Shown: one piece after another, positions 1-64,000 of the stretch | Numbering within the stretch: position 1 is the first letter of the stretch | Layout of the letters: every line of letters starts with the position of its first letter | From: Halocatena salina | GTDB lineage: Archaea > Halobacteriota > Halobacteria > Halobacteriales > Haloarculaceae | Direction of reading: 5' to 3' | DNA length: 64,000 bases | Assembly: GCF_023115355.1 (NCBI RefSeq) | Contig: NZ_CP096019.1 | Span: 1,736,001 to 1,800,000 of the forward strand | The notes under the pieces: generated by a model | Seen by the model: only the letters and a program-made list of their open reading frames with translations | The model's database searches: none | Told to the model about the DNA's origin: nothing | Made by a program: the position numbers and the translations under genes

Positions 1-94
1 AGCGGCAAGAGACACCCATGACTGGGAACGAAGCAGAGACATGTAACGGTGTCGAATCGTATCAGAAACGTGACCAGACACCTATTTTCCGCTC

Positions 95-178
95 GGGTGG
101 CTGCGCCACCCTCCCGCAAAAAATCTGCATTGCAAGAGCGAAGCTCTTGCAGGCTCCCAGATGGACTTCGTCCATCTG
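95..178. repeat. Cluster of three short perfect hairpins
   Basis: Three perfect inverted repeats lie close together. At 95-111 the arms are GGGTGGC/GCCACCC with a 3-nt loop. At 131-151 the arms are TGCAAGAGC/GCTCTTGCA with loop GAA. At 158-178 the arms are CAGATGGAC/GTCCATCTG with loop TTC. The stretch 107-123 (CACCCTCCCGCAAAAAA) is repeated exactly at 912-928 on the other side of the degraded gene. The hairpins may be terminators, MITE-like units or ends of a small cassette. The structures are seen directly and their function is inferred. Confidence 0.75.
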
Positions 179-248
179 AGAGGACCAAAAAAAGCCGCTC
201 GCTCCGCTTCGCTACGCTCGCGGGAACTGCGCTCGTGGGGCAAACGAG

Positions 249-798
249 ATGACGTTGCCGGTATTTCAGTTTTGGGATCGGCTTGGCGAGTCGGTGAACC
301 TCTCGACCGTGGCGGATCGGGGGAAAATCTCGAAGGCTGAGCTGTACCACGTTGTGGATGTGGAGACAGGAACGTGGTGTCGGCCCTGTCGGAGTACGGG
401 CTGCGCACGCCACGCAGATCGAGGAGATACTGGCAACGGCCGGGCTTGGCCAGTCACAAATGGAGTACGACGACCTCCCCGGTATTGCGAACGTCACGCG
501 CTACGACGCGGCAAAGGAGCTGGTCGTCGCTGGCTGGTTCGAGAACGGTGGCCGCGTGCGCTACCACGAACAGCATGACGGCACCATCGTCCAGTCGGTG
601 TATACACCCAAAAGCGATCGAGAGCCAGCCGAGATGACTGAACAACCGGACGCAACGAGTGCGCCCGCCACGTTCGTCACGACGCTGGCGGCGTACTGTC
701 ACTATCGCCAGCATGGGGATCTCGATGGCTTGCGCCAGCAGTATCCCGAGGTCGCATGCGTCGTCGGTGAACCGCCAGCTGTCCACGCAGACGACTGA
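249..798 (+). pseudogene. Degraded regulator-like gene, frameshifted
   Basis: Two reading frames appear to make up one protein. The first (from ATG 249) gives FQFWDRLGESVNLS followed by a helix-turn-helix-like stretch (TVADRGKISKAELYHVVD). At about 365-380 protein-like sequence moves to the frame that runs to the TGA at 796-798. That frame contains IEEILATAGLGQSQMEYDD and a basic, histidine-rich C-terminus. The join needs a shift of one base, so the gene is probably broken or carries a sequencing error. The N-terminal part looks like a winged-helix regulator, but I cannot name a family. Hairpins flank it on both sides. The C-terminal frame alone (352-798, 148 codons) could still be expressed. 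Confidence 0.4.
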
Positions 799-850
799 GA
801 ATAACAGAGTCGGCGGAGGCGGTCGCGGAGCGGTGCGGGCAGGTCACTCA

Positions 851-877
851 CCGCGAGCGAAGCTCGCGGCTTTTTTT
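851..877 (+). terminator. Hairpin plus T-tract, terminator-like
   Basis: Perfect 8-bp arms CCGCGAGC/GCTCGCGG with loop GAA are followed by C and seven T residues (871-877). The form matches an intrinsic terminator and sits 53 nt after the stop of the degraded gene. Archaeal termination depends mainly on the T-tract, so the hairpin may instead be part of the repeat family seen at 95-178, which shares the GAA loop. Confidence 0.5.
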
Positions 878-885
878 AGTCCAGG

Positions 886-928
886 TTTTTTGCGGGAGGG
901 TGCGCAAGGCGCACCCTCCCGCAAAAAA
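886..928. repeat. Perfect 20-bp-arm hairpin
   Basis: Arms 886-905 and 909-928 are perfectly complementary over 20 bp around a 3-nt loop (AAG). The ends are T6 and A6, and the core is GCGGGAGGGTGCGC. It could act as a bidirectional terminator between the degraded gene and the copper module. The 17-nt outer arm is repeated at 107-123, so the pair may mark the edges of an inserted cassette. Confidence 0.8.
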
Positions 929-984
929 AGTGGGTGTTGAACCACAACGCGTAATTGCGACTCGTTCCTACGTCCACAAAATCA

Positions 985-1896
985 ATGACCCCGCTGTCCC
1001 TCGCTGTCGCCAGTGGCCTTCGACTTCTGGCTGCTAACCAGAACGCGTTGCATTCTGGTGATGTCGTCGGTCAATCTCTAGCGATGGGACCCGGTGTGCT
1101 TCCCGCGGTGAGCGTTGGCGGAGAATACGATCTTCTCGTGTTCCTTTCGATCGGGTTGTTCGGCGGAGCGCACTGTCTCGGCATGTGTGGCCCGCTCGTG
1201 ACGACGTACGCCGAGCGAATGGAGACGGACGACCGATGGGAGGGCGCGCTCACGTCGTATGAAGTCCGCCAACACGCGTTGTTCAATCTCGGGCGGACGG
1301 TTGGATACGCGACGCTGGGTTTCGTGTTCGGATTGCTCGGCGCGCTGTTGTACGAAACCGTCAGCCTCGCGGGCGTGATCACCCCCGTACAGGGCGGTGT
1401 CGGCGTCCTCGTCGGTGGCATGATCATCGTCATGGGGGCGACACGGCTGGGGGGCTACCGGCAAGGTTCTGTCGAAGCGGTCGTTTCGAAAGCCGGTGTC
1501 GGTTCGCTGTTCGCCCGGAGTTACACGCTCATCTCCACCCGGATCGATCGATGGGTAAACGGCGTCGGTATCGTCGGTCTCGGTGCGCTTCACGGGCTGT
1601 TACCGTGTATGCTGCTGTATCCTGCTTTCCTGTACGCCTTCGCGCAGGGATCACCGGTGTACGGCGCGCTCGCACTCGGTGCGCTCGGTCTCGGCACTGT
1701 CCCCACCGTGTTCCTCTATGGCACACTCATTCAATCAGTGAGCTCCCGGCAGCGACAGGTCGTTCACCGAGGTCTCGGGGTGCTGTTCGTGGCGCTGGGC
1801 TACGTGTTACTCACGATGGGATTCATGCGTTTTGGCATCGAACTCCCGATGCCTGATATCCCGTTCTATCAACCACTCGATCAGATGATGCACTGA
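985..1896 (+). CDS. TauE/SafE (UreH-domain)-like membrane protein
   Basis: A polytopic membrane protein of 303 residues. The first clear helix carries the motif GLFGGAHCLGMCGPL, typical of the DsbD_2/UreH-type transmembrane domain. In bacteria such proteins are found beside copper ATPases, where they help metal supply or cytochrome oxidase maturation. A second glycine-rich half contains GLGALHGLLPCMLLYPAF, so the protein looks like an internal duplication with a Cys in each half. The stop is 8 nt before the copper ATPase ATG, indicating one operon. I chose ATG 985; a TTG at 955 is in frame, and ATG 1084 would also leave the motif intact. A role in copper transfer to oxidases is inferred from context. 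Confidence 0.8.
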   Translation: MTPLSLAVASGLRLLAANQNALHSGDVVGQSLAMGPGVLPAVSVGGEYDLLVFLSIGLFGGAHCLGMCGPLVTTYAERMETDDRWEGALTSYEVRQHALFNLGRTVGYATLGFVFGLLGALLYETVSLAGVITPVQGGVGVLVGGMIIVMGATRLGGYRQGSVEAVVSKAGVGSLFARSYTLISTRIDRWVNGVGIVGLGALHGLLPCMLLYPAFLYAFAQGSPVYGALALGALGLGTVPTVFLYGTLIQSVSSRQRQVVHRGLGVLFVALGYVLLTMGFMRFGIELPMPDIPFYQPLDQMMH

Positions 1897-1904
1897 CACC
1901 AATC

Positions 1905-4376
1905 ATGTCAACCTGTTCACTGTGTGATCTACAAATCGACGGCCAGCCAATCACTGAGGAGACCGCGGACGGAACGGAGCGGTTTTGCTGTCGGGGCTGT
2001 CGGGAAATCGCCCGACTGATCGATGACACTGAATCGGAGTCCGAAGAGGCTGCGGATTCGATTCCGGTGTCGGTCGACGATATCAGAGAACGCGTTGCTG
2101 CGGACTCGACTGGTTCGTCCGTTCCGTCCGGTGCAGACGATGCGGAGACAGCGTACCGTTCGGTCGATGGAATGCACTGTAAAACCTGTGAGGGGTTCAT
2201 CGAACTGCTCGCGACGGAAACCGACGGCATCTACGAAGCAGAAGCGAGCTATGCGACCGAGATGGTCCGTTTGGTGTACGATCCAGACACGATCGAGGAA
2301 GCATCGCTGTCGGACGCCGTGAGTCGGCTCGGGTATCACGCCAGCGCGCCCGACGAGGAGGATAGCTCGCTCAGAAATCGACTGGAGTTCGGTCGGTACC
2401 GCGCGATCATTTCGGTGATACTTGCTATGCCGGTGATGTTCCCGTATTTGCTGTTCATCTATCCGGTGAACCTCGGGATCTACCAGGAGAGCTTTCTCTA
2501 TGGGGGAACCATGGCGTCGATGGTGTTCGCTCCGCTCGCGGTGTGGAGCACGCTCATCGTGCTCGGACTGGGCTATCCGATCTTCCGAGGCGCGTACGTG
2601 AGTCTTCGCGTCGGCCAACCTAACATGGACGTGCTCGTCTCGATCGCGGTTGGGGCAGCTTATCTCTACTCGATAGCGACGTACGTGATGGGCGGTCGTC
2701 ATCCCTATTTCGACGTTGCGGTCATGGTGCTCGTTGTCGTGACCGTCGGGAATCACGTCGAGTCACGGATCAAACGAACGGCGCTGGGGAACCGATCCTC
2801 TCTCACTGAATCCCGGGTGACTGATGCCCACCGCCTTGCCGAGGATGGAACCACCGAAACGATCTCCGTGGAGGCGTGTACGGCCGGCGATCGGCTGCTC
2901 GTCAAACCCGGCGAACGCGTACCGATCGATGGAACGATCGTCGACGGGACGGCCGCCGTCGATGAATCGCTCATCACGGGCGAGTCGATCCCGCAAACCA
3001 AGACCGTCGGCGACCGTGTGCTCGGCGGGTCAGTGCTGACTGACAGCACAGTGGTTCTCGAAGTTGGTCCCGACGGAACCAGCACGATCGATCGGCTCAT
3101 CGAACTCCTCTGGAACACCAAAAGCAGCGATTCGGGAACACAACGACTCGTCAATCGGTTTGCGGTCGTGTTCGTTCCCCTCGTCCTCTTGCTGGCGGCC
3201 GGTACCACCGGGGGGTGGTTGCTGAGTGGTGCTCCCGTTAGCACGGCCGTGATGATCGGGGTGTCGGTGCTGGTGATCTCCTGCCCGTGTTCGCTCGGGA
3301 TTGCAACCCCACTTGCGCTGTCGGCCGGAACTCGTGACGCCTCATCGGACGGCATTCTCGTCCTCAACGACTCCGTTCTCGAACGGATCGACGATTCGGA
3401 CATCGTCGTGTTCGACAAGACGGGCACGCTCACCACGGGCGAAATGAGCGTTGCTGACGTGATCGGTGAGCAGCCATCGGAGATCCTCGCCCGAGCGGCT
3501 GCCGTCGAACGTCGGGCGAGCCATCCACTCGCCGCGGCGATCGACGAGGCAGCGCCTCCGACGCCCGACCGGTCGGTCAGCGGGTTCGAGCGCGATGAAC
3601 GCGCAGTCTCTGCCCTCGTCGACGACGTGTGCGTGGTCGTAGGTCATCCCGACACCTTCGATACCAAGGAGTGGACGATTCCCGATACCGTACAGGACGC
3701 CGTCGAGACGGCCTATCAGTCGGGCGTCCATCCCACAGCAGTCGGCTGGAACGGCACCGTTCGCGGCGTTATCACCGTGCACGACACCCCACGTAATGAC
3801 TGGGAGATGGTCGTGAGCGAGTTGGCCGAGGACGATCGGGAGATCGTCGTGTTGACAGGTGACGACGAGCGGCTGGCGCGGCGCTTCGGTGAGCACGATT
3901 CGGTCGATCACCTCTTTGCTGGTGTGCGTCCGGAATCGAAGCGGGCCATCGTCGGCGGGCTGTGTGAGCGGGGTACGACGACGATGGTCGGCGACGGCAC
4001 CAACGACGCCCCTGCGTTAGCCAGCGCTGATCTGGGGATCGCCGTGGCCAGCGGCACCGAGCTGGCGATCGACGCCGCCGATGCGGTCATCATGGACGAT
4101 CAATTGACGTCGGTTCCGACGATCTTCGAGCTGGCCAGCGCGACCCGCCAGCGGATCAAACACAATCTCGTTTGGGCTGGACTGTACAACGCGGTCGCCA
4201 TCCCGATCGCCATCGCCGGACTGATCACGCCGCTGCTTGCCGCCGCTGCCATGGCGGTGAGCAGCCTGCTTGTCGTCTACAACTCGAAACGACGGCTCAT
4301 CCCCGAACGGAGCGATGATCGAGCGGTCTCGGATGGTGAGGTGTCGGGATACGACGTGGACTCACAGCCAGCGTGA
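1905..4376 (+). CDS. Cu(I)-type P1B heavy-metal translocating ATPase
   Basis: An 823-residue P-type ATPase that moves a soft metal, most likely Cu(I), across the membrane. The N-terminus has a Cys-rich segment (CxxC at 4-7, CCRGC at 28-32) like FixI/CcoI-type pumps, then an HMA-like domain with MHCKTC at 90-95. Catalytic landmarks are TGES at 358-361, the transmembrane CPC at 460-462, DKTGT at 504-508 and a C-terminal GDGTNDAPAL. The last helices carry YN and a downstream SS (AAMAVSSLL), the residue set expected of Cu(I) pumps. The upstream TauE/SafE-like gene overlaps functionally with FixI/CcoI operons, which suggests copper loading for a terminal oxidase rather than only detoxification. 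Zn or Cd transport is less likely given these residues. Confidence 0.93.
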   Translation: MSTCSLCDLQIDGQPITEETADGTERFCCRGCREIARLIDDTESESEEAADSIPVSVDDIRERVAADSTGSSVPSGADDAETAYRSVDGMHCKTCEGFIELLATETDGIYEAEASYATEMVRLVYDPDTIEEASLSDAVSRLGYHASAPDEEDSSLRNRLEFGRYRAIISVILAMPVMFPYLLFIYPVNLGIYQESFLYGGTMASMVFAPLAVWSTLIVLGLGYPIFRGAYVSLRVGQPNMDVLVSIAVGAAYLYSIATYVMGGRHPYFDVAVMVLVVVTVGNHVESRIKRTALGNRSSLTESRVTDAHRLAEDGTTETISVEACTAGDRLLVKPGERVPIDGTIVDGTAAVDESLITGESIPQTKTVGDRVLGGSVLTDSTVVLEVGPDGTSTIDRLIELLWNTKSSDSGTQRLVNRFAVVFVPLVLLLAAGTTGGWLLSGAPVSTAVMIGVSVLVISCPCSLGIATPLALSAGTRDASSDGILVLNDSVLERIDDSDIVVFDKTGTLTTGEMSVADVIGEQPSEILARAAAVERRASHPLAAAIDEAAPPTPDRSVSGFERDERAVSALVDDVCVVVGHPDTFDTKEWTIPDTVQDAVETAYQSGVHPTAVGWNGTVRGVITVHDTPRNDWEMVVSELAEDDREIVVLTGDDERLARRFGEHDSVDHLFAGVRPESKRAIVGGLCERGTTTMVGDGTNDAPALASADLGIAVASGTELAIDAADAVIMDDQLTSVPTIFELASATRQRIKHNLVWAGLYNAVAIPIAIAGLITPLLAAAAMAVSSLLVVYNSKRRLIPERSDDRAVSDGEVSGYDVDSQPA

Positions 4377-4533
4377 AGGGTGTGGGTGGTACGAAAATCT
4401 ACTGATCGGCGTTCGAAGCCGTTTCGAGGAGCGTTTCGGTCCAACGTAGTTTGTTATTGAACACACTCGTTGAAATCTGATCTGGATTCGGGTCCAAGAC
4501 TGTCTGTCTGAACTCGTAACGTTCGGATACGAG

Positions 4534-4579
4534 AACGCTAGCGTTTTCTCGGGCCAACGGGATGGGGACCCGTTAAAAT
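4534..4579 (+). promoter_or_regulatory. Palindrome and TATA-like box before DUF460 gene
   Basis: A perfect 12-bp palindrome AACGCTAGCGTT (4534-4545) lies inside a wider imperfect inverted repeat beginning GAGAA and ending TTCTC. A TATA-like GTTAAAATT follows at 4572-4580, about 28-34 nt before ATG 4607, which fits a leaderless transcript. The palindrome may be an operator or the end of an upstream transcript. Confidence 0.4.
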
Positions 4580-4606
4580 TCGAGTGTTGCGTCGCGCCAT
4601 GGATTT

Positions 4607-6628
4607 ATGTCCGCCGTGTGCATAGCGAACGGTGTGAATACCCGCGCGAGTGCACTCGACGCGGTCGTGTTCGGGGTCGACATCCAGAGTGGCGACGTGC
4701 GTGGTGATGCGCCCTCGTATGCTGTCGTCGCGTTCGACGGCGAACAGATCGACCGTGATGTGGTGTCGTTTCGAAAACTCCGCCGGCTGATCGACCGCGA
4801 GGAGCCGGCCATCGTTGCGACGGACAACACCTACGAGCTGGCGGCGGACAAAGACGCCCTCGTTCGGTTGCTCCGTGAGCTTCCGGCCGGAACGAAGCTG
4901 GTACAGGTCACCGGTGCCCAACGACCCGAACCGCTCTCTCGGGTCGCCTCCAGACACGGCGTTCCCTACGGGAAAAAGCCGATGAAGGAAGCAGAGGCCG
5001 CCGCGCGTCTCGCGGCTGCAAACGTCGGACAGGAGGTGCGTGCGTTCTCAGATACGACGACCGTCAAGGTCGCCCGCGGCCGATCGACCGGCAACGGTGG
5101 CTGGAGTGAGGATCGGTACACCCGACGGATTCACGGCGCGGTCAAAACCACTGCTCGGGATGTCGAATCGGACCTACGAGACGCCGGACTCGATTTCGAG
5201 GTGGACCGAACCGAGAAGTACGGCGGTCTCTCCCGGGCGGTGTTCACCGTCGAGAGCCGTCCCGACGAGCTTCCCGTCTCGCGGATGCGTTCAGGCGACG
5301 TTCGCATCGAGATCGAACGAGAACGACGCGATGGCATCGAGTACCAGCCGCTTGCCAAGCGACGGGACCACGTTCTCGTCGGAATCGATCCCGGAACGAC
5401 GACCGGCATCGCTATCGTCGGACTCGGGGGCACCGTGTTGGACGTGTCCTCGACGCGCACCGGCGACACCGCTGACGTCATCGAATGGATCATCGAGCGC
5501 GGGCGGCCGATCGTCGTGGCTGCCGACGTGACTCCGATCCCTGAGACGGTCGAAAAGATCCGTCGGAGCTTCGACGCCGCCGCGTGGACGCCTGAACGAG
5601 ATCTCCCTATCGATCGCAAACAACACCGAACGCGGGAGAACAGCTACGACAACGACCACGAACGGGACGCGATGGCCGCAGCGCTGTTTGCGTTCGACGA
5701 CCACGAAGATCAGTTCGAACGGATCGCGCAGAAGATCCCGGCACGATTGGATCGAGGAGCGGTTACTGCACGGGTGGTTGCAGGCGAGGAATCGGTCGAA
5801 ACCGTCGTTGCCGATCTCACAGACGACGAAGGATCTTCGGATACGGATACGACCGACGAGTCCCCCGAACGCTCGCCCGAAGAGAAAGAGATCAAACGGC
5901 TGAACGAACGCATCGAGCGGCTCGAATCACACATCGAAACGCTCGAAGAGACGATCGACTCGAAAGACGAGCGCATCGCGGAGTACGAACGAGAACTGAG
6001 CGATGCCCGGCGCGCTGAACGGCGGAAAGCCCGTAAAAACGAAGCGGTCACGCGACTTGAGCGCAAAACAGAACAGCACCAGCAGACGATCGAACGCCAA
6101 AGCGAGGAAATCGACACTCTCGATAGCAAACTCGAACGGCTCAAAGAGCTCTGGAAGATCGATCATTCTAATTTCGCAGACGTCTCTGAAGAGAAACAGG
6201 GTCTCGTCCCGGTGAAAACCGTCGATCAGTTCACCATGCGGGCGATCGAGCGCGCGGACGAGCAGTACGGACTGATCCCTGACGACGTGATCCTCCTTCG
6301 GGACGCTAGCGGAGCGGGAAAAAGCACTGCACAACGGCTGGCCGACTGTGAACCCCGTCTCGTCCTCCGACAAGGCGGATTGAGCGATGTCGCTGATGAG
6401 GTGCTGTTCGATCACGACATCCCGATCGCGCCCGCCGAGGTGGTGACTATCCAAGAGATCGACGAGCTAGCGGTTGCGCGCGAACGGGAGATATCGGCCG
6501 CCGTCGACGAATGGCACGAACGCGCCCGCGATCGCAGACGATCCCAAAAGTCGGAACTCGTTGACAAGCTCATCAGCGAACACCGCGCGAACCACGAACC
6601 GGAACGCGGTGAACCGACCAGTGGTTGA
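4607..6628 (+). CDS. DUF460 family RNase H-like nuclease-fold protein
   Basis: A 673-residue member of the archaeal DUF460 family. The central part has the YqgF/RuvC-like start of an RNase H fold (VGIDPGTTTGIAI, residues about 262-274) and a matching acidic segment (NDHERDAMAAALFAF). After about residue 405 comes an acidic linker and a long heptad-like coiled coil (about 425-525), then a conserved C-terminal region. The family is predicted to act on nucleic acids, but no specific substrate is known to me. It is a single-gene unit with its own promoter; the next gene is convergent. The length is usual for haloarchaeal homologues. Confidence 0.85.
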   Translation: MSAVCIANGVNTRASALDAVVFGVDIQSGDVRGDAPSYAVVAFDGEQIDRDVVSFRKLRRLIDREEPAIVATDNTYELAADKDALVRLLRELPAGTKLVQVTGAQRPEPLSRVASRHGVPYGKKPMKEAEAAARLAAANVGQEVRAFSDTTTVKVARGRSTGNGGWSEDRYTRRIHGAVKTTARDVESDLRDAGLDFEVDRTEKYGGLSRAVFTVESRPDELPVSRMRSGDVRIEIERERRDGIEYQPLAKRRDHVLVGIDPGTTTGIAIVGLGGTVLDVSSTRTGDTADVIEWIIERGRPIVVAADVTPIPETVEKIRRSFDAAAWTPERDLPIDRKQHRTRENSYDNDHERDAMAAALFAFDDHEDQFERIAQKIPARLDRGAVTARVVAGEESVETVVADLTDDEGSSDTDTTDESPERSPEEKEIKRLNERIERLESHIETLEETIDSKDERIAEYERELSDARRAERRKARKNEAVTRLERKTEQHQQTIERQSEEIDTLDSKLERLKELWKIDHSNFADVSEEKQGLVPVKTVDQFTMRAIERADEQYGLIPDDVILLRDASGAGKSTAQRLADCEPRLVLRQGGLSDVADEVLFDHDIPIAPAEVVTIQEIDELAVAREREISAAVDEWHERARDRRRSQKSELVDKLISEHRANHEPERGEPTSG

Positions 6629-6631
6629 CAC

Positions 6632-6820
6632 TCACAGCATCCCACTCATTCCCATCGCCTCGAGCGCGTAGCCGATCACACCCCGAACGACGAGTGCCGT
6701 TCCCACAAGTACGAGTGCGATTCCTCCAGCGATCAGAGGATCGACAAGTGCCGTGAGTGCCAGTCCGGCAACGATGATAATCACCCCGACGATTCCGATA
6801 CGACCGAGTCGATCGATCAT
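6632..6820 (-). CDS. Small two-helix membrane protein
   Basis: A 62-residue protein with two hydrophobic segments (GIVGVIIIVAGLALTAL and AGGIALVLVGTALVVRGVI). It resembles short conserved haloarchaeal membrane proteins of the DUF7470 kind. I place the start at MIDRLG because homologues begin with such a sequence; an ATG nine codons upstream (6847) is also in frame. It converges on the DUF460 gene with a 3-nt gap. Function unknown. Confidence 0.6.
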   Translation of the reverse strand: MIDRLGRIGIVGVIIIVAGLALTALVDPLIAGGIALVLVGTALVVRGVIGYALEAMGMSGML

Positions 6821-6880
6821 ATCCACGCTAACAGGCGAACACGCCATAAACCCTCAGATACGCCCGTGCCAGTGCCCGTC

Positions 6881-7948
6881 TCAGAATTCGTTACAGACAG
6901 GGATTCCGACGGTGTCGAATTCGTCCATTGAGGCGACCTTCTCCGGGACTTCATCCAGCGAGATCGTTTCGTTGACGATCTGTCCGGGATCGATCGCTCC
7001 GGATTCCATCATGCTGAATATCTCGTCGTATTCGTGTGGCGGCATTCCGTACGACCCGTAAAACTCCCGCTCGTCTTGGACCATCATATCGACTGGCAAC
7101 GGTACCTCTCCTCCTTCATCTGCAGTGGTCATCCCGATTTGGAGGTGCTGCCCGCCTTTACAGAGCGAGTTAACTGAGTTCCGGCACGTTTCTGTGATGC
7201 CCAGCGCGTCGACGCTCACCTCCACGCCGCGGCTACTCGGCGTGAACGATTTGACCGTTTGTGGCACATCCTTGACTTCGGTGGCGTTGATCGTCTCTTC
7301 TGCGCCGACCTGTTCAGCCATTTCGAGACTTCGGTCGTCGAGATCGACGGCGATGACCCGACCCCCGAGTGCGTTCGCGGTCATGATGGCTGACAGACCG
7401 ACACCACCACACCCATGCACTGCAACCGTGTCACCGGGTTCGACGTCTACCCGGTGTGCAACGCCGTGAAATGCGGTCGCAAACCGACAGCCGAGTCCGG
7501 CGATGTCGACCGGATCGAGTCCGTCCGGCACCGTGATCGCGTTCTGATCGGCGACGCGCACCGGGAACTCCTCTGCGTACGCACCGGGCTGAAAATCCAG
7601 AAAGCCCATCGGAACGGATCGTTCACAGATGTTCGCTCGACCGCTCATACAGTGGCGGCAGGTACCATCGCTCATGTTGAATGGGGCAGTAACGCGGTCT
7701 CCCTCCCGGATGCTCTCGACTTCTTCGCCGACTTCGACGACAGTGCCACACGGTTCGTGGCCGAAGATCAGGCCGGGCGTCATCATCAACCCGAGCCAAT
7801 CCCAATCGCCTTTCCATGCGTGCCAATCCGAGCGACAGACACCACAGGCCTCGGTTTCGACGACGATCCCGTCGTCATCACACTCTGGACGATCGACATC
7901 TTCGACCGTCATCGGTTCTTCCGGGCCTTGAAAGACCACTGCTCTCAT
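6881..7948 (-). CDS. Zinc-dependent medium-chain alcohol dehydrogenase
   Basis: A 355-residue GroES-like plus Rossmann NAD(P)-binding dehydrogenase that oxidises an alcohol or reduces an aldehyde or ketone. The catalytic zinc site is visible as CGVCRSDWH and GHEPCGTV, and the cofactor site as HGCGGVGLSAI. In the structural zinc loop the usual four cysteines are C-x2-C-x2-C-x7-C, but the first is replaced by Asp (DGTCRHCMSGRANIC). I chose MRAVVFQ as start because a TATA-like box at 7976-7981 lies 28-33 nt upstream of it. The ATG five codons earlier would be too close to that box. The substrate cannot be read from the sequence. Confidence 0.88.
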   Translation of the reverse strand: MRAVVFQGPEEPMTVEDVDRPECDDDGIVVETEACGVCRSDWHAWKGDWDWLGLMMTPGLIFGHEPCGTVVEVGEEVESIREGDRVTAPFNMSDGTCRHCMSGRANICERSVPMGFLDFQPGAYAEEFPVRVADQNAITVPDGLDPVDIAGLGCRFATAFHGVAHRVDVEPGDTVAVHGCGGVGLSAIMTANALGGRVIAVDLDDRSLEMAEQVGAEETINATEVKDVPQTVKSFTPSSRGVEVSVDALGITETCRNSVNSLCKGGQHLQIGMTTADEGGEVPLPVDMMVQDEREFYGSYGMPPHEYDEIFSMMESGAIDPGQIVNETISLDEVPEKVASMDEFDTVGIPVCNEF

Positions 7949-7975
7949 TCTAACTGTACTCATCAGTTACATCAG

Positions 7976-7981
7976 TATAAA
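7976..7981 (-). promoter_or_regulatory. TATA-like box of the alcohol dehydrogenase gene
   Basis: On the minus strand the sequence reads GATTTATAC. It is 28-33 nt upstream of the chosen start (7948), the usual distance for haloarchaeal leaderless genes, and helps to decide between two in-frame ATG codons. Confidence 0.5.
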
Positions 7982-8130
7982 TCATTGGTGTAGTATATCA
8001 TACACCGGATCTTCACGGGCATGCCCTTTTCTGTATCTCTCGTTCTGACACGTGGTGTGGTGCGACCGTCCGATGAATGGGATCCCTGCGATGGGAGAGA
8101 CTTAACCGTCCGCCAGCCGAAAGACGGAAC

Positions 8131-8421
8131 ATGAGCGATAGTGAGAGCCACAAGAGTTTGCGAATGCCTGACGAGGACGAAGTGTTTGCAGTCGTGACGA
8201 ACATGCTTGGCGCGAACCGAGTGCGAGTACGCTGTATGGACGGAAAAGAACGCACGGCACGTATTCCGGGACGGATGCAAAAACGCATCTGGATCCGAGA
8301 AGATGACGTCGTACTCGTCGAGCCGTGGGATTGGCAGGACGAAAAGGCCGATGTCGCGTGGCGCTACGACAAACAAGACGCCGATCAACTCCGCCGGGAG
8401 GGTCATATTCAGGAAATGTAA
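8131..8421 (+). CDS. eif1A: Translation initiation factor eIF-1A (aIF1A)
   Basis: A 96-residue S1/OB-fold factor that binds the small ribosomal subunit A site during initiation. The core reads [21 protein letters not shown], followed by [15 protein letters not shown], both characteristic of the family. The start MSDSES was chosen because the frame extends further upstream only through non-conserved residues; a TATA-like CTTAA at about 8100-8105 lies near -28. The following genes, RIO1 kinase and a Dim2-like KH protein, are usual archaeal neighbours and form a small-subunit cluster. Confidence 0.95.
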
Positions 8422-8577
8422 TATGACTTTCCACCCATTTTGTCGCGCTCGGGTGTGTACGAGCGCTGATCGCGTAAACGAGCCTCGTGAGGGAACCGTG
8501 TTCTCACTGGCTCCCATTCGCTGCGTTTATCGGAGACACTTACCCCGGCTTTTTACCACCGTTTCGTCGAACAGGGG

Positions 8578-8583
8578 GGAGGT
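8578..8583 (+). promoter_or_regulatory. Shine-Dalgarno site of the RIO1 gene
   Basis: GGAGGT ends 5 nt before ATG 8589. It is a strong ribosome binding site, in contrast to the leaderless look of many genes in the window, and suggests that RIO1 is translated from a leadered or polycistronic message. Confidence 0.6.
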
Positions 8584-8588
8584 AACGC

Positions 8589-9467
8589 ATGACTGATGAA
8601 TATGGGCTCCTCGACACGGAGATGAGCGGTGCTCCTGGCGATGAGTGGGAGGAAATCGACGTATCGGACACGGAGTCCGATCGTATCGCCCGGAAACAAG
8701 ACCGGGAGTTTCTTTCGTTCCGTAAACGCATCAAGGACGCCGATCAGTTCAAAGTGGAGGCGTCGGTGTTCGACGACGCAACGTTTGCAGCGATCTACAA
8801 ACTCGTTCAGGACGGCTACATCGACGCCTTTGGAGGACCGGTTTCGACGGGCAAGGAAGCGTCGGTGTACACCGCACGGGTGGATTCGAGGACGGTCGCG
8901 GTCAAAATCTATCGCATCAATGCGAGTGATTTCCAACAGATGCGGGCGTATCTCGACGGCGATCCTCGGTTTTCCGGGATCGGAAACGATAAGAAAAAAG
9001 TCGTGCTGTCGTGGGTGAAAAAAGAATTTTCGAACTTACAACGGGCGTACGAAGCTGGCGTGCGCGTCCCGGAGCCGATCACGACCGAGCGCAACGTACT
9101 GGTAATGGAGTACGCCGGCAACGATACGCGAGCGCTGCGGCTCGCGGAGGTAGAGATCGAGAATCCACAGACTGCCTACGAAGTCGTCCGGGAATACACC
9201 CGACGGCTGTACGCTGCCGGACTGGTACACGGCGATTTGAGCGAGTACAACATCGTCATTCACGACAGCGAGCTGTACGTCATCGATCTGGGACAGGCAG
9301 TGACTATCCACCATCCAAACAGCCGGGAGTTCCTCAAACGGGACTGTCAAAACGTCGCGCGCTTTTTCTCACAGCTCGGTGTGGACGTGACTGGCGACGA
9401 ACTGTTAGAGCACGTCGTCCACGACGAGGAGACTCCTGACGCCGCCCCGTTCACGGCGTACGACTGA
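8589..9467 (+). CDS. rio1: RIO1-family atypical serine protein kinase
   Basis: A 292-residue RIO-type kinase. The flexible phosphate-binding loop is STGKEAS (86-92), the invariant lysine is K106 in VAVKIY, the catalytic loop is HGDLSEYN (214-221) and the metal-binding Asp is in VIDLGQ (231-236). RIO1 proteins release assembly factors from pre-40S or pre-30S particles and have ATPase activity. The position between eIF1A and a Dim2-like KH protein supports a role in small-subunit maturation. The start follows a good Shine-Dalgarno site. Confidence 0.95.
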   Translation: MTDEYGLLDTEMSGAPGDEWEEIDVSDTESDRIARKQDREFLSFRKRIKDADQFKVEASVFDDATFAAIYKLVQDGYIDAFGGPVSTGKEASVYTARVDSRTVAVKIYRINASDFQQMRAYLDGDPRFSGIGNDKKKVVLSWVKKEFSNLQRAYEAGVRVPEPITTERNVLVMEYAGNDTRALRLAEVEIENPQTAYEVVREYTRRLYAAGLVHGDLSEYNIVIHDSELYVIDLGQAVTIHHPNSREFLKRDCQNVARFFSQLGVDVTGDELLEHVVHDEETPDAAPFTAYD

Positions 9468-9634
9468 CCTCTCTGATCTCGATTCGGGAGCAGCCGATCA
9501 GTCCCAGCACGCGGATATAATATTCTCCATCATGTATGATGCTGGTAACTACTCTGACAGCAAACAAGTACAAAGACACACCGCGCCAGTAATTCCACCG
9601 AATGGTTAAAACGTGATCCCCTACTACAACAACT

Positions 9635-10183
9635 ATGCAGCACGTGACGATTCCGCAGGACCGCATCGGCGTGCTCGTCGGTGAGGGCGGTGAAACGATG
9701 CGGGAGATCGAGTCGAAGGCCGAGGTTCGGCTCGACATCGATTCAGAAACCGGTTCGGTCGCCGTCGAGACAGTCGGAGACCCGGTACTCGGGTTGAAGG
9801 GACCGGAGATCGTCAAGGCGATCGGACGGGGGTTCCGTCCCAAGGAGGCCCTGCGACTGCTCGACAATGACGTGATGATGTTCGAGGTCGTTGATATCGA
9901 CGCCGCTTCGCGAAACAAGAACGATCTTCGCCGACAGAAGGGTCGGCTCATCGGTGAGGACGGGCGTACACGCGAACTGATGGAGGAACTCACCGGTGCG
10001 TCGGTCGTCATCTACGGTACGACGCTCGGTATCATCGGCCGTCCCAAGGAGGTGAAAGCCGTCCGTCGCGCCGCCGAGATGATCCTCGATGGGGCACCGC
10101 ACGGTTCGGTGTATGCGTTCCTCGAACGCCGGCGCACCGAAATGAAACAACACGAACTCAGTTACCACGAGTACACCGGATAG
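9635..10183 (+). CDS. KH-domain ribosome biogenesis protein (Dim2/Pno1-like)
   Basis: A 182-residue protein with two KH modules. The first has VGEGG at 15-19 and the second GRLIGEDGRTR at 103-113. The central PKEALRLLDNDVMMFEVVDI is typical of archaeal Krr1/Dim2-like proteins, which bind the 3' end of small-subunit rRNA precursors. It lies 167 nt after RIO1 on the same strand. A TATA-like element cannot be placed with confidence, so co-transcription with rio1 is possible. Confidence 0.9.
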   Translation: MQHVTIPQDRIGVLVGEGGETMREIESKAEVRLDIDSETGSVAVETVGDPVLGLKGPEIVKAIGRGFRPKEALRLLDNDVMMFEVVDIDAASRNKNDLRRQKGRLIGEDGRTRELMEELTGASVVIYGTTLGIIGRPKEVKAVRRAAEMILDGAPHGSVYAFLERRRTEMKQHELSYHEYTG

Positions 10184-10489
10184 TAACCACCCCCTGCTGC
10201 GGTTCCAGCCCGACTTTACTCCACGCTGGCGTGCTCGAGTGACGTTTTCGTCCGGCACGTGATCTTGGTGTGAACACGCTTCCGGACGTCACCGTCGACA
10301 GTGGACGGTAGAGCGAGTAAGACCACGTTGTTCCATCACGCTCAACGAACGTCCGCCACTCTTGGATCTCTCCGATTCCGTTCGGTCTCTCGAAGACGTC
10401 CCTGAATACCGTGGTTCACGATCAGTTCCGGTACACCACCACACCATTCTGCGGTACCAAAACACAGTCAGGAGCTTCGAACGAGTCCC
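10184..10489. other. Intergenic stretch without recognisable gene
   Basis: About 300 nt between the KH gene and a small convergent membrane-protein gene. I see no conserved protein frame, RNA fold or strong repeat here. Confidence 0.5.
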
Positions 10490-10702
10490 TCACTGTACCG
10501 ACTCATTGGCAGCCATCTTCAAGAATTGTGGGATAAGCACGGCTTCGATGACTGCCATTCCTAATACGATCAGTCTCGCTGTTCCTTCAAAAAAATACAA
10601 CGCGAAGATCACAAGTATCGCAGCGCTACTGAGACCTATTCCATATCTCAGCACCGGACTTTCGTATGGGGAGCTCACATATAGTTTAGGTACGATAAAC
10701 AT
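10490..10702 (-). CDS. Small hypothetical membrane protein
   Basis: A 70-residue frame with two hydrophobic segments (IGLSSAAILVIFALYFF and ARLIVLGMAVIEAVLI) separated by a short polar turn. The region upstream of its start (10703-10740) is A+T-rich, as for a promoter. The composition supports a real small membrane protein, but I recognise no family. Confidence 0.45.
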   Translation of the reverse strand: MFIVPKLYVSSPYESPVLRYGIGLSSAAILVIFALYFFEGTARLIVLGMAVIEAVLIPQFLKMAANESVQ

Positions 10703-11013
10703 ATAATTACTACTATTTACTCACCATCTTTTCGTCGCGAGGAATTCAGCTCTCGACCGAGATAACCGAAGAGATTCCCAGCTATCCATGAGATATACGT
10801 CGAGCTGTTTTAGGTGCCATAGCAAGTGGTTACACAGCGACCGACGATCAGGAGCTCTCGGTCAGTGGCTCGCGGTCGTGTTCGTCAGCTTGCCTGCCCT
10901 CTTCTGTCTGCATCAATCTCGTCACTTCCGGCGAGGGCCAACTGTAACGCTGACGAGCCGCGCAGAGCTCTACTGTCCGATACATACTTATCGTTGAGTT
11001 TTGATATAGAGCT
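10703..11013. other. Intergenic stretch before the MaoC gene
   Basis: A+T-rich close to 10703, probably the promoter of the small membrane protein on the minus strand. On the plus strand CATACTTATCG at 10983-10993 is a TATA-like element 22-30 nt before ATG 11014. Nothing else is recognised. Confidence 0.45.
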
Positions 11014-11475
11014 ATGCCGTACAGTTACGAACCCCATTACTTCGAAGAGATGACGGAGGGGACGACGTTCGAGAGCGCGGGCCGGACGATCACCGAGTCG
11101 GATTTCGTGATGCATTCGATGCTCACCGGCGATTGGACCGAACTCCACACGAACGCCGAATATGCCGAGGAGGGACCGTACGGCGAGCGCATTGCTCACG
11201 GACCGATGACGTTTATCATCGCCACGGGGCTGGTCCAACGGTGTGGGTTCGTCGAACGAACCGTGATCGCGTTTCTGGGCATGAACTACATGGACGTCCC
11301 GAACCCGGTCACTATCGGTGACACGCTCACGGCGACGTTTGAGGTGACCGATCGGCGCGAACTGGAGAGCCGGAACGACGCCGGACTGGTGGTCATCGAT
11401 TCTGACGTCAGAAACCAGGACGACGAACAGGTGTTCGCGGGAGATATGAAGTTCCTATTCAAACGACAGGAGTAG
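11014..11475 (+). CDS. MaoC-like acyl dehydratase (hot-dog fold)
   Basis: A 153-residue single hot-dog domain. The (R)-specific enoyl hydratase signature is present: DWTELHTNAEYAEE carries the catalytic Asp and His, followed by GERIAHGPMTF. Such enzymes hydrate or dehydrate acyl-CoA or related thioesters in fatty-acid or polyhydroxyalkanoate metabolism. The substrate here is not evident. It is monocistronic, with a TATA-like box close to its start. Confidence 0.88.
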   Translation: MPYSYEPHYFEEMTEGTTFESAGRTITESDFVMHSMLTGDWTELHTNAEYAEEGPYGERIAHGPMTFIIATGLVQRCGFVERTVIAFLGMNYMDVPNPVTIGDTLTATFEVTDRRELESRNDAGLVVIDSDVRNQDDEQVFAGDMKFLFKRQE

Positions 11476-11539
11476 CGGTATCGAGCCGACCATTTCACGG
11501 GCGGATGTTTCTCGTGATCGTGAACGGTTGTGATCTCCT

Positions 11540-12535
11540 CTACAGCTCCGTTTCGATCTCTCGGAGCCGTTCCAAGCGGTAGTCGAGCGGTGGATGAGTA
11601 TTGGTCAGGGACGCCGTTAGCTTCCGAACAGAATACATATACCAGTGGTGGAGCGGCAGTCTTTCACCACGTGGCCCGATCCGTACGGGTTCGCGGACCG
11701 GAGTGTCGATGGGAACGATCGAAAACGCTTCGCTTGATCCCCGTTTTCTCCGGAAATCTTCGGAGGGGATGTCTCCGCGTTGTTTGCTGAGTTTCGTGAT
11801 GGCACTGGCTAACGCCACAGGGGAACCGGTGAGCGTGACGGCCCCTCGATCCGCTGCCAACTCCCGGTAGCGCGAGAGCGCTCGGATCAGGAGCCGTCCG
11901 AGCATCCAAAACACACCAGAAACGACGTACCACGCGCTTGCTCCTCCCGACCGGTACCGTTTGCTGTCTGCCCATCCCTTGATCGATCGTGCCATTTCGA
12001 GTGGCACGGATGCAACGGTCATAACCGCCACGTCGCGGTGTTTGATGTGGGCGAGTTCGTGGGCGAGCACCGCTCGTCGCTCTGTTGCGTCGAGCGTGTC
12101 GAGGAGGGCGCTCGTAACGACAATCGTCGCCCGGTCGGGCGTCAGCCCGCTCGTGTACGCCGTTGGGAATTCCGATTCCGCAACGACCACCGTCGGGACG
12201 GGAAGATCAGCGTGGTGGGCCAGCTGTTCGACGGTTCGTTGGAGTAAGTCCGGCCGTTCCGATACCGGCTGTCGGGGAACTGTCTTGACGAACCGGAGCG
12301 CGAGCGGATCGCGGGCGTACTCCCAGTACACAATGGGACCGACTACGAGTCCAGTTACGAGGAAACCGAGCCAGACGCTGCTTCCGGCTGGAAGTAGTCC
12401 GTGTACTTCGATCCCGAGGAGGAACACGACCACGACTCCGTACACGATACCGAAAAAGACACACGCCACGACGCCGAGCAGCGCGAGCGTCACCGCCATC
12501 CGGAGGACGAGTCCTCGATCACGAGACCATTCCAT
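11540..12535 (-). CDS. HtpX-like M48 membrane metalloprotease
   Basis: A 331-residue zinc protease anchored in the membrane. Two transmembrane segments occupy about residues 12-42 and 54-72. The zinc site is HELAH at 159-163, with the third ligand in RYRELAAD further on. HtpX proteins degrade damaged membrane proteins. The gene starts 68 nt after the stop of atpB on the same strand, where other haloarchaea usually carry the ATP synthase D subunit or a short spacer gene. It may therefore be read through from the ATP synthase operon. Confidence 0.9.
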   Translation of the reverse strand: MEWSRDRGLVLRMAVTLALLGVVACVFFGIVYGVVVVFLLGIEVHGLLPAGSSVWLGFLVTGLVVGPIVYWEYARDPLALRFVKTVPRQPVSERPDLLQRTVEQLAHHADLPVPTVVVAESEFPTAYTSGLTPDRATIVVTSALLDTLDATERRAVLAHELAHIKHRDVAVMTVASVPLEMARSIKGWADSKRYRSGGASAWYVVSGVFWMLGRLLIRALSRYRELAADRGAVTLTGSPVALASAITKLSKQRGDIPSEDFRRKRGSSEAFSIVPIDTPVREPVRIGPRGERLPLHHWYMYSVRKLTASLTNTHPPLDYRLERLREIETEL

Positions 12536-12603
12536 ATTCTAATAGTATCACTCATCAACTAAAGTAGATCGGAAACGGAGATCGGAAACGACTGTGCGTT
12601 AGG

Positions 12604-14025
12604 TTAGTCCGCAGTGGCTTCGACTGGTTCTTGCTCTTCGTCGTCAGTGTAGTACTCTTCGAGGAGGTCCTCGCCGATCCGGTTGAGTTCGGACCGAGGG
12701 AGCATCGACAGCAGATCCCACGCGATATCGAGCGTCTCGTCGATGTCCCGATCAGTAGTGAACCCTTGATCGACGAACTCGGTTTCGAACCGTTCGGCGA
12801 AGTCGAGATACTGGTTGTCGCTTTCTGACAGCGCCTCGCGGCCAACGATGTTCACGAGATCGCGCAGATCCTCACCCTCCGCGTAGGCCGCATACAACTG
12901 ATCGGAAACGTCCGCGTGATCTTCGCGCGTGAGCCCCTCTCCGATCCCGTCGTCCATCAGCCGCGAGAGGCTGGGTAACACGTTGATCGGTGGGCTGATA
13001 TCCTGTGACTGGAGATCCCGATCGATGTAGATCTGTCCCTCCGTGATGTAGCCGGTCAGATCCGGGATCGGATGGGTCTCGTCGTCACCGGGCATCGTCA
13101 GAATCGGGATCTGGGTTACCGATCCCTCCCGGCCGTCGATGCGGCCGGCGCGCTCGTACAGCTCCGCCAGATCAGTGTACATGTATCCCGGATAGCCACG
13201 ACGACCGGGAACCTCCTCGCGGGCCGCGCCGATCTCACGCAGCGCTTCGCAGTAGTTGGTCATGTCCGTCAGGATGACGAGCACGTGGTAATCCTTCTCG
13301 AAGGCGAGATACTCCGCGGTCGTCAACACCAGACGCGGCGTGATCGTCCGCTCGACTGCCGGATCGTCGGCCAGATTCATGAACACCACCGAGCGTTCCA
13401 GCGCACCCGTGCGCTCGAAGTCGTCCATGAACTCGTTTGCCTCCTCTGCGGTGATCCCCATCGCGCCGAACACCACGGCGAACTCCGATTCTTCCTCGTC
13501 TTCGTCAGCGGCCTCTTCTGGCACGGTCGCCTGTCGGGCGATCTGGAGCGCCAGCTCGTTGTGTGGCAGCCCTGATGCCGAGAAGATCGGCAGCTTCTGG
13601 CCGCGAACAAGCGTGTTCATGCCGTCGATCGCTGAAACTCCCGTCTGGATGAACTCCTCAGGGTACTCCCGCGCGGTCGGGTTGATCGCGGAACCGATGA
13701 TGTCGTGACGTTCGTCGGGAACGATGTCCGGCCCACCGTCGATCGGCTGTCCGGAGCCATCGAGCACCCGACCGAGAAGATCCTCGGTGACGGGCATTTT
13801 AAGCGTCTCACCCAAAAAGCGAACTGACGAATCTCGATCGATGCCGTCAGTCCCCTCGAACACCTGAATCGCTACGTGATCGCTGGCTGCTTCGAGCACC
13901 TGTCCGCGGCGGGTCTCACCGGACGGTGTTTCGATCTCGACCATCTCATCGTAGCCGATCGGTTCGTCCGTCTCTACGAACACCAGCGGACCGCTGATCT
14001 CCGTGATCGTTTGATACTCTTTCAT
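12604..14025 (-). CDS. atpB: A-type ATP synthase subunit B
   Basis: A 473-residue non-catalytic nucleotide-binding subunit of the A1 head. It starts [13 protein letters not shown] and contains [19 protein letters not shown] and [13 protein letters not shown], all typical of subunit B. As expected it lacks the P-loop seen in subunit A. The end is rich in acidic residues. It begins 1 nt after the stop of atpA, so the two are translationally linked. It is the last ATP synthase gene in this cluster. Confidence 0.97.
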
Positions 14026-14026
14026 G

Positions 14027-15793
14027 TCAGTATTTCTCTCGAAGTTGGCTCGTGATCTCGTCGGTGAGGTCGGAGACGAACTCCGCGGCCTCCTCGTCGG
14101 GAGTGGTTGCGATACGATTCAAACGCGGGACCGCGTCGACTGAGGTGATCTCGTCGACGGGCACCCCGGCGTCCAGCGCCTCAAACGCCTCGTCGTTGAA
14201 CGCCTTGATCGCCGTGAGGATCTGGTAGGTTTTCTCCGGCGGACAGTACCGGTCCACGTCGTGGAACGCGTTCTGCTGGAGCCATGCTTCTCGGAGGTAA
14301 CGAGCCACCTCGAGGGTAAGCTGCTGGTCTTCCGGCAGTGCGTCCTTTCCGACGAGCTGGACGATCTCTTGAAGTTCCGATTCCTCGTCCAGCGTGTTGA
14401 TCGCCCACTGACGCGTCTCCGACCAGTCGTCCGCGATCTCGTTCTCAAACCACGGATCCAACTGACTGCGGTACAGCGAGTACGATTCGTCCCAGTTGAT
14501 CGCCGGGAAGTGACGACGCTCTGCGAGATCAGCATCGAGCGCCCAGAACGTCTTGACGATGCGCAGCGTGTTCTGTGTGACGGGTTCTGAGAAGTCACCA
14601 CCGGGCGGGGAAACCGCCCCGATCACCGAGATGGATCCCTCGGAGCCGTTCACGTTCTCGAAGTAGCCAGCACGCTCGTAGAACGCTGACAAACGCGCGG
14701 CGAGATACGCGGGATAGCCCTCCTCGCCGGGCATTTCTTCGAGCCGCGAGCTGATCTCACGCATGGCTTCAGCCCACCGCGAGGTCGAATCCGCCATCAG
14801 CGCCACGTCGTACCCCATGTCGCGGTAGTACTCCGCGATGGTGATGCCGGTGTACACACATGATTCCCGGGCCGCGACGGGCATGTTCGAGGTGTTAGCG
14901 ATAAGGCACGTCCGGGCCATCAGGGGGTTGCCGGTCTGGGGGTCCGGTAGCTCGGGGAAGTCGTCGATGACCTCGGTCATCTCGTTGCCCCGCTCCCCAC
15001 AGCCGACGTAGACCACGATGTCGGCGTCTGCGAACTTCGCCAGCGACTGTTGGGTGACGGTTTTCCCCGAGCCGAAGGGTCCCGGGATCGCGGCCGTCCC
15101 GCCTTTCGCCAGCGGGAACAGCCCATCGAGGATTCGTTGGCCCGACACCAGCGGCGTGGTGGGTGTCTGTTTTTCGACGGTCGGGCGAGCCTCACGCACC
15201 GGCCATTCTTGGTGCATCGTGACCTCCTCACCCGAATCGAGCGTGGTGACCGCCTCCGTGACGGTGAACGATCCCGCTTCGATCGATTCGACTTCACCGC
15301 CCTCGAAATCCGGGGGAACGAGCACCTTGTGCTCGATGCTGATCGTCTCGTCGACCGTTCCGACGACGTCGCCGGGTCCGACCTCGTCACCGACTTCGAC
15401 CGACGGTGTGAACTCCCACGTTTTTTCGAGGTCGATACCGGGCGCATCAACCCCGCGGTCGAGGAACGCGCCCATTTGGTCTTCGAGCACGTCGAGGGGC
15501 CGTTGGACGCCGTCGTAGATGGTGTCGAGCATTCCCGGTCCGAGATCCACCGTCAACGGCTCGCCAGTGTTCGTCACCGGCTCGCCGGGGGATACGGCCG
15601 AGGTTTCCTCATACACCTGAATCGTCGTTATGTTGCCTTCGATCTCGATAACCTCGCCCATTAGCCCTTCTTCACCGACGTACACGACGTCGTTCATCCG
15701 GGCGTCGAGGTCCGTGGCGGTCACGACTGGACCGCTCACGCTTTCGATAACGCCGTCATCGCTGACGGTCTGCTCCTGTGTTGCCTGACTCAT
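14027..15793 (-). CDS. atpA: A-type ATP synthase catalytic subunit A
   Basis: A 588-residue catalytic subunit of the A1 hexamer. The P-loop GPFGSGKT is at 238-245, preceded by the family-specific non-homologous insertion (about 110-200). The length is normal and no intein is present. A 159-nt gap separates it from atpF upstream, which is longer than other junctions in the operon, so an internal promoter is possible. Confidence 0.97.
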
Positions 15794-15952
15794 GGTTTGT
15801 TGGTTCGCGTGGATTGACTGTGTGTGATCGATTCCGTTGATGATCGGTGCCTTCGATAGGGTCAGTGGTGTCGCATCGAGCGACGATGACCGGGCTGTCC
15901 GGGCCGTGTCCCATCTAGGCTTCCAGTACCTGTGGTCCTGTCGCTCTCGTCG

Positions 15953-16294
15953 TTACTCATCCATGAGGTCGATACCGATCGCTCGCTTGATCTGCTCGCG
16001 GAGTCCACCGCTCCCGGCCCCGCCACCCAGCGTGACGAGCACGGGATCGACGCTCGTTTCGACCTCGGTTCGTAACTGTCTGGAAAGGTACGAGAGATCC
16101 TCGTCGTGCATCACGATGATCCCGATGTCCTCGTCGTTCACCATCGTCTCGACAGCGTCGTCGAGACCCTCAGATTTCTGTTCTTCCGGAACGGTTTCGA
16201 ATCGACGAACACCGGCCAGTCGGAACCCGGTGGTGAACTCTTGGCTTCCGATGACGCCGATCTCCTGACTTGCGTTGGTGTCCTGGTGGCTCAT
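15953..16294 (-). CDS. atpF: A-type ATP synthase subunit F
   Basis: A 113-residue Rossmann-like central-stalk subunit. The start MSHQDTNASQEIGVIGSQEF is followed by GFRLAGVRRF and GIIVMHDEDLSYL, matching the family. The N-terminal extension before EIGVIG is slightly longer than in many homologues. Its start overlaps the end of atpC by 4 nt. Confidence 0.93.
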   Translation of the reverse strand: MSHQDTNASQEIGVIGSQEFTTGFRLAGVRRFETVPEEQKSEGLDDAVETMVNDEDIGIIVMHDEDLSYLSRQLRTEVETSVDPVLVTLGGGAGSGGLREQIKRAIGIDLMDE

Positions 16295-17346
16295 ACGATC
16301 ACCAGTTCTTCTTCGATCTCTTCGTCCGTTAGTCCTGCCTCCTTGCCGCGCGCGATCGCTCTGATGTTATCGACTTCGCGCTCTTTGGCACGGATGTACG
16401 CGATTACCGGACAGATCGACAGATGATACCGGTTCGTTAGCGCGTCCGTGTACTCCAACAGCGCCCGATCAAGAGCCCGTTCGAACTCGATGAGGCTGTC
16501 CGCTTCTTCGAGGTCGTCGAGCGCATTCTCTAGATCACTCCTGTAGGAACTTTGACGAAGGTACTCCGTGAGCTGTCCCACGTTGGTCGTGAGCTGTGCC
16601 AGCTCGGACTCCTCGAACAACTGCCCACCGGAGATGAAATACTCGCTGGGATCGATGTCCGCACCGCTGCGCGCGAGCCGGAGTGCGTTGCGGATGTTTC
16701 GGAAGTCGATCTCAGCGCGCAACAACTGAACGTACAGCGCCGTCGGCTCCGAGGGGTTTTCCGGAACGTCACCGAGCAGATCCGAGTAGAACGCGCGATC
16801 GATCGCGTTTTCGAGCGGGACGAGCACGTCCATTTCTTCATAGTCGGCGTAGGCCTCTTCGAGCGCTGGTCCGAAGATGGTGTTAGACAGCTGCTCGACC
16901 ACCATCTCGATCGAACCCGCTTCCGTGAGCTGATCCAACAGCTCATCGGAGAACGCCCCGGCACGGATCAGATCGTCCGCGATCGTCTGTTGTCCGGCGT
17001 CAGTGTACACACCGCGAATGACCGTCTTTACGTTCCACGCGTCGAACTTCCGGAGATACCTCGCGATGTTGTCGTACAGCTCTCCGCCCGCGAACGTGAG
17101 CAGATCATCGAAGTGCTTCGCTAAGTTGCGGTTGAGCGCGTACTCGATGAGATCGACGCCGTCGTGACGCGATCCGAGCGCGTTCATCTCGGTTTCGTAC
17201 TCAGTTTCTTCCATGAACCGGGCGATCTCTCCCGGACCCATGCGAACGAGCTTGCGGTAATCGTCCTCATCGAACAGGGCCGCCCGGCGGACCCGAACGC
17301 GCGCCGTGACGTAACCGTAGTTCGCCGTATCAACCGTCGTGTTCAT
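16291..17346 (-). CDS. atpC: A-type ATP synthase subunit C
   Basis: A 351-residue V-type subunit d homologue that couples the central stalk to the membrane rotor. The N-terminus NYGYVTARVRVRRAALF and the C-terminus ICPVIAYIRAKEREVDNIRAI are diagnostic. Its start lies inside the last codons of atpE (17-nt overlap), and it overlaps atpF at the other end, which implies coupled translation. Confidence 0.95.
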   Translation of the reverse strand: MNTTVDTANYGYVTARVRVRRAALFDEDDYRKLVRMGPGEIARFMEETEYETEMNALGSRHDGVDLIEYALNRNLAKHFDDLLTFAGGELYDNIARYLRKFDAWNVKTVIRGVYTDAGQQTIADDLIRAGAFSDELLDQLTEAGSIEMVVEQLSNTIFGPALEEAYADYEEMDVLVPLENAIDRAFYSDLLGDVPENPSEPTALYVQLLRAEIDFRNIRNALRLARSGADIDPSEYFISGGQLFEESELAQLTTNVGQLTEYLRQSSYRSDLENALDDLEEADSLIEFERALDRALLEYTDALTNRYHLSICPVIAYIRAKEREVDNIRAIARGKEAGLTDEEIEEELVIV

Positions 17347-17932
17347 TCTTTGCTTCGAATAACCGCTCGCTCACCTCGCGCAGATTGTCGTCCCAAACGT
17401 CCTCGAACACGGAATCGAACGTGTTGTTCACACGGACCCGTGAACTGTCGCTTTCGACGACCACGCCACCGAGACAGTCGTACTCGCCAGCGTAGGTGAA
17501 TCCGTCGTACCCTTCGTCTTCGAGGATCGACTTGATCAGCTCGGCGTCGTCGTCGCGGCCGTACACGTCGACGGCCGCGTCGCCGTCGAACTCTTCGGCG
17601 GCGTCGTCGAGCAGCGTGTGGGTCAGCTCTTCTCGACTCGCTTCGAGCGTTGTGAGTTCCGACTCGATCGATGCTCGAACCGACTCAAGGATGGTACGAC
17701 GTGCTTCGAGGCGCTGTTGTTTCGCTTCGAGTTTGGCGCTTGAAAGGCGCTGTTCTCGTTCTTGTTCGATCGTTCGTTCGACCTCGCGCTCGCGCTGTTC
17801 GACGATCTCTTCGGCCTCCGACTCGGCCTCTGCGATGATCGACTGGGCCTCCTCCTCTGCCTCTTCGCGTATATCGTCTGCACGCGCGCGGGCTTCCTCT
17901 CGAATGTCCTCTACGACCGTATCAAGGCTCAT
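17330..17932 (-). CDS. atpE: A-type ATP synthase subunit E
   Basis: A 200-residue peripheral-stalk subunit. The N-terminal half is a long charged coiled coil (EDIREEARARADDIREEAEEE and onward), and the C-terminal half is a globular domain that contacts the A1 head. It pairs with subunit H. It overlaps atpC and lies 27 nt after atpK. Confidence 0.93.
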   Translation of the reverse strand: MSLDTVVEDIREEARARADDIREEAEEEAQSIIAEAESEAEEIVEQREREVERTIEQEREQRLSSAKLEAKQQRLEARRTILESVRASIESELTTLEASREELTHTLLDDAAEEFDGDAAVDVYGRDDDAELIKSILEDEGYDGFTYAGEYDCLGGVVVESDSSRVRVNNTFDSVFEDVWDDNLREVSERLFEAKNEHDG

Positions 17933-17959
17933 GTTATCGATAGGGAAAGTCGGGTGCGG

Positions 17960-18229
17960 TTATTGGAGGAGGAAGACGACGACGAGTCCGAAAATGACGA
18001 TCGTCTCCGGAATAACCGTCAGGAGGACACCGTACCCGAGCATGCCTCTGTCTTCGGCGATCGCACCGACGGCTGCCGATCCGATGCTACGCTCGGCGTA
18101 GCCAGCCCCGATTGCTGCGAGTCCGAAACCGATCGCTGCACCCGTTGCGGGTGGGATCGCGGCGGCAGATTCACCTGCTTGCAGTACCATAGCATTGAGA
18201 AACGCTGCGGTGAGTTGGAGTTCCATCAT
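17960..18229 (-). CDS. atpK: A-type ATP synthase subunit K (rotor proteolipid)
   Basis: An 89-residue two-helix proteolipid of the membrane rotor ring. The glycine-rich first helix (GAAIGFGLAAIGAGYAE) and the ion-binding Glu75 in VIPETIVIFG are visible. The single-hairpin size agrees with other haloarchaea. The upstream gap to atpI is 269 nt and A+T-rich, so this highly expressed subunit may have its own promoter. Confidence 0.95.
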   Translation of the reverse strand: MMELQLTAAFLNAMVLQAGESAAAIPPATGAAIGFGLAAIGAGYAERSIGSAAVGAIAEDRGMLGYGVLLTVIPETIVIFGLVVVFLLQ

Positions 18230-18498
18230 GGTTTAGTGGATTCTCTTGGGTTCGCTCGTATCCGAACGGTTGGGTCTAATTATACTGTACCCATAAAGCT
18301 TCTCAAACGATTTTCTCCGATATCGTGGTAATCAGTGCCGAGTCCATAATTCATAAGGTTATAGCGGAAAATATGGGTGCGTGTCATATTTTTCTGGGTC
18401 TCGTTCCCCCGTCGGGATAACACGAAAAAACACAGAGTTAGCTCCCACTCCGAGCGATCGGAACAAAATTCACAAATTAAAACGACGACCGAGGTAGC

Positions 18499-20742
18499 TT
18501 ACTCCTTGCTCGTGAACCGACGGACGTGCCCGAACGGGGAGTATTCCTCACCGCCGCCTTCGTAGAATTTCTGGAAGAACTCCACCCATTCGAGACGGAT
18601 GGACTGGAGTCCGGCACTGGTCACCCCGAGCGCGAGCACGAGGAGGTGTCCAGCCACGAAGATGATCACTCCACCGACCGCTCCGAGGAGTAACTCGACG
18701 CCGGAGCCGTTGAGAAGTCCGGCGAAGATCATCTCTTCGGCAGGGACTTCACCGGGCGTCTTCTCGCTGAAAAAGAGGAAGTGGTACTCGCCGTGGTGTT
18801 CGTAAGCACCGAACACGAGGAGGTTGACGGCAAACGCCATCCCCGCTTTTGCGAGCAACACCGCCGTGATCCGGGTGTAGGAAAGCACGTCGGACAGCAC
18901 CTTCAGGAACACCGCCTCGATGAACTCTGCGATCTCGGTGGTGGCGGCCAACGCCACCCCAATGAGGAAGGCACCCCCTCCGAGCATTCCGATCGTTTCG
19001 GAGAATCCAGTGAATCCGAGCGAAACTGGATTACCGTTGAACACCGATTCCGGTCCGAAGAGGAATCCGGGCACGACGTTGGCCGGTGGTGTACCGGCGA
19101 AGATCCACACCCACAGCCCGAACAGCATCAACAGCCACGAGCCGCTCTCGCGGATGGCGTCGCTTGCGCCGTGACTGAGATGCTCATAGAAGTCGAACAC
19201 GTAGCCGAACGTCATGTGAACCATCCCGATGAGGAGGCTCAACACCAGCCACAGATCGGCGAACTCGCCGTAGGCTGGGATCAGTCCCTTGTGAAGCGGT
19301 GGCTTGCCCTTCCAGAGAACGTCTCCGAGCTGGTGCAAGCCGAAGAACTCGCCGTACAGGATGCCGAACAGCGCCGTAAACCCACCGGCCCACAGCGCGA
19401 TCCGGCCGAGATCGGCAACGACGCCGTCGGACTTCGAGACGATGGCCAGCCCGATCGCGGCGTACAGCAGTCCGTACCCGAGATCACCGATCATGAACCC
19501 GAACAGGGTCGGGAACGTGAGGAACACGATGATCGACGGGTCGAATTCGGAGTATTTCGGCCGGGCGTAGGCGTCGACGAGCGCCTCGAACGACGAAACC
19601 GGTCCGGGGTTGTCTTGTACCACGGGCGGCTCGCTCTTACTCATCGACTGCTCGCTACCGCCATCGGGGGCGACCTGTTCGCTCCCTTCGACGGCGGTAG
19701 TTGGATCGGCTCTGTCGGGGGTGCCCCCAACGTCCTCGCGGTCGATGAGGTGGCCGTCACCGTTGTACGACGCGCGTTCGAGCTCGTCGATCTCCACGTG
19801 GTCCCCGACAGCACTGTGAAGCGTCTCGACGAACTCGCCGAATCGCTCGGTGGGTATCCAGCCTTCCGAAACGAACGCGTTCTCGGTCGTCGCGAATGAC
19901 AACGGTGCTTCTTGGCGCTGTACGTCGATGGTCAGTGCCTCTTCAGCTGCGAACAGGAAGTCGCCGTGTTCTGCTCGCATCTCATCGAGCTGGTCTTCGA
20001 CCGTCCCGAGTTCGGATTCGAGCTGTTGGCGCTCGTGTCGCAGCTCTTCGATGTACTGCTCCGGGTCGCTGTCCGCATCCGGGATGTCGTAGGTGGAAAA
20101 CGAGGTGCCTACGAGCTGGTCTTCAAGGCTGCCGGACGACGTCCGACCGCTCGCGGCGTTTTGCTCTTCGCTGCTTGTATCCCGTGGTACTCCGTCGTCG
20201 ACGCGCGCGAACACGGCGACGACGCCGTTTTCCTCGAACAACTCGAACTCCGTGATGTCCGATTCCGTTAGCGCGGCTTCGATCGCCGTCGGATCGCCCT
20301 CACCGACCGCAACCGAAAGCGAATCGTACCCGGACAGTAGATCGAGATCGATGCCCAGCGTGGCGAACGGCTCCATCATTTCGATGCGATCCTCGATCGC
20401 CCGCAGCTGGTCGGTCAGATCGCTCCGCTGGTCGTCGAGTTCGTTGACCGACTGCCTGATGGATTCGAGTTCGTTCTCCAGCGCGTCGGTGGTGACGACA
20501 CGGTCGGATGCATCGGCGTCCTCGTCCATGTCGAGAATGCTCTGTAGCGACCGGACGGTGACGAGCTTCTCGGACGCTTCGTCTGCTCCTTCGATCGGAT
20601 CACCCGGGTCGAAACCCTTCCACGTCCCATCGTAGTCGGTGAGGTGGAGCAGACGCATTCCGTGGATAGTTTCGATCACTTCGTCCATCACTTGGGTAGA
20701 GCCGGTCACCGATACCCGGCTCATTCGCTCAGGTCTGAGCAT
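18499..20742 (-). CDS. atpI: A-type ATP synthase subunit I (a-subunit)
   Basis: A 747-residue stator subunit. The first half (to about 400) is soluble, with coiled coils that form the collar. The second half carries about seven or eight transmembrane helices. The arginine needed for ion translocation lies in SYTRITAVLLAKAG. An acidic, low-complexity loop (about 330-370, rich in E, D, S and P) precedes the membrane part and looks haloarchaea-specific. The start overlaps the end of atpH. Confidence 0.95.
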   Translation of the reverse strand: MLRPERMSRVSVTGSTQVMDEVIETIHGMRLLHLTDYDGTWKGFDPGDPIEGADEASEKLVTVRSLQSILDMDEDADASDRVVTTDALENELESIRQSVNELDDQRSDLTDQLRAIEDRIEMMEPFATLGIDLDLLSGYDSLSVAVGEGDPTAIEAALTESDITEFELFEENGVVAVFARVDDGVPRDTSSEEQNAASGRTSSGSLEDQLVGTSFSTYDIPDADSDPEQYIEELRHERQQLESELGTVEDQLDEMRAEHGDFLFAAEEALTIDVQRQEAPLSFATTENAFVSEGWIPTERFGEFVETLHSAVGDHVEIDELERASYNGDGHLIDREDVGGTPDRADPTTAVEGSEQVAPDGGSEQSMSKSEPPVVQDNPGPVSSFEALVDAYARPKYSEFDPSIIVFLTFPTLFGFMIGDLGYGLLYAAIGLAIVSKSDGVVADLGRIALWAGGFTALFGILYGEFFGLHQLGDVLWKGKPPLHKGLIPAYGEFADLWLVLSLLIGMVHMTFGYVFDFYEHLSHGASDAIRESGSWLLMLFGLWVWIFAGTPPANVVPGFLFGPESVFNGNPVSLGFTGFSETIGMLGGGAFLIGVALAATTEIAEFIEAVFLKVLSDVLSYTRITAVLLAKAGMAFAVNLLVFGAYEHHGEYHFLFFSEKTPGEVPAEEMIFAGLLNGSGVELLLGAVGGVIIFVAGHLLVLALGVTSAGLQSIRLEWVEFFQKFYEGGGEEYSPFGHVRRFTSKE

Positions 20743-21061
20743 GGACGGTCTCTTCGAACGTCGTGAGGATCTCCTCGGTTACTTCCTCTTTGTGCTCGCT
20801 CGCGTTCGCTTCGAGGGCCTCACGCTCGGATTCTCCTTGCTCTATGATCGATTCGCGTTCGCGTTCGATCTCCGCTCGGGCGTCGCTGAGCCGCTGTTCG
20901 GCCAGCTCGTCCGCTTTCTGTTCGGCTTCCGAGCGTATCTCATCGGCTCGTTCGTGCGCCTCGGCGATGATTTCCTCGCGGTCGGCTTCTGCCTCGGCCA
21001 CGATTTCATCGACATCGTCCTCGGCCTCCTTGATTCGATCCAGAACCTCGGGTCTGGCCAT
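20729..21061 (-). CDS. atpH: A-type ATP synthase subunit H
   Basis: A 110-residue subunit that is almost wholly a right-handed-type coiled coil rich in E, A and R (EADREEIIAEAHERADEIRSE). It pairs with subunit E to form the peripheral stalk. It is the first gene of the operon, and its end overlaps the start of atpI by 14 nt. The promoter should lie between it and the divergent methyltransferase gene at 21208. Confidence 0.9.
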   Translation of the reverse strand: MARPEVLDRIKEAEDDVDEIVAEAEADREEIIAEAHERADEIRSEAEQKADELAEQRLSDARAEIERERESIIEQGESEREALEANASEHKEEVTEEILTTFEETVHAQT

Positions 21062-21207
21062 ACTTATATCGTGAGGAGATTGGATTAGCGGCTATTTGGG
21101 CGTTGCGAAGTAGTCCGTGTATACTGACTGATACCCCCGACAGGGAACGATTTCTGAGAGTGTGCTCGATCCGCACTGTTATGGCGGTGTGCGAGCAAGT
21201 CCATCGT

Positions 21208-21822
21208 ATGGGAATCCTCGAACACAAGGCTCGTGCACGGATATTTTACAAGTATCTCTCGAAGGTGTACGACGAGGTGAACGCGTTCATCTGGACCGAA
21301 GAGATGCGCACCGAAGCCATCGAATTGCTCGACATCGACTCTGAGGACAGCGTGCTCGACGTGGGGTGTGGGACGGGGTTTGCGACAGAAGGTTTGTTCG
21401 AACACACCGAACGGATCCACGGTCTCGACCAGAGCACTCACCAACTCGAACAGGCGAAACAGAAGTTCGGAGCTCAGGGATCAGTTCGATTCTATCGCGG
21501 TGACGCGGAACGGCTTCCATTCGCTGATTCGACGTTCGACATCGTTTGGTCGTCCGGCTCGATCGAGTACTGGCCCAAACCGGTCGAGGCGCTCAAAGAG
21601 TGTCGGCGGGTCGTCAAACCCGATGGACGCGTGCTCATCGTCGGTCCAAACTACCCCTCCCGAACGCTGTTTCAAAAACTCGCCGACGCGATCATGCTCT
21701 TTTATGACGAATCCGAAGCCGACCGTATGTTCCAGAGCGCGGGTTTCGAGGAGTTCGAACACCACCTCATGGGTCCCTCCCACAGTCCCGAAATCGCCAT
21801 TACCACGGTTGCAACGCCGTGA
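21208..21822 (+). CDS. Class I SAM methyltransferase, quinone-type
   Basis: A 204-residue methyltransferase. Motif I is VLDVGCGTGFATE, with a downstream DAERLPFADSTFD and VVKPDGRVLIVGP. The N-terminus (KARARIFYKYLSKVYDEVN) resembles methyltransferases of menaquinone or MPBQ/MSBQ biosynthesis, which suggests respiratory quinone methylation next to ATP synthase. I start at ATG 21208 because conservation begins at MGILEHKARAR; ATG 21181 is an alternative. The substrate is inferred. Confidence 0.8.
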   Translation: MGILEHKARARIFYKYLSKVYDEVNAFIWTEEMRTEAIELLDIDSEDSVLDVGCGTGFATEGLFEHTERIHGLDQSTHQLEQAKQKFGAQGSVRFYRGDAERLPFADSTFDIVWSSGSIEYWPKPVEALKECRRVVKPDGRVLIVGPNYPSRTLFQKLADAIMLFYDESEADRMFQSAGFEEFEHHLMGPSHSPEIAITTVATP

Positions 21823-21827
21823 CGCTG

Positions 21828-22286
21828 CTACGCGCGGGTTTTGAGCGACGCCACCAACCGGTCTTCGGCGTACAGACGAACGTTCACCGCCGTGCCCGGC
21901 CGAAATCGGGTGTTGGTGCTCGCAAGCCGGAGACTCGCGGACTGTCCTGCCGTCCAGTTACCTTCGTATGCGCTGTTGAATGGGCCGGTCGGGCCGCCGA
22001 TGAATCCTTTCGCGGCGAAAAACGGAACCGGCGGTTGGTGAGCGATCGGCTCGCCGTCGACAGCGATCGTCAACCGGAGCGTCTCCGGAGTGAGGTCGGC
22101 CCCGCTCTCGTGGGTGAGCGTGATCGTTTGGGTTGCGCTGTCGGCGGTGAGCGCGAATACCGCTTGCTGGGACTCCGATGCTGGGGCTTGTGTGAGTACC
22201 ATCGCGCCGAACGCCCCGGCCAACACGACCGTGATCCCCACGAGGACGATGATCCCAACGACGGTAGACGCGCCACGATCGGACAC
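21828..22286 (-). CDS. Archaeal type IV pilin-like protein
   Basis: A 152-residue protein with the archaeal pilin N-terminal domain (DUF1628 type). The prepilin site is near MSDRGASTVVG, followed by one long hydrophobic helix (IIVLVGITVVLAGAFGAMVL). The rest is a beta-rich domain with LTHESGADLTPETLRLTI. Such pilins are cut by the PibD peptidase and assembled into adhesion pili. No pilus ATPase or platform protein gene is nearby, so the assembly machinery must be elsewhere. Confidence 0.85.
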   Translation of the reverse strand: MSDRGASTVVGIIVLVGITVVLAGAFGAMVLTQAPASESQQAVFALTADSATQTITLTHESGADLTPETLRLTIAVDGEPIAHQPPVPFFAAKGFIGGPTGPFNSAYEGNWTAGQSASLRLASTNTRFRPGTAVNVRLYAEDRLVASLKTRA

Positions 22287-22371
22287 ACGACTCGCTGGTC
22301 ACCTCTTTGTTGATAAATCTACGCGAGCGATCGAAATTCGAGTGGACAAACCGTGCTGTTTCCCGGCGTCG

Positions 22372-23616
22372 TCACGGGTTTTCGGCTGGTGCCGGTGGCT
22401 GTCGGTTGTCGTTCTCAACGGTGACCGAGACGTTTTCGGTACCGACAGTGCCGGTGATCGTGCTTCCGTTCGGCGGCTGGAGCATGAGCAGCGAGCCCTC
22501 ATCTGTCGTGCCGACCGTTCGACCGTCGACGGAGACTGTCCCGTTGAGTGGCTCTCCTTCATCCGGGTGGGTGAGGCGAACGTACATGTATCCCCCCGGG
22601 AACGTCGTCTTTCGTGTGAGTGCGAGCTCCTCGTTCCGGCTCATTTGGGATTCGTGCTCGACCGTTCGCTCCTCTTCGATCGTGACCTTTTGGTGTTCGA
22701 AAACCACGTTTCCAGACCCCCGATCGACGTAGTGTTTGATCCCGGCTTCCGAAGCGTACTCCGGGGGATACAGTCGATACTGGTAAAACGACGTTACCCC
22801 GAGTTCCTCCTGTATGTAATCCTTACTGATCCCGTACTGCTCGGTCACTTTCTCTCTCATATACGTCGCATTGAGATTTTTTGGACCATCCGGTCGGCTC
22901 CGCGCTCCGTCGAGATACGCTTCCCGCACGTACGTTGCTTCCCCGTCACTTTCGTCGATCGTTGCGAGTACCACTCCCTCCGAGGACGTTCGAACGAAAA
23001 ACCGGTTTGGAGCGCTCGAATCGCCGTCGAGTGCCGATCGGACTCTGGTCCGAACGGGTCCTTGGAACATGAATAATTCCTGTTTAATATCGTTCGCTTG
23101 GCGAGCGAGCGAGTCATTTTCCGCATTAGTGAGATAGTCGGCTAGTACCTGTGTCCGTCGTGCTTCGGTCGCGATCAGCGCCAGTTCACGGAGAAACGTC
23201 TCCGAGGTCAGCTCCCCGGCGTTGTACGCTTGTACTGTATCGTTCTGCCGTTCTCGAAGCTCCTTGGTCCGTGTTTCGACCGTTTCGATTTCGTTGGTAG
23301 CGAACGCCGTTTCGTTGGTCGCGTTTTTGTCAGCAGCTTCGATCCGTGTGAGTGCGTATTCTTGTTCAAACCTGATCGTATCCAACGCAACGGCGCTACC
23401 AACGTCCTGCGACAGAGTCACGGTGTCGTTGCGCTTGATCGACCCGTTTATCGACAGATACGACAGCTCACCGTTGACAGTGTGTTTGACCGTTCCAGCA
23501 CCGTTCTGTGATTGATCCGACGGTAGGGGAGCGGTCACCGATGGAGGTATCCCTGCGAGCGTGAGAAGTACGATCATCCCTACAACGGGAATCCGGGAGG
23601 AACGCATCGAACCCAT
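22372..23616 (-). CDS. Secreted, membrane-tethered DUF7096-like protein
   Basis: A 414-residue exported protein. It has a signal-like N-terminus (VVGMIVLLTLAGIPPSVTA), a long helical charged middle part (about 60-170) and a C-terminal Ig-like domain (NVSVTVENDN near the end). It fits the haloarchaeal DUF7096/DUF7094 type. The start MGSMRSSR precedes the signal segment; the frame extends 52 codons upstream without such features. It is divergent from the membrane-HTH gene. Function unknown; a surface sensor or adhesion partner is possible. Confidence 0.65.
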   Translation of the reverse strand: MGSMRSSRIPVVGMIVLLTLAGIPPSVTAPLPSDQSQNGAGTVKHTVNGELSYLSINGSIKRNDTVTLSQDVGSAVALDTIRFEQEYALTRIEAADKNATNETAFATNEIETVETRTKELRERQNDTVQAYNAGELTSETFLRELALIATEARRTQVLADYLTNAENDSLARQANDIKQELFMFQGPVRTRVRSALDGDSSAPNRFFVRTSSEGVVLATIDESDGEATYVREAYLDGARSRPDGPKNLNATYMREKVTEQYGISKDYIQEELGVTSFYQYRLYPPEYASEAGIKHYVDRGSGNVVFEHQKVTIEEERTVEHESQMSRNEELALTRKTTFPGGYMYVRLTHPDEGEPLNGTVSVDGRTVGTTDEGSLLMLQPPNGSTITGTVGTENVSVTVENDNRQPPAPAENP

Positions 23617-23780
23617 ATACAATAGGGAAGAACAAAAACATCTGTGATACGTCTGTGGTGAAGCTTTCTGTTCGTCGTTATTCCCGAACATCTGCCCCAC
23701 CGGTCGATTGATAGCATCGGTTTCTCGTCCGCCGAAAACCGACAGTAAGTGTTTTCCTACCGCAGCGTTCACAGATTTGT

Positions 23781-24968
23781 ATGCGGACTGTGGCCATCGC
23801 TGTCCTCCTCATAGCAGTATCGGCGTGCTTTATGGGCCACATAGCTGTAGGATCGGCCACTACAGTCCCTGTCTCGGTTAACGATTCGGATGAGACTATC
23901 GTGATCCGTGTCCTTCCGGACGGAAACGCGGACGTTTCCGTGATCCGAACTGTTCCGATCGAAACGCAAAACCAGTCGGCAGCGTTCAATAAAACGGCAC
24001 GAACGTACGAGAAAGGTGGTGGTAGTAGCTTCAATGCTGTTGATTCTTTGATCACTTTCAAACGAGCAGCGCGCGCAGTCGGCAACGAGTCGAATCGATC
24101 GATGCAGATCGTCGATGTTGCGAACGACACCGCTCGCCATGGGAACACGGGAATTTTCTACCGGAATTTCACGTGGACGAACTTCGCCGTTCCGCCGGAG
24201 AGCAATGGGGTCGTTAGCTTAAACGAATCATTCACTGCTGGCGATCGTCCGTGGCTTCCGAGTCTCACCGCGGACGAACGGCTTGTGGTTAGTGTCTCCC
24301 AGGGCTACGAGCTACAGGGGGGGACGAACGTCGACAGGGTCGAGAACAACGCATGGGTGTTCAAAGGTCCACGAACGTTCGAACAGTTCGATATTTCCTA
24401 CCGCAAACAGAGCTACCAAGGTCCTAACGGCGGAGGGAACCATTGGATTGGCAATCCTCCTGTTAGCGTCCCCACGTTCGTCGCTCTCGTCGTGATGGGA
24501 TCGATCGGGCTGTTTGCGTATTCACGGCGGCAAACACTGTTAGACCGCCTCTCCGATGGCGTCACCGGGTCCCCAGAACGGAGCGAAACGGATCCCCCTC
24601 GTTCGACGACCGACCACGAGACCGGGACGGCTGGCGCGCCAGTGATGGGTCCCGTTGTCGATTCAGATTCAGATTCAGATTCAGATTCCGATCTCGGTTC
24701 CACCGCTGACCCTGTCGATGTCGAACTGCTGAGCGATGAAGAGCGCGTCGAGCGCCTGCTCCAAAACAACGGCGGTCGGATGCGACAGGCGACGATCGTC
24801 ACCGAAACCGACTGGTCGGACGCCAAAGTCTCACAGCTGCTCTCCGCGATGGATGAGGACAACCGCATCGAGAAGTTGCGGATCGGACGCGAGAATCTGA
24901 TCAGTCTGCCGAACCACGGTCCCGGTTGGGATGCCGGCTCTGATCCTGACCACGCGGGGAACGATTAG
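23781..24968 (+). CDS. Membrane-anchored winged-helix regulator
   Basis: A 395-residue protein with three parts. A signal-like segment (about 1-26) leads to an extracytoplasmic beta-rich domain. A transmembrane helix follows (about 233-252, VPTFVALVVMGSIGLFAYS). A cytoplasmic linker holds an Asp-Ser run (about 293-303) before a winged helix with LLQNNGGRMRQATIVTETD and KVSQLLSAMDEDNRIEKLRIG. This layout (DUF7343/DUF7345-like) suggests a one-component sensor whose DNA-binding domain stays at the membrane. It is divergent from the DUF7096-like gene, which may be its target or partner. Targets are inferred only. Confidence 0.75.
   Translation: MRTVAIAVLLIAVSACFMGHIAVGSATTVPVSVNDSDETIVIRVLPDGNADVSVIRTVPIETQNQSAAFNKTARTYEKGGGSSFNAVDSLITFKRAARAVGNESNRSMQIVDVANDTARHGNTGIFYRNFTWTNFAVPPESNGVVSLNESFTAGDRPWLPSLTADERLVVSVSQGYELQGGTNVDRVENNAWVFKGPRTFEQFDISYRKQSYQGPNGGGNHWIGNPPVSVPTFVALVVMGSIGLFAYSRRQTLLDRLSDGVTGSPERSETDPPRSTTDHETGTAGAPVMGPVVDSDSDSDSDSDLGSTADPVDVELLSDEERVERLLQNNGGRMRQATIVTETDWSDAKVSQLLSAMDEDNRIEKLRIGRENLISLPNHGPGWDAGSDPDHAGND
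24660..24689 (+). repeat. Hexanucleotide repeat coding for Asp-Ser run
   Basis: Four copies of GATTCA and one GATTCC stand in tandem within the membrane-anchored regulator gene. They code for a DSDSDSDS linker between the membrane helix and the winged helix. Such a tract can change length by slippage without breaking the frame. Confidence 0.85.
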
Positions 24969-24983
24969 AATCGTTCCTAAACG

Positions 24984-24990
24984 TTTAACA
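24984..24990 (+). promoter_or_regulatory. TATA-like box of etfB
   Basis: TTTAACA lies 28-34 nt before ATG 25018, the distance expected for a leaderless haloarchaeal message. It supports the chosen start of etfB over an in-frame codon at 24931. Confidence 0.5.
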
Positions 24991-25017
24991 CGAAACGGTG
25001 GCGAGTGTGTAGTGTCT

Positions 25018-25812
25018 ATGAAGATACTCGTCACCGTTAAGGAGGTGGCCGAGGCCGAGGACGATTTCGATATCGACGGCCTCGACATCGATGACCGCTA
25101 TCTGGAATACGACCTCAACGAATGGGACGAGTACGCCATCGAAGAGGCAGTCCAGATCAAAGAGGACGGGGAGGACGTCGAGGTAGTCTCCGTCACGATC
25201 GGTCCAGAACGCGCCGAGGAGACGATCCGAATGGCGCTTGCAAAGGGTGTTGACCGAGCGATCCGCGTCTGGGACGACGATGTCGCCGCTACGGATGTCC
25301 TCGATCCGGCGACGAAAGCCGACGTTCTCGCGGCGGTCGTCGAACAGGAAGAGCCGGATCTCGTCTTTACCGGTGTTCAGGCTGGTGACGACAGCTTCGG
25401 TGCGACAGGCGTTGCGCTGGCCGAAACGATCGGATTCGAGTGGGGCGCGGTCGTCAACGCGCTCGATCTCGACGCCGAGGAGGGGGTTGCGAACGTCCAC
25501 CGAGAACTAGAAGGTGGGATCGAAGAACTCACCGAGATTCAGCTTCCCTCGGTGTTGACGATCCAGACCGGTATCAACGAGCCACGGTATGCGAGTCTCC
25601 GTGGGATCCGACAGGCCCAAAGTAAACCCCTCGACGTACAGACGCTCTCAGATCTCGGTTTGGACGCGGGAGTGCTCGAATCTCCCTTGCAGCGCACTGA
25701 GATGTACGAACCCGAAAGCGAGGGCGAGGCCGTCGTCTTCGAGGGCAGCTCCGAGGACACCGCTGGTGAACTCGCTGATCTCCTCCAAGACGTGGGGGTG
25801 GTCGAGGGATGA
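25018..25812 (+). CDS. etfB: Electron transfer flavoprotein beta subunit
   Basis: A 264-residue ETF beta subunit. It begins MKILVTVKEV and has the adenylate-binding region FTGVQAGDDSFGATG and EGGIEELTEIQLPSVLTIQTG. Together with EtfA it passes electrons from acyl-CoA or other dehydrogenases to the quinone pool. The stop overlaps the start of etfA by 4 nt. Confidence 0.95.
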   Translation: MKILVTVKEVAEAEDDFDIDGLDIDDRYLEYDLNEWDEYAIEEAVQIKEDGEDVEVVSVTIGPERAEETIRMALAKGVDRAIRVWDDDVAATDVLDPATKADVLAAVVEQEEPDLVFTGVQAGDDSFGATGVALAETIGFEWGAVVNALDLDAEEGVANVHRELEGGIEELTEIQLPSVLTIQTGINEPRYASLRGIRQAQSKPLDVQTLSDLGLDAGVLESPLQRTEMYEPESEGEAVVFEGSSEDTAGELADLLQDVGVVEG

Positions 25813-26762
25813 GCGACGTGCTTGCTGTCGCCGAACACCGTCAGGGCGAGCTTCGGGACGTGAGCTTCGAACTCGTTACCGTCGGACGTCAGCTCGCTGC
25901 CGATCAGGGCGGGGAGCTGCATCTCGCGGTGATCGGTGGCGATGTCGATGCGTTCGCTGATGAGTTGAATCTCGACGGTGTTTCCGTCATTCACACTGTC
26001 GACGCAGGTGAGGAGTTCAACCACGACATCTACACCCAAGTCACCGAACAGCTGTTCGAGGAGATCGAGCCGTCGACGTTGTTGCTTCCCAACTCCGTCA
26101 ACGGGCTGGATTACGCACCCGCCATCGCCTCCCGGCTTGACGTTCCGCTGGTCACTGACGCCGTCGACATCGCTCGCGATGGGACGACGGAAGTCACCCG
26201 CGAGATGTACGGCTCGAAGGTCGAAACGACCGTTGCCGTCGATGACGACACCGTTGCGGTGTCGATCCGTCCCGCCGAGTGGGAAGCGACCGACGCCGAT
26301 GGTGACGCCGACGTGGTCGCATTCGACGCCGACATCGACGAGAGCGCCGTCAAATCCACCGTCACTGGCTTCGAAGAGGTTGCCGGTGGCGACGTGGATA
26401 TCTCCGAAGCCGAGTTTCTCGTTTCGATCGGTCGAGGCATCGAGGAAGAGGACAACCTCCCGCTCATCGAGGAACTGGTCGAGGCGACCGACGCCACGCT
26501 GTCGTCTTCGCGCCCGATCGTGGACAACGGCTGGCTGCCGAAAAACCGACAGGTCGGTCAGTCCGGGAAGGTCGTCACGCCCGACGTGTATCTCGCCATC
26601 GGTATTTCTGGCGCCGTCCAGCACGTCGCTGGCATGAAAGGTTCGGATACGATCGTCGCCATCAACACCGACCCGAACGCGCCGATCATGGATCTGGCCG
26701 ATTACGCCATCGTCGACGACCTCTTCGACGTCGTCCCAGAGCTCATCGACGCGTTGGAGTAG
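25809..26762 (+). CDS. etfA: Electron transfer flavoprotein alpha subunit
   Basis: A 317-residue ETF alpha subunit. The C-terminal FAD domain shows SRPIVDNGWLPKNRQVGQSG, IGISGAVQHVAGMKGSD and INTDPNAPIMDLADY. It starts within the last codon region of etfB, so the heterodimer is made from one message. No ETF-quinone oxidoreductase lies in the window. Confidence 0.96.
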   Translation: MSDVLAVAEHRQGELRDVSFELVTVGRQLAADQGGELHLAVIGGDVDAFADELNLDGVSVIHTVDAGEEFNHDIYTQVTEQLFEEIEPSTLLLPNSVNGLDYAPAIASRLDVPLVTDAVDIARDGTTEVTREMYGSKVETTVAVDDDTVAVSIRPAEWEATDADGDADVVAFDADIDESAVKSTVTGFEEVAGGDVDISEAEFLVSIGRGIEEEDNLPLIEELVEATDATLSSSRPIVDNGWLPKNRQVGQSGKVVTPDVYLAIGISGAVQHVAGMKGSDTIVAINTDPNAPIMDLADYAIVDDLFDVVPELIDALE

Positions 26763-26802
26763 AACGACTCGGTTTGATCCCTTTGTATGCTGGATCGTTC
26801 TC

Positions 26803-28092
26803 TTAGCTCCCGCCGTCCCCAGCCAGCTTCTGGATCGATTCGGCCAATACGTCCACACCGATCCGTAACGAGGACTCGTCCACGTCGAACGTAGCGGTAT
26901 GGTGGCCGCCAGGATGGTCGGTACCGATGCCGACGTAGCCCGCCGTGCCCCCGTTGTCTTGGACGCGTTGCATGAGGTAGGTCGCGTCCTCGCTGCCACC
27001 GAGATCGTCGCGGCGCAACACGGTCTCGACTCCGTCGGTCTCGGTTGCCACGTGTTCGACGACATCCACGATCACGTCGTCGCTTTTCGCGCTCGGAGCA
27101 TCACCTACGGCGTCGATGTCGACCCCACAGCCATGCATCCCGGCGGCGTTCTCGATCACGCGGGTGGCGTGCTCGCGCATGTAGCTTTTGAGCTCGGTCG
27201 TCTCTCCACGTACCTCGCCTTCGAACCGAGCCGTTTCGGGAATGATGTTCGGTGCGCTGCCGCCCTCGACGACTCCGGCGTTGACGCGCGTCGCTCCGTC
27301 CTCGTGGCGCGGGATGGCATAGAGGTTCTCCACGGCGGCCGCTACCGCTTGGATGGCGTTGGTTCCCTCGTTGGGATGACTACCGGCGTGGGCTGATTTG
27401 CCGGTGAACGTCGCCTCGAAATGGTGCACTGCGAGAAATCCATCGATCCCGGCCACGACTTCGCCCGTCGGATGATCGAGACCGATGTGGACAGCAAGCA
27501 GGTGGTCGCAGTCGTCCAACTGGCCGCTTTCGGCTACCGCTTTCCCGCCGCCGATGACCTCCTCTGCGGGTTGGAAAACGACCTTCAGTGTTCCCTCGAA
27601 CGCCGATCCGTTCACGATGGACTCGATGACGCCGATTCCGAACGTGACGTGTGCATCGTGACCACACGCGTGCATCGCGTCGGTCTCGGATCGAAAGCCC
27701 TCGGCCGCAGGAACGTGATCTTCCGACTTGCTTTCCGTTCGTGGGAGGCCGTCGATGTCGACCCGAAGTCCGACCGTCGGCCCATCGCCCGCTCGAACGA
27801 CAGCCAACGCGCCGGTAACTCCGCCTTCCGTTCGGTCGAGGACGTCCTCGCGTGCGCCCGCTTGCTGGGCTGTTTCGTACCACCGATCGATCTCCGCCCG
27901 TTCGGGAACACCGATGCGTGTTTCGGGATCGATAAACTCCGAACCGACGAGCAGCTCGTCCACTCCGATCGCTTCTAGCTCATCGACAATGCGGCTCGTC
28001 GTGTAGAACTCCCGCCATGCAGGTTCTGGGTGACGGTGAAGCTCCCGACGCAGCGACACGAGCCGATCGAACGTCGTGTCTGGGTGAGACAT
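26803..28092 (-). CDS. M20-family amidohydrolase
   Basis: A 429-residue metallo-amidohydrolase of the M20D type (hippurate or IAA-amino-acid hydrolase group). The metal site is visible in ACGHDAHVTFG and PAEEVIGGGKAV, and the lid domain follows (HAGSHPNEGTNAIQAVAA). It would cleave an N-acyl amino acid or a similar amide. The substrate is unknown. The gene converges on etfA, with a 40-nt gap. Confidence 0.88.
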   Translation of the reverse strand: MSHPDTTFDRLVSLRRELHRHPEPAWREFYTTSRIVDELEAIGVDELLVGSEFIDPETRIGVPERAEIDRWYETAQQAGAREDVLDRTEGGVTGALAVVRAGDGPTVGLRVDIDGLPRTESKSEDHVPAAEGFRSETDAMHACGHDAHVTFGIGVIESIVNGSAFEGTLKVVFQPAEEVIGGGKAVAESGQLDDCDHLLAVHIGLDHPTGEVVAGIDGFLAVHHFEATFTGKSAHAGSHPNEGTNAIQAVAAAVENLYAIPRHEDGATRVNAGVVEGGSAPNIIPETARFEGEVRGETTELKSYMREHATRVIENAAGMHGCGVDIDAVGDAPSAKSDDVIVDVVEHVATETDGVETVLRRDDLGGSEDATYLMQRVQDNGGTAGYVGIGTDHPGGHHTATFDVDESSLRIGVDVLAESIQKLAGDGGS

Positions 28093-28151
28093 CTCGTCTT
28101 GCTGGTCGTCTCGAATGGATATAAAACGGGCGCGTGGACAACGCTCTGTAG

Positions 28152-28484
28152 CTACGTGTCGGCTCCACCGCCAGTGATGCGGTCGACATCGGCTTCGACG
28201 TAGATGTCATCGGGAAAATCACGAGCTGCTGTATCGCGGGCGAACTCCCCGTGTCCGAGGATGTGTATCGTTCGCGTGTAGATCGTGTATCGCCACGGAC
28301 GGAACTCCTTTGAATCTCGTCCGGGACATTTCGACTGTGGAACCCGGAGATCTTCCGGTGGCTTCGAGTGGGGACCTTTCAGTTCTACTCCCTTTCGTCG
28401 TGCCGTCTGTTTGATGTCATTCACGACCGAGTCGAGCACATGGCGGTCGCCGCTCGTGAACCGAAGTGTCGTAACGAAAGTCAT
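28152..28484 (-). CDS. S10-like (uS10/mL48 family) small protein
   Basis: A 110-residue protein with an S10-like pattern: MTFVTTLRFTSGDRHVLDSVV, then KGVELKGPHSKPPEDLRVPQ and YTIYTRTIHILGHGEFAR. Haloarchaea often have such an S10 paralogue in addition to the ribosomal protein. I start at MTFVTTL; 13 upstream codons in frame show no conservation. Its role is not known to me. Confidence 0.75.
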   Translation of the reverse strand: MTFVTTLRFTSGDRHVLDSVVNDIKQTARRKGVELKGPHSKPPEDLRVPQSKCPGRDSKEFRPWRYTIYTRTIHILGHGEFARDTAARDFPDDIYVEADVDRITGGGADT

Positions 28485-28594
28485 AGCCGTGACTCCCGGC
28501 GCGAACGATAAAAACACACCCATTGATCGTTTCTCATCGATTACTCCATCAGCGTTACCGACGATTTGGCGCTGCGACGTCCAGCGACCATCGA

Positions 28595-29512
28595 TCAGTC
28601 CTTCTCGACTTGGGCATGCTCGATCAGATCTCGGTAGTGAGTACGGATCGTCATGCTCGTGATATCGGCAACGCTGCTGATCTCCTGTTGAGTGATCCGC
28701 TCACCGGTCAGGCAGGCGCTGGCGTACAGCGCAGCAGCAGCCAACCCTGCTGGATTCTTGCCGCTCGTATACGTGGTGCCAGCGACGGATTCGAGCAGAT
28801 CGTGGGCTTGTCGATGGACTGTTTCGGAGCAGTCTACGCCCGACGCAAAGCGAGGCAGAAACGCCGTCGGATCGGCCGGCTCGATCGCCAGCCCTAACTC
28901 TCCACCGACGGTTCGATAGGCCCGTGCGATCCGATTGCGGTCGACACGGGCGACCGTCGTCACTTCGTCGAGCGTGCGGGGAATGCTTTCCTGACGGGCT
29001 GCCGCGTACACGCCTGCGGCCGCGACACCTTCGATCGACCGCCCGACCAACAACCCCTCATCGAGTGCCCGTCGATAGATGACGCTCGCGGTCTCTCGAA
29101 CGGACTGGGGTAGTCCGAGTGCACTCGCCATCCGATTGATCTCCGTAAACGCCTGTTTGAGGTTGCGCTCCGTGGCATCCCGCGTCCGACACCGCTCGTT
29201 CCACGTTCGAAGCCGTCGCATCTGGTTTCGCTTGCGCGCGCTGAGCTGCCGTCCGGAAGCGTCCCGATCCCGATCGCTGATGAACGTCGACAACCCTTTG
29301 TCGTGCATCGTCATCGATGTCGGTCCGCCGGTGCGCGCGACTTCCGCATACTCACGCGAGTTGTAGGCTGTCCACTCCGGTCCGTGGTCTACGGCCTCTT
29401 CTTCGAGAACGGTGCCACATTCGGTACACACCGTTTCTCCACGGCGCGGATCGGCGACAACTGTCGCGCCGCAGTGAGGACACGATTGCTGAGTTGGGGT
29501 GGCGAGATTCAT
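28595..29512 (-). CDS. tfb: Transcription initiation factor TFB
   Basis: A 305-residue TFIIB homologue. The zinc ribbon has C11, C14, C29 and C32 (CPHC and CTEC). The B-finger region and two cyclin folds follow, the second ending GERITQQEISSVADITSMTIR. It recruits RNA polymerase to TBP-bound promoters. Haloarchaea carry several TFB genes, and this is one of them; which one cannot be told here. I start at MNLATPTQ, close to the zinc ribbon. Upstream is a long A+T-rich gap. Confidence 0.93.
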   Translation of the reverse strand: MNLATPTQQSCPHCGATVVADPRRGETVCTECGTVLEEEAVDHGPEWTAYNSREYAEVARTGGPTSMTMHDKGLSTFISDRDRDASGRQLSARKRNQMRRLRTWNERCRTRDATERNLKQAFTEINRMASALGLPQSVRETASVIYRRALDEGLLVGRSIEGVAAAGVYAAARQESIPRTLDEVTTVARVDRNRIARAYRTVGGELGLAIEPADPTAFLPRFASGVDCSETVHRQAHDLLESVAGTTYTSGKNPAGLAAAALYASACLTGERITQQEISSVADITSMTIRTHYRDLIEHAQVEKD

Positions 29513-30160
29513 ACTGATGAAACAGCCGGTTTCGGTGCCTGTCGGTCGACAGTGTGATTCCATGACGATGCTGTTCGTACTTCGACGCCGCTCCATTCGA
29601 TCATCATCTGACGGCTATTAAACCACCCAAACGATGCCGTATCGATCGGCGTTCTTCTCAACCTGAATCGGTGATTCGTGTATGGTTTGCAAGCCGTTCT
29701 CGTTGATCGACCATCGTCGTGGTTGCTGTATCGGTGAAAAATCATCTTTTTCGAATGATCGTTCTCAATTATTGTCATAGTTCCTGCCTCAACGCTGTCC
29801 AATGGGATGGACTTATCTTCCAGTCTGGTTGATCGGTGTTGCTACATACATTCATTTCAAACATCTTTGTTATCACATTGGTCGAATGATGGTTTACTGT
29901 TGGACGTTTGTCGCTGGCCGTTGTAGTTCATGTAGAACGGTACGTTGAGTGTTATTACGGCGGATATCCTCAGATCTAACGCTCTACAGACTGATTGCTG
30001 ATATGATCTTTTACTGTCCTAATCACTCACCATACTACCTATGAACAGTCTCTATATACTTATATGTCGTCCATTGTTTACCTCTCATTGGTTTTATTCA
30101 TTTACAATAATTCCTATTATTCCCAAACGTTTTCATAGCTATGAGTAATTAAGCATAGCT
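29513..30160. other. A+T-rich gap between tfb and the XRE regulator
   Basis: About 650 nt without a supported gene. The left part (29513-29800) has haloarchaeal-looking composition and may hold the tfb promoter. From about 29800 to 30160 it becomes strongly A+T-rich, unlike the flanking genes. The right end holds paired palindromes next to the regulator start. No RNA fold or transposon end is recognised. Confidence 0.6.
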
Positions 30161-30163
30161 ATG
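30134..30163 (+). promoter_or_regulatory. Paired palindromic operator at the XRE gene start
   Basis: Two perfect 12-bp palindromes, TCATAGCTATGA (30133-30144) and GCATAGCTATGC (30153-30164), share a 10-bp core. Their centres are 20 bp apart, about two DNA turns. The second covers the ATG at 30161 and the first lies where TATA or initiator contacts are expected. This is the layout of a repressor site for a dimeric HTH protein, so autoregulation by the adjacent XRE protein is inferred. Confidence 0.65.
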
Positions 30164-31090
30164 CAAGATCAATTTGAAATCAAAATAGAAGAGAAGTTAT
30201 CCGAACTTCTAGCCATCACAGATGAAAGTAATGCTGAAATTGCGAATGAAGTAGGTGTTTCGTCGTCATCGATCACACAGTATCGGAAAGGTGAGACACG
30301 TCCCAGTTTGGAGAAGCTCGTTGCACTCGCCACGGCGTTGGACGTGAGTCTCGATTATCTCGTACTCGGTGAAGACGAGGAGGGTGACCAGATGGACCCC
30401 GATCCAGTCGTACGGTATATGGATCAATCCTTACAGGACGTGCAGGTTCGAACGGCTCAGCATACGGCTCTCGTGGCCCACGTGGGTCGTCGGCTCTCGC
30501 AGATGCTGGATACGGAGATCGAGCAGTATCTCGAAGAGAATCCAAGCCGACGCCTGTACGCGGGAATCATCGCAGACACCGAGTTGACATCCCTCGAACG
30601 GCACAGCCAAACGACGCGGCTGATGCTCCAGACGCTGCATTACAATCTTCAGGACGACTGCCCGAAGACACCGGGTAGCTTCTTTAAAACTGTTGCTAAT
30701 AACCTGAGTCAAGGACGAGAGTATCAGTATCTGCTCGCGGATACCCCCACGACGGATTGGCCATCGCAGATCGAACAGTTCCGTCGGCTCCTCATCGAAC
30801 AAACCAACAGCGAGGGCATTGTCCGATCTAACTGTAGCTTTCGTGTAACGGACTCTCCGCTGTTTACTGGCTGCGGTATGTACGACCTTGCAGAGGACGA
30901 TCTCGAAAGCGAAGACCCGGTGTTGTATGATTTTCTCACCGAACAAGATTACTTGTACGCAGACGGCCGTGTCGGATATGTTATCTCTCCATCACTCGAT
31001 GTACAGGGGGTCACGATCATGGACAACGACCATCTTACGAACGCGATGCAGTCGTTTGAGACCCTCTGGGAGGAGGCGGATCCGATTTAA
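30161..31090 (+). CDS. XRE-family regulator with large C-terminal domain
   Basis: A 309-residue protein. Residues about 10-65 form an XRE/Cro helix-turn-helix (NAEIANEVGVSSSSITQYRKG). Residues about 90-305 form a separate domain I cannot name, with YAGIIADTELTSLERHSQT, NCSFRVTDSPLFTGCGMYDL and GRVGYVISPSLDVQG. Similar proteins appear to occur in bacteria, which suggests transfer between domains. The first 150 nt are A+T-rich like the gap upstream. Its stop overlaps the end of the convergent B3/B4 gene by 4 nt. The C-terminal domain is probably a ligand or stress sensor, which is inference. Confidence 0.8.
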   Translation: MQDQFEIKIEEKLSELLAITDESNAEIANEVGVSSSSITQYRKGETRPSLEKLVALATALDVSLDYLVLGEDEEGDQMDPDPVVRYMDQSLQDVQVRTAQHTALVAHVGRRLSQMLDTEIEQYLEENPSRRLYAGIIADTELTSLERHSQTTRLMLQTLHYNLQDDCPKTPGSFFKTVANNLSQGREYQYLLADTPTTDWPSQIEQFRRLLIEQTNSEGIVRSNCSFRVTDSPLFTGCGMYDLAEDDLESEDPVLYDFLTEQDYLYADGRVGYVISPSLDVQGVTIMDNDHLTNAMQSFETLWEEADPI

Positions 31091-31797
31091 GGAGAAGCGG
31101 CAACTGAGTCGGCGTCGGCAGCGTCCTGGGTGACGACATCGAGGAACGTCAGCGTGGCGTCCGGACATGTTTCACAGATCAGGTCGTAAGCGCGCCGACA
31201 CACCGCCCGGTTGTCTTCCTCGGAGGTCTCTTCGTTGCCCAGCGATAGCAGTAGCGCCTGTTCGGTCGCTTCAGTAACCCGGTATGCGCCTGCATCCCGA
31301 TCGACTGGACCGAGGATCCCGAGTATCTGTCCGTCGACCTCGTGAAGCACGTCGCCAGCGGTGGCCTGTACCGGCTTTTCGTGGAAGATCGGAAGGATGC
31401 GCTCGCCGCCACTGGCCCGGTGGACGTACACGTCCCCCGACAGCGCCGTCACGTCGTGCATTCCCAGTCCCATCCCCCGCTCGGCGCTAGCGATATTGTA
31501 CGCATCGACCACGTTGTTGTGACGGTTCAACCCTTGCTCTTCTATGAGTCGTATGAGCTGTTCGCCGGCTGGCTCCTGTCCCGGATGTCCGACCGCTTCG
31601 AAAACATCATGGTATGAAGTAACTTCTTTTCTGCTAAGTATTTCCTCCGATTTCGTGTCTATTTTTCTTTCAAGTTCTGTAACATGTTCGTCGAGCTTGG
31701 TCGCCTCAGACCGGACATCAAGCCCATTGATGAGGCATCCGACCGGATTTTTGATCCCTATTTGTCGAACGTCTTCTGTGACAACAATTCGATCCAT
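31087..31797 (-). CDS. B3/B4 (PheT-like tRNA-binding) domain protein
   Basis: A 236-residue protein resembling the B3/B4 domain of phenylalanyl-tRNA synthetase beta chain (COG3382 type). Visible signs are VVDAYNIASAERGMGLGMHDV, GDVYVHRASGGERILPI and ILGILGPVDRDAGAYRVTE. Stand-alone copies are thought to bind or edit tRNA or amino acids, without clear proof. An A+T-rich TATA-like tract (about 31828-31838) lies upstream on the minus strand. It is tail-to-tail with the XRE gene. Confidence 0.8.
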   Translation of the reverse strand: MDRIVVTEDVRQIGIKNPVGCLINGLDVRSEATKLDEHVTELERKIDTKSEEILSRKEVTSYHDVFEAVGHPGQEPAGEQLIRLIEEQGLNRHNNVVDAYNIASAERGMGLGMHDVTALSGDVYVHRASGGERILPIFHEKPVQATAGDVLHEVDGQILGILGPVDRDAGAYRVTEATEQALLLSLGNEETSEEDNRAVCRRAYDLICETCPDATLTFLDVVTQDAADADSVAASP

Positions 31798-31971
31798 CGT
31801 TTCGATCTCTCTGTTTGATTTACTATCAATTATATATTTTGGTAGGTTACTAGATAATACTTATCTTTATTTACTCACTTCGTTATTATAGTAAAATTAC
31901 CATATCCAAAACCCATAGCTACCCTGTGCTGGAAGTTGTCTCACACACTAGGATTCCGCCTACTATCGGCG

Positions 31972-32219
31972 TCAGTCCCGGCTTTCACTGTCGTGTTCCG
32001 ATGCTCGTTCGACGTTCCAACGGCACGCCCACCGGTTCCCGGTCGAAGCTGAGTTTCCGATGTGGGTGGCGGCTCCTCCAGTGTATCATCCATGGGGGAG
32101 TTCTTGATGAAAATGGGTCGGCGGACGATCTCGTGGCCGTCTGCCTGTGGGAGTCGTCGATCGAGTTCGTCTTCAGTGAGGTGATGCGCTCTCCCTTTGC
32201 GACGGTTCCGGCTCACCAC
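31972..32219 (-). pseudogene. IS630-family transposase N-terminal remnant
   Basis: From 32219 the frame reads NRRKGRAHHLTEDELDRRL and IVRRPIFIKN, like the N-terminal HTH of haloarchaeal IS630 transposases. At about 32073 (after DDTLEE) homology shifts to another frame as AATHIGNSASTGNRWACRWN, then reaches a stop at 31972-31974. Only the first part of the gene remains, with one frameshift. No catalytic DDE region or terminal repeats are found nearby. Confidence 0.7.
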
Positions 32220-32256
32220 TCCAGTTTCTCATTCCATCCTACACCGCTTGCCGGTG

Positions 32257-33135
32257 CTATATCCATGGGGCGTCCGGTTCGGATGGTCGTTCCGGTTCGG
32301 TTTCCGCGTCTGGTTTCGATCCGGTTCCGGGATCGGGTCCTCTGCCGTCCGGCGTTTCGGTGTTTTCATCGATGTCGTTCTTGATGGGCTGGATCACTTC
32401 CTGCTCTGCGTTCGGATCGAGAGAGAACAGCGCTGTAACGCCCAATACTGCCAGTGCAAGCGGGATCTGATCGGAGATAACGCCCAACACTGACAACGAG
32501 AGCACCCCGAGAGCGACTGCGCTACCGAAGCGGAAGTAGTCGAGTGAGACGTGTTTACGCAGGGTGTTACCGGCAAGCGCCACTCCAAGCGTGAACCCGA
32601 CGCCGACGACGGCTGCCGCGACACTCCGAGCGATCAACATGGTATCGGTCGTGAACATCAGCTCGGCGTTTCCGGGATCGAGGCTTGCGAGCAGTCCAAG
32701 GCCGATGATGACGCCCGGACTCGGGAGGTATTCTCCGACGGTGGCGCTGGCTGTTTTCGCGGCGATAGCGAGGATTACCAGTGCTGCAAACCGCTCGAAC
32801 GTTTTGAGAACGAGCAGTGATTTGATCGTTGGCGCGAGTGCGGCTTCGACGGCTGCGAGGATGATGATGCCCGTTCCGACCAGCAGAATCGACGTAACCT
32901 GTTCGCGGCGCGTTCCATCCATCTCGGCGAGTACGACCGACAGCGTCGCACTGCCTCCGAACACGAGCAGTCCGACCTCGAGAATACCCGGTATCGTGTT
33001 GACTGCGCCAGCGATGACGAGGGCAGGAAAGATCCCGTCTACGAGCGGCAACGCCAGAACGGTCGTCAACAGCCTCGTACCGGGCCCCACGTGGCGTTCT
33101 AAACGAAGCGCGATCGGATGACGTGACGTACTCAT
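32257..33135 (-). CDS. DUF5794-like haloarchaeal membrane protein
   Basis: A 292-residue protein with about seven hydrophobic segments and a charged, disordered C-terminal tail rich in P, E and D (from about 245). It starts MSTSRHPIALRLERHVGPG and has GLLASLDPGNAELMFTTDTM between helices. It matches the haloarchaeal DUF5794 type. Function unknown; the length is usual. Confidence 0.7.
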   Translation of the reverse strand: MSTSRHPIALRLERHVGPGTRLLTTVLALPLVDGIFPALVIAGAVNTIPGILEVGLLVFGGSATLSVVLAEMDGTRREQVTSILLVGTGIIILAAVEAALAPTIKSLLVLKTFERFAALVILAIAAKTASATVGEYLPSPGVIIGLGLLASLDPGNAELMFTTDTMLIARSVAAAVVGVGFTLGVALAGNTLRKHVSLDYFRFGSAVALGVLSLSVLGVISDQIPLALAVLGVTALFSLDPNAEQEVIQPIKNDIDENTETPDGRGPDPGTGSKPDAETEPERPSEPDAPWI

Positions 33136-33565
33136 TTATTAGATTCGGTAGCCGTGACCACTGGCCAGGGCGTGTCCGTCACGATACCGGGGGCGCAAGC
33201 GAGCCGTCGCGTTGGAGAACGCGTCGAATCGCACTGTATCGGATCGTGTCCCTGTTGGATCGATAAACATCCCTGTCGCAAATCGGAACATACTGAATCC
33301 AGAACAATCGTTTCCGATGCAATCTGCGATGGGACGTTTAGCGTCCATAGGCGTAATAATTGCCGTTTGTATCATAAACGTTGTGTGAGACGCGGACCCA
33401 TTCAACACGCATTTCGATCAGACTCGTCTATTTGTGTTGTAATTCACCCTATTTCAATCGTTTCTGTCTACACGTACAGAAATATCTGTGAATATAGTCG
33501 TTCGTGATCTCGAAATCGTGTGTACGACTCCCAAATCGTATATCGCAGGGGAACAAGCGACGAGC
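33136..33565. other. Intergenic region upstream of aroA
   Basis: A 430-nt gap between the divergent DUF5794 and aroA genes. A minus-strand frame (33139-33408, 89 codons) ends 3 nt before the DUF5794 start but shows no recognisable family. From about 33340 the composition is A+T-rich, and this part probably holds the aroA promoter. Confidence 0.5.
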
Positions 33566-34849
33566 ATGGACGTAACGATCTCACGCTCTTCGGTGTCGGG
33601 CCGCGTTCGTGCACCGCCGTCGAAGAGCTACACCCACCGGGCGATTCTCGCATCGGGATATGCCGACAGTGCAACGGTCCGTCGACCACTCATGAGTGCT
33701 GATACACGGGCGACGATGCGAGCCGTTGAGCAGTACGGTGGTGCCGTGGACGTCACCGACGAGTCGGTAACCATCACCGGTTTCGACGGTCGTCCGGCCG
33801 TTCCAACAGACGTCATCGACTGTGGCAACAGCGGAACGACGACGCGATTAATCACGGCAACGGCGGCGCTGGCTGACGGAATGACGGTCATCACCGGCGA
33901 TCGGTCGCTCCGCTCCCGGCCGCAGGGACCGCTGCTCGATGCGATCGACCAGCTCGGTGGGCGTGCTGAAAGTACCCGTAGCAACGGCCAAGCGCCGCTG
34001 GTGATCCGTGGCCCGATCAACGGCGACGTCGTTTCGATTCCGGGGGACGTATCCTCCCAGTACGTTACTGCGTTGCTGATGGCTGGTGCGGTGACCGCCG
34101 AGGGCATCACGATCGATCTTGAAACCGAGCTCAAATCCGCCCCCTACGTCACCATCACGCAGGAACTGCTCGCAGCGTTCGGTGTCGACACCGACCGAAC
34201 CGAAACGGGCTTTTCGGTACCGGGTGGACAGGCTTACCGACCGGAAGACGGTGAGTACACCGTTCCGGGAGATTTCTCCTCTGCGTCATACCTCCTCGCA
34301 GCGGGAGCAGTGGCCGCTGATGGGTCGTTCGTCGTGGAGGGTCTGGTTCCGAGTGCGCAAGGCGACGTGGCCATCGTGGAGATCCTCGAACGGATGGGTA
34401 CAGACATCAACTGGGATCGGACAGAGGGACGTATCAGCGTCTCCCGGTCGGCGCTTTCCGGCGTTACGGTCGACGTGGGCGACACGCCCGATCTCCTTCC
34501 GACAGTCGCAGTTCTCGGCGCGGCCGCGACGGGTGAGACACAGATCGTGAACTGTGAACACGTCCGGTATAAGGAAACTGATCGCGTGGCGGCCATGGCG
34601 AGCGAATTGGAGAAACTGGGCGTCCGCGTCACTGAGGAACACGATGCGCTCACCATCCACGGCGGTGACTCGACGCTTCGAGGGGCACGCGTCGCTGGCT
34701 ACGACGACCACCGCATCATCATGGCGCTGTCGATCGCAGGACTGTTCGCAGAGGGCGAGACGACGATCGAGGGCGCAGAACACGTCGACGTTTCGTTCCC
34801 CGATTTCTTCGACGTGCTCGATGGAGTCGGTGTGGACGTTCGTCGGTGA
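33566..34849 (+). CDS. aroA: 3-phosphoshikimate 1-carboxyvinyltransferase (EPSP synthase)
   Basis: A 427-residue EPSP synthase, sixth step of the shikimate pathway: phosphoenolpyruvate is added to shikimate 3-phosphate. Motifs are [10 protein letters not shown] near the N-terminus, [35 protein letters not shown] and [11 protein letters not shown] start at MDVTISRSS because conservation starts there; an in-frame upstream ATG adds 26 unlike residues. Unlike many haloarchaea, chorismate synthase does not follow; a VOC gene does. Confidence 0.96.
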
Positions 34850-34899
34850 TCGGGCTGACGGACGCCACGGTTATTTTGCAGCCACCCGATCGACGTGAC

Positions 34900-35460
34900 G
34901 TGACCGACGAACACCTTCCGACGGCGAGAAACGTTCACCACATTGGGCTGACCGTTCCGGATCTGGATGAGGCTCTGGCGTTTTTCGTGGATGCGCTCGG
35001 CTGTGAGGAGCTGTATCGAAAGGGACCGTTCGGCGATCCCGATGGAGATTCGCTGGAGCGACGGTTGGATGTCCATCCCGACGCTACAGCTTCGCTGGCG
35101 ATGGTGCGCTGTGGACCGACGATGAACCTCGAACTGTTCGAGTGGGACGCGCCCGACCAGAACGAGACGCCCACGAACAACGCCGATGTCGGTGCGATGC
35201 ATCTCGCGCTACAGGTCGGGGATATCGACGCAGCCGTCTCTGCGCTGGCTGATCGTCCCGACGTTACGGTGCTCGATGGCCCACACACCAACGAGGACGG
35301 CCCAACAGCAGGGCTGACCTACGTTTACTGCCGGGTAGAGTGGGGACTGTACCTCGAACTGCTCGAAGCGCCCGAATCGATGCCCTACACCGAAGCGACT
35401 GATGGCCGACTGTACGGTCCTGCACCGGCGTGGACGCACCGCCCCGAGCGGTTCGAATGA
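34900..35460 (+). CDS. VOC-superfamily (glyoxalase-like) protein
   Basis: A 186-residue protein with vicinal-oxygen-chelate repeats. The first metal-binding histidine lies in NVHHIGLTVPDLDEALAFF and the second in MHLALQVGDID; a Glu occurs in GLYLELLEAP. Possible roles are a lyase, dioxygenase or isomerase, and the substrate is unclear. I place the start at GTG 34900, next to the conserved part and after a TTATTTT element (34871-34877). A GTG at 34846, overlapping the aroA stop by 4 nt, is the alternative and would imply translational coupling. Confidence 0.75.
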   Translation: MTDEHLPTARNVHHIGLTVPDLDEALAFFVDALGCEELYRKGPFGDPDGDSLERRLDVHPDATASLAMVRCGPTMNLELFEWDAPDQNETPTNNADVGAMHLALQVGDIDAAVSALADRPDVTVLDGPHTNEDGPTAGLTYVYCRVEWGLYLELLEAPESMPYTEATDGRLYGPAPAWTHRPERFE

Positions 35461-35560
35461 GTCGACACCGGCCCCGTCTATTCATCCGAACGAGCAACTG
35501 GTACCGTTCGCCGCTACTGGACTGACTGCAAGCCGGGACTGACCGGGAAGGATAGGGACT

Positions 35561-36229
35561 TCAGGTGAGCCGATCGATGAGATCACTTCCCTCGACGTAG
35601 ACGAGGTCGTGGTGTCGTGCGTACGCCCGCGCACTGGCTGGCGAGCGTTCGGTACCGGTATCGTCGTCGAGCATTTCACAGACGACGACTGCGGGAGGCT
35701 GTCCTGCGGCTTGGGCCAGTGCAACCCCGAATTCAGTGTGTCCTTGTCTGTCAGACAGCAACTCCGGCGCGGCACGGAGCAGATGAACGTGGCCCGGTGC
35801 GTGGAACTGGTGGGCAAAATCGAACGACTCGGGCGATTCGGTGGCTGCCGCGAGCTGGGTAATCGTCAGCGATCGGTCGGCGTCGGTGATCCCGGTGTAC
35901 GTATCGCGGTGGTTCACCGTGAGCGAGAACGAGGACCGATCGTCGTACTCCAGCTCCGGATCCGTTCCCACGGGATGGTCGATGATATCCTGCGCGAACG
36001 GCAGACCGAACGTCTCACAAACTGCATCGGAGAGCGCAACGCACACCAGTCCTCCCGCATCGTTGCGCATTCGAGCGACTGCGCTCGGTGTGACTGCCCC
36101 TGCTGGATACACGAGATCTGTCTCACCCTCTCGATCAGCCGCATCGTGGATCAACACCGGCTCACCACGGCCGAACGCGTTCACAACGTCCTCGACAGCG
36201 TGGTGTGTATCTGGTTCACTTTTCGACAT
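35561..36229 (-). CDS. ribB: 3,4-dihydroxy-2-butanone 4-phosphate synthase
   Basis: A 222-residue enzyme that makes the four-carbon unit of riboflavin from ribulose 5-phosphate. The motifs [11 protein letters not shown] (acidic metal-binding loop), [13 protein letters not shown] and [16 protein letters not shown] are present. It is a RibB-only protein without a GTP cyclohydrolase domain. Its start overlaps the end of rbkR by 14 nt, so the two form one riboflavin operon. Confidence 0.95.
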
Positions 36230-36914
36230 ACGTGGTGAGTGTGTCGCCGTCGTCTATCGACAGTACGTCGCGTAGTTTGTCAGGGGCGATGACTTCGAGC
36301 TGGTCGTCAGCGTGGTGTGTCCGTTCCGGCGCGATGACGTGGGCCGACTCGTACATCTGACCGTCAGCTTCGACGCTCGCAGACCAACAGAACGCCGGTC
36401 CGTACGTCCGATCGTCGTTTTCCCAGCCTTCGATTCGGATCGGCTCGATCGACTCCACCCCCGCTCGGGTGTGAACGCTTTCTTCGTTCAGTTCGACGTT
36501 TAGCGTCCCTGCAAACGGCGTGTACCCGAGCTTCGATTCGAACTGACGCATGTATCCGGGCAGTGAGATGTAGTGGCTTCCTTCGCCCATTCCTCCCGTT
36601 ACCGTTCCCGTGAGTTCGATCTCTTGGCCGTGTTCGAACAGCCGGCGGTAGTCGGCGTACTCTCCTCGCAGCACGCGCTCGCCTGCTTCGGTCGTCTCCA
36701 CCACCTGTCCATCGGAAACGATCCGTCGCTCGATCAACGTCGCGTCTTCGAGCCGTTGGAGCCGGCGCGACACCGTCTGGGTCGATACCCCGAGCCGGTC
36801 GCCAAGCTCTGAACACGTCACCCGTGCACGACCGGCCAACGCACCATCGAGTGCGAGCAGCTTCAACACCTCCCGTTCGTCTGCCCCCGCTGCTACTCCA
36901 GTCGATTCTGCCAT
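36216..36914 (-). CDS. rbkR: RbkR: HTH regulator fused to CTP-dependent riboflavin kinase
   Basis: A 232-residue two-domain protein. The N-terminal winged helix (about 15-75, [20 protein letters not shown]) is followed by a CTP-dependent riboflavin kinase domain with [19 protein letters not shown] and [10 protein letters not shown]. Archaeal RbkR proteins make FMN with CTP and also control riboflavin genes. The gene leads the rbkR-ribB operon, and a strong inverted repeat lies just upstream of its promoter, so autoregulation is likely. Confidence 0.95.
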
Positions 36915-36937
36915 GTCTCACCGTCCGTAGCCATCGC

Positions 36938-36976
36938 TGATAAGCGTACCGAATATGGTATGCGTCTCATATTTGG
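36938..36976 (-). promoter_or_regulatory. Candidate RbkR operator and promoter
   Basis: A near-perfect inverted repeat, CCGAATATG (36949-36957) and CATATTTGG (36968-36976), matches at 8 of 9 positions with a 10-bp spacer. A TATA-like GCTTATC lies between it and the rbkR start (36938-36944 on plus, 24-30 nt before ATG 36914). RbkR is known to control riboflavin genes through palindromic sites. That this repeat is its site is inferred from position and symmetry. Confidence 0.6.
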
Positions 36977-37032
36977 AACGGAGCGTGCGTTGTGATGCGT
37001 TGTTAGCCGGTGCGTCGTGAGTTCGATGGTCC

Positions 37033-37521
37033 TTACAGGGTCACGTTGTACAGTTCGTCGCCGACGTGGTGTAGCGAATCGACGACTTTGCCGCTGTCGC
37101 CCTGTAGTTCAGTGCCCTCGACCCGTGATCGGCCGATAGCGAGGGCTTTGCCGTGAGACTGTTCGGTGATGACGACGAGATCCCCGGCGTCGATCGTCGT
37201 GTCGGCGTCGGCGATACCGGGACGCATCACGTCTGCTCCGTCCGAGACGAACGAGACTGCGCCGGCGTCGACGGTCACGACGCGCCGTTGTGGTGGGTAG
37301 GCGTTGGCACCACGAACGGTGAGAAACGGTTCGGAGCCATTCGCGCCGAAGTAGGTGATGAGCGGATCGTCGTTGACGAGCACCAGCTCCGTCTCGCTGT
37401 CAGTGAATTCGACGTGTTCGAACGTTTCTCCCTCGATATCGACGCCGAGCGAGTCGGCGAGGTTCGTTTCGATGCGCTCGATCGCATCACTCCGGAGATG
37501 ATGGCGTGATTTGACCTCCAT
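37033..37521 (-). CDS. PUA-domain RNA-binding protein
   Basis: A 162-residue protein with an N-terminal helical part (RHHLRSDAIERIETNLADSLG) and a C-terminal PUA domain (VVTVDAGAVSFVSDGADVMRPGI and ITEQSHGKALAIG). The layout resembles archaeal relatives of MCTS1/Tma20, which act with ribosomes or initiation factors. Its exact target is unknown. Confidence 0.85.
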   Translation of the reverse strand: MEVKSRHHLRSDAIERIETNLADSLGVDIEGETFEHVEFTDSETELVLVNDDPLITYFGANGSEPFLTVRGANAYPPQRRVVTVDAGAVSFVSDGADVMRPGIADADTTIDAGDLVVITEQSHGKALAIGRSRVEGTELQGDSGKVVDSLHHVGDELYNVTL

Positions 37522-37592
37522 ATACGGCTGTTACGGCATGAGACCTTTACGTTTAGCTTACTGGGCAGCTGACGGTCGTCGGAGGTGTCGAG

Positions 37593-38435
37593 CTACTGCT
37601 TTCGGATGAGGGTGGCGAGTGCGTCGTAAAACCCCGGTTCGTATTTCGACCGCTCGTCGATCGTTGGCCGAGCGTTGGTTTCGGTGACGTAGGGGTGGCC
37701 GTCGCTCACGAGCAGATCCACACCGAGATACGGGATGTTGAGCGCGCTTGCCGTTCGTTCCGCGATGTGGCGGTACTCCTCCGGCAGTTCAATCCCTTCT
37801 GCTCGCGCGCCTTGGTGGACGTTGTGTTTCCACCGGTTCTGATCGGGATGGCGGCGTTCGACCGCGCCCGCGTATTCGCCGTCGATGACCATCGCTCGGT
37901 AGTCCCGAGCCTCGGGCAGGTACTCCTGTACGAGAAACGACTTGTCGGCCGTAGTGCGGTGTTCGTGGAGGAGATCAAGGTAGTCCACGACGCCGAGAAA
38001 CGCATCGAGATCAGTGGCTGTCGTGACACCTGCGCCGCGAGTGGCTGAGTTCGGTTTTATCACAATGGGCGGATCGAACCGATCGAACACCGACGCTAGT
38101 GTCGACCGGTCGACCGGATTCGACACCGCTACTGTCTTCGGTGTCGGGATCCCTGCTTGCTGGAGGCGTGCGATGGTTTCAGCTTTGTGTCTGGATCGAA
38201 GCATCGCCTCTCGATCGTTAACCCACGGCACTCCGAGGAAGGCATCCACGACGCCGCCCTCCGGCAGACGAGTCGGATACACGAGCCCGACATCGAACGA
38301 TCCGAACGGTGTCGAACTCGGATCTAGCACCCGTTCATCAGCCTGTACGTGATCGACAGCGATTTCCCGCTCGGCCAGTGGCTCGCGGATGCGTTCGTAC
38401 GTCTGGGCGTTGGTCGTGACCGCGAGGCGGAGCAT
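37593..38435 (-). CDS. RimK-like ATP-grasp ligase
   Basis: A 280-residue ATP-grasp enzyme. Signs are PPIVIKPNSATRGAGVTTATD (nucleotide loop), LVQEYLPEARDYRAMVIDGEY, and the metal-binding end LGVDLLVSDGHPYVTETNARP. RimK-like enzymes join glutamate or another amino acid to a carboxyl group on a protein, cofactor or amino-group carrier. No lysine/arginine carrier genes are nearby, so the substrate stays open. Confidence 0.85.
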   Translation of the reverse strand: MLRLAVTTNAQTYERIREPLAEREIAVDHVQADERVLDPSSTPFGSFDVGLVYPTRLPEGGVVDAFLGVPWVNDREAMLRSRHKAETIARLQQAGIPTPKTVAVSNPVDRSTLASVFDRFDPPIVIKPNSATRGAGVTTATDLDAFLGVVDYLDLLHEHRTTADKSFLVQEYLPEARDYRAMVIDGEYAGAVERRHPDQNRWKHNVHQGARAEGIELPEEYRHIAERTASALNIPYLGVDLLVSDGHPYVTETNARPTIDERSKYEPGFYDALATLIRKQ

Positions 38436-38489
38436 ACCGTATCCCAGCGATGCACCGAGGAAAATCCTGTGTCCGATGAATGTGCGGTC

Positions 38490-40574
38490 TCAGATCCGAT
38501 CCAACAGCTGTCGTTTTTTCTCGTTGAACTCCTCATCGGAGAGCACGCCTTCGTCGTGGAGTTCCTTGATGTTCTTGAGCTGTTCGGTTGGATCTGGATC
38601 TGACCGACCGGTCTCGTTGGCTGCGTCTTTCGCTGCTGTTGCTTTTTTCCGAATGAATTGGAGTGCCTCGCGCAATTCGCTGTCGCTGGGCTGTGACACG
38701 CCAATCTTATACGTGAGATTCATAGTGCTAATCGTTACATATCGCAAGGCCACCCCTGTATCGAGATCACACGAAATGATCGAGGAATACGGAATATAAC
38801 GCTCGTCGTCACCGAGAAACTGTGAGACGTTGATAGCGATTCGCTTGTCGGTGATCGCCGTGAAAACGCCGGTCAGTGAGGATTTATCCTCGGGGCCACC
38901 GCCTTCGATATCGAGTGAACTACCACGAAACATGTAGTGAACGGCCTCCCCCGTTTCCAACACGTTTCCCAGCTTCGTGATTCGTGATTCCGTCACCCAC
39001 GATCCTTGTGGCTCGGCGTCCATGTGGACTTCAAGGCTGTGTTCGATCTCTTTTAGTCCGCTGCCATCGGCTGCTGTGTTCGCGATAAGAAACCGTTCTA
39101 TCGATCGCAGCTCGTTTTCCTCACGGATCGCGATCGGAGCTTTGAGGAGGAACTGATCGGTCGTCACTTCGATCGTTCTGTCCTCTCGTTCGACCCCATT
39201 TATCGCAGAAAGTGAGACGGTCAGTGTCTGATCCCCGTTCTTGTTTCCAGCGACGACCAGCCAGCGCTGATCGGTGATGAGATGCTTTACGGTACCGGCT
39301 GCGTTGTGTTCCGGTACTCTCGGTGCGTAGGCTCCTTCGAGTGAGACAGTGGTCATGTCCGTATCAAGGATGAAGTGCGGTTGTTCATCCTCTCGGAGAT
39401 AGTCGATGAGCGGCTTCGTGTAGAAATCCCGTGTGAGGAGTCCGGTTTTTAGCTTGGTCAGTCGGGGTTCAGTCACGGAGCTGTGGGTGGCGACGTCGAT
39501 GAGAGCCGTGATTCCGTCCGGATCGGCTCCGGCAGTGGTTTTTTCCGGCTGATCGACTGGTTTTAGTCCGGTCCCATCAACGCCGGTGTTCACGACCAAC
39601 CATCGATGTAGCCCCTCGAGATCCTCTTCATCGATCTTGATCGGTGCTTCAAAGCGAAACCGATCGGTCGTGAACGAGACTATATTCGTCCACGGCTCTG
39701 TTTTCACAGCGAGACCAGTGATATCCTGGAGTGGTATACTGAGCGTCTCATCGCCGTTTTCGTTTCCGGCGACGACCAGCCAGCGCTGATCGGTGATGAG
39801 ATGCATCGTTGTGTTCGTCCCCGCTTGTTTTGGGGGCGTCGGAGCTGACGATCCTACGAGATCGATTTTCCCATCGGACAGTCCTGGCGAAAAGAGGAAG
39901 TGCGGTTGTTCGTTCTCACCGAGGTAATCGATGAGGGGTTTGGTGTACAACTTCCCTGTGAGTAGCCCGAACTCGAGTTCGGTCAGTCGTTGTTCGGTCA
40001 CTGAGTCGTGGAGAGCGTTGTCGATGAGTTCGCCAACGTCCAGTGATGCTGTCGTCTCAGGCTCCTCATCGGCTACGAGCTGCTGTAACCCCGTCCCTGT
40101 GGCTGCCGTGTTCGCGACGAGCCATTCTTGTAGGGTTTGAACTATGTCACTTTCGTGCGTTTTTGCGATCGGAGCATCCAGCCGAAACTGTTCAGTCGTG
40201 AATGAAACGTCGTGTGACAGCAAGTCAGTCTCGACGGAAATCCCTGTGATATCCTGGAGTGGCACACTAAGCGTTTCATCGCCGTTCTTATTTCCGGCGA
40301 CGACCAGCCAGCGCTGATCGGTGATGAGATGCTTTACGGTACCGGCTGCTGTCATTTCCGGTTTCGCTGGGATATCTGGGCCGGAAAGCGAGATATTTCC
40401 GGCTCTATCAAGGATGAAATGGGGCTGTTCGTCGTCAGTAAGGTACTCGATGAGTGGCTGGGTGTACAGATACCCCATAAGAACGCCGAACTTACGCTCG
40501 GTCAACCGGTGTTCAGTCACGGACTCGTGTACTGCCGCTTCACTGCATTTCGTGCTGTCTTTCCTACCGGCCAT
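38490..40574 (-). CDS. Four-repeat PH-like protein with C-terminal SHOCT
   Basis: A 694-residue cytoplasmic protein built of repeats. Three close copies of a PH-like module occupy about 18-158, 190-335 and 367-507. Each holds the block HLITDQRWLVVAG (82, 258, 431). A divergent fourth copy (about 527-645) has FTAITDKRIAINV. A SHOCT motif ends the protein (664-693, LHDEGVLSDEEFNEKKRQLL). No signal or membrane helix is seen. SHOCT proteins often oligomerise; the function here is unknown. The DNA of the first three modules is nearly identical over tens of bases, as after recent duplication or gene conversion. The gene lies just downstream of tRNA-Arg on the same strand. Confidence 0.7.
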   Translation of the reverse strand: MAGRKDSTKCSEAAVHESVTEHRLTERKFGVLMGYLYTQPLIEYLTDDEQPHFILDRAGNISLSGPDIPAKPEMTAAGTVKHLITDQRWLVVAGNKNGDETLSVPLQDITGISVETDLLSHDVSFTTEQFRLDAPIAKTHESDIVQTLQEWLVANTAATGTGLQQLVADEEPETTASLDVGELIDNALHDSVTEQRLTELEFGLLTGKLYTKPLIDYLGENEQPHFLFSPGLSDGKIDLVGSSAPTPPKQAGTNTTMHLITDQRWLVVAGNENGDETLSIPLQDITGLAVKTEPWTNIVSFTTDRFRFEAPIKIDEEDLEGLHRWLVVNTGVDGTGLKPVDQPEKTTAGADPDGITALIDVATHSSVTEPRLTKLKTGLLTRDFYTKPLIDYLREDEQPHFILDTDMTTVSLEGAYAPRVPEHNAAGTVKHLITDQRWLVVAGNKNGDQTLTVSLSAINGVEREDRTIEVTTDQFLLKAPIAIREENELRSIERFLIANTAADGSGLKEIEHSLEVHMDAEPQGSWVTESRITKLGNVLETGEAVHYMFRGSSLDIEGGGPEDKSSLTGVFTAITDKRIAINVSQFLGDDERYIPYSSIISCDLDTGVALRYVTISTMNLTYKIGVSQPSDSELREALQFIRKKATAAKDAANETGRSDPDPTEQLKNIKELHDEGVLSDEEFNEKKRQLLDRI

Positions 40575-40677
40575 TATATAGAAAAACGATCACGTCATCA
40601 TTTAACACTGTGGATGGTATCGTATCAACAATGTATCTACTTCGTAGATACTTCACTACTAGTGGTCATCAGAAACA

Positions 40678-40750
40678 CGTCCTGACGGAGATTTGAACTC
40701 CGGTCCCTGGCTCCGCAAGCCAAGAGGATAGTCCACTACCCTATCAGGAC
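40678..40750 (-). tRNA. tRNA-Arg (anticodon GCG)
   Basis: A 73-nt cloverleaf on the minus strand. The acceptor stem GTCCTGA pairs with TCAGGAC, with discriminator G and no encoded CCA. The T arm is CGGAG-TTCAAAT-CTCCG. The anticodon arm TTGGC-TTGCGGA-GCCAG gives anticodon GCG at positions 34-36, reading CGC. No intron is present. Confidence 0.93.
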
Positions 40751-40914
40751 TCATCCCTCTCTTTCGTGTATTCCCCTAAAGCCGTTGCGATTCGAACTCG
40801 TCATCCATCGTTTCGGGTCCGAACATTGAAACGGGAAACGGGAGCCACACAGCGTATGTGGACGGAATCGTCTAACCGACAGTGCTTAGCGGCCGTGTTA
40901 CCATATTCAGCGTA

Positions 40915-42357
40915 ATGAGCCAGATCGAGGATCTCTACGAGGAACTAGATCCCGACGTCAGTCAGGAGGCGTTTCGGGACGCTGTCGAGGCAAAGACCGA
41001 AGAGATGGCCGGTCTCGTCGACACGGAAACCGCCGCACAGATCGTCGTCCATGAGGTTTCCGACAGCCAGCCGAACTCGATCGCGGCGATCGATCCGGGT
41101 CCGACGGAGGTAGCGTTCGTCGGTAAGGTGACGTCCGTCGGCGAGCTCCGAACGTTCGAACGCGACGGCACCGATGGCAGCGACGACGATCAGGACGACG
41201 GCCACGTGTTGAACATCGAGGTTGCTGACGAAACCGGCCGGATTCGCGTTTCGTTGTGGGATGATCGCGCGATCGCGGCCGCCGAGGAACTAGCCTGTGA
41301 GCAGGTGCTTCGAATCAAAGGTCGGCCGACAGATGGCTACTCCGGGATCGAGGTGAGCGCGAGTCGCATCGAACCCGCACCCGACACCGAGATCGACGTG
41401 TCTGTCGATCCTGAGACCACCATCGAGGGTCTTTCGATGGACCAGTACGACGTGACGCTTACGGCGCGAGTGCTCGCCACGGAACCAGTGCGTACGTTCA
41501 CCCGAGACGATGGAAGCGACGGTCGCGTTTCGAACCTCCTGATCGGTGATGAGTCGGGACACGTTCGCGTCGCATTGTGGGACGAACAGGCCGACAGCGT
41601 TGACGATCTCTCGTCTGGAACATCGATCGAGATCATCGATGGCTCCGTGAGCGAGCGCGATGGACAGCTCGAACTCCACGTCGGAAACGGTGGCACCGTC
41701 GAACCGATCGACGAGGAAGTCGAGTTCGTTCTCGATGCGGCGTCGATCGAGTCGCTTGAGGTCGGACAAACGGCCGACATCGCCGGCGTCATCCGGTCGA
41801 CCGATTCAAAGCGAACGTTTGAGCGCGATGATGGAAGCGAGGGACAGGTCCGAAACGTCCGCGTTCAGGATCAGACGGCCGACATCCGCGTCGCGCTCTG
41901 GGGTGAGAAGGCCGATATCGATATCGCACCGGGGGATGAGGCGTTGTTTGCGGGCGTCGAGATCGAAGACGGGTGGAAGGATTCCATAGAAGCCTCGGCC
42001 GGATGGCGATCGACGGTCACGGTGTTGGACGACGACGCGTCAAGTGGGGATGCTGCGAACACGACGGACACGACAGGAGCTACTTCGTCGGGGGCGGACG
42101 ACCGAGCGGAGACGGGAAGTGGTTCCCTCGTCGCGTTCACTGACGGGGAGACCGCTGCCAGTACTACTGAGCACCAGACGAGCACCGAACGGCAGGAGTT
42201 CACTGGGACTGTCGTTCAAACTGGTGACCCGGTGATTCTCGATGACGGACAGACGACCATTTCGGTCGCAACCGATGTGGATGTGCATCTTGGAGAGGAG
42301 ATCACTGTTCACGGCCGGATCAGAGACGGCACGCTCGACGCTGACGATGTCCTATGA
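40915..42357 (+). CDS. RPA-type single-stranded DNA binding protein
   Basis: A 480-residue protein with at least three OB folds, each showing a pattern like RTFERDDGSEGQVRNVRVQD and IRVALWGEKAD (about 70-155, 175-265 and 285-375). An acidic linker and a short fourth OB-like part (EFTGTVVQTGDPVILDDGQ) end the chain. No zinc finger is seen. It would coat single-stranded DNA in replication and repair. I start at MSQIEDLYEEL, where conservation begins. The histone gene follows. Confidence 0.93.
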   Translation: MSQIEDLYEELDPDVSQEAFRDAVEAKTEEMAGLVDTETAAQIVVHEVSDSQPNSIAAIDPGPTEVAFVGKVTSVGELRTFERDGTDGSDDDQDDGHVLNIEVADETGRIRVSLWDDRAIAAAEELACEQVLRIKGRPTDGYSGIEVSASRIEPAPDTEIDVSVDPETTIEGLSMDQYDVTLTARVLATEPVRTFTRDDGSDGRVSNLLIGDESGHVRVALWDEQADSVDDLSSGTSIEIIDGSVSERDGQLELHVGNGGTVEPIDEEVEFVLDAASIESLEVGQTADIAGVIRSTDSKRTFERDDGSEGQVRNVRVQDQTADIRVALWGEKADIDIAPGDEALFAGVEIEDGWKDSIEASAGWRSTVTVLDDDASSGDAANTTDTTGATSSGADDRAETGSGSLVAFTDGETAASTTEHQTSTERQEFTGTVVQTGDPVILDDGQTTISVATDVDVHLGEEITVHGRIRDGTLDADDVL

Positions 42358-42423
42358 CGACCTCCACGCCAGCGATACCACGCTGGTTCCGGGATCTCTT
42401 CCGCTGTCAGCTAACGCGGAACG

Positions 42424-42429
42424 TTTAAG
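42424..42429 (+). promoter_or_regulatory. TATA-like box of the histone gene
   Basis: TTTAAG in the context ACGTTTAAGC lies 25-30 nt before ATG 42454. It favours that start over the GTG at 42448 and indicates that the histone gene has its own promoter within the RPA-histone pair. Confidence 0.5.
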
Positions 42430-42453
42430 CCTGCGACAGCCGGGTATGTGGCT

Positions 42454-42888
42454 ATGAGCGTCGAGCTACCGTTTGCCCCGGTAGACGCTGTTATCCGTCG
42501 GAACGCTGGAAATCTCCGGGTGAGCGCCGACGCAGCCGAGGTTCTGGCCCGTCGTATTCAAACACACGGTGCAGCGTTGGCGGTTGATGCTGCCGAACGA
42601 GCGACCGAAAACGGTCGAAAGACGTTAATGACGGAGGATTTCGGCGTCGAATCGGCTGATCGAAGCACCGTCGACCTTCCGATCGCTCCCGTCGATCGTA
42701 TCGCCCGCCTCGATATCGACGATCGGTACCGCGTTTCGATGGACGCCCGCGTCGCGTTGGCAGCACGCCTCGAATCGTATGCGACTGCGATCGCCGCGGC
42801 GGCGGCGGCGTTCGCCCGTCACGCCGGTCGTCGGACGATCAAATCCGAGGACGTCGAACTGTATTTCGACGTCGAACAGCACTTCTAG
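42454..42888 (+). CDS. hstA: Archaeal double-fold histone
   Basis: A 144-residue protein with two histone folds joined head to tail, as in other haloarchaea. The first fold starts LPFAPVDAVIRRNAGNLRVS and ends GRKTLMTEDF. The second starts LPIAPVDRIARLDIDDRYRVS and ends GRRTIKSEDVELYF. It would form the intramolecular equivalent of a histone dimer. It lies between RPA and a histone-deacetylase-family gene, with a transposon-like repeat on the downstream side. Confidence 0.97.
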   Translation: MSVELPFAPVDAVIRRNAGNLRVSADAAEVLARRIQTHGAALAVDAAERATENGRKTLMTEDFGVESADRSTVDLPIAPVDRIARLDIDDRYRVSMDARVALAARLESYATAIAAAAAAFARHAGRRTIKSEDVELYFDVEQHF

Positions 42889-42896
42889 TAATGCTT

Positions 42897-42940
42897 CCCA
42901 CGACTACAGTCGTGGGCGTTCCCTCGGCGGGTTTCCGCCC
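42897..42940. repeat. Hairpin like an IS200/IS605 element end
   Basis: CCCACGACT and AGTCGTGGG form a 9-bp hairpin (42897-42916), and a second hairpin with arms GGCGG/CCGCC follows at 42926-42939. Sequences of this type are familiar as subterminal hairpins of haloarchaeal IS200/IS605 elements, from memory. No transposase gene is present between here and the HDAC gene at 43136, so this is a solo end, a remnant or a MITE. Confidence 0.45.
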
Positions 42941-43135
42941 ACGACTCGCTCACCCGCAGGCACAGCATACGACACACCACTGCGATCGAATCGCGGTGAG
43001 TCGTACCGACGGCTCTACATCCACCGCATCGAACGCGTTCCCTTCCCGCAGTGGACAGCTTGACGTGGCCTCTCCGGCCATGACCCGGCTGTCTGAGCGG
43101 CGCACCACGAGCAGACGAATCGGGTCGAGCTACGT

Positions 43136-44152
43136 ATGAAGTTCGGCCACCGTGAACAATGCCTCTTACACGATACCGGAGCGCGTCATCCCGAATCACC
43201 GGATCGGATCCGCGCGATCCGTCGCGTCTTATCGCACGAGCACGGCGTTGAGTACGTCACTCCCGAGTCGGTGTCTCCGGAGATCGTGACCACGGTCCAC
43301 GATCCCGGCTACGTCGAACAAGTACGGGAGTTCTGTGCCGACGGTGGTGGACAGTGGGATGCTGATACGGTCGCCGTTTCGGAGACGTGGGACGCCGCGC
43401 TTGCGAGTGCGGGTATTGCCGTGTGGGCCACCGAGACGGCACTTGATGGGGCGTCGGGGCGCGAAACACCGTTTTCGATCGGTCGTCCCCCGGGACACCA
43501 CGCCATCGCCGACGATGCGATGGGATTTTGCTTTTTCAACAACGCCGCGATCGCAACCGAGACAGCATTAGAGCGCATCGACCGGGTAGCGATCATCGAT
43601 TGGGACGTTCACCACGGCAACGGCACCAACGACATCTTTTATGATCGCGACGACGTGTTTTATGCCTCGTTACACGAACAGGGGTTGTATCCCGGTACTG
43701 GAACAGTCGAAGAAACCGGTGTCGATGCGGGTGCAGGCCGAACGCTCAATCTTCCGCTTCCACCGGGAAGCGACGACGCTGTCTACCTGTATGCCTTCGA
43801 AGAAGCCATTATACCGGCCTTAGAGCGGTTCGATCCGGACCTCCTTATCGTGAGTGCGGGCTTCGACGCTCACGAACGCGATCCGATCTCTCGCATGCGG
43901 GTCTCGACGGAGGGATACGGGGTGCTCACCGCCCGGTGTCGCGCGCTCTCGGACCGTCTCGATGCCGCTCTCGCGTTCGTGCTCGAAGGTGGCTACGGAC
44001 TTGAATCGCTTTCGGACGGTGTCCGCATGATCAACGACGTGTGTGACGGGCGCGAGCCAGTCGAACCGGATGAACCTGTCAGCGAAAGCGGCCGAACGGT
44101 CGTCGACACGGCGCGCGAACAGCTGTTCGATGCCGCCGACTGGGCTGATTGA
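43136..44152 (+). CDS. Histone-deacetylase-family hydrolase
   Basis: A 338-residue arginase/HDAC-fold enzyme. Active-site landmarks are GRPPGHHA, FCFFNNAAIATE, IDWDVHHGNGTNDIFY, VSAGFDAHERDPISRM and LEGGYGLESL. Archaeal members may remove acetyl groups from proteins or from small molecules such as acetoin or polyamines. The neighbouring histone gene is suggestive, but the archaeal histone has no long basic tail to deacetylate, so the substrate is open. Confidence 0.93.
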   Translation: MKFGHREQCLLHDTGARHPESPDRIRAIRRVLSHEHGVEYVTPESVSPEIVTTVHDPGYVEQVREFCADGGGQWDADTVAVSETWDAALASAGIAVWATETALDGASGRETPFSIGRPPGHHAIADDAMGFCFFNNAAIATETALERIDRVAIIDWDVHHGNGTNDIFYDRDDVFYASLHEQGLYPGTGTVEETGVDAGAGRTLNLPLPPGSDDAVYLYAFEEAIIPALERFDPDLLIVSAGFDAHERDPISRMRVSTEGYGVLTARCRALSDRLDAALAFVLEGGYGLESLSDGVRMINDVCDGREPVEPDEPVSESGRTVVDTAREQLFDAADWAD

Positions 44153-44188
44153 AAGCGCCTTCGAAACGCCCGTGGGTCGCTCTACCGT

Positions 44189-45040
44189 TCAATTGCCGGT
44201 CTGATTTCTGAAGCGAGTGTACACGTATTTTCTGACCGAATTGGGTGCGAACCGGATCCCAACACGGGTGAGGACGTTGAACGTGAACTCGGATGCACCG
44301 ATGAATCCTCGTCGGTACCAGCCACATTGCTGTTCGAACTCCCGTCGAGCGTACTCGTAGCCTTTCCGACGGTCGTACAGTTCGTCTCCGGCTCGCATCT
44401 TTAACAGGACTTCAGGCACGTTCCAGAACCGGGCACCGTTCATGAGCATCCGGACCCACAGATCGTAATCTTCCATCCGAGACACAGCCCGATAGTTCCC
44501 TACTTCCATCACTGATTCCCGACGGAACAGCACCGTAGCGTGGTTCATCGGACTCCGGAACTTGGCTCGCTTTTCTATCTCGTCGTGACGACATGGTACC
44601 GTCCGTTTTGCGTGTGTTTCGTCGGGATCGGTGTCGAATTCGGCGAGATATCCTCCAACAACGTCGATATCTGGGTTGTTGTGGAGAAACTTCATTTGAC
44701 TCTCGAATCGATCCGGGACGCTGACGTCGTCGGCATCCATCCTGGCGACGTACTCGTGGGAACACTCCTGCATCCCTTCCCGCAAGGCATTACCCAGTCC
44801 TTGGTTGGTTTCGATCTCGTGGACCCTGAACGTCTTTTCGTAGTCGTCTTTCCACGTTCGAATAACGGTTTCGAGCGGCTCGGGCACAGGCCCGTCCCGA
44901 ACGACCAGGATCTCGTCCGGAACGAGCGTCTGCTCTGCGATGCTCGTAATCGCTGTATCGAAATGGTCGGGATCGTCGCCAGCGTACACCGGCAAGAGAA
45001 CGGAAAAGGGCGAAATATCTACGTTTGATGATCGGCTCAT
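44189..45040 (-). CDS. Family 2 glycosyltransferase
   Basis: A 283-residue GT-A fold enzyme. The N-terminal FSVLLPVYAGDDPDHFDTA, the metal-binding DADD at 102-105 and the SRMEDYDLWVRML motif are visible. It would add a sugar to a cell-surface glycan. The start MSRSSNVD is nearest to the conserved part; the frame reaches 18 codons further up. Upstream is an A+T-rich promoter-like region. No other glycan genes are adjacent. Confidence 0.9.
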   Translation of the reverse strand: MSRSSNVDISPFSVLLPVYAGDDPDHFDTAITSIAEQTLVPDEILVVRDGPVPEPLETVIRTWKDDYEKTFRVHEIETNQGLGNALREGMQECSHEYVARMDADDVSVPDRFESQMKFLHNNPDIDVVGGYLAEFDTDPDETHAKRTVPCRHDEIEKRAKFRSPMNHATVLFRRESVMEVGNYRAVSRMEDYDLWVRMLMNGARFWNVPEVLLKMRAGDELYDRRKGYEYARREFEQQCGWYRRGFIGASEFTFNVLTRVGIRFAPNSVRKYVYTRFRNQTGN

Positions 45041-45360
45041 CGGCACTCTTCGAGAACTATCACGGACCGCTAAATATGAAACTTGTGCTATCATATCTCC
45101 ACATACTAATATATTAATATCAAGAATGGTGTGGAGAATTCATATCGCTGGATATCGTAGTAGCAACACGGACCGTCGGGCTATCGATCGCTATTGAGAC
45201 GTTGAGTGTTCCCGATCCGAGGCTGATGGCTTGTGCTCGGTACCGACACCGTATTGTCTACTGACAGATAGTCCGCGGATGAACACTCCGATTCGTTACT
45301 TTCGCGGTGTGTTACGTTGCTCTTCTAGAGAGGCAGTTCTACCACTCGGTCGCCTTCGAA
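45041..45360. other. Intergenic region between glycosyltransferase and Grx genes
   Basis: A 320-nt gap, A+T-rich around 45060-45140 with TAATATATTAATAT (45107-45120), a symmetric TATA-like tract that probably belongs to the glycosyltransferase promoter. No gene or stable RNA is recognised. Confidence 0.5.
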
Positions 45361-45615
45361 CTATGCTTGTTCGCCGTAGGTTTCTTCGAGATACGCGATG
45401 ATATCGCTCGACTCCGGCAGTCCTTCGACGCCGTGCTCGTGGTCGACGAGCACGGGCACACCGGTTTGCCCGCTCACTTCCTTGACTTCGTCGCGTTCTG
45501 CATGGGATCGAGGTACCATGTGTGATTCGTAATCGAGTCCAAGCTCCTCTAATTTCTGTGTGACTGTCGCACAGAACGGACACCCCTCCAGTTCGTAGAG
45601 CTCGATCGATGACAT
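45361..45615 (-). CDS. Glutaredoxin-like protein
   Basis: An 84-residue thioredoxin-fold protein with CPFC near the N-terminus (SIELYELEGCPFC) and a cis-proline region TGVPVLVDHEHG. It would reduce disulfides, in haloarchaea probably using gamma-glutamylcysteine rather than glutathione (known of the group). I start at MSSIELYEL; the longer frame adds 19 residues without conservation. Confidence 0.85.
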   Translation of the reverse strand: MSSIELYELEGCPFCATVTQKLEELGLDYESHMVPRSHAERDEVKEVSGQTGVPVLVDHEHGVEGLPESSDIIAYLEETYGEQA

Positions 45616-45681
45616 CGGTGTGGTTACGTTCGGGGCCGGTAATAAAACACCGCCGATACACCTCAGAAACAATCAATATAT

Positions 45682-47154
45682 TTATATAAGGTGTGTGAGG
45701 AGTCCGCTCGTACGAACGTAGAAATAGAGGACGAAAACCATGAGCAGCGCCATCTGCCCCGGTCTGACGTCAGCCCACTCGCCGCCAGCGGCCTTTACGA
45801 CCGGGTAGGCGATGATCCCTGCCGCGATGCCATAGGCGATCGAGAACGTAAAGGGCATTACGAGTAGCGTTAGTGCCGCCGGCACGGCGTGGGTAAAATC
45901 GTCCCACTGGATGTCCACGATGCCTCGGAGCATGAGAACCGCAACGACGACGAGCGCGATGTGAGAGGCGTGCATCGGGATCGCCGAGGCCAACGGAACG
46001 ATCGCCAGCGATGCGAGAAACAGTCCAGCGACGACGACTGCAGTCAGACCAGTCCGTCCGCCTTCCTCGACGCCGGTCGCCGATTCGATGTACGTCGTTA
46101 CCGTCGACGTGCCGAGGATACCACCTACAGTCGTGCCGATCGCGTCGGCCAACAGTGGCTTGTCGATCTCGGGGACGTTGCCGTCCTCATCGAGGAAGCC
46201 AGCGGCTTGAGAGACGCCCGTTAACGTCCCTGCCGTGTCGAAGAAGTCCACGAAGAAGAACGTGAACACGATCAGCGCGAACGCGAGCGAATCGATGTCG
46301 GCCAATCCTTCGAGAAACGCACCGATCAGGGGGGTGATGTCGTAGCCACCGCTGGTGTAGCTGAACGCCGACAGGGGATCGGACGACAGTGTCGACACCG
46401 AGATGGGATCGAGCACCGCGTCGCTGCTCAGCGTCGTTCCTTGTGGCGCGTTTTTCGCGGGGACAGCGTTGTATCCGAGTGCAGCCGCGAGGTAGCTCAT
46501 CACCGTCGTCCCAAGTACACCGAGAACGATCGAGCCTCGAATCCCGCGTGCGTGCAACGCGAACGTCACGAACAGCCCGACGACGGAAATGATCGCCACT
46601 GGATCGGTCGCAAACACCGGGTTGAGCGACACGAACGTGCTCGCATCACCAGCGGTAACCCGCATCGCTTGTAACCCGATGATAGCGAGGTACAGTCCGA
46701 TTCCTGCACCGACCGCGAGTTTCACCGGTTTCGGAAACAGCTCGATCACGTATTTGCGCGCGCCGATCAGGGTCAACACTCCGAAGATCACGCCTTCTAC
46801 GACGATCGCTGCGAGCGCCGTCCGCCACGGGACACCGAGCGTCCCGACGACTGTGAACGCGAAAAACGCGTTCAACCCGAGTCCCGGTGCCAACGCGAAC
46901 GGACGGTTGGCGTACACCCCCATCACGAACGTCGCAACCGCTGCCGACAGGATCGTCACTACTGTGAGCATCTGTACGATCTGCGCGTCGCTCCGGGTAC
47001 CGACATCTATCACCTGTCCCATGATCTGCGGGTTCACCACGACGATGTACGACATCGTCAAAAACGTCGTCAGCCCGGCGACGATCTCGGTCCGGAGGTC
47101 GGTGTCGTGCTCCTCGAGTCCGAAGAGCGATGAGATCCCATCGATCGGTGCCAT
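45682..47154 (-). CDS. NCS2-family purine permease (AzgA-like)
   Basis: A 490-residue transporter with about 12-14 transmembrane helices. It starts GISSLFGLEEHDTDLRTEI and contains VVNPQIMG, ALAPGLGLNAFF and ESATGVEEGGRTGLTAV, typical of guanine/hypoxanthine/adenine permeases of the AzgA group. It follows an HTH-phosphoribosyltransferase gene on the same strand. A striking palindrome sits just upstream of its TATA-like box, so purine-responsive control is inferred. Confidence 0.92.
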   Translation of the reverse strand: MAPIDGISSLFGLEEHDTDLRTEIVAGLTTFLTMSYIVVVNPQIMGQVIDVGTRSDAQIVQMLTVVTILSAAVATFVMGVYANRPFALAPGLGLNAFFAFTVVGTLGVPWRTALAAIVVEGVIFGVLTLIGARKYVIELFPKPVKLAVGAGIGLYLAIIGLQAMRVTAGDASTFVSLNPVFATDPVAIISVVGLFVTFALHARGIRGSIVLGVLGTTVMSYLAAALGYNAVPAKNAPQGTTLSSDAVLDPISVSTLSSDPLSAFSYTSGGYDITPLIGAFLEGLADIDSLAFALIVFTFFFVDFFDTAGTLTGVSQAAGFLDEDGNVPEIDKPLLADAIGTTVGGILGTSTVTTYIESATGVEEGGRTGLTAVVVAGLFLASLAIVPLASAIPMHASHIALVVVAVLMLRGIVDIQWDDFTHAVPAALTLLVMPFTFSIAYGIAAGIIAYPVVKAAGGEWADVRPGQMALLMVFVLYFYVRTSGLLTHLI

Positions 47155-47184
47155 CTTACACGAATGAGCATAATCGAAACAGCG

Positions 47185-47219
47185 TAATTAAGTATTTCTA
47201 TCGACTTCCGATAGAAATA
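47185..47219 (-). promoter_or_regulatory. Palindromic operator and TATA box of the purine permease
   Basis: Perfect 11-bp arms TATTTCTATCG (47193-47203) and CGATAGAAATA (47209-47219) flank a 5-nt spacer. On the minus strand a TATA-like CTTAATTA (47185-47192) follows directly, 31-38 nt before ATG 47154. The palindrome therefore abuts the BRE/TATA region, as expected of an activator or repressor site. The upstream phosphoribosyltransferase-HTH protein is the obvious candidate. Confidence 0.6.
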
Positions 47220-47241
47220 TACACGATCATGGATAGGTGTG

Positions 47242-47955
47242 CTATTCGAGCGTTAGTAGTGATTCGACAGGTGCATCGGTTCGTTGGCGGGCGATCTCGA
47301 TCCCATCGTCGCCGACTGCGATGAGGGTGAACACGCCGACGACGGAGGCTTCCGCGATGGACGCGATGTCCAACAGGAGTTCTTGGGTTTCTCCCGACCG
47401 GATCAGATCGTCGACGACGAGCACCCGTTGGTCCGGTTCGAGCGCGTGTTCGGGCAGATAATACGTGAGTTCGATCCCGCTGGCGAGTCGAGATCGTGCC
47501 TCGATGAACTCTTCGACGGCGGTTTCTTTGGTTTTTTTCGCGTAGGCGATGCGGGCGTCGAAGTACCGCGCCATCGCCGATCCGAGCGTGATTCCGTCGG
47601 TTGCGGCGGTTAACACGACGTCTGGCTGGTCGAAGTCGAACGCCTCTGCGGCTACGGGCGCGGTGAGGTCGAGAAACGTCTGATCGAACACGAGCGCCGA
47701 ATTATCGATGTATCCCGCGTCGTCGAACGCGATGTGTCGTTCGAGTTCGTCGGCGAGCGCTTGGGGACCGATGTCCGCCAGCAGTTGCCGGGCGCGTTCT
47801 GTGCCCGGCAGGACGTGTCCGTTGACGTACCGGTTCAGATCGCCTGCCGGAAAGCCGGTCGTTTCAGCTAGCTCCTCGTACGTTCGCGTCTCTTTGAGCG
47901 TCCGCAACACTGCAACCGCCCGTAACTGGAGGGTCGCTTTCTCCGCCCTGTTCAT
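47242..47955 (-). CDS. HTH-phosphoribosyltransferase, probable purine regulator
   Basis: A 237-residue protein. An N-terminal HTH (TYEELAETTGFPAGDLNRYVNG) is joined to a type I phosphoribosyltransferase domain with the PRPP-binding motif VLVVDDLIRSGETQ. Such fusions act either as salvage enzymes (adenine or hypoxanthine PRTase) or, like bacterial PurR, as regulators. I start at MNRAEKATLQ: a TATA-like element (47978-47988) lies 23-33 nt upstream of it, but only 8-18 nt from the earlier ATG at 47970. Confidence 0.85.
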   Translation of the reverse strand: MNRAEKATLQLRAVAVLRTLKETRTYEELAETTGFPAGDLNRYVNGHVLPGTERARQLLADIGPQALADELERHIAFDDAGYIDNSALVFDQTFLDLTAPVAAEAFDFDQPDVVLTAATDGITLGSAMARYFDARIAYAKKTKETAVEEFIEARSRLASGIELTYYLPEHALEPDQRVLVVDDLIRSGETQELLLDIASIAEASVVGVFTLIAVGDDGIEIARQRTDAPVESLLTLE

Positions 47956-47979
47956 ATCCTCATTCTCCAATGCACAGGT

Positions 47980-48261
47980 ATGGATACTTCGATTTGGATA
48001 TCCCAGAATATGAGCATGGTCGTGAGTAAATTAGTGCAAGGGTCGTTCCCGTGGCGTCGTGACGATTTTGCCCGATTCTCCCGTAGTAGAATCGAGCAGT
48101 GGTATGGACACCCGTTTCGATACCCAGTAAATCGAGAGCAAAGGGGCGTCACGACCCCGAAATCGGTTCGCGAACGATCGGATCTCACACCTGGCGATTA
48201 CGTCGACATCGATGTTGAGGGTGGTTTTGTCGTACTCCGGCCTCGTGTTTCACGGGAATAG
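47980..48261 (+). CDS. AbrB/SpoVT-like small DNA-binding protein
   Basis: A 93-residue frame. The C-terminal half (about 48-93) reads RGVTTPKSVRERSDLTPGDYVDIDVEGGFVVL, a swapped-hairpin AbrB pattern. The usual glycine-arginine-valine-threonine-isoleucine entry is altered, and the first 47 residues are not recognised. The start overlaps the promoter region of the divergent phosphoribosyltransferase gene, so the true start may be further in (for example 48010). It could be an antitoxin-like protein without its toxin, or a remnant. Confidence 0.5.
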   Translation: MDTSIWISQNMSMVVSKLVQGSFPWRRDDFARFSRSRIEQWYGHPFRYPVNREQRGVTTPKSVRERSDLTPGDYVDIDVEGGFVVLRPRVSRE

Positions 48262-48380
48262 TTATTCGGACTTAAAAGTATGATTTGTTGGGACCGAGCA
48301 GCCGGTGCCATGAATATTGATTTCGGAGCCATAAATGATTATACTCCAACAATAATGCTCATAGAGAAATGGACAAAATT

Positions 48381-48388
48381 TTTATAAA
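48381..48388 (+). promoter_or_regulatory. TATA box of the DUF262 gene
   Basis: TTTATAAA preceded by an A-rich BRE-like stretch (ACAAAATT) lies 22-29 nt before ATG 48410. It is a good archaeal promoter for a leaderless message. Confidence 0.6.
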
Positions 48389-48409
48389 TGGCATAACTCG
48401 ATGTAGGCT

Positions 48410-50260
48410 ATGACCTATCAATCGATGCAAATTGCGAATATTATTCCCGACATTAATAATCAGTTTTTCCTACCTGGTATTCAACGTGAATTTGTCTGGA
48501 ATACAGATCAAATTATTCAGCTATTCGATTCAGTTATTAGGGGCTACCCGATTGGTTCGTTCCTCTTTTGGAACGTTAGGGGTAAAGTTGCAAAAGAACG
48601 TATCAAATATGAATTCATCAAACATTACATTACTGAAGGTGTATATCCTGCTGAATTTGACGATAGGGACTTTCGCAATCCAAAAGTTCGAGATGAGTAC
48701 AGCGAAGGTCTCCCTAATAAATTGACGCTAGTGCTTGATGGCCAACAACGACTTTCGTCTTTCTATATTGGACTTAAGGGAAGTCTTACAGATCGTGGCT
48801 ATAACCAACGCAAGAAAAAGCCTGATTCTTGGGATCGTAAAAAGCTGTATATGAATTTGTTGTTTGATAATGCGACAGTCATGGACAATGAATTCGGATT
48901 GAAATATATGTTGGAATTCAAAGAACCCAAGCCCTCTCACTCAGAGACTGAATACTGGTTTTTTGTTGGTGATATTCTAGATATCGAGTCACGAGATGAT
49001 GCGTATGAGAGAACTGATGAAATCATGAATGAACTTGAGATGGTCGGAATTGATGGAATTGAGAGGTCAAATATTCAACGAAACCTCAACGACCTTTGGC
49101 AAACTTTCCACGAACGGAATATAATCAACTATTATGAATTGGGGGCGAAACATAATGATGATATACTCGATATCTTTATTAGAGCGAATGATGGCGGGAC
49201 GCAATTAAGCAAAGAAGAGATGATGCTGTCCGTAGCGACAGCAGAGTGGTCAAAAAGTAATAATCCAACTGATGCTAGAAAAAAGGTTACCACGTTAGTT
49301 GATAAACTCAATAACTATTATCCAAATTCTAATTTCAATTTTGCCACCAATTTTGTCTTGCGTAGTCTCCTTGTAGCGACTGGTTTGCGAAGTAAATACG
49401 ATATGCAGGCATTTTCATCCGATAATCTACAAGAGATGAAATCTACCTTCGAAGAGGATGAATTTGAGGGGTCATTTTTTAAGGCATTAGATTTAATCAA
49501 GAGTTATGGATTAGATGGACGTTCTGTCTCCTCAACTGTGGCAATTATCCCAATAGTTTATTTCTTCTATTTAAATAAAAATTATAACTTAAGCTGGGAA
49601 TCTAAACAGGGTCGGAAAACGAGAGCAAAGATTTTCTACTGGCTTTCGACTACCCTCCTGAAGGGAAGTTATACACAGTCAGGACATCAGGTGATGACAG
49701 TTACACAAGATGCTATTGAGGCTGCGCCACGCGGTGTGTTTCCGCTTGAAAGCCTCCATCATGAAGTACTTGCAATGGGGAAACCAATCACATTCCTTGA
49801 GGAGGAAGCGCGAGAGATGCTTCAGAGTCTCAAGTATCGTGACAGACATGCTAAAATATTTCTTTCACTGCTGTACTTCCCTGATCCAGCTAGTGAGCAC
49901 GAGACATTCGAAATCGATCATATCTTTCCTAGAAGTGAATTAACTGAAAGGAATTTGATAGAAGACTATGATATGAATGTTACCCAAGCAAAACGGTATG
50001 ATTCACTCCGAGATAGTATTCTCAATCTCCAATTGCTTACGCCAGAAGAAAATGCTGAGAAAGCAGATCGTCCATACAATGAGTGGCTTCAGAGTCGACA
50101 TGAATCACAACTAAACCGACACTATATTCCTCAAGATGATAATCAAGATCTGTATACTGTTGCTCAGTTCGAAGATTTTCTCAACCTGCGCAAAGAACTG
50201 ATCGTTTCTGAAATTATTGAGATGTCTAACAAAATAGAAGAGTTGTTCGATAGCTCGTAG
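48410..50260 (+). CDS. DUF262/HNH protein, putative modified-DNA restriction
   Basis: A 616-residue protein. The N-terminal DUF262 (ParB/sulfiredoxin-like) domain shows PGIQREFVW at 22-30, GYPIGSFLFW at 45-54 and DGQQRLSSFY at 110-119. The C-terminal HNH-type part has FEIDHIFPRSEL with H504. This joins the two parts found in GmrSD-type IV restriction enzymes, and is also like SspE and BrxU defence proteins. The gene is strongly A+T-rich compared with its neighbours, which indicates recent transfer. No methylase, phosphorothioation or BREX genes are adjacent, so it seems to stand alone. A role against phages with modified DNA is inferred from family. Confidence 0.85.
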   Translation: MTYQSMQIANIIPDINNQFFLPGIQREFVWNTDQIIQLFDSVIRGYPIGSFLFWNVRGKVAKERIKYEFIKHYITEGVYPAEFDDRDFRNPKVRDEYSEGLPNKLTLVLDGQQRLSSFYIGLKGSLTDRGYNQRKKKPDSWDRKKLYMNLLFDNATVMDNEFGLKYMLEFKEPKPSHSETEYWFFVGDILDIESRDDAYERTDEIMNELEMVGIDGIERSNIQRNLNDLWQTFHERNIINYYELGAKHNDDILDIFIRANDGGTQLSKEEMMLSVATAEWSKSNNPTDARKKVTTLVDKLNNYYPNSNFNFATNFVLRSLLVATGLRSKYDMQAFSSDNLQEMKSTFEEDEFEGSFFKALDLIKSYGLDGRSVSSTVAIIPIVYFFYLNKNYNLSWESKQGRKTRAKIFYWLSTTLLKGSYTQSGHQVMTVTQDAIEAAPRGVFPLESLHHEVLAMGKPITFLEEEAREMLQSLKYRDRHAKIFLSLLYFPDPASEHETFEIDHIFPRSELTERNLIEDYDMNVTQAKRYDSLRDSILNLQLLTPEENAEKADRPYNEWLQSRHESQLNRHYIPQDDNQDLYTVAQFEDFLNLRKELIVSEIIEMSNKIEELFDSS

Positions 50261-50361
50261 GCTGATATCTCTCGACTACTAATTCATTTTAGTAGAACGT
50301 TCTCCCATAGCATCTATACAGATTTCAAAACGAGAAGATGGCTACGAGAACTACTTCGAGA

Positions 50362-50679
50362 TTAGAATGTGTTCTTCCAATCGATCTGACCGACTATTTC
50401 GTGCATCACTGCATCGCAGATTTCGCAGTCTACCACTTCTACGAGCCTATCTTCGGATTTCGTTTCAGGACCGATGAGCAGCGAAGACGTACACTCACAT
50501 TTGGGACATTTACCCGTTTGTGCCCAGCTATGCAATAGAATTGCCTGTTCAACACCATCTTTCACGCCGATACCTTCAAGTTCGCTTGGTTCAGAATTTA
50601 CTGTGGTTCTGTCGCTGCGATGGAACGACCTTTCGGAGGGTGTTGTGGCACCCTCTGGTTTCCAACGACATTCCGGCAC
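50362..50679 (-). CDS. Small protein with two Cys pairs (zinc-ribbon-like)
   Basis: A 105-residue frame. Two CxxC pairs (CPKC and CEIC) 32 residues apart suggest a zinc ribbon. The N-terminal 45 residues are basic and look poorly ordered. Such C-terminal ribbons occur in haloarchaeal winged-helix families (DUF7347/7351 type), so this may be a truncated copy lacking its helix-turn-helix. It lies within the accessory island next to the DUF262 gene. Confidence 0.4.
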   Translation of the reverse strand: MPECRWKPEGATTPSERSFHRSDRTTVNSEPSELEGIGVKDGVEQAILLHSWAQTGKCPKCECTSSLLIGPETKSEDRLVEVVDCEICDAVMHEIVGQIDWKNTF

Positions 50680-50777
50680 GATGATTCGGCCGGTTCCGAG
50701 TACTTCATTGGATGATCATCACTTATACTTTTGCATAGAGGAGAAAGGACTAATTCGTTGGCCTATCTCTCACTTGT

Positions 50778-50978
50778 ATGCCCGAGAGAAACCGGAAATT
50801 CGGTGACGATGAATACATCGATGCTGTTCGAGCGAACGAACCGGCGAGTACGCCGGAAGTCGCCGATCACGTCGGTTGTACCCGAGAGAACGCGAGGATC
50901 AGACTTCTAAAACTACATGAAAACGGCGATATAGAGCGGAAAATGATCCGTGGAAGTCACATTTGGTTTCTTGAGTAG
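50778..50978 (+). CDS. Small winged-helix DNA-binding protein
   Basis: A 66-residue protein that is almost wholly one winged helix: DDEYIDAVRANEPASTPEVA, recognition helix CTRENARIRLLKL and wing GDIERKMIRGSHIWFLE. Haloarchaea hold many such mini-regulators. It ends 2 nt before the stop of the convergent pyrE. Its targets are unknown. Confidence 0.75.
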   Translation: MPERNRKFGDDEYIDAVRANEPASTPEVADHVGCTRENARIRLLKLHENGDIERKMIRGSHIWFLE

Positions 50979-50980
50979 CG

Positions 50981-51508
50981 TTACGATCCGTCCAACAGCT
51001 CCGACGCCGTAACGAGCGCCTCCAGCTCGGTTCCCGCCGCTTCGAGCTGTTCGGTCGCGCCTTCCTCGCGGTCGACGACGACGAGCACGCGGTTCACGAC
51101 GGCTCCGGCGTCTCTGAGCGCCTCGACCGCGTCAAGCGCGCTCTGGCCCGTGGTGGCGATATCCTCGATGACGACGACCTCTTCGTCTTCCGTGAGGCGG
51201 CCCTCGATGCGGTTGCCCGTCCCGTACTCTTTGGCTTTCTTTCGGACGATGACGTACGGACACTCGGCTTTCATCGCCGTCGCTGCGACGAGGGGCACCG
51301 CACCCAGCGCAACCCCGGCCGGTTTTTCCGCTCCGATGCGCTCTGCGAACCCGCTCGCGATGAGGTTCAAACAGCGCGGTTCGGTCTCGAAGAGATACTT
51401 ATCGACGTAGTAATCGCTCGTTCCACCGTGTGACAGCTCGAACGTCCCGAACTGCACTGCATCGGCTGCTTTGAGCGCCGTGATGAGCTTTGATTTCTTC
51501 GTGGCCAT
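50981..51508 (-). CDS. pyrE: Orotate phosphoribosyltransferase
   Basis: A 175-residue PRTase for the fifth step of pyrimidine synthesis (orotate plus PRPP to OMP). The substrate loop [17 protein letters not shown] and the PRPP motif [11 protein letters not shown] (111-121) are present. I start at [12 protein letters not shown], where conservation begins; a longer in-frame start adds 32 unlike residues. It ends tail-to-tail with the small winged-helix gene. Confidence 0.95.
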
Positions 51509-51600
51509 ACGGTGGAGTGAGACTGGTGTCGTGTTAAGTTGACCGAGTGGGTTCCAGTCGAAACGGAGGGGTTCGGGTGAGATTCTCACGCTCGTCCCGA

Positions 51601-52020
51601 TCAAAACACCGTGTCCGCGGTCGCCGCACCGACGACGCTGAACATCGCACCGAGACAGAGCGCCTTTGCCGTCGTGGGAACGCGCTGTTCGGGCGGGATG
51701 TGGTCGAGAAACACTGATGGCGCATCGAACAGCAGCGCGAGCACCAACACCGAGCCGAAGGAGACGAGCATGAGCGAGACGAATCGGAGCGGCACGCCAC
51801 CGACATCCGATTCCCGTTCAGGATCACGCTCGGTGGCCGCGCCGTACAGCGCTATATAGCCGATCGTCCCGACGATCACGGCCGTGAGGAGTCCCTGAAT
51901 CCAGCTCATTGAGTGAGCGAGCAGCCACACCTCTTCAGTAACGACGAAGGGACCGGCCAGCAGGAAGCCACCGATCAGCTGTTGGGCCGTGTCGGCGGCT
52001 TTGAACCGAGGTGCACGCAT
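51601..52020 (-). CDS. DUF2391-like membrane protein
   Basis: A 139-residue protein with four hydrophobic segments ([71 protein letters not shown]). It fits the DUF2391 family of putative integral membrane proteins. I start at [12 protein letters not shown]; the longer frame overlaps the divergent methyltransferase and looks non-coding. Function unknown. Confidence 0.75.
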
Positions 52021-52094
52021 CAGTATCACTATTTCGCGGGTGGGGAAATACGCTGTGTCGAACGAGTTTTGTCCACAGCGTTCGAATCCGCGCC

Positions 52095-52775
52095 ATGGGT
52101 GTTCGAGAGGAGTTCGACGCGTGGGCGGCCGATGGCCGGGACAAAGGGATGGAAAAACGCCACTGGCACACGGCAAAACACGCCCTCGCACGGATGCCGG
52201 TCGAATTGGGCGACGTAGTGCTCGATCTCGGCTGTGGCAGCGGTTACGCCAGCCGAGCGCTCCGGGAGACCGGCGCGGTAGCGCGCGCGTACGGTCTGGA
52301 TGGCTCCCCCGAGATGGTGGTCAACGCCCGTTCGTACACCGACGATCCGGCGATCGGCTACGTCGGCGGTGATTTCAATGCCCTCCCTTTTGAGACCGAC
52401 AGCATCGACCACGTTTGGTCGATGGAAGCGTTCTACTACGCCACCGATCCCCACCGTACCCTTGCGGAGCTCCGGCGCATCCTCCGTCCCGGCGGCACCT
52501 TCTACTGTGCGGTGAACTTCTACGAAGAGAACGTCCATTCACACCAGTGGCAGGAGTTTATCAGCGTGGAGATGACGCGGTGGTCCCGCGATCAGTACCG
52601 GGCGGCGTTTCGAGACGCTGGGCTTCACGTCGCAGAACAAGACACCATCCCCGACAGGGAGATCGACATCCCGCCCGAACGGGAGTTCCCGACCGAGGAG
52701 TGGGACACACGCGAGGCGATGGTCGAACGCTACCGCGACTACGGCACGCTGCTCACCGTCGGTGTGGTACCATAA
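52095..52775 (+). CDS. Class I SAM-dependent methyltransferase
   Basis: A 226-residue methyltransferase. Motif I is VLDLGCGSGYASRAL, with LDGSPEMV, FETDSIDHVWSMEAFYY and LRRILRPGGTFYCAVN following. The start MGVREEFDAWAADGRDKGME is well conserved in haloarchaeal homologues. The substrate is unknown. It is divergent from the DUF2391 gene. Confidence 0.88.
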   Translation: MGVREEFDAWAADGRDKGMEKRHWHTAKHALARMPVELGDVVLDLGCGSGYASRALRETGAVARAYGLDGSPEMVVNARSYTDDPAIGYVGGDFNALPFETDSIDHVWSMEAFYYATDPHRTLAELRRILRPGGTFYCAVNFYEENVHSHQWQEFISVEMTRWSRDQYRAAFRDAGLHVAEQDTIPDREIDIPPEREFPTEEWDTREAMVERYRDYGTLLTVGVVP

Positions 52776-53127
52776 CGCTTTGTACCCACTACTGTATGGT
52801 ATGTTATATGGTATTTCATATAACATTTATTGAATTGGACAGCTAGGGTTTTATATATAGGGTGTGGTCAGATATGACTATATATGCACGTAGATCCACC
52901 AGTAGTAGGTCAAAGACGCAGAACGTCCACTGAATCTTTCGTATTCACCACAATCTCTTCGGTATATCAACATAGCAGCTGTACTTATAGGAATTCGAAG
53001 ATAAAATCCCAATATTATATCAACAGTCAAATGAGATGGCGAAATGAACTCTATTCTCATCGTCATCGGCACCGGGGTGTCGATGGGTGGATCGATCGTT
53101 TGAGTGGGCTTTCGGGGATTCGGAGCA
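52776..53127. other. A+T-rich gap with an inverted repeat
   Basis: About 350 nt, much richer in A+T than the genes around it. It begins with a 10-bp inverted repeat at 52801-52826 and contains several TATA-like tracts (for example 52850-52858). Short frames are present but none looks like a protein. It may be a promoter region or a scar of lost DNA. Confidence 0.55.
52801..52826. repeat. 10-bp inverted repeat, terminator- or operator-like
   Basis: ATGTTATATG (52801-52810) and CATATAACAT (52817-52826) are perfect inverted copies with a 6-nt spacer. It lies 26 nt after the methyltransferase stop and is low in GC, so it would make a weak hairpin. An operator is as likely as a terminator. Confidence 0.5.
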
Positions 53128-54165
53128 ATGGGTATTGAGATCGACGCGTTCGAGGATGATCGCGCGGACGAATGGAACCGGTACGTCGAGCAATCACCGA
53201 TAGCGACGCCGTTTCATCGGTACGGTGTTCTCGATCTCCTTGCAAAGGAAGCCAGTGCTCCGGTTCACACTCTCGTTGGCTTTAAAGGCCAAGAGCCGGT
53301 CGGCGTCTTGCCGGTGTTTGAGCAGACTAGGGGACCGTTTCGACTGGTGGTTTCCCCGCCAGAACTCGAAGTGTTCACCCTGGGTCCTGCGTTTCTCAAC
53401 GTCGAGAAGCTCAAACAGAGGAAAAAAGAACGCCGTCAAAAGCGGTTCGTGGAATCGTGTCTTGATTGGATCAGTACCGAGATCGATCCGGATTATATCG
53501 ACATCCGAACCGTCGTTCAGTACGATGATTCTCGGCCGTTCATCTGGCGAGGGTACGACGTTTCTCCCTCCTACACGTACATCATGGATCTCAGTCCCGA
53601 CAAAGAAGAAATTCTGATGGGCTTCAGCCGTGATGCGCGGAGCACCATCCGCGACAGTGACGCGGCGACCGGCGAATCTCTCGCGATCGGACAGGGCGGC
53701 ATAGCAGGCATTAAGCCGATCATCGAACGGATTCGAACCCGGCACACGGAACAGGGCGAGTCGTATTCACTCACGCCTCGGTTCGTTCAACAGCTGTACG
53801 ACCAGTTGCCCGACGGAATGATGCGGGTGTACACCGTTCGAGTAGCCGATAACATCGTTGGTGGAATGATCACACTCGAACACGGCACCACCATTTATCG
53901 GTGGCAGGGTGGGGCGAAAACCGATGGATCCCTCCCAGCCAACGATATCCTCGATTGGCGAATCATGTGTGATGCAAAAGATCGGGACATCACCCGGTAC
54001 GATCTAGTAGGGGCCAACAATCCACGTCTCTGCCGGTATAAATCGAAGTTCAATCCGACGCCGGAGCAGTATCACGTGATCACTCGTCAGACGCGCTTGA
54101 TGCAAGCTGCAGTCGGAGTACGCCAACTTCTCTCGAATCGACTTCCCAGTTTCCCATCGCGGTGA
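53128..54165 (+). CDS. FemAB/GNAT-like acyl or aminoacyl transferase
   Basis: A 345-residue protein with two GNAT-type halves as in FemX/BioF2 proteins: WNRYVEQSPIATPFHRYGVL in the first, and RVADNIVGGMITLEHGTTIYRWQGG in the second. Such proteins add acyl or amino-acid groups to cell-envelope or exported polymers. The start is ATG 53128. With the sulfatase-like gene downstream, surface polymer modification is plausible. Its true substrate in archaea, which lack peptidoglycan, is not known. Confidence 0.78.
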   Translation: MGIEIDAFEDDRADEWNRYVEQSPIATPFHRYGVLDLLAKEASAPVHTLVGFKGQEPVGVLPVFEQTRGPFRLVVSPPELEVFTLGPAFLNVEKLKQRKKERRQKRFVESCLDWISTEIDPDYIDIRTVVQYDDSRPFIWRGYDVSPSYTYIMDLSPDKEEILMGFSRDARSTIRDSDAATGESLAIGQGGIAGIKPIIERIRTRHTEQGESYSLTPRFVQQLYDQLPDGMMRVYTVRVADNIVGGMITLEHGTTIYRWQGGAKTDGSLPANDILDWRIMCDAKDRDITRYDLVGANNPRLCRYKSKFNPTPEQYHVITRQTRLMQAAVGVRQLLSNRLPSFPSR

Positions 54166-54371
54166 GGATCGGACGCTGACGCGTTCGGTAATTGATCTGT
54201 TTACTGATACAACTGTCTGGCTCGGACCACTCATACGACGTATGCTGTCTACAGATGAGCAAGGCGAGTGCCTCAGGACTACCCCGAGGCGGTTTACGTA
54301 GTAGTAAGGTAAATACATCCCTGTGAGCTACAGGAACGGTACCGGCGGATGTCAAACTGCTATTCGTAGTC

Positions 54372-55316
54372 ATGACCCTCAACGACTGGATACAGAACAC
54401 GAAACAGCGGTACAACGAGCACGGCATTCGCCGGGCGACGACGCGCTCGGCGATCGAGTTTCTCATTGGCGGCGGGCGTCGGCTCGGCAAGCGGATGAAC
54501 TTCGGTACCCCTGTCTGGGAACGCGAGTGGGAGGTACTCGTCATCCTCGATGCGTGTCGATACGATCTCATGGCGGAGATCGCGTCGGAATGGGACTGTC
54601 TCCAGTCAGTGTCGCCGACCTACAGCGCAGCCAGCGCATCTTATGAGTGGCTACAGCGACACACCCAGCCACAGTATGCCGACGAGATGGCAGAAACGAT
54701 GCTGATCGCCGCCAACGCCTGGACGCGAGATGACTGCGTTCGCGCCGAGGACTGGGCCGCCCTCGATGAGATCTGGAAACACGCCTGGTCCGACGAGGAA
54801 GGGACGGTGTTGCCCCGTCCGGTAACCGATTCGGCGATCCACCACTGGCGGCGTCGAACCGACGACACCGAGCGCATGATCGTCTGGTATCTCCAACCCC
54901 ATAGTCCGTTCATCGACGCGGATTGGTCCGATGGGTTCGAAGGCGATCAGATCGGGGTTGACGCCGGCGGCAGCAAGAACGTCTGGAACCACTACCGCGA
55001 CGGACGGGTCTCACGAACGGAGATCTGGCGCGCCTACCGGGACAACCTCGAACACGTTCTCGAAGACGTGGCCCTCCTGATCGACAATCTCGACGCCGAC
55101 GTTGCCATCACCGCCGATCACGCGAACTGTCTGGGCGAGTGGGGGATCTACGGCCATCCACCGTGGGTTCCCGCACCGGTGTTAAAGCGCGTTCCGTGGG
55201 TTGAGGCGTCGGCAACCGACGAGCACACGTACGACCCGGAATACGAGCCACCGGGACGACAGACGATCAGTGACAGCCGCGTGGACGAACAGCTCGCCGC
55301 ACTCGGCTACACCTGA
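54372..55316 (+). CDS. Sulfatase/alkaline-phosphatase-superfamily protein
   Basis: A 314-residue protein with an alkaline phosphatase-like core. The N-terminal metal site is [11 protein letters not shown] and the C-terminal site is [14 protein letters not shown] with a following HPPWVPAP. The usual sulfatase C/S-x-P-x-R motif is not seen; [12 protein letters not shown] takes its place. Haloarchaeal proteins of this kind often lie in glycan or sulfated-polymer loci. It may act as a phosphotransferase or sulfatase on surface polymers. Confidence 0.78.
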
Positions 55317-55374
55317 TCGCAGTCTACGCGTTCCAAGCCGACACTGGCTTTGTGTTGGATCAAGAAGCCTCCGT

Positions 55375-56364
55375 ATGGACCCACTCACACAACGCCCTCG
55401 CCGTCTCCGCAGAGATGGGATTCGAGAGATCGTCAGCGAGACCACCTTGTCTCCGAGTGATCTCATCGCGCCCGTGTTCGTCGATGCGACTACCGACGAA
55501 CGCGCGCCGATCCCCTCGATGCCCGGTCACGAGCGCGTTCCGGTCGCTGCGGCCGTCGATCGCGCCGAGGAGGTGCTTGACACCGGCGTGGAGACGATCA
55601 TCCTGTTCGGTATCCCCGAGTCGAAAGACGCCGACGGTTCTCGCGCGTGGGCCGAAGACGGCGTCGTTCAGCGCGCGGTCCGGGACATCACTCGTGAAAC
55701 TGACGCCACCGTGATCACTGATGTCTGCATGTGTGAGTACACCGACCACGGCCACTGTGGCATCCTCGAAGCGAACGCCCGTGAATCGCCCGAACTGACG
55801 GTTGAGAACGACGCGACGCTCGACCGACTCGCACGGATCGCGGTGTCACACGCCGAGGCCGGTGCTCACATGGTCGCCCCGAGCAGCATGACCGACGGCA
55901 TGGTTGGCGCGATCCGCGAGGCATTGGATGAGACGGGCTTCGAATCGGTACCGATCATGAGCTACGCGGCGAAATACGAGAGCGCCTTCTACGGCCCGTT
56001 CCGAGACGCTGCCGACGGCGCGCCGTCCTTTGGCGACCGACGCCACTACCAGATGGATCCCGCCAACGCGCGCGAAGTCACCCGAGAGGTCGCCCCCGAC
56101 GTCGAACAGGGCGCGGACATGCTGATGGTCAAGCCCGCGCTTCCCTACCTCGACATCGTCAGCGCGGTGCGTGAGAACTTCGACCAGCCCGTGGCAGCCT
56201 ACAACGTCAGCGGCGAGTACGCCATGCTCCACGCCGCTGCCGAGCAGGGCTGGCTCGATCTCGATGCGGTCGCCTACGAGTCGCTGCTCTCGATCAAACG
56301 CGCCGGTGCCGACCTGATCCTCACCTACTTCGCCGAATCGATCGCTGACCAGCTCGCAGAGTAA
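55375..56364 (+). CDS. hemB: Delta-aminolevulinic acid dehydratase (porphobilinogen synthase)
   Basis: A 329-residue enzyme that joins two ALA molecules into porphobilinogen. It has the zinc-type cysteine cluster [14 protein letters not shown] and the two active-site lysines in [14 protein letters not shown] and [14 protein letters not shown] start at [12 protein letters not shown], the normal family beginning; the frame extends further upstream over the preceding gene's end. It is the first gene of the tetrapyrrole cluster. Confidence 0.97.
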
Positions 56365-56432
56365 CGTCGGTTCTCGTTTTCGTGGCGAAGCATCCAGTAA
56401 CACCTTTGCGGCGGCCGGACGAACGCCTGTCC

Positions 56433-57773
56433 ATGAACCACGAGCGTTCTCGGACGCTGTACGATCGCGCCCTCTCGGTGATTCCGGGAGGCGTGAACTC
56501 CTCGGTGCGTGCGATCCAGCCGTACCCGTTTTTCGTCCAACGCGGCGACGGTGCCCACGTCATCGACGCGGACGGCAACCGATACGTCGACTACGTGATG
56601 GGGTACGGGCCGTTGTTGCTCGGTCACTCCTTGCCCGAACCTGTGCAGGCAGCGATCCAGTCGACGGCGAGCGACGGACCGATGTACGGCGCACCGACCG
56701 AGATCGAAGTCGATCTGGCGGAGTTCGTCACCCGGAACGTGCCCAGCGTCGAGATGGTTCGGTTCGTCAACAGCGGGACCGAAGCAACCGTATCGGCGAT
56801 TCGGTTGGCGCGGGGCTACACGGGTCGAGAGAAGATCGTCGTCATTTCGAGCGGCTACCACGGGGCACAGCCCTCAACGCTGGTGGAGGGCGACGCCGAC
56901 GATCCGACTCCCTCGACGCCGGGAATTCCGGAATCGTTCACCCAGCACACGCTGCCCGTGCCGTTCAACGACGAGGAGCGACTCCGTGCGGTGCTCTCGG
57001 AGCACGGCGATGACGTTGCGGCTGTCATCACGGAGCCGATCCTCGGCAACACCGGCATCGTCGCACCCACCGACGACTACCATCAGACGTTGCGGGAACT
57101 GTGTGATGGGATCGGGGCGTTGCTCATCTTCGATGAGGTCATCACCGGCTTTCGTGTCGGTGGTCTCCAGTGTGCACAGGGGAAACTCGGCGTGATGCCC
57201 GACATCACGACGTTCGGAAAGATCGTCGGTGGGGGCTTTCCGGTCGGTGCGATCGGCGGCCGAACCGAGATCATCGAACAGTTCACGCCCTCTGGCGACG
57301 TGTTCCAGTCCGGTACGTTCTCGGGTCACCCCGTCACGATGGCGGCGGGGCTGGCTACCCTCGAATTCGTGGCCGAAAACGACGTGTACGATCACGTTAA
57401 CGCGCTGGGTGGGCAGCTTCGGAGCGGTATCCGGGACATCCTCGCCGACCGTGCCCCGGAGTACACCGTCGTCGGTACCGACAGTATGTTCAAAACCGTC
57501 TTCACGCGGGCCGACTCTCCGGTGCAGGCCGGTGATTGCACGGACGGCTGCCGACAGGACCGGTCGTGTCCCCGTTTCTCTGAGTGTCCGAAAAGCGGTG
57601 CCGACGTGCGCCGTGGCGAAACCGACCGATGGGAACGGCTGTTCTGGCCGGCGATGAAAGACCAGGGTGTTTTCCTTACACCGAACCAGTTCGAAAGCCA
57701 GTTCGTCAGCTACGCCCACACCGAAGCGGATATCGAAGATACACTCGAAGCGTACAAAGCATTCTTCGAGTGA
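56433..57773 (+). CDS. hemL: Glutamate-1-semialdehyde 2,1-aminomutase
   Basis: A 446-residue PLP enzyme that makes 5-aminolevulinate. The PLP lysine lies in [18 protein letters not shown], with [18 protein letters not shown] and [11 protein letters not shown] before it. A short insertion at about 369-388 carries four cysteines ([20 protein letters not shown]), which I recall from other haloarchaeal enzymes but not bacterial ones. The start is MNHERSRTL; the frame reaches 17 codons further up. Confidence 0.97.
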
Positions 57774-57840
57774 CAACAGAATTCGACATCGTCCAGCATA
57801 GAACTCCTTTTCACGCCCGGAATCGGAGTATGAACACACA

Positions 57841-58941
57841 ATGAGCACACGCACGGTCCGGCTAGCGACGCGGGGGTCGTCGCTCGCGCGCCGGCAGGCG
57901 AACGCGGTGAAATCCGCGCTCGAAACTCGTCGGCGGTCGGTCGAACTCGTTGCGGTTGAGACGAGGGGAGATCAGATTCAAGACGAGCTGATCCATCGGC
58001 TGGGACGAACGGGCGCGTTCGTCCGTAGCCTCGATGAAAAGGTGATGGCCGGTGAACTCGACGGTGCCGTCCATTCGATGAAGGACATGCCGACGGAAGT
58101 TCCCGAGGAGCTCGTCGTCGCCGGACTGCCAGAGCGTGCACCGCCGAACGACGTGCTTCTCACGCCCGGGAATCAGTCGCTTTCGGAACTTCCTTCCGAG
58201 GCGGTCGTCGGCACGTCGAGCCTCCGGCGAACGGCCCAACTGCTGGCTACCCGTCCCGATCTGACAGTGAAACCGCTCAGGGGTAACGTCGATACGCGCG
58301 TCGAAAAGCTGCTCGCCCCGGCGCTCCAACGCGAACACGAGCATCGGCTCGAATCGGAATCGGAATCAGAGTCCGACTCCGAGGATGAGGACGAGGCTGA
58401 GGACGACCCACAGGAGTGGTTCGAATCGCTGTCACCGATCGAGCAGCGCGCGCTCGAACGCGAGGTAGATACCGAGTACGACGCGATCGTACTCGCGGAA
58501 GCCGGGCTTCAACGGTCCGGTATCGCCCACCACATCGACTACCACCAGTTGTCTCCAGCAGAGTTCGTCCCGGCACCTGCTCAGGGAGTGATCGCCGTCA
58601 CCGCCCTCGAAGAGGACGCCGAGACGATGCACAACGCGCTCGATCACCCCCCCACGCGGATCACGTCGACTGTCGAGCGGTCGATTCTCTCGGAACTCGG
58701 TGGGGGCTGTGTCGCTCCGATCGGCGTCTACGCCCGGCTCCGAGGAGGAAACGTCAACACTGTGGTTCGCGTGCTTAGCCGCGACGGTACCGAAGAGATC
58801 GCGGAAACGCGGGATCTGCCGGTCGAAGATCACCCGTCGGCAGCACGGGAGTTTGCGGCCGATCTCCGCGAGCGCGGCGCTGCACGACTCATCGAACGAG
58901 CCAAACGGGACACTCCGCCGTCTCCATCTCGAGAGGAATGA
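57841..58941 (+). CDS. hemC: Hydroxymethylbilane synthase
   Basis: A 366-residue enzyme that joins four porphobilinogens into a linear tetrapyrrole. It has RLATRGSSLARRQA, DGAVHSMKDMPTE, GTSSLRRTAQLL and the dipyrromethane-binding Cys290 (GGGC). An acidic low-complexity insertion (about 160-205, a run of Glu-Ser pairs then Glu-Asp) interrupts domain 2 and makes the protein longer than bacterial HemC. It overlaps the next gene by 4 nt. Confidence 0.96.
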   Translation: MSTRTVRLATRGSSLARRQANAVKSALETRRRSVELVAVETRGDQIQDELIHRLGRTGAFVRSLDEKVMAGELDGAVHSMKDMPTEVPEELVVAGLPERAPPNDVLLTPGNQSLSELPSEAVVGTSSLRRTAQLLATRPDLTVKPLRGNVDTRVEKLLAPALQREHEHRLESESESESDSEDEDEAEDDPQEWFESLSPIEQRALEREVDTEYDAIVLAEAGLQRSGIAHHIDYHQLSPAEFVPAPAQGVIAVTALEEDAETMHNALDHPPTRITSTVERSILSELGGGCVAPIGVYARLRGGNVNTVVRVLSRDGTEEIAETRDLPVEDHPSAAREFAADLRERGAARLIERAKRDTPPSPSREE

Positions 58942-59762
58942 TGACCACTGATCTCTCCTCTGTGTCCGATCCGGACGATTCGATCGGCCGAGTGTATCTC
59001 GTCGGGAGCGGCCCGGGCGATCCCGACCTCATGACCGTCAAAGCCAGACGCCTCGTCGAGTCGGCTGACGTGATCCTTCACGACAAGCTTCCCGGACCGG
59101 AAATACTCGATCAGCTCCCATCAGAGGCGTGTGAGGACGTCGGCAAGCGCGCCGGAGGCGAGCGCACCACTCAAGAGTACACGAACCAGCGGATGGTAGA
59201 ACTCGCCAGAGAGGGCAAGACGGTCGTGCGACTCAAAGGCGGTGATCCGTTCGTGTTCGGTCGTGGGGGCGAGGAAGCGGTGTATCTCGCATCACACAGC
59301 GTTCCGTTTGAGGTCGTGCCCGGCGTCAGCTCTGCCGTCGCTGGACCGGGCGTGGCCGGTGTTCCACTCACCCACCGCGATCACGCCTCGTCAGTCTCGT
59401 TCGTAACTGGCCACGAGGATCCGACCAAAGACGACTCTGCGGTCGATTGGGCGGCGCTCGCAGCCACTGGTGGAACGATCGTTGTGTTGATGGGTGTCGG
59501 CAAGCTTCCGGAGTACACTGATGCGCTGCTCGAAGCGGGGATGGCTCCGGATACCCCAGTTGCACTCGTCGAATGCGCCACGTGGCCGACCCAACGGATC
59601 GCGTGTGGCACGCTCGAAACCGCTGTCGATGCGCGCGATCGGGATGGGATCGAACCCCCGGCGATCACCGTCATCGGTTCGGTCGCTGCCACGCGCCAGC
59701 AGGTGCGTGAGTTCTTGCGAAACGATCCGTCCAACCGAACGTCCGAAGGTGATGGGCGATGA
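58938..59762 (+). CDS. cobA: Uroporphyrinogen-III C-methyltransferase
   Basis: A 274-residue SAM methyltransferase that adds two methyl groups to uroporphyrinogen III to give precorrin-2. Motifs are GSGPGDPDLMTVKA and VRLKGGDPFVFGRGGEEA, then GVPLTHRDHASS. It is the CobA/SirA type without a siroheme-synthase (CysG) domain. Precorrin-2 leads to siroheme, cobalamin or archaeal haem. It overlaps hemC and hemD by 4 nt each. Confidence 0.96.
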   Translation: MMTTDLSSVSDPDDSIGRVYLVGSGPGDPDLMTVKARRLVESADVILHDKLPGPEILDQLPSEACEDVGKRAGGERTTQEYTNQRMVELAREGKTVVRLKGGDPFVFGRGGEEAVYLASHSVPFEVVPGVSSAVAGPGVAGVPLTHRDHASSVSFVTGHEDPTKDDSAVDWAALAATGGTIVVLMGVGKLPEYTDALLEAGMAPDTPVALVECATWPTQRIACGTLETAVDARDRDGIEPPAITVIGSVAATRQQVREFLRNDPSNRTSEGDGR

Positions 59763-60490
59763 CGGTCTCAGTCGGGGTGTTCCGTCCGGACGACGACCGC
59801 CTGACGCGCGCAGTCGAGCTGTTGGAGGAGTTGGGAACCGAGCCGATCCCCGACCCGATGCTCGCTGTCGAGTCGACCGATGCAGTCCCGCGAGCGGACG
59901 CCGACTATACGGTGCTCACGAGCAAAACAGGGGTCGAACTCGCTGCTCAAGCCGACTGGACGCCGTCGGGGGTCGTCTGTGCGATCGGATCAAGCACCGC
60001 CGACAGCCTCCGTGCTCACGGTTACTCGGTCGACATCGTTCCCGATCGATTCACGTCTTCGGGGATGGTCGATGCGCTTTCGGACCGTGTTGATGGAGCG
60101 CGCGTTGACGTGGCCAGAAGCGATCACGGCTCACCGGTGCTCACCGACGGACTCGAAGATGCTGGTGCGTACGTCCATGAAACGGTACTGTATCGACTCA
60201 CCAGGCCCCCACGATCGGGCGTCTCGACCGAACTGGCTGCGACCGGCGAGATCGACGCTGTGCTGTTCACTTCTTCGCTTACCGTCGAACACTTCCTCGA
60301 AGCTGCGGCCGAGCGTGGGCTGCAAGCAGAGGCGATCGATGGACTTGCAGGCGCGGTCGTCGGCGCGATCGGCCCACCGACCCACCAGACCGCCGAGGAC
60401 GCTGGGATCGATGTGGATGTCGTCTCCGATCGTGCCGACTTCGAAACGTTGGCCAGAACCGTCATCGAGCGGATGAGCGAACGCGTATGA
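59759..60490 (+). CDS. hemD: Uroporphyrinogen-III synthase
   Basis: A 243-residue HemD-like protein that closes and inverts the linear tetrapyrrole. The family is weakly conserved, but DAVLFTSSLTVEHFLEAA and AIGPPTHQTAEDAGIDVDV are typical, and the position between cobA and a 4-nt overlap on both sides supports it. Confidence 0.9.
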   Translation: MTVSVGVFRPDDDRLTRAVELLEELGTEPIPDPMLAVESTDAVPRADADYTVLTSKTGVELAAQADWTPSGVVCAIGSSTADSLRAHGYSVDIVPDRFTSSGMVDALSDRVDGARVDVARSDHGSPVLTDGLEDAGAYVHETVLYRLTRPPRSGVSTELAATGEIDAVLFTSSLTVEHFLEAAAERGLQAEAIDGLAGAVVGAIGPPTHQTAEDAGIDVDVVSDRADFETLARTVIERMSERV

Positions 60491-61902
60491 CGACGCCCAC
60501 ACCCATCCCGGAGCTCGACGACTGCGCGCTCGCGTGTGCAACGCGACTGCGCGACGCTTCGGAGGTGTTGCTCGTTTCCCACATCGACGCCGATGGACTC
60601 ACCAGCGCGGCGATCACCGCGCGCGCTCTCGAACGGGCGGGAATCCCCTTCGAAACGGCGTTCGAAAACCAACTCGACGCCGAGGCGATCGCCACGATCG
60701 CGGCGACCGGGCACGACACGGTGCTGTTCACCGACTTCGGCAGCGGGCAGCTCGATATCATCGCGGAGTATGATGACGCGTTCACGCCGGTAATCGCCGA
60801 CCACCACCAACCTGCCAACGCCGAGACCGAGTATCACCTGAATCCGCTGTTGGTGGGGATCGATGGGGCGAGCGAACTCTCGGGTGCGGGCGCGAGCTAC
60901 ACCCTTGCGCGGGCGCTCGAAACTGGCGACACCGACAACCGGGATCTCGCTTCGCTCGCGGTCGTCGGCGCAGTGGGAGATATGCAGGCCACCGACGGCG
61001 AACTCACGGGGGCGAACCGCGCGATCGTTGAGGAGGGCGTCGAGGCGGGAGTACTGGACGAACAGCCCGATCTCGCGCTGTACGGCCGACAGACCCGACC
61101 GCTTCCCAAGCTGCTCGAATACTCGAACGCGGTGTACATCCCGGGTATCACCAACGATCAGCGCGGGAGCGTCGAGTTGCTCTCGGGGTTGGCGATCGAT
61201 CTGAAACGGAACGGTGAGTGGCGAACGTGGGTCGATCTGTCGGGTGAGGAGCGCCAAACCGTGGTGAGTGCGCTCGTCGAATGTGCCCTCAAGCGAGGCG
61301 TAGGGCCGGACTCCATCGAAGATCTCGTCGCCACGACGTACACGTTGGTGGCCGAACCCATCGGTACTGAACTCCGAGACGCCAGCGAGTTTTCGACGCT
61401 ACTCAACGCGACGGCACGATACGACAGAGCGGACGTTGGACTTGCCGTCTGTCTCGGGAACCGTGAATCAGCGCTCGACCGGGCACGCACGCTGTTGGAG
61501 ACCCACCGCCGGAACATCTCTGATGGGTTGCAGTTGATGAAAACTGAGGGTGTCACCACAGAGAACCACGTCCAGTGGTTCGACGCCGGGACGCAGATCC
61601 GTGAGACCATCGTGGGAATCGTCGCAGGAATGGCGCTTGGCGCCGAGAACGTCGACCGTGACCGGCCGATCGTTGCCTTTGCTGAGAAAAGCGAGACGGA
61701 AACGAAGGTGTCCGCTCGCGGGAGCCACGCACTCGTCGACCGAGGACTTGATCTCTCGGTCGTTATGCAACGCGCTGGCAGCGCCGTCGGCGGTGACGGC
61801 GGTGGCCACGACGTCGCAGCTGGAGCGACGATTCCCACTGGACAACAAGCGGCGTTCATCGATCGCGCCGATCGGATCGTCGGCGAGCAACTCGACGGTT
61901 AG
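60487..61902 (+). CDS. DHH-family phosphoesterase (RecJ-like)
   Basis: A 471-residue phosphoesterase. The DHH domain has LLVSHIDADGLTSAAI and VIADHHQPANAE, and a C-terminal DHHA1 part ends GGDGGGHDVAAGATIP. Archaeal RecJ-like proteins are single-strand nucleases, some tied to the replisome. Its start overlaps the hemD stop by 4 nt, so it is co-translated with the haem operon, which is functionally unexpected. It converges on the PhoD gene with a 4-nt tail overlap. Confidence 0.92.
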   Translation: MTTPTPIPELDDCALACATRLRDASEVLLVSHIDADGLTSAAITARALERAGIPFETAFENQLDAEAIATIAATGHDTVLFTDFGSGQLDIIAEYDDAFTPVIADHHQPANAETEYHLNPLLVGIDGASELSGAGASYTLARALETGDTDNRDLASLAVVGAVGDMQATDGELTGANRAIVEEGVEAGVLDEQPDLALYGRQTRPLPKLLEYSNAVYIPGITNDQRGSVELLSGLAIDLKRNGEWRTWVDLSGEERQTVVSALVECALKRGVGPDSIEDLVATTYTLVAEPIGTELRDASEFSTLLNATARYDRADVGLAVCLGNRESALDRARTLLETHRRNISDGLQLMKTEGVTTENHVQWFDAGTQIRETIVGIVAGMALGAENVDRDRPIVAFAEKSETETKVSARGSHALVDRGLDLSVVMQRAGSAVGGDGGGHDVAAGATIPTGQQAAFIDRADRIVGEQLDG

Positions 61903-63611
61903 TGCTCGACCGGCTCGATCTCGGTCGTCCCGTCCGGAACGCGGAGTGTTTTGTGCCGTCGTTTGGTAGCCGATTCCTTCGTGCTCTTATCGACGCTGTA
62001 CACCGTGTACGTACACGCCTCTTCGGTGAACTCCACGATCGAATACCCCCAGATGCTGCTGTCGAAAAACTCGATGTGGGGATTCAAGGTGGTCACCGCC
62101 CGCTCGGTGATATCGAACTGATCAAACTCGTCGATCCCCGGTACGATCTCCGAGAGATTTACGCTCGTGACGGCAGGCGTCATGAGCTCGACGCCGACCC
62201 GTTCGTTGTCGCCGAAGAGGTCGTATCCCGTTCGTTGGTATCCGGCCATCGCGGTGTGGAGATCGCCGGTTAAGGTGATGAAATTCGACGTTCCGTTCTG
62301 GGCGAGCCGGCGCATGATCGTCCGGTATTCGTCGCGGTACCCATCCCACGCATCCCGGTTGAGGTAGGAACCGACCGCTCCCGTTCCCATTTCGAGCGGC
62401 ATCGTCAGCACCTCGTTTCCCCACACGGTCCACTGCGCCTCGTCGTCGTCGATCGTGTTCAAAAACCACTGTCGCTGGTCGTCTCCGAGCATCGTTCGTC
62501 CCGAGGCGTCTCCGTTGGCGAACGCTGGTGGTGGATCACGAAACAGTCGCTCGTCGGTGAGGACGAGCGTCACGAGATCACCGAATCTGAACTGTCGCTG
62601 CAACCGGAATCGCTCGTGGAGATCGGGAGTCCCTTCGTCGGCCGGTTCGTAGTCGATTCGGGCGGGTATTTGCTCGACCCATGCCGTGATGGCTGCGGCA
62701 GTGATCCGCGTCGCTGCGTCGGGATCGTCCCCCTTGGGATGTGCAGGGAGTCGCGGGCTATCGGTGTCGTAATCCCAGTACCGGTTGTCCGCCACTTCGT
62801 GGTCGTCCCAACCGGCGATCAGCGTATGACGTTCGAGCGCGCGCTGGAGGTGTGGATCGGATCGGTACGTGTTGTACAGATACCGGTAGTCCGCGCGCGT
62901 GTGAGCGAGATCATGACCACTCGGCAGTTCAAGCTCGCGGTCTGGGTACGTGTTGCTCACAGGGGAACTGTACTGGCCGTCAGCCGATTCGTAGATGAAA
63001 TCCCCGAGGTGAATCAGGAAATCCACGTCCTCCTCGGCAACGTGGCTGTACGCTCCGTAATATCCGTTCTGGTAATCTTGACACGTCAACACCGCGAACC
63101 GGACGCTATCGGTCGCTGTGTTCGGATCGGGCAGCGTCCGACAGCGTCCGGTTCGGCTGGCCGTTCCGTCGTGGATGAATCGGTAGGTGTATTCGCTGTC
63201 GGGCGACAGCTTTCCGTCGAGATCGACCGTCACCGTGTGGTCGTGGTCGGCCGTAATTGCCTCTGGCTCCACGATCCCCCGGTGGACCGGGTCGGAGAAG
63301 GAGTCGTCCCGTCCGACCTCGACGGCGACCGGCCCTCCTTGGTACTCGCCGGGCGCGATCCGCGTCCATAGAAGGACCCCCTCCGGCGTCGGTCCCCCAC
63401 TCGCTATTGACTGGGGAAACACAGCGTCCGTGCGCTCGGTGTCGGCCGTGAACACCGACCGATCCGTGGGCTGTACGGTGTCGACCGGAAGCGCAACCCC
63501 GTTATCACCGAACACCGACGCGACCCCGCTAACGGCGGCCATCAACGTCGTTCCTTGCAGAAACGTCCGACGTCCGATACGACGTTCGTCATTATCATCT
63601 TGACTACTCAT
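61899..63611 (-). CDS. phoD: PhoD-like alkaline phosphatase, Tat-exported
   Basis: A 570-residue secreted metallophosphoesterase. The N-terminus has a twin-arginine signal (RRIGRRTFLQGTTLMAAV). The catalytic core shows VLTCQDYQNGYYGAYSHVA, LIHLGDFIYES and AGWDDHEVADN. A C-terminal domain with LTGDLHTAMAG holds the last metal histidines. It releases phosphate from phosphodiesters or monoesters outside the cell. An N-terminal PhoD_N domain precedes the core. Confidence 0.93.
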   Translation of the reverse strand: MSSQDDNDERRIGRRTFLQGTTLMAAVSGVASVFGDNGVALPVDTVQPTDRSVFTADTERTDAVFPQSIASGGPTPEGVLLWTRIAPGEYQGGPVAVEVGRDDSFSDPVHRGIVEPEAITADHDHTVTVDLDGKLSPDSEYTYRFIHDGTASRTGRCRTLPDPNTATDSVRFAVLTCQDYQNGYYGAYSHVAEEDVDFLIHLGDFIYESADGQYSSPVSNTYPDRELELPSGHDLAHTRADYRYLYNTYRSDPHLQRALERHTLIAGWDDHEVADNRYWDYDTDSPRLPAHPKGDDPDAATRITAAAITAWVEQIPARIDYEPADEGTPDLHERFRLQRQFRFGDLVTLVLTDERLFRDPPPAFANGDASGRTMLGDDQRQWFLNTIDDDEAQWTVWGNEVLTMPLEMGTGAVGSYLNRDAWDGYRDEYRTIMRRLAQNGTSNFITLTGDLHTAMAGYQRTGYDLFGDNERVGVELMTPAVTSVNLSEIVPGIDEFDQFDITERAVTTLNPHIEFFDSSIWGYSIVEFTEEACTYTVYSVDKSTKESATKRRHKTLRVPDGTTEIEPVEH

Positions 63612-63923
63612 TCATTTATACTATGTATTCGGTAACTAAAAATAGTGTGGTACGACGTCTAAGTACGGGACTGTTTGTGCAAGCGTCGATACAGGGGGGT
63701 ATCTGTGTTTGTTGTCTCGTTCATACGCAACCGACTAACGTTCCAAGAGGTTGACTGATACACCGTATAGCGCGATATGAATGAGCGCTCGCAGCTGTCG
63801 GTCTTACACTTACTAATAAGTCATCTCAGCCATTGCACATCCTCCATGGACACGTTTGGTGTGCTAGAGGAGCGATCCCAAACTGATCGGTCTCGAAGGG
63901 AGTGGGTGGAGGGGTGATTACGC
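63612..63923. other. Intergenic region before the truncated sulfatase gene
   Basis: A 312-nt gap between divergent genes. It contains a 23-codon frame (63846-63917, MDTFGVLEERSQ) whose end holds GGAGG (63908-63912) and whose stop lies 6 nt before ATG 63924. This might be a leader peptide or chance. A TATA-like TTACTAATAAG occurs at about 63811-63821. Confidence 0.4.
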
Positions 63924-64000
63924 ATGCGCAATGTTGTACTCATTGTTCTCGACACGGTTCGGAAGGACGTTTTCGATGAGCAGGCGACCCGGCTCCGTTC
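63924..64000 (+). CDS. Sulfatase-like protein, N-terminal end only
   Basis: The frame starts ATG 63924 and runs off the window as MRNVVLIVLDTVRKDVFDEQ. The VLIVLDTVRKD stretch is the first metal-binding motif of the sulfatase/alkaline phosphatase superfamily. Only 25 codons are visible, so family membership is likely but substrate and length are not known. Confidence 0.75.
   Translation, partial: MRNVVLIVLDTVRKDVFDEQATRLR

Follow-up and report, generated by a model that had tools for sequence, protein, structure and literature searches.

Regulators of the TrmB and TrmBL2 type combine a helix-turn-helix (HTH), in their case a winged helix, with a connecting helix and a domain of the phospholipase D (PLD) fold that has no phospholipase activity. 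The sugar contacts of TrmB include G320 and E326 (PMC4158304). PLD folds are also found in the FAM83 (DUF1669) pseudo-phospholipases and in SauUSI, neither of which is fused to an HTH of the XRE type. Repressors that do carry an XRE HTH, such as P22 c2, RstR and DicA, continue into a peptidase or a short dimer domain. Free B3/4 domains are known from bacterial proteins that act in trans-editing and deacylate canavanyl-tRNA(Arg); the gene for one of them, the deacylase CtdA, adjoins canavanine catabolic genes or lies under guanidine riboswitches (PMC10018355).

The locus described here lies in a 64,000-nucleotide stretch of the Halocatena salina genome, which we call the window. The reading we favor, at a probability of roughly 0.55, is that its product is an XRE regulator of the one-component kind whose PLD-type domain is inactive, and that this regulator forms part of a lineage-specific module together with a protein of the B3/4 tRNA-editing type.

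Domain make-up and predicted fold of the regulator

The regulator gene (30161-31090, + strand) encodes 309 amino acids and has orthologues that are 92, 85 and 59% identical to it. Codons 5-71 (30173-30373, +) form a Cro/C1 (XRE) HTH resembling that of P22 c2. Pfam HTH_3 matches residues 23-67 (E 1.9e-10; 41.0 bits against a cut-off of 23), and the predicted HTH aligns with the P22 c2 repressor structure over 66 residues (Z 11.1, rmsd 2.1, 33% identity). These two matches bear out the preliminary description of the protein as an XRE one-component regulator. For the RstR family of NCBIfam (NF041951) it scored 49.3 bits, under the curated cut-off of 80. The HTH is what the protein has in common with P22 c2, RstR and DicA; unlike them it has no phage context, and its C-terminal part is a predicted PLD-like domain of 200 residues.

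For the region beyond the HTH we relied on an AlphaFold2 model of middling confidence (mean pLDDT 74), built from an alignment of 11 sequences. It places a long connecting helix at codons 89-126 (30425-30538, +), where pLDDT is 33-60; judging from the model, this helix likely forms a dimer. Codons 130-309 (30548-31087, +) are modeled as a phospholipase-D-like domain without HxKxxxxD, an assignment that comes from structure matches. The best C-terminal matches to the full-length model were SauUSI (Z 12.8, rmsd 5.1, 148 residues) and FAM83 (Z 12.0, rmsd 2.9, 133 residues), with TrmB (Z 10.4, rmsd 4.2, 124 residues) and TrmBL2 (Z 10.4, rmsd 4.1, 124 residues) below them. Modeling the C-terminal domain alone returned the same list (SauUSI Z 12.2, FAM83 11.2, TrmB 10.7), and in both models the leading non-HTH matches were all PLD-superfamily folds. 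The resemblance lies in fold: SauUSI and FAM83, at Z 11-13, are only about 12% identical to the regulator.

The HxKxxxxD motif was absent in 11 of 11 family members, and the C-terminal domain is therefore probably not an enzyme. By analogy with TrmB-type regulators, a PLD-like domain lacking this motif probably serves ligand or protein interaction. The analogy extends to the order of parts, here in predicted structure, with an HTH, a connecting helix and a PLD-fold domain, and the PLD-like part of TrmB aligns with the regulator at Z 10.4-10.7, and TrmBL2 at Z 9.4-10.4. There are also clear differences. Identity is only 10-11%, and the DNA-binding domain is XRE rather than winged helix, the TrmB winged helix (PF01978) having no match in the regulator and its HTH being of the Cro/C1 type. 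Moreover, the regulator chain stops where the match stops, at TrmB residue 241, so that the region of the sugar residues is missing.

Searches of Pfam and the PDB found no sequence relatives of the C-terminal domain, and the TrmB effector domain (PF11495) was matched in fold, through TrmB, without a sequence match. The domain had been described beforehand as an undescribed sensor domain; that holds for its sequence, which falls in no known family, but not for its predicted fold, which is that of the PLD superfamily as seen in TrmB and TrmBL2.

Genus distribution and the convergent B3/4 gene

Full-length relatives of the regulator occur in seven of seven genomes of the Halocatena/Actinarchaeum genus and nowhere else among 146 family-level genomes; since G040 and G041 seem to carry the same contig, six of the seven are independent. 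Beyond the genus, the family set gave a single hit (L014, G108:C34), a short HTH-only match. The genome that holds it is fragmented and its contig small, the DNA upstream is A+T-rich and the sequence looks bacterial; it is probably contamination. A profile search of 391 class genomes gave extra-genus matches confined to the HTH part and linker, and the C-terminal domain was absent from the other 294 phylum genomes searched and from viral contigs. The whole protein had no match in plasmids. Beyond the genus, the closest HTH matches are bacterial, mostly from Bacteroidota, so the HTH may have come from bacteria long ago.

A transcription factor B (TFB) gene adjoins the regulator as the preliminary description had it: it is the next gene upstream (28595-29515, −; Pfam TFIIB E 5.8e-40) and is transcribed divergently. 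The order TFB, regulator, B3/4 is kept in four species, and regulator paralogues are found across the genus. These observations bear on whether the gene is a recent foreign import, for example a phage-type repressor from a mobile element. Its HTH does resemble phage repressors, its best extra-genus matches are bacterial, and the A+T-rich setting described earlier is real, since GC content is 40.8% in the intergenic region (29597-30160) and 51.9% in the gene compared with 58.3% in the whole window. Against this stand the shared neighbors in four species, the paralogues throughout the genus and the lack of any viral or plasmid relative of the protein. We consider a recent import highly improbable and reject it on the strength of the four-species synteny; of the earlier suggestion that the gene was imported, what survives is the possibility that it was gained earlier, in the ancestor that the genus shares.

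Elsewhere in the window, a gene at 48410-50260 (+) encodes a 616-residue protein that by eye resembles restriction proteins of the DUF262/GmrSD type. It sits in a 41% GC island (48-51 kb) next to a pyrE-like gene and looks like a recently acquired defense gene.

The TFB neighbor is specific to this locus; the neighbor that travels with the regulator is the B3/4 gene. This gene (31087-31797, −) is convergent with the regulator, the two stop codons overlapping by 4 bp, and encodes a stand-alone B3/4-domain protein of 236 amino acids (Pfam B3_4, E 3.8e-12). The PF03483 match lies outside PheT and reaches 46.6 bits against a cut-off of 29.3. The domain is akin to the editing domain of the PheRS beta subunit, and N94, D98, N101, H114 and D115 are among its invariant residues. 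The protein looks like one of the tRNA-editing type. It shares a free B3/4 domain with CtdA and differs from it in its setting, convergent with an XRE regulator. Close relatives were present in seven of seven genus genomes and in none of the 139 others of the family, and in 59 class genomes the other matches to the B3/4 family fell nearly all within PheT-sized frames.

One haloarchaeal genome holds four stand-alone B3/4 genes, the window gene among them (the others being L126, L128 and L132); two are beside XRE regulators and two are on other contigs without them. The other sampled haloarchaea seldom had such free B3/4 proteins. In the class sample, the match with the highest score is a short B3/4 protein in a haloarchaeon of another family (L133, G169).

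Within the genome collection used, the genus of Halocatena takes in the window genome and, as its relatives, H. pleomorpha, H. marina, Actinarchaeum halophilum and strains YIM A00010 and A00013. The tail-to-tail arrangement of regulator and B3/4 gene recurs at two loci, one beside TFB and one at purS/purQ, each in four species. The 4-bp stop overlap is found at both loci in the window genome and at purS/purQ in A00010, and, judged by coordinates, H. pleomorpha and A00010 have it at the TFB locus too. In H. marina, A. halophilum and A00013 the two genes stand further apart. In the trees, the purS/purQ regulator of the window genome falls in a clade other than that of its counterparts in A00010, A. 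halophilum and A00013, and its B3/4 partner does likewise, an agreement expected if the pair was exchanged or lost as a unit.

Several observations count against a module. H. pleomorpha keeps the regulator at purS/purQ without a B3/4 gene, several B3/4 copies have no adjoining regulator, and a third regulator type, in A. halophilum and A00013, has no B3/4 neighbor. We read the pair as a two-gene module that has been duplicated, and passed on jointly, within the Halocatena/Actinarchaeum clade. The third regulator type (L017 and L018) is the more divergent one; it has a DNA polymerase IV-like gene beside it and a ribonucleotide-reductase-like gene downstream.

A search for an operator shared by the regulator and B3/4 upstream regions gave only TATA-like or promoter-like words and start-codon words, and in the joint set these words were about as frequent as after shuffling. 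Because no further word or dyad is shared, control of the B3/4 partner by the regulator is a guess.

Palindromes at the regulator start

Two 12-bp palindromes with a shared core, 20 bp apart at the start of the regulator's own gene, had been noted in the preliminary description. Both are present and perfect: TCATAGCTATGA at 30133-30144 and GCATAGCTATGC, which includes the ATG, at 30153-30164 (no strand assigned to either). Their common core is CATAGCTATG, the 20-bp spacing is measured start to start, and the start codon (30161-30163) is the end of the second palindrome core.

The window as a whole is not rich in such sequences, with 100 perfect palindromes of at least 10 bp observed and 107 expected by simulation. 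An identical pair within 40 bp appeared in 8 of 200 locally matched simulated windows (about 0.04 per window), and the pair by itself is only mildly unlikely by chance. It is more unusual than this figure implies because it is placed on the start codon. Nor is the core scattered through the genome: there are four copies in 4.0 Mb, two of them here. This count is about what length alone predicts, and a reversed control sequence has 13 copies. Both remaining copies are within ORFs: in a small ORF close to its 3′ end, and in the open frame of a gene not far from the 5′ end.

Two candidate promoters precede the gene. The proximal one (30122-30137, +), read from the sequence, is a BRE/TATA candidate made up of CCCAAACG and TTTTCATA, 24-31 bp before the ATG, and would give a leaderless transcript. 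Similar A-rich and T-rich blocks lie at the same place in most homologues. Promoter motifs reported for haloarchaea are TTWT and CGAAA, and leaderless transcripts are the commonest type in Haloferax volcanii, at 72% (PMC4983044). The distal candidate, a TATA element (CTTATA) at 30059-30064 (+), stands 101-103 bp before the ATG in nine of nine homologues compared. The earlier statement that the palindromes cover promoter and start is upheld, in that the first overlaps the candidate BRE/TATA-like element and the second the start codon.

Under the proximal candidate promoter, then, the palindromes would lie over both the TATA region and the start site. They might be true autoregulatory operators, at which two dimers two helical turns apart would sit over TATA and start site and shut the regulator's own promoter. 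We hold this to be possible, with the odds somewhat against it. In its favor are the identity and perfection of the two copies over a candidate promoter and start codon, the small number of simulated windows with such a pair and the restriction of the two further core copies to ORFs. An H. pleomorpha paralogue also has ATAGCGAT and ATAGCTAT upstream, at the same two positions as the palindromes.

Comparison with the orthologues speaks against operators of this kind. The recognition helix is the same in the window, H. pleomorpha and A00010 proteins, whereas the palindromes are perfect in the window genome only. In H. pleomorpha (protein 92% identical) the sites read TCATGGGTATGC and GCACAACTATGC, and in A00010 (85% identical) TCATAGACATGA and GCACAACTATGC; in these two orthologues the first site pairs at 3/6 and 4/6 positions and the second at 4/6 in both. 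Over the 60 bp that precede the ATG, the window and H. pleomorpha differ at five positions, all five inside the palindromes (P = 0.003 for this clustering, by a test chosen after the data were seen). Of third codon positions, 31% differ between the same two genomes. Within the proximal promoter no part is less conserved than the palindromes, which evolve more quickly than their flanks. In none of six other genus genomes does the core lie upstream of any regulator copy. As a genus-wide regulon motif the core was rejected as well, with 0-7 copies per genome and none before another regulator copy, and an operator kept in the orthologues was looked for upstream of homologues and not found. Among nine homologues, the start-codon site carries an imperfect dyad (at least 4/6) in six; at the upstream palindrome site no recurring dyad was found.

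Upstream of two paralogues (L006 and L016), the last 100 bp before the ATG are near-identical between two species apart from the ATG-proximal bases, which read ACGACT and ATAGCT, respectively; the same bases vary at the window locus.

The palindromes may instead have arisen by chance from the A+T-rich promoter and start-codon context and bind nothing, a reading we regard as quite conceivable, though short of probable. It fits the number of palindromes in the window, the 4% of simulations that yield such a pair and a genome frequency of the core close to the prediction from length. At palindrome 2, the other two species agree with each other at the two positions where the window genome differs, indicating that this palindrome was perfected in the window-genome lineage; two changes peculiar to that genome complete it. 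What chance explains less readily is the exact placement on start codon and candidate TATA region, and the identity of the two copies.

A further alternative assigns the palindromes a role in RNA. Under the distal promoter they would be in the leader, and in the window genome they could form one hairpin over the ATG. Such a hairpin in the CTTATA transcript would hide the start codon and exert translational control. The RNA at 30126-30185 does fold strongly (-14.4 kcal/mol, z -3.8), and the distal element keeps its distance from the ATG in all nine homologues. The same region folds in an ordinary manner in the orthologues (z -1.3 and -0.4), however, so that the strong fold is found in the window genome only. 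Most mRNAs of haloarchaea have no leader (PMC4983044), and in a leaderless transcript from the proximal candidate the first arm would be missing. Rfam showed no structured RNA here; its one hit was a tRNA at 40678-40750. We think translational control by such a hairpin unlikely.

Taken on its own, binding of the regulator to the two palindromes is a tentative proposal that we rate below even odds. Autoregulation through them, as put forward in the preliminary description, is weakened, because orthologues with the same recognition helix have imperfect sites and conservation within the proximal promoter is lowest at the palindromes. From the habit of the family and the position of the palindromes, autoregulation as such is plausible, but conservation lends no support to the idea that it works through the perfect palindromes. 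In themselves, these are of no more than ordinary interest.

A proposed lineage-specific module and its possible role

Returning to the favored reading, of a one-component XRE regulator paired with an editing-type protein, we propose the following mechanism. The P22 c2-like domain would bind DNA, and the long helix would make a dimer. This dimer would sense a small molecule or stress signal and control its own gene, possibly also the B3/4 gene, whose product would deacylate a mischarged tRNA. A more specific version, which we consider improbable, is that the XRE regulator, through a PLD sensor resembling that of TrmB, responds to an unusual amino acid or to a differentiation signal and tunes a private set of stand-alone editing proteins.

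The XRE-plus-PLD architecture carries the idea embodied in TrmB, an inactive PLD fold as a regulator domain, to another DNA-binding domain. Within the Halocatena/Actinarchaeum clade, some members reportedly grow as hyphae and produce spores, 47 regulators differ in expression between the substrate and aerial hyphae of A. halophilum, and 61 clade-gained genes are reported (PMC10067837). For such a clade, a regulator family and a B3/4 partner that are both restricted to the genus provide a short, testable list of candidates. If the more specific version, improbable as we hold it, were true, a module that arose in hypha- and spore-forming haloarchaea would tie translation quality control to development in Archaea.

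Follow-up and report, generated by a model that had tools for sequence, protein, structure and literature searches.

The window analysed here, a 64-kb stretch of the Halocatena salina genome, encodes an HTH-phosphoribosyltransferase (HTH-PRTase) first and a permease second, 87 nt apart, and the question raised by this locus is which element of the intergenic region controls these genes and which protein reads it. A sequence-only reading had singled out a palindrome beside the TATA-like box of the permease promoter and proposed that the HTH-PRTase acts there in a purine-controlled manner, as an archaeal counterpart of PurR. The outline of this proposal is retained, as the HTH-PRTase is the best candidate and as the permease gene, the purine synthesis genes and the HTH-PRTase gene itself share one candidate operator; the DNA element is not retained. 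The best explanation, with a probability of roughly 0.8, is that the intergenic region is a control site of a haloarchaeal purine regulon run by the HTH-PRTase as a PurR-like repressor. The features concerned are listed in Table 1.

Table 1. Features of the HTH-PRTase and permease locus, in coordinates of the window
Feature	Position	Strand	Remarks
NCS2-type xanthine/uracil permease	45682..47154	-	PF00860, E 2.5e-36
Candidate operator 2, weak partner, TTATGCTCATTCGTGTAAGA	47154..47173	-	ranks third in the window, at 10.0 bits
TATA-like box of the permease promoter, CTTAATTA	47185..47192	-	aligned relatives have CTTAA/CTTAT/TTTAA here
Flagged palindrome	47193..47219	.	near-perfect only in the closest relative
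Candidate operator 1, CTATCCATGATCGTGTATAT	47217..47236	-	copy of TATNCACG-NN-CGTGNATA, 23.2 bits
HTH-PRTase, presumed purine regulator, 237 aa from ATG 47955	47242..47955	-	NCBIfam NF006328/PRK08558
Candidate own-promoter operator, GTATCCATACCTGTGCATTG	47968..47987	-	ranks second in the window, at 11.1 bits
Weak partner in own promoter, TTACTCACGACCATGCTCAT	48010..48029	-	7.4 bits; exactly 42 bp upstream of GTATCCATACCTGTGCATTG

The flagged palindrome is present as described: it lies between the HTH-PRTase stop codon and the permease start codon, and both genes are encoded by the minus strand. TATTTCTATCG-ACTTC-CGATAGAAATA consists of two 11-bp arms (47193-47203 and 47209-47219) that are 100% complementary and enclose a 5-nt loop, and the whole segment first flagged (47185-47219) is this palindrome plus the TATA-like box. 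Out of 2000 dinucleotide shuffles of the intergenic region (87 nt, 47155-47241), one produced perfect 11-bp arms with a loop of 0-10 nt. The same scan of the whole window gave five matches, which correspond to two palindromes (the flagged one and, in four registers, a G+C-rich one at about 891-923), and 12 shuffled windows gave 0 to 3 such matches, with a mean of 0.9. The flagged palindrome is unusual for its short intergenic region and ordinary for the window as a whole. The G+C-rich palindrome at 891-923 is also perfect and reads TGCGGGAGGGTGCGC-AAG-GCGCACCCTCCCGCA.

Conservation of the flagged palindrome is confined to the closest relatives. In Halocatena pleomorpha (L032), the nearest named relative by HTH-PRTase protein (96%) among the best 80 of 264 loci, 10 of the 11 arm positions pair, and in the next relative (L033) 9 of 11 do, while the palindrome is gone from two other species of the genus (L034 and L035). 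An alignment of eight promoters shows that the right arm (minus strand CGATAGAAATA) is a conserved stretch directly upstream of the TATA box and that only the closest relatives share the left arm; the wider conservation of the right arm is therefore explained by its being promoter sequence. No further copy with up to three mismatches was found in the 4.01-Mb genome of H. salina. The expectation that CTATCG-N5-CGATAG would recur in orthologous promoters or ahead of further purine genes failed, since the exact motif occurs at six places (one each in 6 of 59 genomes), two of which are this locus in H. salina and in genome G004, and its reversed control occurs at eight places in the same genomes; its frequency is that of the background. 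The palindrome could still be regarded as the operator of the regulator, or as a further operator, on the grounds that its perfect arms abut the TATA box, that so few local shuffles match it and that the distances from its centre (47206) to those of the two candidate operators, 20.5 and 42.5 bp, are roughly in phase, as was noticed post hoc. However, it is unlike the conserved operator described below, it decays among relatives and it is no more frequent than background, and this role, rejected because conservation is lacking, is extremely improbable.

A structure in RNA, either a terminator of the HTH-PRTase transcript or a leader structure, is very unlikely as well. The excised palindrome folds at -11.8 kcal/mol (z -4.0), the hairpin begins 22 nt past the HTH-PRTase stop codon and an imperfect hairpin persists in the best fold of L033, but no U-run follows it, the fold of the whole intergenic region reaches a z of only -1.6 (16 of 200 shuffles were equally good), and the hairpin is missing from the best fold of H. 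pleomorpha and absent in L034, its right arm being conserved as promoter sequence. This reading was rejected for want of a U-run and for poor conservation. The flagged palindrome is a bystander and not the regulatory element.

A different palindrome is conserved in the permease promoters. The motif was made de novo, by an unsupervised symmetric search of 57 nonredundant permease promoters out of 76 (the promoter of the window included), and reads aTATcCACGwwCGTGgATAt. It scores at least 15 bits in 55 of the 76 promoters, the 57 training promoters included, and 68 of the 76, of which 57 trained the motif, beat all of 50 shuffles; the permease promoters of L048, L068, L075 and L103 score about 1 bit or less. 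The three best matches in the 64-kb window are operator 1, the site in the promoter of the HTH-PRTase gene and the site at the permease start, in this order. Operator 1 abuts the flagged palindrome and is centred at 47226.5, 72 bp upstream of the permease ATG and about 38 bp upstream of the segment which we take to be the TATA box from general rules of archaeal promoters (the transcription start is predicted, and BRE and TATA elements were assigned by eye). Operator 2 is centred at 47163.5, over the permease start codon and presumed transcription start; the best start-proximal half-site is centred at -9 in 18 of the 57 nonredundant permease promoters. Covariation between the arms of operator 1 across 42 promoters is mixed (pairs 1 and 4 are symmetric above the expectation for independent arms, pair 9 is below it, the others are about as expected), and the symmetry of the operator is therefore argued from the motif and not from compensatory changes.

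The HTH-PRTase gene carries the motif in its own promoter. The centre of GTATCCATACCTGTGCATTG precedes the ATG by 22 bp and lies over the presumed TATA box; averaged over 80 nonredundant PRTase promoters, the score is highest at -24 and -22, with an additional peak at -64 to -66 in the orthologous promoters. Among 100 PRTase promoters, none of which was used in training, 72 beat all 50 shuffles and 92 score below 15 bits. A MazE/AbrB-like gene and a GmrSD-type restriction gene (47980-50260, plus strand) lie between pyrE (50981-51604) and the HTH-PRTase gene; among the 80 named loci (the best 80 of 264), only H. pleomorpha matches both of them, its GmrSD at 99.4% identity versus 91% for pyrE, and pyrE is found upstream on the same strand in 29 of these 80. 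The MazE/AbrB-like and GmrSD stretch looks like a recent insertion or exchange.

The distribution of the motif over other genes was examined with the pattern TATNCACGNNCGTGNATA, which was read off permease intergenic regions, the purine synthesis genes having taken no part in making it. Searched with at most one mismatch in 59 genomes, it has 57 matches, of which 56 fall in genomes that carry the HTH-PRTase gene, versus four for the reversed control; in the H. salina genome, operator 1 is its only match. The gene test took 55 of the 57 sites and left out a site of G014 at its permease and a site of G006 that duplicates one of G002. Within it, 47 of the 55 sites precede one of the following genes by at most 260 bp: purF (11), permease (7), the divergent purB/purNH pair (6), folD (6), purS (4), purL (3), purD (3), purK (2), pyrB (2), purA (1), hpt (1) and the PRTase gene (1). 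One protein per biosynthesis class was named by NCBIfam models and the others were assigned to these by tblastn; the protein called 'hpt' passes both the archaeal hypoxanthine/guanine model and the adenine PRTase model. Eight sites (L131, L132, L138, L150, L160, L163, L164 and L179) lie away from such genes, and those of L131 and L132 represent one position, within an ORF, of two twin genomes. The motif almost certainly marks a purine regulon.

The pyrB operators (L149:1501-1518 and L172:2001-2018) come from two genomes of a single genus; as pyrB belongs to the pyrimidine genes, cross-control of pyrimidine synthesis by purine status is possible there. In L160 (positions 1960-2018, genome G001), two operator copies (1960-1977 and 2001-2018) stand 41 bp apart in a noncoding stretch, about 470 bp before an ORF that resembles, by eye, a phage packaging protein; no reference purine gene is nearby.

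The motif follows the HTH-PRTase gene from genome to genome. The pattern is present in 29 of 31 genomes with the gene versus 1 of 28 without it (Fisher 2e-13), counts that are not independent because the genomes are related; by genus, the figures are 17 of 19 versus 1 of 23. When only genomes of 96% completeness or more are counted, they are 25 of 26 versus 0 of 15, a test from which G002, whose contig is the same as that of G006, was dropped. The exceptions are G009 and G036, which have the gene and no pattern, and G042, which has the pattern without the gene. PRK02277, another haloarchaeal PRTase-like family, was considered as an alternative driver of the motif and rejected, as it shows no association with the pattern (25 of 46 genomes with it versus 5 of 13 without, p 0.36).

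Synthesis promoters scored with the matrix behave alike. Sites of at least 15 bits are found in genomes with the gene at 11 of 14 purB, 6 of 14 purF and 4 of 14 purL promoters, and in genomes without it at 0 of 14, 0 of 16 and 0 of 16, respectively; pooled, this amounts to 21 of 42 versus 0 of 46, half of the 42 staying below 15 bits. In further genomes, which are new for these promoters and perhaps not new to the permease training set, 22 of 30 purF promoters reach at least 15 bits and 27 of 30 reach 12 bits, and folD promoters in genomes with the gene do so in 4 of 15 and 7 of 15 cases, respectively, versus 0 of 15 at 15 bits or more in genomes without it, 12 of these 15 control genomes having been used earlier for other genes. 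In H. salina itself, the purB/purNH promoter has a 21.5-bit site, while the purF (-1.2 bits) and purL (-4.9 bits) promoters have none; the regulon may therefore be small here, comprising perhaps only the permease gene, purB/purNH and the HTH-PRTase gene. An operator-like site of 13.1 bits (L183:2001-2018; C1:1094023 in the H. salina genome) also lies at the start of an ORF identified by eye as an aminotransferase, and may be due to chance.

Sites occur in pairs with preferred spacings. In the first spacing count, the symmetric matrix alone gave no clear partner; one appeared once the scan was extended past the start codon and half-sites were scored. In this first half-site count, which is exploratory, the scores around 51 biosynthesis-gene sites peak at +42 (z 8.0) and those around 42 permease sites at -52 (z 6.2), +61 (z 4.8), +53 and +63. 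Among 34 further sites (27 of purF and 7 of folD), the top offset is +42 again (z 8.1), in a repeat whose two genes also occur in the first set and some of whose genomes may be among the species that trained the motif. The split by gene class is the stronger support for the 42-bp offset: the top offset is 42 or 43 bp in 8 of 10 mutually non-homologous biosynthesis gene classes, i.e. +42 in folD, purF, purK, purS and pyrB, +43 in purL and -42 in purB and purA, with purA represented by a single site and purK and pyrB by two each. In the other classes, purD has +55 first and +42 second, and hpt, a single site, has +15. Only Halorubrum contributes to the -52 peak of the permeases; once its named loci are removed, peaks stand at 53, 61, 63 and 52, and the offsets of 52-53 and 61-63 bp rest on the first permease site set. 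In the window, the pairs stand exactly 63 bp apart at the permease and 42 bp apart in the HTH-PRTase gene's own promoter. At 10.5 bp per helical turn, offsets of 42-43, 52-53 and 61-63 bp correspond to about 4, 5 and 6 turns, with 61 bp a little under the full number. In purF and folD, the partner half-site overlies what is presumed to be the BRE/TATA region; in purL and the permease, it lies at the start.

The protein encoded by the HTH-PRTase gene scores 336.7 bits with NF006328/PRK08558, above the cut-off of 184, over residues 6-241 of 242 (reading from 47970). Of 295 genomes sampled from the phylum, 50 have this family, and every one of them belongs to the order of the window; among 14 named controls, the family has a member in Haloferax volcanii and in Sulfolobus acidocaldarius. 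In its N-terminal domain, DLNRYVNGHVLP is invariant in 15 aligned members. No Pfam match to an HTH was found in this domain at the default threshold; searched alone, it gives weak matches below the cut-off to HTH_31 and HTH_3 in all four members tested (E 6.8e-4 and 0.0099 for the protein of the window). The model of the domain is helical (pLDDT 93.9) and its nearest structure matches are weak and mostly of the XRE-type HTH, the best being 2o38 with a Z of 7.0 and an rmsd of 3.3 over 67 residues, and some were solved on operator DNA; no Foldseek match was found at E 0.001 (best E 0.21), nor any meaningful match in a profile search of the PDB (best E 0.077). For the full-length model (pLDDT 88.1, pTM 0.82), the best Foldseek match is Bacillus subtilis PurR (E 1.2e-12), which is also the best profile match (E 1.3e-13, PRTase domain). 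In the VIA comparison, XPRT (Z 22.9) and several APRTs (Z about 21) resemble the PRTase domain somewhat more than PurR does (20.6). The PRPP loop is largely kept as VLVVDDLIRSGET, DDLIRSGET here being aligned with DDFMKAGGT in PurR, and the predicted fold and this loop appear compatible with adenine PRTase activity. Since the loop is largely kept and the family is annotated as an enzyme, the HTH-PRTase may be, or may also be, a salvage enzyme.

In the mechanism proposed here, a dimer of the HTH-PRTase would bind the 18-bp palindrome TATNCACG-NN-CGTGNATA (operator 1 in the window) and, cooperatively, a weaker partner on the same helix face about 4, 5 or 6 turns away. In the permease pair the partner would sit over the start, and in the own-promoter pair the stronger site would sit over the TATA box. 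A bound pair, by covering or flanking the core promoter, would repress the permease gene, the de novo purine genes, folD (one-carbon supply), salvage and the HTH-PRTase gene, with a ligand in the PRTase pocket signalling purine status. The parts of this proposal differ in strength. The paired palindromes, their conservation, their placement at purine genes, their co-occurrence with the HTH-PRTase gene and the spacing rule are observed; that the HTH-PRTase binds these sites as regulator of the regulon is very likely, that it represses is probable, and that the two sites are bridged is somewhat more likely than not. The picture in full, i.e. an XRE/Cro-like domain joined to a PurR-like PRTase sensor, a repressor that bridges operators 4, 5 or 6 turns apart across the core promoter and responds to purine nucleotides instead of PRPP, and a purine regulon extending genome-wide in haloarchaea, has about even odds. 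Concerning the ligand, passages of a study of Halobacterium salinarum describe purine genes as high at low purines, even where PRPP was undetectable (PMC4540570); for this reason, if H. salinarum uses an HTH-PRTase regulator, a purine co-repressor fits better than a PRPP inducer.

The main alternatives concern the identity of the regulator and the sign of its action. Another transcription factor might bind TATNCACG-NN-CGTGNATA, with the HTH-PRTase being only a salvage enzyme within the regulon. The family is named after adenine phosphoribosyltransferase, apt3 of Sulfolobus islandicus is described as an enzyme gene, the HTH-PRTase gene itself carries the operator, the HTH assignment of the N-domain is built on weak matches and co-occurrence of gene and operator is no proof of binding. 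These points are outweighed by a conserved HTH-like N-terminal domain with an invariant DLNRYVNGHVLP, which has no obvious use in a salvage enzyme, by the genome-by-genome match between gene and operator, which PRK02277 does not show, and by the position of the gene, which a permease homologue closely follows, standing directly behind it, in 62 of the 80 named loci (the best 80 of 264); a separate factor is decidedly unlikely.

Alternatively, the HTH-PRTase, acting through the same sites, might activate the purine genes and repress only itself. The strong site frequently lies upstream of the BRE/TATA region, a placement that could suit an activator, and GfcR, a haloarchaeal protein of another PRTase-like family, is presented as an activator in passages of PMC11519228. 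However, a protein bound to the partner half-site should block transcription, both where that half-site overlies the presumed BRE/TATA region (purF, folD) and where it lies at the start (purL, permease), as should one bound to the stronger own site over the TATA box of the HTH-PRTase gene. Repression is therefore preferred, and activation is rather unlikely.

If the repressor reading is true, the annotation 'adenine phosphoribosyltransferase', carried by the family in the sampled genomes mentioned above, becomes that of a regulator, and the system would follow a PurR-like logic with a reader domain and an operator grammar of its own. The analysis names a candidate protein, an operator, a list of targets in many genera and a spacing rule. 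In the open-access literature, judged by title and start of abstract, no haloarchaeal purine regulator and no such motif is described; subscription papers and preprints were outside this scope, and an earlier description of the regulator or of the motif elsewhere cannot be excluded. In H. salinarum, according to passages of work from 2013 and 2015, purine genes follow purine levels through a TrmB-independent factor or mechanism (PMC3794607, PMC4540570), and the first of these sources places purine synthesis seemingly under such a factor, with no PurR homologue identified (PMC3794607). TrmB itself affects purine gene levels in this species, as stated in parts of the same papers (PMC3794607, PMC4540570).

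Among the systems to which this one can be compared, NF006328/PRK08558 carries the name adenine phosphoribosyltransferase, whereas a regulatory role is proposed here. A member is probably Apt3 of H. volcanii, which is drawn with Ura2 near HVO_2248 according to a figure legend of PMC7824242; we infer that Apt3 is the NF006328 protein of this species. The apt3 gene of S. islandicus, perhaps of the same family, is described as a gene for adenine PRTase. GfcR of H. volcanii and Haloarcula hispanica, which we take to belong to PRK02277, is a haloarchaeal regulator. The HTH-PRTase scores 19.8 bits with PRK02277, below the cut-off of 115, and its membership in that family was rejected. According to passages of PMC11519228, GfcR activates sugar degradation, and its gene in H. 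hispanica had been annotated as pyrE1 (PMC11519228).

The comparison with B. subtilis PurR (1p4a, 1o57, 7rmw) shows both differences and likenesses. The HTH-PRTase scores 37.6 bits with TIGR01743, the Firmicutes PurR model, versus a cut-off of 258.7, over the PRTase part only. The DNA-binding domain of PurR is a winged HTH, as stated in parts of PMC8789054, whereas the modelled N-domain here looks XRE/Cro-like; with the N-domain alone, PurR is not among the structure matches listed, which excludes nothing. In the same passages, the PurR operator consists of two 14-bp CGAA PurBoxes with a 16-17-bp spacer (PMC8789054), whereas here an 18-bp palindrome, distinct from the CGAA PurBox, has a partner 42-63 bp off, and the promoters are archaeal, unlike those of B. 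subtilis PurR. Release of repression by PRPP, reported for PurR in that source (PMC8789054), is doubtful as a mode of induction here. The whole model nevertheless aligns end to end with 1p4a and 7rmw, with the domains swung (Foldseek rmsd 11.7; VIA Z 20.4-20.6 over 1..237), and both proteins combine an N-terminal DNA-binding domain, a predicted one here, with a PRTase-like domain. The targets of PurR are purine genes, a purine permease gene and its own gene, with two boxes per promoter (PMC8789054), and the candidate sites described here are found at purine synthesis genes, at the permease gene and at the gene of the putative regulator itself.
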